From positions 1 to 13,110 of the forward strand of contig CALBSL010000120.1 of NCBI GenBank assembly GCA_937968025.1: a stretch of 13,110 nt of DNA, written 5' to 3'. Below the pieces are notes generated by a model. That model searched no databases. It saw nothing but the letters and a program-made list of their open reading frames with translations, and was not told the origin of the DNA. Shown one piece after another: positions 1-13,110 of this stretch (positions are counted from its first letter, which is position 1; each line of letters opens with the position of its first letter). This DNA comes from an uncultured bacterium (lineage in GTDB: Bacteria; Patescibacteriota; Patescibacteriia; 2-12-FULL-60-25). The position numbers and the translations under genes are program-made.

Positions 1-26
1 AGTTCAGACGTGTGCTCTTCCGATCT
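1..26 (+). other. Illumina TruSeq adapter remnant (artefact)
   Basis: The first 26 bases match the reverse complement of the Illumina TruSeq read-adapter (the part ending GCTCTTCCGATCT). The next nine bases (27-35, ACTCCAGTC) also match an adjacent adapter segment in the opposite orientation, so artefact may extend to about 35. This marks a raw, untrimmed contig end. Nothing in 1-35 should be read as coding. Confidence 0.96.
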
Positions 27-27
27 A

Positions 28-189
28 CTCCAGTCCTGGCCATGGCGTGCAGGGATGCGGATGTTGCGAGCGCCGCTTGCACTATGGATGCGCCTCACGA
101 CTGGGCGAACGGCAACACCAACGCCTGTTCGACATCCGAAGATCCGTTCCTGGCAGCTGCGCGAATCGCTCTGGCGCTGGATGAAATAA
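28..189 (+). CDS. possible C-terminal tail of a + strand gene (5' cut off by contig end)
   Basis: One + strand frame is open from the contig end to a TAA at 187-189. The predicted tail is basic and Trp-rich and ends RESLWRWMK. The TAA touches a perfect 12-bp hairpin at 189-216, the usual place for a terminator. That position, convergent with the 767-residue gene on the other strand, is the only support. No family is recognisable from about 50 residues, and the first codons come from adapter or adapter-adjacent sequence. Another frame (from about 84) also stays open but runs through the terminator into the neighbouring gene, so it is less likely. The stretch could also be non-coding. Confidence 0.3.
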   Translation, partial: LQSWPWRAGMRMLRAPLALWMRLTTGRTATPTPVRHPKIRSWQLRESLWRWMK

Positions 190-216
190 CAAAAGATCCC
201 GGTGGGGATCTTTTGT
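189..216. terminator. bidirectional intrinsic terminator
   Basis: A perfect 12-bp stem (ACAAAAGATCCC pairing with GGGATCTTTTGT) closes a four-base loop (GGTG). On the minus strand the stem runs into TTTTGTTATTT, a good U-rich tract. On the + strand it ends in TTTTGTG. It lies 9 nt after the stop of the minus-strand 767-residue gene and abuts the possible + strand stop at 187-189, so it probably ends both convergent transcripts. Confidence 0.85.
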
Positions 217-225
217 GTAGAGGCG

Positions 226-2529
226 TTAGCTCTCTTTATCAATCTCATCAAGCAGGTCGCTGAAATCCTCTGGGTTGAACTCACGGTCGGAGAGAGAGAC
301 CTCTGGACCGTCGTCGAGGTTGTTTTCTGCGCTTCTGACAAATGTGGGTGGGTTGTTCTGTTGCTGTTTCAAGAGAATCGTTGCTTTTGCTTGGAGCGTC
401 ACGAGAAGCAAGGAGGCGATGTTATTGAGCGTTCCTTCGCTTGCGTGCTCTGTGCTTGGCAGCCGAAGTTTCTTAAGGGAATCAACGATCAGCTGACGGA
501 GCGCCCTGTGTGTTTCTGGTCGTACGAGGGCTCGGTAGAGCTCAGCCGTAGGGCGTTCGCCGATCAGATCCTGCTCGATGCTCGGCAGAAACGGCATGTA
601 TCTACCCAACCGGTCCAGTCGGATAGCGCCTTCATCTTGCGAGCCAATGTCCCCAAGTAGGAGCTCGAAGGCCTCGTCAGCGATTTCGCTTGCAATTTTC
701 GTATCAACGACGTTTATATTTCGTTCGATAGAGAGGCGAGCTTCGTCCATCGCTTTATCGAGCATCGTTTGCGCTTCTTCGCGGGTATCGATTGAGCCGC
801 CGTCTCGCCACGGAGCTGCCTCAGGTGAGATGGCTTGCGTGTCTGGGGCCTCTTCTTCGTCTGAGAGGGTATTGTATCTCTCTGCAAACCCAGGAATGTC
901 CATCACGTTGTCGTAGTCTTCATAGCCCTTCATCCCATTTGTTCGCGAAGGTCCTGGCTTGGCGTACAACGGAGCAAGCTTTCGCAGGCTGGGCGATGAG
1001 GTGAGCGGGTTGAAATTGTACGAAAGGTCGCGATGAGAGATGCGAGGAGCGCTTGAATCCCATTGCGATTCGTCCGTTGTTTCCGCGACGACGGCTTCTC
1101 GTCCGCGAGGTTGAGAGCGATCACTTCGAAAGAGGCCAGCAGCACCACCGCCAGATCTTCCCAAGGTCCCAAGGTTTTTCGCATGTTCTGCACGGTCCCA
1201 ATCGGCGTCTTTTTTGGCGCGATAGTCCGCACTCGTCATCTCGAGTTGGTCGATCTGATCTTGAATGCGTTGCGCGTTGACCTCGGCGCTTACCAGGGCG
1301 GCCTGAGCCTCTTCTGCTTGCGTCCGAGTGTGCTCGTACTGTTCAAGGATGGCTTGTGGGCTGAGCTCTTCAACAATGTCGCCTGTTGGTCGTCCGCCGC
1401 TAAAGATCCCTTGCACGAAGCGGAACGGTCGGCTTAGTGCGGAGCCGATATTTTGTGCGGAGATGCGTAGACGGTCAAATGTTTCAAGGGTGCCGGCGAG
1501 GTACGCTTCGATTGGAACGCCCGTTTTTGCTTCAAACGTGTCCGCAATGGATTCGGCTTTCGCGTTGATTCTCTGTACCTGCACACGGGGATATTCGAGG
1601 AGAGCCTCCTGTTTGGCTTTCAGATCGCTGATCTGTACTCTCTGCAGGTCTCCGCCTGAGTTTTTATCTAGGTTGACGCCACGCTCTCGTTGTTCTCGTT
1701 CAGAGCGGGCAGCGTCCATTTCTTGTTTTGTGGCGAATCTCTTTTCGAGCGAGGGAGGGGTGGCCCGAGGCTTTCGCTCCCGTTGTTCTCGTTCAGAACG
1801 GGCAGCGTCCATTTCTTGCTTTGTAGCAAATTTCTTCTCGAGCGATGGAGGGATAGCCCGAGGCTTTTTCAAGTCTTTTTGGAATGCGGCAACCTCGCGA
1901 GCGAGTTCTTGATCGCGCTCATACCGGGCGAGTTCTCGTGGCGAGAGTTCGGTAAGATCGGCATCGGTCAAGTCGAGAGACTCGTCTACATTTTGCTTCG
2001 AAGCTGGGACAGATGCCCAGTTAGGAAACTCGTATTCGGACAGGTTTGGAAACGCAGGTGCTTCATCAGCAGCCTCCCAAAGCTCGCGTTCTGCTTCGAG
2101 GGATGGAGCAAAACGGTGCTTCGCCATCATTTTATTGCGGAAACGCGTCTCTGCGCCCTTCGCGAGCTGATCGGATTCGTTCTTGATGCGCTCTGCGCGA
2201 AGTTGATCATAACGATCCATCCGATCTGTGGATGGCGCGTCAACGTCAACGAGATCGCCATAGCTCAGTTCTGGGCCTTCGTGATCCTCCTGGGCGGCTT
2301 TTCGCTTAGATCCGTCTCGACCTAGTAGTGATTCACGCAACTGCGCAAGACGAAGCGGCGCTCGCTGAGCATTTTCTGCGATCTTCGCTCGGTAGGCGGC
2401 ACCCTTCCGGAGGCGCTCTTCGTTGAGCGCTTTCGTTCGAGCGATGCGCTCACTTGCAGGAAGCGCAGGATCTACATGCGGTAAACGCTTGTAGGTTGGT
2501 CGTTGTGGAGGGAGTCCTTCAAAGGGCAT
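226..2529 (-). CDS. large hydrophilic coiled-coil protein of unknown function (767 aa)
   Basis: This is a long uninterrupted frame with the moderate-GC codon use of its neighbours. No catalytic domain, signal peptide or clear membrane helix is visible. The protein is very rich in Glu, Arg, Lys, Asp and Ala. Helical or coiled-coil segments lie near residues 27-70, 195-320, 390-450 and 580-625. Two 31-residue tandem copies occupy 222-252 and 253-283. A Gly-rich linker lies near 455-465, and the C-terminus (738-767) is acidic, ending DLLDEIDKES. A helix-rich globular part may span 580-720. ATG at 2529 has no SD; TGTACTAAT, resembling an extended -10, lies about 11 nt upstream. The gene follows the rplT terminator and ends at its own terminator, so it is probably monocistronic. 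A structural or scaffold role is only a guess. Confidence 0.85.
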   Translation of the reverse strand: MPFEGLPPQRPTYKRLPHVDPALPASERIARTKALNEERLRKGAAYRAKIAENAQRAPLRLAQLRESLLGRDGSKRKAAQEDHEGPELSYGDLVDVDAPSTDRMDRYDQLRAERIKNESDQLAKGAETRFRNKMMAKHRFAPSLEAERELWEAADEAPAFPNLSEYEFPNWASVPASKQNVDESLDLTDADLTELSPRELARYERDQELAREVAAFQKDLKKPRAIPPSLEKKFATKQEMDAARSEREQRERKPRATPPSLEKRFATKQEMDAARSEREQRERGVNLDKNSGGDLQRVQISDLKAKQEALLEYPRVQVQRINAKAESIADTFEAKTGVPIEAYLAGTLETFDRLRISAQNIGSALSRPFRFVQGIFSGGRPTGDIVEELSPQAILEQYEHTRTQAEEAQAALVSAEVNAQRIQDQIDQLEMTSADYRAKKDADWDRAEHAKNLGTLGRSGGGAAGLFRSDRSQPRGREAVVAETTDESQWDSSAPRISHRDLSYNFNPLTSSPSLRKLAPLYAKPGPSRTNGMKGYEDYDNVMDIPGFAERYNTLSDEEEAPDTQAISPEAAPWRDGGSIDTREEAQTMLDKAMDEARLSIERNINVVDTKIASEIADEAFELLLGDIGSQDEGAIRLDRLGRYMPFLPSIEQDLIGERPTAELYRALVRPETHRALRQLIVDSLKKLRLPSTEHASEGTLNNIASLLLVTLQAKATILLKQQQNNPPTFVRSAENNLDDGPEVSLSDREFNPEDFSDLLDEIDKES
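1681..1866 (-). repeat. 93-bp tandem duplication, two copies, in frame
   Basis: Two adjacent 93-bp units (1774-1866 and 1681-1773) encode nearly identical 31-residue units. Each contains PPSLEK(K/R)FATKQEMDAA followed by RSEREQRER. Only two residues differ by my reading (Ile/Thr and Lys/Arg), while several synonymous third positions differ. That points to an older duplication kept under protein-level constraint rather than a recent slippage or assembly error. The unit is charged and helical. Confidence 0.92.
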
Positions 2530-2570
2530 AGAGGGAGAAGATTAGTACAGAGGCTACTATACCACATCCG

Positions 2571-2603
2571 CACAATACAAAACATCTCCGCAAGGGAGAT
2601 GTT
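2571..2603 (-). terminator. intrinsic terminator after rplT
   Basis: The 9-bp stem AACATCTCC / GGAGATGTT (2581-2589 and 2595-2603) has a five-base loop. On the minus strand it is followed by TTTTGTATTGT. It starts 5 nt after the rplT stop and would end the infC-rpmI-rplT transcript before the 767-residue gene. Confidence 0.85.
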
Positions 2604-2608
2604 ATTGT

Positions 2609-2950
2609 TTACGCCATCTTCACGATTTCGGCGAACACTGTTGGGTGCTTGCTGGCAAGTTCGGAAAGAATCTTGCGGTCGAGAATGATGTTGTTCTTCT
2701 TCAAGCCGCTGATGAGCTTGGAGTAGGTCGTGCCGTTGAGGCGAGCGCCCGCATTGATGCGGATCTGCTGCAACCCACGGTTGTCACGCTTCTTGAGCTT
2801 GCGGTCACGGTAGGCGTTGGCGCCGGCCTTGGTCGCAGCGGTTTTAGCGAGAGTGATTTTGCTCTTGCGCCCCCACATCATTCCTTTGGTGCGGGCCAAG
2901 ATATTCTTGCGTCGCTTGATGCGATGCATTCCACGTTTTACGCGAGGCAT
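2609..2950 (-). CDS. rplT: 50S ribosomal protein bL20
   Basis: The 113-residue product is a full-length bL20, which binds 23S rRNA early in large-subunit assembly. Family signatures are MPRVKRGMHRIKRRKNIL at the start, then a long basic helix with RKSKITLAKTAATKAGANAY and YRDRKLKKRDNRGLQQIRINA. The globular C-terminal part contains NGTTYSKLISGLKKNNI and LDRKILSELA. It lies 3 nt behind rpmI in the conserved infC-rpmI-rplT order. No SD precedes the ATG, so initiation probably relies on coupling to rpmI. In several bacteria bL20 represses this operon by binding its own mRNA, but I could not identify such a site here. Confidence 0.98.
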   Translation of the reverse strand: MPRVKRGMHRIKRRKNILARTKGMMWGRKSKITLAKTAATKAGANAYRDRKLKKRDNRGLQQIRINAGARLNGTTYSKLISGLKKNNIILDRKILSELASKHPTVFAEIVKMA

Positions 2951-2953
2951 AGA

Positions 2954-3148
2954 TTAGGCGTGAGGCATGAGTGACATGAGGTTGCGGACGTAGCGCTTCG
3001 ACACGGAGATGTCGCGGCGCTTGTTGCGCGAAACTTTTCCAGATTCGCGGCTGTTGAAGTGGTCTTGGCCACCCTTGCGCTTAAGGAGTTTTCCGGTCGC
3101 GGTAATTTGGATGCGTTTGGCTACGGTCTTTTTCGTCTTGAGTTTCAT
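2954..3148 (-). CDS. rpmI: 50S ribosomal protein bL35
   Basis: The 64-residue product starts MKLKTKKTVAKRIQITATGK and ends VRNLMSLMPHA, a standard bL35 of normal length. It contains the basic core KRKGGQDHFNSRESGKVSRNKRR. A longer frame upstream (to 3193) overlaps the end of infC and has no family similarity, so the start at 3148 is preferred. The start lies 1 nt after the infC stop, and no SD is visible (AAAATCTTAAT before ATG), which points to coupling with infC translation. Confidence 0.97.
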   Translation of the reverse strand: MKLKTKKTVAKRIQITATGKLLKRKGGQDHFNSRESGKVSRNKRRDISVSKRYVRNLMSLMPHA

Positions 3149-3149
3149 A

Positions 3150-3710
3150 TTAAGATTTTCGAGCGATGATAGCAGAGACGTTGCCACCGGCACGCGTCAC
3201 TGGCTGTTCGATCGAGAGTTGATAGAATCCCTGTAAAGCTTTGATGAAATCGTTAATGCGTTGGCTCGCGAGTTCACCGTGTTCTTTTTCACGTCCACGA
3301 AGCATGATTTCGATCTTGATCTTGTGGCCATCTTGGAAGAACTCCTTCGATTGCTCGAGACGGATGTTCAAATCATGTTGGCCCATCTTGACCGAAAGGC
3401 GAACGCCTTTGACGTCGACCTTCTTCGCGCGTGCTTTCTGAACACGAGCTTCCTTATCTTTTTGATACTTGAATTGGCCGTAGTCCAGAATGCGGCATAC
3501 CGGGGGGACCGCTTTCGGGGATACCTCGACCAAGTCGAAGCCACGTTCTTGCGCTAGGGAGATAGCCTTGTTTGTAGGCATTTCTCCGAGCATCTCGCCG
3601 TTCTCGTCAATGACGCGAACAGTAGGGACGAGAATCTGCTCATTCGCACGGAATTGCAGACCCTCTTCTTTCTTTTGTTGGCCGCCTCGGCGGCGATGAT
3701 GGATGCGCAT
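3150..3710 (-). CDS. infC: translation initiation factor IF-3
   Basis: The 186-residue product has both IF-3 domains. The N-domain (about 19-90) includes FRANEQI, VRVIDENGEMLG, ALAQERGFDLVEVSP-like sequence (here SLAQERGFDLVEVSP) and PPVCRILDYGQFKYQ. A basic Lys/Arg linker follows, then the C-domain (about 100-186) with KGVRLSVKMGQHDLNIRL and KIKIEIMLRGREKEH. IF-3 binds the 30S subunit, prevents premature 50S joining and checks start codons. Residues 1-16 are a short basic extension. The start is ATG, not the rare AUU used for autoregulation in enterobacteria. The 20 nt before ATG contain no SD. Confidence 0.98.
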   Translation of the reverse strand: MRIHHRRRGGQQKKEEGLQFRANEQILVPTVRVIDENGEMLGEMPTNKAISLAQERGFDLVEVSPKAVPPVCRILDYGQFKYQKDKEARVQKARAKKVDVKGVRLSVKMGQHDLNIRLEQSKEFFQDGHKIKIEIMLRGREKEHGELASQRINDFIKALQGFYQLSIEQPVTRAGGNVSAIIARKS

Positions 3711-3862
3711 CGTGAAAAAAGAATAACAGGAATGGGGCAGCCAAACGGCATGCCTACTCTATACACAACAAGTTATGTACAAGGGAGGCTGATCGTTGAG
3801 CGGACGCCTGAGGGGATTGGATGCAGAACCTGGTAGAGGTATGCGCCAATACTATCGAGCGT
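3711..3862 (-). other. 152-nt gap between tmRNA 3' end and infC
   Basis: No gene is seen. On the minus strand there is no U-tracted hairpin right after the tmRNA CCA end, so smpB-ssrA transcription may continue into infC. TATTCT, a weak -10-like hexamer, lies 9 nt before the infC ATG, but I found no matching -35. A short palindrome (GGCATGCC) is present. The gap could hold an infC leader or the tmRNA 3' processing region; sequence alone does not decide. Confidence 0.4.
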
Positions 3863-4266
3863 TGGTGGAGATGGGGGGAATCGCACCCCCGTCCGGACAT
3901 CACTCACCATGTCTTCATTCACAAGCATAGATAGCTCAAAGGGGGTCATGTACTCGTCGAGGAGCTATCGAGCAGAGTGCATCAAGTTCCAGCCAGAGTC
4001 CTCACGATACAGGAACAGCAGCGTGAGCAAGCCTCAAGAAGTTGGCGATGGTGCTCACCCAGAGGCGAGATGAACAGCATCGGCTCTGTCAGTCGCTATT
4101 ACGCGAGGACAGGAGCAGCGGCAGGGACACGGAACGCTTGCGCGAGCGCATCCTTGGCGCGAGTGACAACGTTGGCACGTAGTCGTGTATCGGTGGGGTT
4201 ACGGGCACACCGACATGTCCGGCTTGCAGATCATGGCAAGGAACGCCGTCGAAACTTAGCATCCCC
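3863..4266 (-). ncRNA. ssrA: transfer-messenger RNA (tmRNA)
   Basis: This 404-nt one-piece tmRNA frees ribosomes stalled on broken mRNAs and tags the product for proteolysis, acting with SmpB. The 5' end GGGGATG pairs with CATCTCC before the encoded ACCA 3' end, forming a 7-bp acceptor stem. Its third pair is G-U, the alanine identity element recognised by AlaRS. The family motif TTTCGACGG follows the acceptor. The T arm is GGGGG-TGCGATT-CCCCC; a typical loop begins TTC, so the second loop base is unusual. A tag frame lies in the middle (4176-4099). The 5' end is only 6 nt after the smpB stop, so the RNA is probably cut out of a joint transcript. Confidence 0.96.
4099..4176 (-). other. tmRNA tag-peptide reading frame (25 aa)
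   Basis: Within the tmRNA, a frame starting GCC AAC (Ala-Asn, as in most tags) runs 25 codons to tandem stops TAA TAG. The peptide begins ANVVTRAKDA and ends PAAAPVLA. The upstream CGACTACGT context resembles the region before the E. coli resume codon (ATAGTC). The hydrophobic Ala-rich end fits a protease degron, although the final residues are VLA rather than the common LAA. The length exceeds the usual 10-15 residues. The resume codon is inferred from motif similarity only. Confidence 0.7.
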
Positions 4267-4272
4267 GTATCG

Positions 4273-4722
4273 CTAATCAGCGTCACGGTCGCCACGAAGG
4301 ACGCGGCCCGCGAGGCGTTTGAGATCTCGTTCTTTGATAGAGGCGCGCTTGTCATGCAAGCGCTTCCCGCGGCCCAATCCAAAGAGGAGCTTAAAACGTC
4401 GACCAGAAGGATACACTCGAAGGGGGACCAATGTCAAGCCTTTTTCCTGCAATTTTCCCTTGAAATAGCCAAGTTCCTTCTTGTGAACCAGCAGTTTTCG
4501 GCTGCGGATGGGGTCATGAGCCTCCGGATGGCCCTGTTTTGGGTAGCGGGAGATATGTGCCCCGATGAGCCAAAGGCCATCGTGGAGGGGTTTGACGAAC
4601 GATCCCTCAAGCTTCATTGACCCAGCTCGAACGCTCTTTACTTCATCGCCGGAGAGCGCTAAGCCCGCCTCGCAGGTTTCGAGGATTTCGTATTCAAATC
4701 GGGCTTTTTTGTTTTCGACCAT
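4273..4722 (-). CDS. smpB: SsrA-binding protein SmpB
   Basis: The 149-residue product is full length for SmpB, which carries alanyl-tmRNA into the empty A site of stalled ribosomes. Family features are KKARFEYEILETCEAGLAL and SGDEVKSVRAG near the N-terminus, then LIGAHISRYPKQGHPEAHDP, RSRKLLVHKKEL, and the basic tail GRGKRLHDKRASIKERDLKR. That tail becomes helical in the mRNA channel. The gene directly precedes its RNA partner ssrA (6 nt). No SD is present. A promoter with its -10 ending 6 nt before ATG (4729-4757) suggests the mRNA starts at or next to the start codon. Confidence 0.98.
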   Translation of the reverse strand: MVENKKARFEYEILETCEAGLALSGDEVKSVRAGSMKLEGSFVKPLHDGLWLIGAHISRYPKQGHPEAHDPIRSRKLLVHKKELGYFKGKLQEKGLTLVPLRVYPSGRRFKLLFGLGRGKRLHDKRASIKERDLKRLAGRVLRGDRDAD

Positions 4723-4728
4723 GGGCGT

Positions 4729-4757
4729 AATCTAGCAATAGATGTGGGGGAGGACAA
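4729..4757 (-). promoter_or_regulatory. promoter of smpB-ssrA, leaderless geometry
   Basis: On the minus strand TTGTCC (4752-4757) and TAGATT (4729-4734) are separated by 17 nt; each matches four of six consensus bases. Only six bases (ACGCCC) separate the -10 from the smpB ATG, which puts the expected transcription start on or beside the start codon. No SD could fit in such a transcript. Confidence 0.6.
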
Positions 4758-4762
4758 GGGAC

Positions 4763-4791
4763 TTGCGCCTGCCTTCAAGAACCGATATTGT
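4763..4791 (+). promoter_or_regulatory. weak candidate promoter for the 65-aa gene
   Basis: TTGCGC (4763-4768) and TATTGT (4786-4791) are 17 nt apart, divergent from the smpB promoter. The -35 matches only three of six consensus bases and the -10 four. It would give a leader of about 15 nt containing the SD at 4803. Confidence 0.35.
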
Positions 4792-4812
4792 GAAAACGGA
4801 TTGGAGGAAACC

Positions 4813-5010
4813 ATGGCTGGTCAGTTCTGTCATTGTGTTCAGTGTGGCGGAAAGATCCTCGTGATCGATCACGATTCGAAGCCGAGATCGAACGGCACGG
4901 GTACCCTCGTGGCTCATGCGCCGCGGGTGAAGCCGGCTCGGTATCCCGTGGGAGAGGGAGCGTGGGTGGTCTCCACCAACCCATCCGGAGCATCTGAAGA
5001 CGAGCTCTAG
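4813..5010 (+). CDS. small Cys-containing protein of unknown function (65 aa)
   Basis: The frame begins at 4813 with a strong SD (GGAGG, 4803-4807) and ends at a TAG that touches an intrinsic terminator, so it is a complete small gene. The N-terminus MAGQFCHCVQCGGKI carries Cys6, Cys8 and Cys11 (CxCxxC) and His7, which resembles half of a zinc-binding knuckle. No second Cys pair follows. The rest is polar with basic and Pro residues (KPRSNGTG, VKPARYPVG) and ends in acidic SEDEL. No signal peptide or membrane segment is visible. A longer frame from 4744 exists but its extra residues lack an SD. It is transcribed divergently from smpB. Metal binding is plausible but unproven, and I do not recognise the family. 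Confidence 0.7.
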   Translation: MAGQFCHCVQCGGKILVIDHDSKPRSNGTGTLVAHAPRVKPARYPVGEGAWVVSTNPSGASEDEL

Positions 5011-5036
5011 TCCTTCCGTTGGAGGGATTTTTTATT
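5011..5036 (+). terminator. intrinsic terminator after the 65-aa gene
   Basis: TCCTTCC pairs with GGAGGGA (one G-U pair) around a three-base loop, followed by TTTTTTATTTC. It starts at the base after the stop codon. Confidence 0.85.
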
Positions 5037-5065
5037 TCAATGTATTCCGGAAACGGAGGGTCTTG

Positions 5066-5074
5066 TGCTATGAT
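5066..5074 (+). promoter_or_regulatory. extended -10 promoter of the envelope-gene run, leaderless geometry
   Basis: TGCTATGAT is an extended -10 (TGn plus TATGAT, five of six consensus bases). Six bases (GGGTTC) then lead to the ATG at 5081. No convincing -35 is present at 17-18 nt, which extended -10 promoters tolerate. The implied transcript begins at the ATG. Confidence 0.6.
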
Positions 5075-5080
5075 GGGTTC

Positions 5081-6121
5081 ATGCCTCCTTCTCGCGTTCC
5101 CTCACATGACCTGTCTTTTTTGAGCCTTTTCCGGGTGGTTCTGGTGGGTTTGAGCTTGATCGTCGCCTGGCAAATTCAGGATATTTTACTGTACTGCTTT
5201 CTCGCTATTCTGCTAGCGGGAGTGATCTACCCGTTTGCGAACTGGGGTCTCCGCTATCGTATCCCGAAGATTGTCTCCGTTTTGGTGATTTATGTTGGAT
5301 TATTTAGCTTGCTCGCACTGATCGTCACGCTCCTCGTGCCGGCGCTCGTGGGCCAGTCTCAGGCGCTGGTTGAAACGTATGGGGCGTCGTTGGGGAATTG
5401 GGCAAAGGGGATTCGCGATTCTCGTTTGCTCGAGCAACTCGGCATTGTTCCAGGCGGAGGAGAGGCGCCCACCGTTTCGAATATTCAAGGACAGATCCAG
5501 TCGCTGGTCACGAATGCGTTCTCCGTTGTTTCGAGTATTTTTGGGGGGATCGCAGGGTTCGTGGTGGTGCTCGTGCTCGCGCTCTACGTCGTGATCGAGG
5601 ATTCTGCCATCAAAAAGTTGTTTCATCACTGGGTTCCGAAGGCGTACCAGGAGTTTTCGACCCGGTTAGTGTGGCTCGTGATGCAGAAGCTGGGGGCGTG
5701 GATGCGTGGTCAGCTCATGCTGTGTCTCATTATTGGTGTGCTCAGCTTGATCGCCTATGCTTTGCTCGGGGTTCCGTACGCGTTACTTCTCGCCGTCATT
5801 GCTGGGCTATTTGAGTTCGTGCCGTACATCGGTCCTATCCTTGCGGGGATCCCAGCGGCGTTGATCGCTTTCACGGTGTCCCCAGCCCTCGGACTGGCGA
5901 CGCTTGGAGCGATGATCATTATTCAACAGCTTGAAAACAACCTGATTGTTCCGAAGGTGATGCAGAAAACGGTGGGGTTAAACCCGATCGTGAGCATCTT
6001 GGCCTTTTTGATCGGGGCAAAGCTGTTCGGGATTGTTGGAGCGATCGTGTCTATTCCTGTCGCGATCGCGATCCAGGTAGCGCTCTCGGAATGGAGTGAA
6101 TTCAGTCGGTCGCGCGAATAG
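5081..6121 (+). CDS. AI-2E family (PerM/YdiK/TqsA-type) membrane transporter
   Basis: The 346-residue polytopic inner-membrane protein belongs to the AI-2E transporter family (PF01594). Hydrophobic segments lie near 16-35, 37-56, 65-88, 152-174, 208-230, 232-275 and 295-335. A soluble loop spans about 92-150. Family landmarks are GVPYALLLAVIAGLFEFVPY followed by IGP (230-252), QQLENNLIVPKVM (282-294), and a C-terminal GIVGAIVSIPVAIAIQV. Members are proposed to move signalling molecules, or ions and protons, but substrates are mostly unknown, so none is assigned. ATG 5081 is preferred over TTG 5063 because an extended -10 lies between them. It is the first gene of an envelope run and the next gene starts 5 nt after its stop. 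Confidence 0.92.
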   Translation: MPPSRVPSHDLSFLSLFRVVLVGLSLIVAWQIQDILLYCFLAILLAGVIYPFANWGLRYRIPKIVSVLVIYVGLFSLLALIVTLLVPALVGQSQALVETYGASLGNWAKGIRDSRLLEQLGIVPGGGEAPTVSNIQGQIQSLVTNAFSVVSSIFGGIAGFVVVLVLALYVVIEDSAIKKLFHHWVPKAYQEFSTRLVWLVMQKLGAWMRGQLMLCLIIGVLSLIAYALLGVPYALLLAVIAGLFEFVPYIGPILAGIPAALIAFTVSPALGLATLGAMIIIQQLENNLIVPKVMQKTVGLNPIVSILAFLIGAKLFGIVGAIVSIPVAIAIQVALSEWSEFSRSRE

Positions 6122-6126
6122 CGTTT

Positions 6127-6471
6127 ATGACTTCCCGAACGCTTCTCGTGTGTTGCGGCGTTGCTGCGTTGATCACCGGTGGGGGGAGTGTTTGGTATCT
6201 GACTCGTTCGCTGCCCGCAGAAACGGTCGTCATGCGCTCACCTGAAGAGATCCGGCGGCAGTGGCAAGAAGGGGTGAGGGAAGTCGTTCGTCGCTACCCG
6301 AACGAAGTTTCTGCGATACAAGCCCGTGATGAGCTTCTCGGATTCACGGTGCCGGCAGAGCATCGAAGCGTGCACTTGGGTTTGGTGCTTGCGCTTGAGG
6401 CGGCTATTCAGCAGCGGACAGATGCTTCGCAGCGCTGGATTCAGGCGACGGAGGCCTTTCAAGGTCTATGA
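6127..6471 (+). CDS. single-TM protein of unknown function (114 aa)
   Basis: Residues 5-25 form one hydrophobic helix (LLVCCGVAALITGGG), a signal anchor or signal peptide. The remainder is a helical, charged domain of about 85 residues (EEIRRQWQEGVREVVRRYP, then AIQARDELLGF and LGLVLALEAAIQQR). It probably lies outside the membrane. The start is 5 nt after the previous stop with no SD, and its stop overlaps the next start by 4 nt (ATGA), so all three genes are translationally linked. I do not recognise the family. Confidence 0.75.
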   Translation: MTSRTLLVCCGVAALITGGGSVWYLTRSLPAETVVMRSPEEIRRQWQEGVREVVRRYPNEVSAIQARDELLGFTVPAEHRSVHLGLVLALEAAIQQRTDASQRWIQATEAFQGL

Positions 6472-7241
6472 ACGCGCTGATTCTCCGCATCTCTCCCATG
6501 TTGGTGGGAATCTCCACCTATTTTCTGTTTGAATGGCAGTGGCGCGTTCCGCTCGCGTACCCTTGGGCGCTGCTTGCGGCGACGGGGCTCTACGTTGTTC
6601 TGGTTTTACGCATGGTGTGGCCACGGAGTGATCGTTGGGTCATGCTGTGGAATGCGCTCCCGATGGTCTGTTTTTTGCTGGCGGCAACGGTGTGCGCGGT
6701 CATGTTGGAAGAATCGTTTTGGCGTCATGCGCTCTCGGTATTTACGGGGTTGACCTCATACATGGCGCTTGAACTCTTGTTTTTGCACTTATTTCATTCG
6801 TCTCGCTACCCGGTGAACGGATTGACGCATCTTCAGCTTGGACTTATTCCGCTAACGAACGCCTTGCTCGCGTGGGGGTTGGTGGGCGTTCGCGTCTTCG
6901 CCAAAGCTATAGCGCCACCCGCCTGGAGCGTGCCGGTGGTGTTCGCCTGTGTGAATGCGCTGGCGTTTGCGGTGACGTCGCATCCTGATGCTTCGCCGTA
7001 TGCACGCCGGATTTGGATCGTGTTTGCGGCTTTTTCTGGGTTTAGCATCGGACTTTTGTTACTGTTTCTTCCGCTCGCGATGCCGGCGCAAGCCTTTATT
7101 GCGGCGTTGCTGATCGCTCTCCCATTGCGTCTACGACGGTATGGGTTCCGGCCCGCGCTTGGGCTCTCTACGGCGTTGCTCGAGGGTGGACTGGCGCTCA
7201 TCGCCTTTTTGGCCGTGCTTCTCCTCTCGCGCTGGGCGTAG
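6468..7241 (+). CDS. polytopic membrane protein of unknown function (257 aa)
   Basis: The protein is almost entirely hydrophobic, with about eight predicted membrane helices. These lie near 8-22, 30-50, 60-82, 88-110, 122-146, 153-170, 185-210 and 235-255. Short basic loops (LRLRRYGFRP, DASPYARR) suggest cytosolic faces. The start overlaps the preceding stop (ATGA), a sign of co-translation. No transporter or enzyme motif is recognised. Together with the 114-residue protein it may form a small membrane complex, by gene order only. Confidence 0.78.
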   Translation: MNALILRISPMLVGISTYFLFEWQWRVPLAYPWALLAATGLYVVLVLRMVWPRSDRWVMLWNALPMVCFLLAATVCAVMLEESFWRHALSVFTGLTSYMALELLFLHLFHSSRYPVNGLTHLQLGLIPLTNALLAWGLVGVRVFAKAIAPPAWSVPVVFACVNALAFAVTSHPDASPYARRIWIVFAAFSGFSIGLLLLFLPLAMPAQAFIAALLIALPLRLRRYGFRPALGLSTALLEGGLALIAFLAVLLLSRWA

Positions 7242-7247
7242 GAATTG

Positions 7248-7256
7248 TGGTAGTGT
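7248..7256 (+). promoter_or_regulatory. possible internal extended -10 promoter, leaderless geometry
   Basis: TGGTAGTGT (TGn plus TAGTGT, three of six consensus bases) lies six bases (ATACGC) before the ATG at 7263. No -35 is seen. It is weak alone, but it repeats the exact 6-nt spacing found at smpB and the AI-2E-type gene. Confidence 0.4.
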
Positions 7257-7262
7257 ATACGC

Positions 7263-8408
7263 ATGTCTTCTGCATCAGATTCCCCGGTATTTCCGTGGCG
7301 TTCGTTTGTTCAGGTTTCGCTGAGCGTTCTTTTGGCGGTCGCTGGTGCCGTGATCGCGGTGCAGCCATCGCTTGATCGTCTTAGTCAGGCGGTGCTTCGG
7401 CTCGAGGCGCGCGTGGCGACCACGACTCGTGAAACGCCGGTTGAGCCTATTTCTTTGCAACGCACCGACGTGTACCCGGGGCTTCCGGCGGCGCTTCGTG
7501 TGGGTCGTGCCTCGCCAACATTGCCGCTGTTTCGTCTCGATGGTCGCAGTGCTGATGATCTGTTGTTTGCGGCAGAAAGCAGCGTGTCGGCAGTAGCGGT
7601 GACGGGAGATGGTTGGCTCGTGACGTCTGGCCTCGGTATGACGCCGGCTCGTCTTGGTGATCTGGCGATCGGTTGGAAGGGGAAGCTCTATACGCCTGAT
7701 CGAGTGATTCGCGACACGTCGACAGGTTTGGCGTATCTCAAAATTGCGGCCACCGATCTTCCTGCGGCGGCGCTTGCGGCGCGCGTGGATGTCGAGATTG
7801 GCGAGCCGGTGTGGCTCGAAGCAGCAGCGCAACAGTACGCACCAAATGCCCTGGTGCGATTAGGGATGGCCACCACAACACAGTCCACCTTTTCAAGCGA
7901 CCAGTGGAATCGTCGATATATTCTTGCCGCGCCAGCGGTAGGATCGTTTGCGTCCGTATGGAACGAGCGTGGACAGTTGGTCGGCTTGGCCGAAGGAGGG
8001 AAGGGGGAAGTCCTCCCTGCAGACGCCGTGCGCTCAGCGCTCACGAGCCTGCTCAATCGTGGAGAGATTCGCCGTCCGACACTCGGGGTTCGTTATGTAG
8101 ATGTCTCTGAAACCTACAGCCGATCAACGGATCGAGCGATGCCACAAAAAGGCGCGCTCCTTCGTGCGGAAAAACGCGGGGCGCTTCCAGCGGTTGCAGC
8201 AACGAGCCCCGCAAAGAATGTCTTGCGAGAAGGGGACGTGATTGAACGTATTGATCGCGATATTCTTGACGGTACCTGGACGCTCGCTGAACGTGTTCTC
8301 GAATATTTGCCGGGTGCCTCGGTGACGATCGGCGGACTTCGTGAAGGCAAACCCTTCGAAGCGCGCGTGACCTTTGGCGAGGTGCGCACGAGTGAAATAC
8401 TCAAATAA
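7263..8408 (+). CDS. HtrA/DegP-like pseudoprotease with PDZ domain
   Basis: The 381-residue protein has an N-terminal anchor (about 14-33), a linker, a trypsin-like HtrA fold (about 95-270) and a PDZ domain (about 272-372). The fold is clear from order and spacing: GDGWLVTSG, YTPDRVIRDTSTGLAYLKI, then VWNERGQLVGL and SLLNRGEIRRPTLGVRYVDV. The catalytic positions are changed. The His of the usual TNNHVV is Leu124 (TSGLGM). The Asp of TDLA is Gly155 (TGLA). Around the Ser, GNSGGP is VGSFAS, keeping Ser228 but losing the Gly pair that shapes the oxyanion hole. It should therefore lack peptidase activity and may act as an extracytoplasmic scaffold or chaperone binding C-termini through PDZ. The assignment is by eye. 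The start has no SD, and Wzz follows after 7 nt. Confidence 0.85.
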   Translation: MSSASDSPVFPWRSFVQVSLSVLLAVAGAVIAVQPSLDRLSQAVLRLEARVATTTRETPVEPISLQRTDVYPGLPAALRVGRASPTLPLFRLDGRSADDLLFAAESSVSAVAVTGDGWLVTSGLGMTPARLGDLAIGWKGKLYTPDRVIRDTSTGLAYLKIAATDLPAAALAARVDVEIGEPVWLEAAAQQYAPNALVRLGMATTTQSTFSSDQWNRRYILAAPAVGSFASVWNERGQLVGLAEGGKGEVLPADAVRSALTSLLNRGEIRRPTLGVRYVDVSETYSRSTDRAMPQKGALLRAEKRGALPAVAATSPAKNVLREGDVIERIDRDILDGTWTLAERVLEYLPGASVTIGGLREGKPFEARVTFGEVRTSEILK

Positions 8409-8415
8409 CCTTTGT

Positions 8416-9033
8416 ATGATAACGCTCTTTCTCCAACGACTTGAACGTGAGTGGCCTCGACTCCTGTGGGGTGGATTTCTGGGTGTGGCGTTTCTCGCCT
8501 CGCTCTCGTTTGCGCTCCCCAAACAGTTCAGTTCCACGATGCGCTTGCTCGTGGTGCAGGCGAATGTGGCGGGGCTCGATCCGTATACTGCCGTAAAATC
8601 GACGGAACAGATTGCGGGGAGCGTGCGCGAGCTGACCTATACTTCGCTGGTGGCAAACCGGGTGTTGAGCGAAACAGACGGTCTCGATACCGAGTATTTT
8701 CCTGAGGATGAGTATCGACGTCGACGCACGTGGCAAAAAACGGTGGAGGTGGGGCTTGTCCCCGGAACCGGTATTTTGACGGTGACCGTCTTTCATCCGG
8801 AGCGAGATCAGGCTCGGCGCTTAGTCGAAGGGGTGGCGCGGCAGATTATTGAGCAGACCCCCAACTTTGGCTACAACGCCCAGGCAAAGGTGATCGATAC
8901 GCCGCTCCCATCGCGCTGGTTCGCTCGTCCCGATATTGTGTTAAATGGGCTCTTTGGAGGGCTGATTGGCGTATTTTTGGCTCTGTTATCACTCTTTTTT
9001 AAGGAAATCCCCGCGCGTCGGAAGGGTCGGTAG
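8416..9033 (+). CDS. Wzz/YveK-like polysaccharide chain-length or export co-protein
   Basis: The 205-residue protein has the Wzz-type layout. A short cytosolic N-terminus precedes TM1 (about 18-34). An extracytoplasmic part (35-172) contains LVVQANVAGLDPYTAVKSTEQIA and HPERDQARRLVEGVARQI. A Pro-containing stretch (TPLPSRWFARP) precedes TM2 (about 174-196), and the tail is short and basic (KEIPARRKGR). Such proteins set polymer length or help export surface polysaccharide. There is no attached tyrosine-kinase domain, as in Gram-positive YveK/CapA types. ATG 8416 is 7 nt after the pseudoprotease stop; a longer frame from 8374 overlaps that gene and is rejected. No SD is present. It is the last gene before the terminator at 9058. 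Confidence 0.82.
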   Translation: MITLFLQRLEREWPRLLWGGFLGVAFLASLSFALPKQFSSTMRLLVVQANVAGLDPYTAVKSTEQIAGSVRELTYTSLVANRVLSETDGLDTEYFPEDEYRRRRTWQKTVEVGLVPGTGILTVTVFHPERDQARRLVEGVARQIIEQTPNFGYNAQAKVIDTPLPSRWFARPDIVLNGLFGGLIGVFLALLSLFFKEIPARRKGR

Positions 9034-9057
9034 GGAAGAAAAGGGGTGGGGATGCCG

Positions 9058-9086
9058 GCGAGCCCTTGACAAGGCTCGCTATTTTT
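9058..9086 (+). terminator. intrinsic terminator ending the envelope-gene run
   Basis: The 7-bp perfect stem GCGAGCC / GGCTCGC (9058-9064 and 9073-9079) has an 8-nt loop and is followed by TATTTTT. It lies 25 nt after the Wzz-like stop. Confidence 0.88.
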
Positions 9087-9094
9087 GATACATT
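9066..9094 (+). promoter_or_regulatory. candidate sigma70-type promoter inside the terminator
   Basis: TTGACA (9066-9071, perfect -35) is followed after 17 nt by TACATT (9089-9094, four of six -10 bases). The -35 sits in the loop of the terminator hairpin and the U-tract forms part of the spacer. If used, transcription would start near 9101 and give a leader of about 256 nt for the gene at 9357. The overlap may be chance, or the assembly may be joined nearby. Confidence 0.5.
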
Positions 9095-9148
9095 TAGACA
9101 TCTTTTAGGGAGGAAAGTCTCGATTCTCAGCTTACCATCTGAATGGCA

Positions 9149-9336
9149 CTGAAGCCGTTCCGTTCCTCAGCGTCTCGTCACGCTGGGCGTATGGGACGGC
9201 TTCAGGGCCCTTCGCGCCTTGATTCCGATGATGGTCATCGGAATGGAGGCGATAGGAGCCTCGCATCTTTCGCTGTTTTCACCGTTTGTCCCGTACGACG
9301 TTCGTGCGGGTCACCAATCACGGCCGTTTCCCGGCC
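9149..9336 (+). promoter_or_regulatory. hairpin-rich stretch upstream of the beta-barrel gene
   Basis: No gene is supported in the 323 nt between 9034 and 9356, but this part is dense in inverted repeats. Hairpin 1 is a 13-bp stem (9149-9161 with 9193-9205, one G-U) enclosing a 6-bp stem (9168-9173 with 9180-9185). Hairpin 2 is a perfect 10-bp stem (9222-9231 with 9235-9244) and 3-nt loop. Hairpin 3 is 5 bp (9246-9250 with 9258-9262). Hairpin 4 is 8 bp (9290-9297 with 9303-9310). Hairpin 5 is 5 bp (9322-9326 with 9332-9336). None has a U-tract, so they look like a structured leader or RNA rather than terminators. The SD (GGAGGT, 9344-9349) follows unpaired. Confidence 0.6.
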
Positions 9337-9356
9337 ATCAATCGGAGGTTTCGATC

Positions 9357-10826
9357 ATGAAGAAGGTCCTCGCCCTCGCGGGCATGGTGCTCGTCTCTTT
9401 CCTCATTCCCGCCACGGCGGGCGCGCAGCAGGCCGACTTCGGCGCGCTGCGCAGCTCCGTCGCGGCCTGCAGCGGTGTGGCCGGCCCGTCCAACGGGTCG
9501 GCGACCTGCTCGCAGTGGGTCGCCCTCGCCAACTGCATCACGCAGCAGGCGAGTGCGGCCAGCCCCTCCGACGCTGGCCCGACCTGCGGCGGCCTCGCCG
9601 CCCAGGCGGTGACGGCCCTCGACCAGGCCGAGGCCGTGTGCCGCGCCGACGCCGCGGCGAGCCGTCGCGACCGCGACGCGCTCGCCGCCCTCCGCGGCGA
9701 GCTCACCACCGCTCGCGAGGAGCTGGCCACGTGCCGGCACGAGCTCGCGACCCGTCGCACCCCGCCGGTGCGCCCCTCGGGGCGAAACCAGCCCCTCCGC
9801 TTGCCGGTGTGCATCGGCGGCGACTACGGAGGGAACGCCAACCTCTGGTGCGAGACCCGCGCCGGACAGGAGCTGCTCGGCGACGCCTGCCGCAACCACG
9901 AGCGTGCCGACCTGACCAAGGCCGGCTGCCAGTGCCCCGTGGGCGCGGTCCCGATGGAGCCCGGTCGTCAGGCGGTCGACGCCGACGGTGACCGCATCCG
10001 CGGGTACTTCTGCGTTGCGGTGTTCGGGGGCTCGTCCACCAACTCCGCCGAGCGGGTGGAGATCCGCCCCGAGGCCGCTTCCGACCCGAACGTGGGCGAG
10101 CGCCTCGCCGAGATGGACGGGCGGCTCAACGCCCTCACTCGTCGTGTGGCGGCGGTGGAAGAGCGGGCCCGCAACGCCGAGCGAGTCGGTGCTGCCACGG
10201 TCCGCCTCACGCAGGAGTGGTGCCGGCTTCCCGCCGGAACCATGCCCACGCCTGAGAACTGCCCCCGCGCGCGGCTCCTCGAGGGCTTGAACCTCCCGGC
10301 GTCCGCCGCGGCGGCGCCCCAGGTCACCGTCGAGCACGGGGTGTCCGTTGGTGCGCTGGTCGTCCTGCGCGGCAACGGCCACACCTCCTACGCGGGGTGG
10401 GCCGGCTACCAGGTCGGTCTGCCGCTCAACCGCAGTGGAAGCATCCGTCTCGGCCTCGGGGTGTCGGCGGTGTTCGGTGACTACGGAGCCACCATCAACC
10501 GCGACATCTTCGGGTACGCGGCCGCCCTCGACCTCAGCTTCCGACTGACCGAGGCGTTCCGCCTCGGACCGGTCGTGCGGTACGTCCACTTCCTCGACAT
10601 CGGCGGCCAGGACATCACCCTCCCGGGGTTCGGCCCCGATCGCGGCGTGAGCGTCTTTGGCGGGCTCTTTGCCGAGCTGGACTTCGGTACCAGCGGCTTC
10701 TTCGGTCGCGGCGAGCTCCTCGGCGGTCCCTCCCAGACCATCGAGCGGTTCCAGAACGGCCGCGGGATCGAGGCCAGCTGGTCGGCGGCCTTCATGCCCA
10801 CGATCAGCATCGGCTACCGCCGCTGA
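9357..10826 (+). CDS. secreted Cys-containing coiled-coil protein with C-terminal beta-barrel (489 aa)
   Basis: ATG 9357 follows SD GGAGGT by 7 nt and opens a classic signal peptide (MKKVLALAGM..., cleavage after AGA23). A longer frame from 9219 adds 46 residues that hide the signal and cross the hairpins, so it is rejected. Mature parts in order: a Cys-rich N-domain (Cys38, 51, 60, 77, 95, 126) with an Arg/Glu/Ala coiled coil at about 97-133; a second Cys domain (152-219: Cys152, 165, 178, 191, 193, 219); another coiled coil (245-285); Cys289 and Cys302; then about 325-489 with eight amphipathic beta segments and aromatic girdles (GYQVGLPL, IRLGLGVSAVF, YAAALDLSFRL, VVRYVHFL) ending MPTISIGYRR. 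This looks like an 8-stranded outer-membrane barrel with a periplasmic coil. I know no matching family. GC3 is near 93% over the first 44 codons. Confidence 0.85.
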   Translation: MKKVLALAGMVLVSFLIPATAGAQQADFGALRSSVAACSGVAGPSNGSATCSQWVALANCITQQASAASPSDAGPTCGGLAAQAVTALDQAEAVCRADAAASRRDRDALAALRGELTTAREELATCRHELATRRTPPVRPSGRNQPLRLPVCIGGDYGGNANLWCETRAGQELLGDACRNHERADLTKAGCQCPVGAVPMEPGRQAVDADGDRIRGYFCVAVFGGSSTNSAERVEIRPEAASDPNVGERLAEMDGRLNALTRRVAAVEERARNAERVGAATVRLTQEWCRLPAGTMPTPENCPRARLLEGLNLPASAAAAPQVTVEHGVSVGALVVLRGNGHTSYAGWAGYQVGLPLNRSGSIRLGLGVSAVFGDYGATINRDIFGYAAALDLSFRLTEAFRLGPVVRYVHFLDIGGQDITLPGFGPDRGVSVFGGLFAELDFGTSGFFGRGELLGGPSQTIERFQNGRGIEASWSAAFMPTISIGYRR

Positions 10827-10842
10827 ACCCCGCCCTGTCCCT

Positions 10843-10875
10843 GCGGAGCGCCCATCTTCGGATGGTGCGCTCCGC
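10843..10875 (+). terminator. GC-rich terminator hairpin with TTCG tetraloop
   Basis: Stem GCGGAGCGC / GCGCTCCGC (9 bp) continues through CCATC / GATGG (5 bp) with one bulged T at 10866, closing the very stable C(TTCG)G tetraloop. CTCTTCTTC follows, a pyrimidine-rich but poor U-tract. It lies 16 nt after the beta-barrel gene stop. The remaining 135 nt to the lipoprotein start hold weaker inverted repeats (GGGTGC/GCACCC, CCAGC/GCTGG) and no clear promoter. Confidence 0.75.
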
Positions 10876-11010
10876 CTCTTCTTCGAGAAGATCATCAATC
10901 GATGGCCTCCTCAAAGAAGGGTGCTTCATCCTTCGCGTTCCTTTCCACCTTGCACCCTCAGGCAAGAACGTTCCGCACCGTGCCAGCCGGATAGCTGGAG
11001 GAGGTCTCTC

Positions 11011-12255
11011 ATGGCGACGAAGCTCATCAGTCTCACCCTCTCCGCCCTCCTCGCCTACGCCCTTGCGGGCTGCGGCGGGGTCTACAGCACCAACGGCGCC
11101 ACCGGCACGACCGGCGAGGCCTGCGGGCGGGGGGAGGCCTTGCCCTCCCCGACGTGCAACGGCCGCAGCAGCTGCGTCGCGGGCTATGTCCCCGGCGTCG
11201 TCTGCACCGCGAGCGGTCGCTTCGGCGACTGCACCTGCGTCCCCGGCACCGCCGCGGACGCCGGCACCACCCCGGCCACCGGCGTCTGCACCGACAGCGA
11301 GACGAGGTATAACCCCGCGCTCGCCTGCCCGGCGGGTCGCGTCGGCTACCAGACCTGCCGCTACGGCGTCTGGACGGCCAACGAATGCGTCGCCGACCTC
11401 GGCGGCGCCCGGATCTGCGTCCCGAACTCGCCGACGATGAACTCGTGCATGACCTGCTCGAGCGGCTACATCGCCCAGCAGCGCTGCAGCGCCGACGGCC
11501 GCTCCTACGCGGCCTGCGAGTGCGTGTGGAACGGCTCGACCGGTACCACGTGCACCCCCGGCGTCTCCCGCGGCAGCTGCAACCCCTGCGCCAGCGGCTC
11601 TGCCGCAGGCAACGACGTCTGCAGCCCCAACGGGATGGGGTACACCTGCCAGCTCGCCGCTGGCGCAAGCTGCCCGTCCTCGGGCGGCAACTGCACCAAC
11701 GGCACGACGCAGTCCTGCAGCATCACCTGCGCGGGCGGCACGTCCGTCACCGGCACTCAGACCTGCAACAGCGGTGCCTGGACCGCCTGCCCCGCCGTCT
11801 GCACCAACATGACCGGCGGTGACCAGATGGCCCAGCTCCAGCTCGATCCCAACGTCTGGCGCTACGCCAACCTCTCGAACGGCACGGAGTTCTGCACCAC
11901 CTCGCAGCTCAACGTCCGTTTCTTCGACGGCAACGGGCAGCAGGTCCGCTCACCCATCACCATGAACCGGTCGATGGTCGTGCGCGCGTGGAAGGCGGGC
12001 TCTCTCCGTGCCGACGTTGTGTGCGGTGACTCTGCGGAGGCTCCGCTCCACCCCGCCTTCTACAACGGCACGATCAGCGCCGGGCAGGTCCTCTCGGGTT
12101 CTCGTGGCGGCATCGTCGCTTCGGTGACCGGCGGTGTCAGCACCAGCGCGATGGCGAGCCAGGTCGGCACCCTGCGGTTCTGCAACGCGCCCGGCGGCAT
12201 CAAGCTCGAGCTCGCGATCGACCCCGACATGGTCGGTCGCTGCATCAATCAGTGA
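11011..12255 (+). CDS. Cys-rich lipoprotein with repeated cysteine modules (414 aa)
   Basis: ATG 11011 follows SD GGAGGAGG; the longer frame from 10657 overlaps the previous gene and is rejected. The N-terminus ends in lipobox LAGC (Cys21), so the protein should be lipid-anchored in the envelope. There are 33 Cys in all. Five modules of about 20-27 residues repeat the spacing C-x(9-11)-C-x(7-9)-C. They are Cys55-65-74-76, 106-116-126, 149-159-169-171, 193-204-213 and 240-252-260. Two share C-xxGY-x5-C-xxxGR-...-CxC, and others carry GYQTCRYGVW or GTQTCNSGAWTAC. Residues 265-414 form a separate domain with four Cys (295, 338, 391, 411). Similar Cys patterns occur in secreted proteins of Myxococcota and relatives. 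Disulfides are likely; function is unknown, possibly adhesion or surface structure. Confidence 0.88.
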   Translation: MATKLISLTLSALLAYALAGCGGVYSTNGATGTTGEACGRGEALPSPTCNGRSSCVAGYVPGVVCTASGRFGDCTCVPGTAADAGTTPATGVCTDSETRYNPALACPAGRVGYQTCRYGVWTANECVADLGGARICVPNSPTMNSCMTCSSGYIAQQRCSADGRSYAACECVWNGSTGTTCTPGVSRGSCNPCASGSAAGNDVCSPNGMGYTCQLAAGASCPSSGGNCTNGTTQSCSITCAGGTSVTGTQTCNSGAWTACPAVCTNMTGGDQMAQLQLDPNVWRYANLSNGTEFCTTSQLNVRFFDGNGQQVRSPITMNRSMVVRAWKAGSLRADVVCGDSAEAPLHPAFYNGTISAGQVLSGSRGGIVASVTGGVSTSAMASQVGTLRFCNAPGGIKLELAIDPDMVGRCINQ

Positions 12256-12262
12256 CCGCCAC

Positions 12263-12309
12263 TGCCCCGGTGAGACTTCCTTCAAGGAAGCTCTCACCGG
12301 GGCACTTTT
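12263..12309 (+). terminator. strong intrinsic terminator after the lipoprotein gene
   Basis: A 13-bp perfect stem (TGCCCCGGTGAGA / TCTCACCGGGGCA, 12263-12275 and 12292-12304) continues as six further pairs across one bulged base, to a 3-nt loop. CTTTTCATTTTG follows. It begins 7 nt after the stop. Stem and bulge layout resemble the hairpin at 10843. Confidence 0.92.
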
Positions 12310-12329
12310 CATTTTGTGACCTCGCAGCA

Positions 12330-12358
12330 TTGACGAAGGGCGAGATACGTGGTACAAC
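12330..12358 (+). promoter_or_regulatory. candidate promoter of the last gene
   Basis: TTGACG (12330-12335, five of six -35 bases) and TACAAC (12353-12358, four of six -10 bases) are 17 nt apart. Transcription would start near 12365, giving a leader of about 42 nt with an AAGGA site at 12394-12398. The same type and spacing occur at 9066-9094. Confidence 0.55.
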
Positions 12359-12406
12359 CAGGGACCCCCAAGGATGGCCAATACGGGGTAGGGAAGGAAC
12401 GCAGGG

Positions 12407-13110
12407 ATGTTCATTCGATCGATCTTCCAGACGGTTCTCGCTTCGGTCCTCATCGCTTCGATGGCGTCTGCGCAGACGTCCACCAACGCAACCGGCTCGC
12501 TCTCTACGACGCCACTCGCGGTCCTGGCGGCAGGTCAGATGGTCTCGCCGCCCTCTGATCCTCGGGTTCGGATTCCTCAGGAGGACGGGGGGTGGCGGCC
12601 TCCGCTCGTGCTGACGTACGTAGCCCCTCCTCCGTCGACGCCGGAGCCGACGCCCGAAGACCCCGCTGCGGCCGCTCGCGAGACGGCCGCCGCTCGACGT
12701 CTCCGCCTCCGCGCCCACGCGCAGACCATCTGCGAGCGAACGGAGCGCGACACGGCCCTCAGAGAGGCCTGCATCGCCTGCGCGTCGCGCGGCGAGACCC
12801 ACGTCTGGCTCGGCCAGAACGATGCGTCGATCGACTACCTCCGCACGCTCGCGAGCATGCAGAATCAACCGCTCACGGAGTTCCGCTGCCAGGATCGTCG
12901 CCATCGGCGAACGATGACCCTCATGGGCGAGCTTGCGCATCGCTTCCAGGACGTCGAGCGGCGAGTGAGTGTCGCACAGACCCAGATCGCCGGCCTCCGG
13001 GATGCGCAGGGGTCCATCGAGCCTCGGCTCATGCCGCGGCTCGTCCAGCTGGCGCTCGCCGCCCACCTCCGCACCCATCTCGAGAGCGAGGTGACGACAA
13101 CGGAAGCTCG
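12407..13110 (+). CDS. secreted coiled-coil/Pro-rich protein, 3' end beyond window
   Basis: The frame opens at ATG 12407 behind AAGGA (8 nt) and stays open for 234 codons to the window edge. The first 22 residues are a signal peptide (MFIRSIFQTV..., cleavage at ASA22 before Gln23). As in the beta-barrel protein, Gln follows the cleavage site. A Pro/Thr-rich stretch lies near 70-86 (APPPSTPEPTPEDP). An Ala/Arg helix-rich region follows with Cys pairs (ICERTERD, ACIACASRGE, FRCQDRR) and heptad-like segments (HRFQDVERRVSVAQTQIAGL). This resembles the coil-plus-Cys part of the protein at 9357 and might be a shared architecture. A barrel could lie past the edge. Codon use is GC-rich but less extreme than in the two genes before it (33 of the first 44 codons end in G or C). 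Confidence 0.78.
   Translation, partial: MFIRSIFQTVLASVLIASMASAQTSTNATGSLSTTPLAVLAAGQMVSPPSDPRVRIPQEDGGWRPPLVLTYVAPPPSTPEPTPEDPAAAARETAAARRLRLRAHAQTICERTERDTALREACIACASRGETHVWLGQNDASIDYLRTLASMQNQPLTEFRCQDRRHRRTMTLMGELAHRFQDVERRVSVAQTQIAGLRDAQGSIEPRLMPRLVQLALAAHLRTHLESEVTTTEA

Follow-up and report, generated by a model that had tools for sequence, protein, structure and literature searches.

A family of HtrA-like proteins without the catalytic triad, encoded beside a DUF5656-like membrane protein in Patescibacteria

Introduction

The closest described systems belong to the HtrA/DegS/DegQ family, family S1C of MEROPS. The protein described here, pseudo-HtrA, is encoded in the window (the whole stretch of 13,110 nucleotides analysed) and shares with this family the fold, an N-terminal membrane helix as in DegS, a single C-terminal PDZ domain, and an LGV motif. 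Unlike these proteases, it has neither the catalytic His nor the catalytic Asp, lacks the GNSGGP motif, and contains no histidine at all. Its gene adjoins that of a DUF5656-like polytopic membrane protein (MEM), which also sets it apart from HtrA/DegS/DegQ, although some triad-bearing HtrAs of the phylum have the same neighbor.

The nearest precedent that we found is MamO. In the accessible portion of its description, MamO is a pseudoprotease derived from HtrA, with two His residues by which it binds metal; its catalytic residues are in place, and it is a loop that is inactive (PMC4794232). The same portion states that MamO is specific to alpha-proteobacterial magnetotactic organisms and that MamE-linked proteolysis depends on MamO, though not on the MamO triad (PMC4794232). 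As far as this text goes, MamO resembles pseudo-HtrA in being a pseudoprotease of HtrA origin; it belongs to the genes for a membrane organelle and is accompanied by active relatives. Unlike MamO, pseudo-HtrA has no His, and its family recurs within an order and a class of Patescibacteria. According to the available part of a second study, protease-deficient DegP S210A restored the growth of a pertactin-making E. coli degP deletion (PMC5023192). In this laboratory mutant, too, an HtrA body works without proteolysis; it was engineered, whereas pseudo-HtrA is natural and carries a membrane helix. In the open-access literature, we found no earlier report of a pseudo-HtrA family in Patescibacteria, and the bacterial HtrA pseudoproteases found there in print were only those of magnetotactic bacteria.

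Results

Domain organization and active site of pseudo-HtrA

The features of the locus are listed in Table 1. The earlier note had read the gene as an HtrA-like chymotrypsin-type fold followed by a PDZ domain, and this layout was borne out by the predicted structure model, the fold search, and sequence matches to Pfam and PDB. The protein has the HtrA fold but, for want of the triad, does not qualify as an HtrA protease. The PDZ groove was assessed by a single motif, Leu274-Gly275-Val276, which is presumably the carboxylate-binding loop.

Table 1. Positions of the pseudo-HtrA gene, its features, and its neighbors in the window (rows are aligned family sequences)
Feature	Position	Strand	Evidence or remark
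Pseudo-HtrA, 381 aa (stop included)	7263..8408	+	Membrane helix at the N-terminus, degenerate chymotrypsin-like domain, single PDZ domain
N-terminal long helix, residues 12–53, likely membrane anchor	7296..7421	+	DSSP of model; hydropathy window 2.4 at residue 15
Protease-like domain, residues 109–242	7587..7988	+	Pfam Trypsin_2 match slightly below cut-off
Leu124 at catalytic His column	7632..7634	+	Alignment; His in 0/61 rows
Gly155 at catalytic Asp column	7725..7727	+	Alignment; Asp in 9/61 rows
Ser228-Phe229-Ala230 replacing Ser-Gly-Gly (nucleophile and oxyanion loop)	7944..7952	+	Ser in 13/61 rows
Leu274-Gly275-Val276, aligned with conserved LG(V/I) of HtrA PDZ domains	8082..8090	+	Alignment
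PDZ domain core, residues 306–370	8178..8372	+	Pfam PDZ_2 match below cut-off
AI-2E family transporter, upstream module gene	5063..6121	+	Pfam PF01594, E 3.7e-61
Small anchored protein, 4-base overlap with MEM start	6127..6471	+	Related genes also present in the operon at some class loci
DUF5656-like membrane protein (MEM), constant upstream partner	6468..7241	+	Model pLDDT 93.0; eight helices of at least 16 residues
Wzz-like protein, downstream gene	8416..9033	+	Start 7 bases past the pseudo-HtrA stop

The active-site columns were set by alignment to seven triad-bearing HtrAs. This alignment confirmed the letters given in the earlier note, namely Leu124 for His, Gly155 for Asp, and VGSFAS in place of the GNSGGP oxyanion motif. 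Ser228 occupies the nucleophile column, and Phe-Ala stands where HtrAs carry Gly-Gly. The 381 residues include no His and no Cys. Since there is no histidine in the chain, it holds no Ser-His-Asp triad; an intact His, Asp, and Ser set elsewhere in the protein was looked for and rejected on the same ground. It is near certain that the protein is catalytically dead as a Ser-His-Asp protease. In several class members (loci L112, L124, L125, L129, and L131), a His lies two residues ahead of the catalytic column and is out of register.

Loss of the triad across the family

A protein search in which 7999 candidates were scored yielded 26 relatives at E < 1e-38 and one ordinary HtrA at 4e-4. Pseudo-HtrA was found on eight genome contigs, seven titled Uhrbacteria and one titled only Patescibacteria. 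Within the Uhrbacteria order, 34 of 41 genomes gave a match above 200 bits, and two more had fragments at contig ends. The alignment comprised 61 family rows (27 proteins and 34 genome loci, with one gene represented as both P0027 and L028 and with 99% similarity between P0001 and P0002). Since each reading frame was taken from one stop to the next, some rows have a few extra residues ahead of the start. The search of the whole class gave a match at 1e-12 in 340 of 380 genomes with ordinary HtrAs mixed in, a set from which no class-wide frequency is derivable; its ranking used a profile of the pseudo form and favors that form. Forty matches were hand-picked among those listed, 20 higher-scoring and 20 near the low end, from 39 genomes (G067 twice). 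Among these, 38 genes had no catalytic His, and the other two were ordinary HtrAs.

The losses are shared by the homologues and are not an error unique to one gene. No family row has the catalytic His; Asp and Ser, where kept, occur together in three rows. Other positions are retained. Asp116-Gly117-Trp118, Asp151, Glu186, Ser212, and Trp233 were invariant in the 61 family rows. In the 38 class rows, Asp116 and Gly117 were present throughout, Asp151 in 36, and Trp118 in 33, while Glu186 and Trp233 were not kept. Gly275 of the PDZ motif was conserved in 61/61 family rows and 38/38 class rows. The membrane-like helix was retained in 60 of the 61 family rows and all 38 class rows; it was also scored in eight of nine HtrAs without MEM and is therefore no special trait of pseudo-HtrA.

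Among seven gene pairs, dN/dS was near 0.07 in the two closest and 0.13–0.18 in three more divergent ones, in which dS was near-saturated; it was not computable for the remaining two. The pseudo-HtrA gene is under purifying selection in the close pairs. Chance or sequence error as the source of triad loss was rejected because the loss is family-wide and the close pairs are under this selection. A decaying gene without function, or a metal-binding protein like MamO, is very improbable, and this explanation is largely refuted. The low dN/dS and the intact frames speak against decay. Repurposing to metal binding has its precedent in MamO, to judge from the portion of that study at hand (PMC4794232), but a surface di-histidine site of the kind given there is absent from a protein with 0 His in 381 residues, and the two-His chemistry is unusable for the same reason. 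With neither His nor Cys, a metal site built of carboxylates could still exist.

Gene neighborhood

In the window, the genes for an AI-2E transporter, a small anchored protein, and MEM precede pseudo-HtrA, and a Wzz-like gene follows it. MEM adjoins pseudo-HtrA in 33 of the 34 loci of the Uhrbacteria order, the exception being G001, with MEM in inverted orientation some 7 kb off, and in 37 of the 38 further class loci, the last of which ends at a contig edge. The loci counted had also served to grow the MEM and Wzz profiles; a MEM profile built from the order only had already detected MEM in 18 of the first 20 class loci. Nine HtrA loci (L009–L015, L128, and L130), of which eight bear the triad and one is truncated, showed no MEM in the flanking sequence covered, which reached up to about 1.5 kb either way.

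Compared with DUF5656 (PF18900) at E up to 0.1, 9 of 23 MEM members matched (best 2.7e-10); the window copy gave no match, and the relative in L140 exceeded the cut-off (25.1 vs 23.3 bits). On these profile matches, we regard MEM as a probable distant DUF5656 relative. Its predicted model was confident, yet the fold search matched no solved fold. Another apparently single-pass protein recurs ahead of MEM (L096 1520–2215, L098 1369–2103, L005 8330–9031, and others), with sub-threshold Pfam matches that vary by member (DUF4179, LmeA, and DUF2140). Further upstream in the window, positions 226–2529 of the reverse strand hold a 767-residue open reading frame that has no clear Pfam match, is charged, and by eye is rich in coiled coil.

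The Wzz-like gene adjoins pseudo-HtrA in 33 of 34 order loci (exception L043) and starts directly behind it in the window. At E up to 1, 14 of 16 members matched Pfam Wzz (PF02706; best 2.5e-7), with no hit for the window copy, and genes resembling by eye a glycosyltransferase and a sugar epimerase come next in L098, L103, and L105. Pseudo-HtrA might on these grounds be a structural subunit of a polysaccharide co-polymerase system, scaffolding or gating the Wzz-like protein and setting chain length. We consider this unlikely: of the 38 further class loci, only 13 yielded a Wzz (the downstream sequence is shorter than 750 bases in two of the 38) against 37 for MEM, and L140 carries MEM and Wzz without any HtrA. 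The suggestion in the earlier note that an inactive HtrA is preserved in an envelope operon agrees with the absent triad, the selection on the gene, and the recurrent gene order. The polysaccharide machinery that it proposed as the setting does not hold as the main link and is at most the link of one lineage, in which the Wzz-like gene is nearly constant. A role in sensing, or in holding proteins close to a membrane complex, is plausible.

The composition of the window breaks near position 9100, which at first suggested a misjoin. G+C climbs after the Wzz-like gene from 0.55 to more than 0.7 in the window (9100–13110), from about 0.4 to 0.58 in L005, from about 0.48 to 0.67 in L003, and slightly in L007. 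The corresponding regions of relatives are L001 12210–16767, L003 12975–14648, L005 14825–16728, L006 13469–14398, and L007 12064–14431; L008 has similar open reading frames on the far, upstream side (1–3015). By eye, the open reading frames of these regions resemble genes for proteins with a signal peptide, coiled coil, and barrel-like ends, and for lipoproteins of myxobacterial style that are Cys-rich or carry DxDxDG repeats. Two that were compared with Pfam gave no telling match. A real island is more likely than a chimeric contig because other Uhrbacteria loci likewise have high-GC genes encoding secreted proteins behind Wzz; a misjoin could still have occurred since neither open reading frame of the window past the break matched the loci compared (best E 0.82). 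Any misjoin would leave 5063–9033 unaffected, a part whose gene order recurs.

MEM loci of the phylum and triad-bearing HtrAs

A search starting from MEM found it in 40 of 145 phylum genomes, at least three of them in the Uhrbacteria order. In ten loci, the product of the gene after MEM is an HtrA homologue with all three triad residues (in L139, the oxyanion motif is altered); in 19, it is an HtrA homologue that lacks the catalytic His; and in four (L144, L152, L172, and L173), it is a SurA/PpiC-type isomerase. The isomerases have a fold unrelated to HtrA and could be its functional equivalents. Six loci show no folding factor but something else or no near same-strand gene of more than 110 residues (Wzz in L140, SAICAR synthetase in L142, another protein in L166, and also L156, L158, and L164), and one is G001 with its displaced MEM. 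Among the His-less homologues, L138 and L148 keep Ser, and L146 and L154 keep Asp and Ser; in L150, L155, and L168, Pfam detects PDZ and no trypsin domain at E 0.01, and their kinship comes from our own profile.

In the tree, which was computed without the triad columns, triad-bearing HtrAs group together regardless of an adjoining MEM, and several partial-site MEM-linked ones branch beside them. The Uhrbacteria rows form one group (SH-aLRT 100). Class rows L117, L119, L120, L123, and L126 were omitted as too long-branched; L135–L137, L150, L155, L162, L163, and the loci from L164 on are also outside the tree, and L139, with all three triad residues, is labelled there as inactive. In a tree of a smaller set, all ten ordinary HtrAs fall on one side of a starred branch. 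Given deep branches with SH-aLRT of 80–94, several long rows, and the omitted rows, the tree is compatible with single or multiple losses, and with or without descent from a MEM-linked active HtrA.

The earlier note had proposed a check for an active paralogue elsewhere, and putatively active ones occur in related genomes. The count covers strong Trypsin_2 matches in eight related genomes, with the matches L017–L022 left out. Six have a full-length Trypsin_2 protein with His, Asp, and Ser in place (L009–L014); in G002, the only other copy is cut by the contig end, and G003 has no Trypsin_2 match besides pseudo-HtrA. Such paralogues would suit a pseudo-HtrA that regulates an active HtrA through mixed trimers or competition for ligands, much as active proteases are paired with inactive ones in magnetotactic bacteria, where, as the accessible text has it, MamO without need of its triad serves MamE-linked proteolysis (PMC4794232). 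Locus L169 (1140–4256), with a triad-bearing HtrA, MEM, and pseudo-HtrA in a row, points the same way, as does L168, where some 1.4 kb downstream there is an HtrA that has His and Asp but runs off the end of the stretch before its Ser. Against such regulation, the triad-bearing copy sits on a different contig or stretch from pseudo-HtrA in the six genomes, and G002 supplies only the cut copy and G003 none; we judge it improbable.

Discussion

We propose, with a probability of about 0.5, that pseudo-HtrA is a true pseudoprotease of DegS-like layout (one membrane helix, a protease-like domain, and one PDZ domain) that acts as a membrane-anchored chaperone or adaptor. Its ancestor was most likely an HtrA encoded directly behind the DUF5656-like polytopic membrane protein, a pairing that would have outlasted the catalytic site. 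The PDZ domain would grip C-terminal or unfolded segments of exported proteins, the body of pseudo-HtrA would dock onto the DUF5656-like protein, and the latter would present clients to the envelope or insert them. In Uhrbacteria, the adjoining Wzz-like protein may be a client or partner.

A role independent of cutting, such as keeping hold of exported segments at the membrane or passing them on there, is suggested by the retained PDZ motif and helix and by the presence of MEM beside both triad-bearing and triad-less HtrAs. The isomerases in the same slot fit a role in folding, and the rescue of growth by DegP S210A, as reported in the part of the study available, indicates that an HtrA body is able to act in this way. 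Several points weigh against the chaperone proposal. Gene adjacency is no proof of contact, and no sequence feature indicates chaperone function. The four isomerases may be unrelated neighbors, six of the 40 MEM loci lack a folding factor, and the helix is shared with HtrAs that have no MEM.

More tentatively, the DUF5656-like protein and a folding factor could form an undescribed envelope module of Patescibacteria with an interchangeable slot, taken by a triad-bearing HtrA, a triad-less HtrA, or a SurA-like isomerase. The window protein would then have arisen by an evolutionary change in which a protease became a chaperone only, while its operon partner stayed the same. If true, the family would offer a natural series from active sites, through partial ones that lack His but retain Ser or both Asp and Ser, to sites that are fully dismantled.

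With 34 of 41 genomes of the Uhrbacteria order and recurrence in the class, the pseudo-HtrA family is wider than the magnetotactic cases. It shows which parts of an HtrA are worth retaining without proteolysis. A constant membrane partner is now named, which makes the chaperone side of HtrA separable from its protease side for testing, and the pairing marks a candidate envelope module in bacteria with a poorly understood cell surface.
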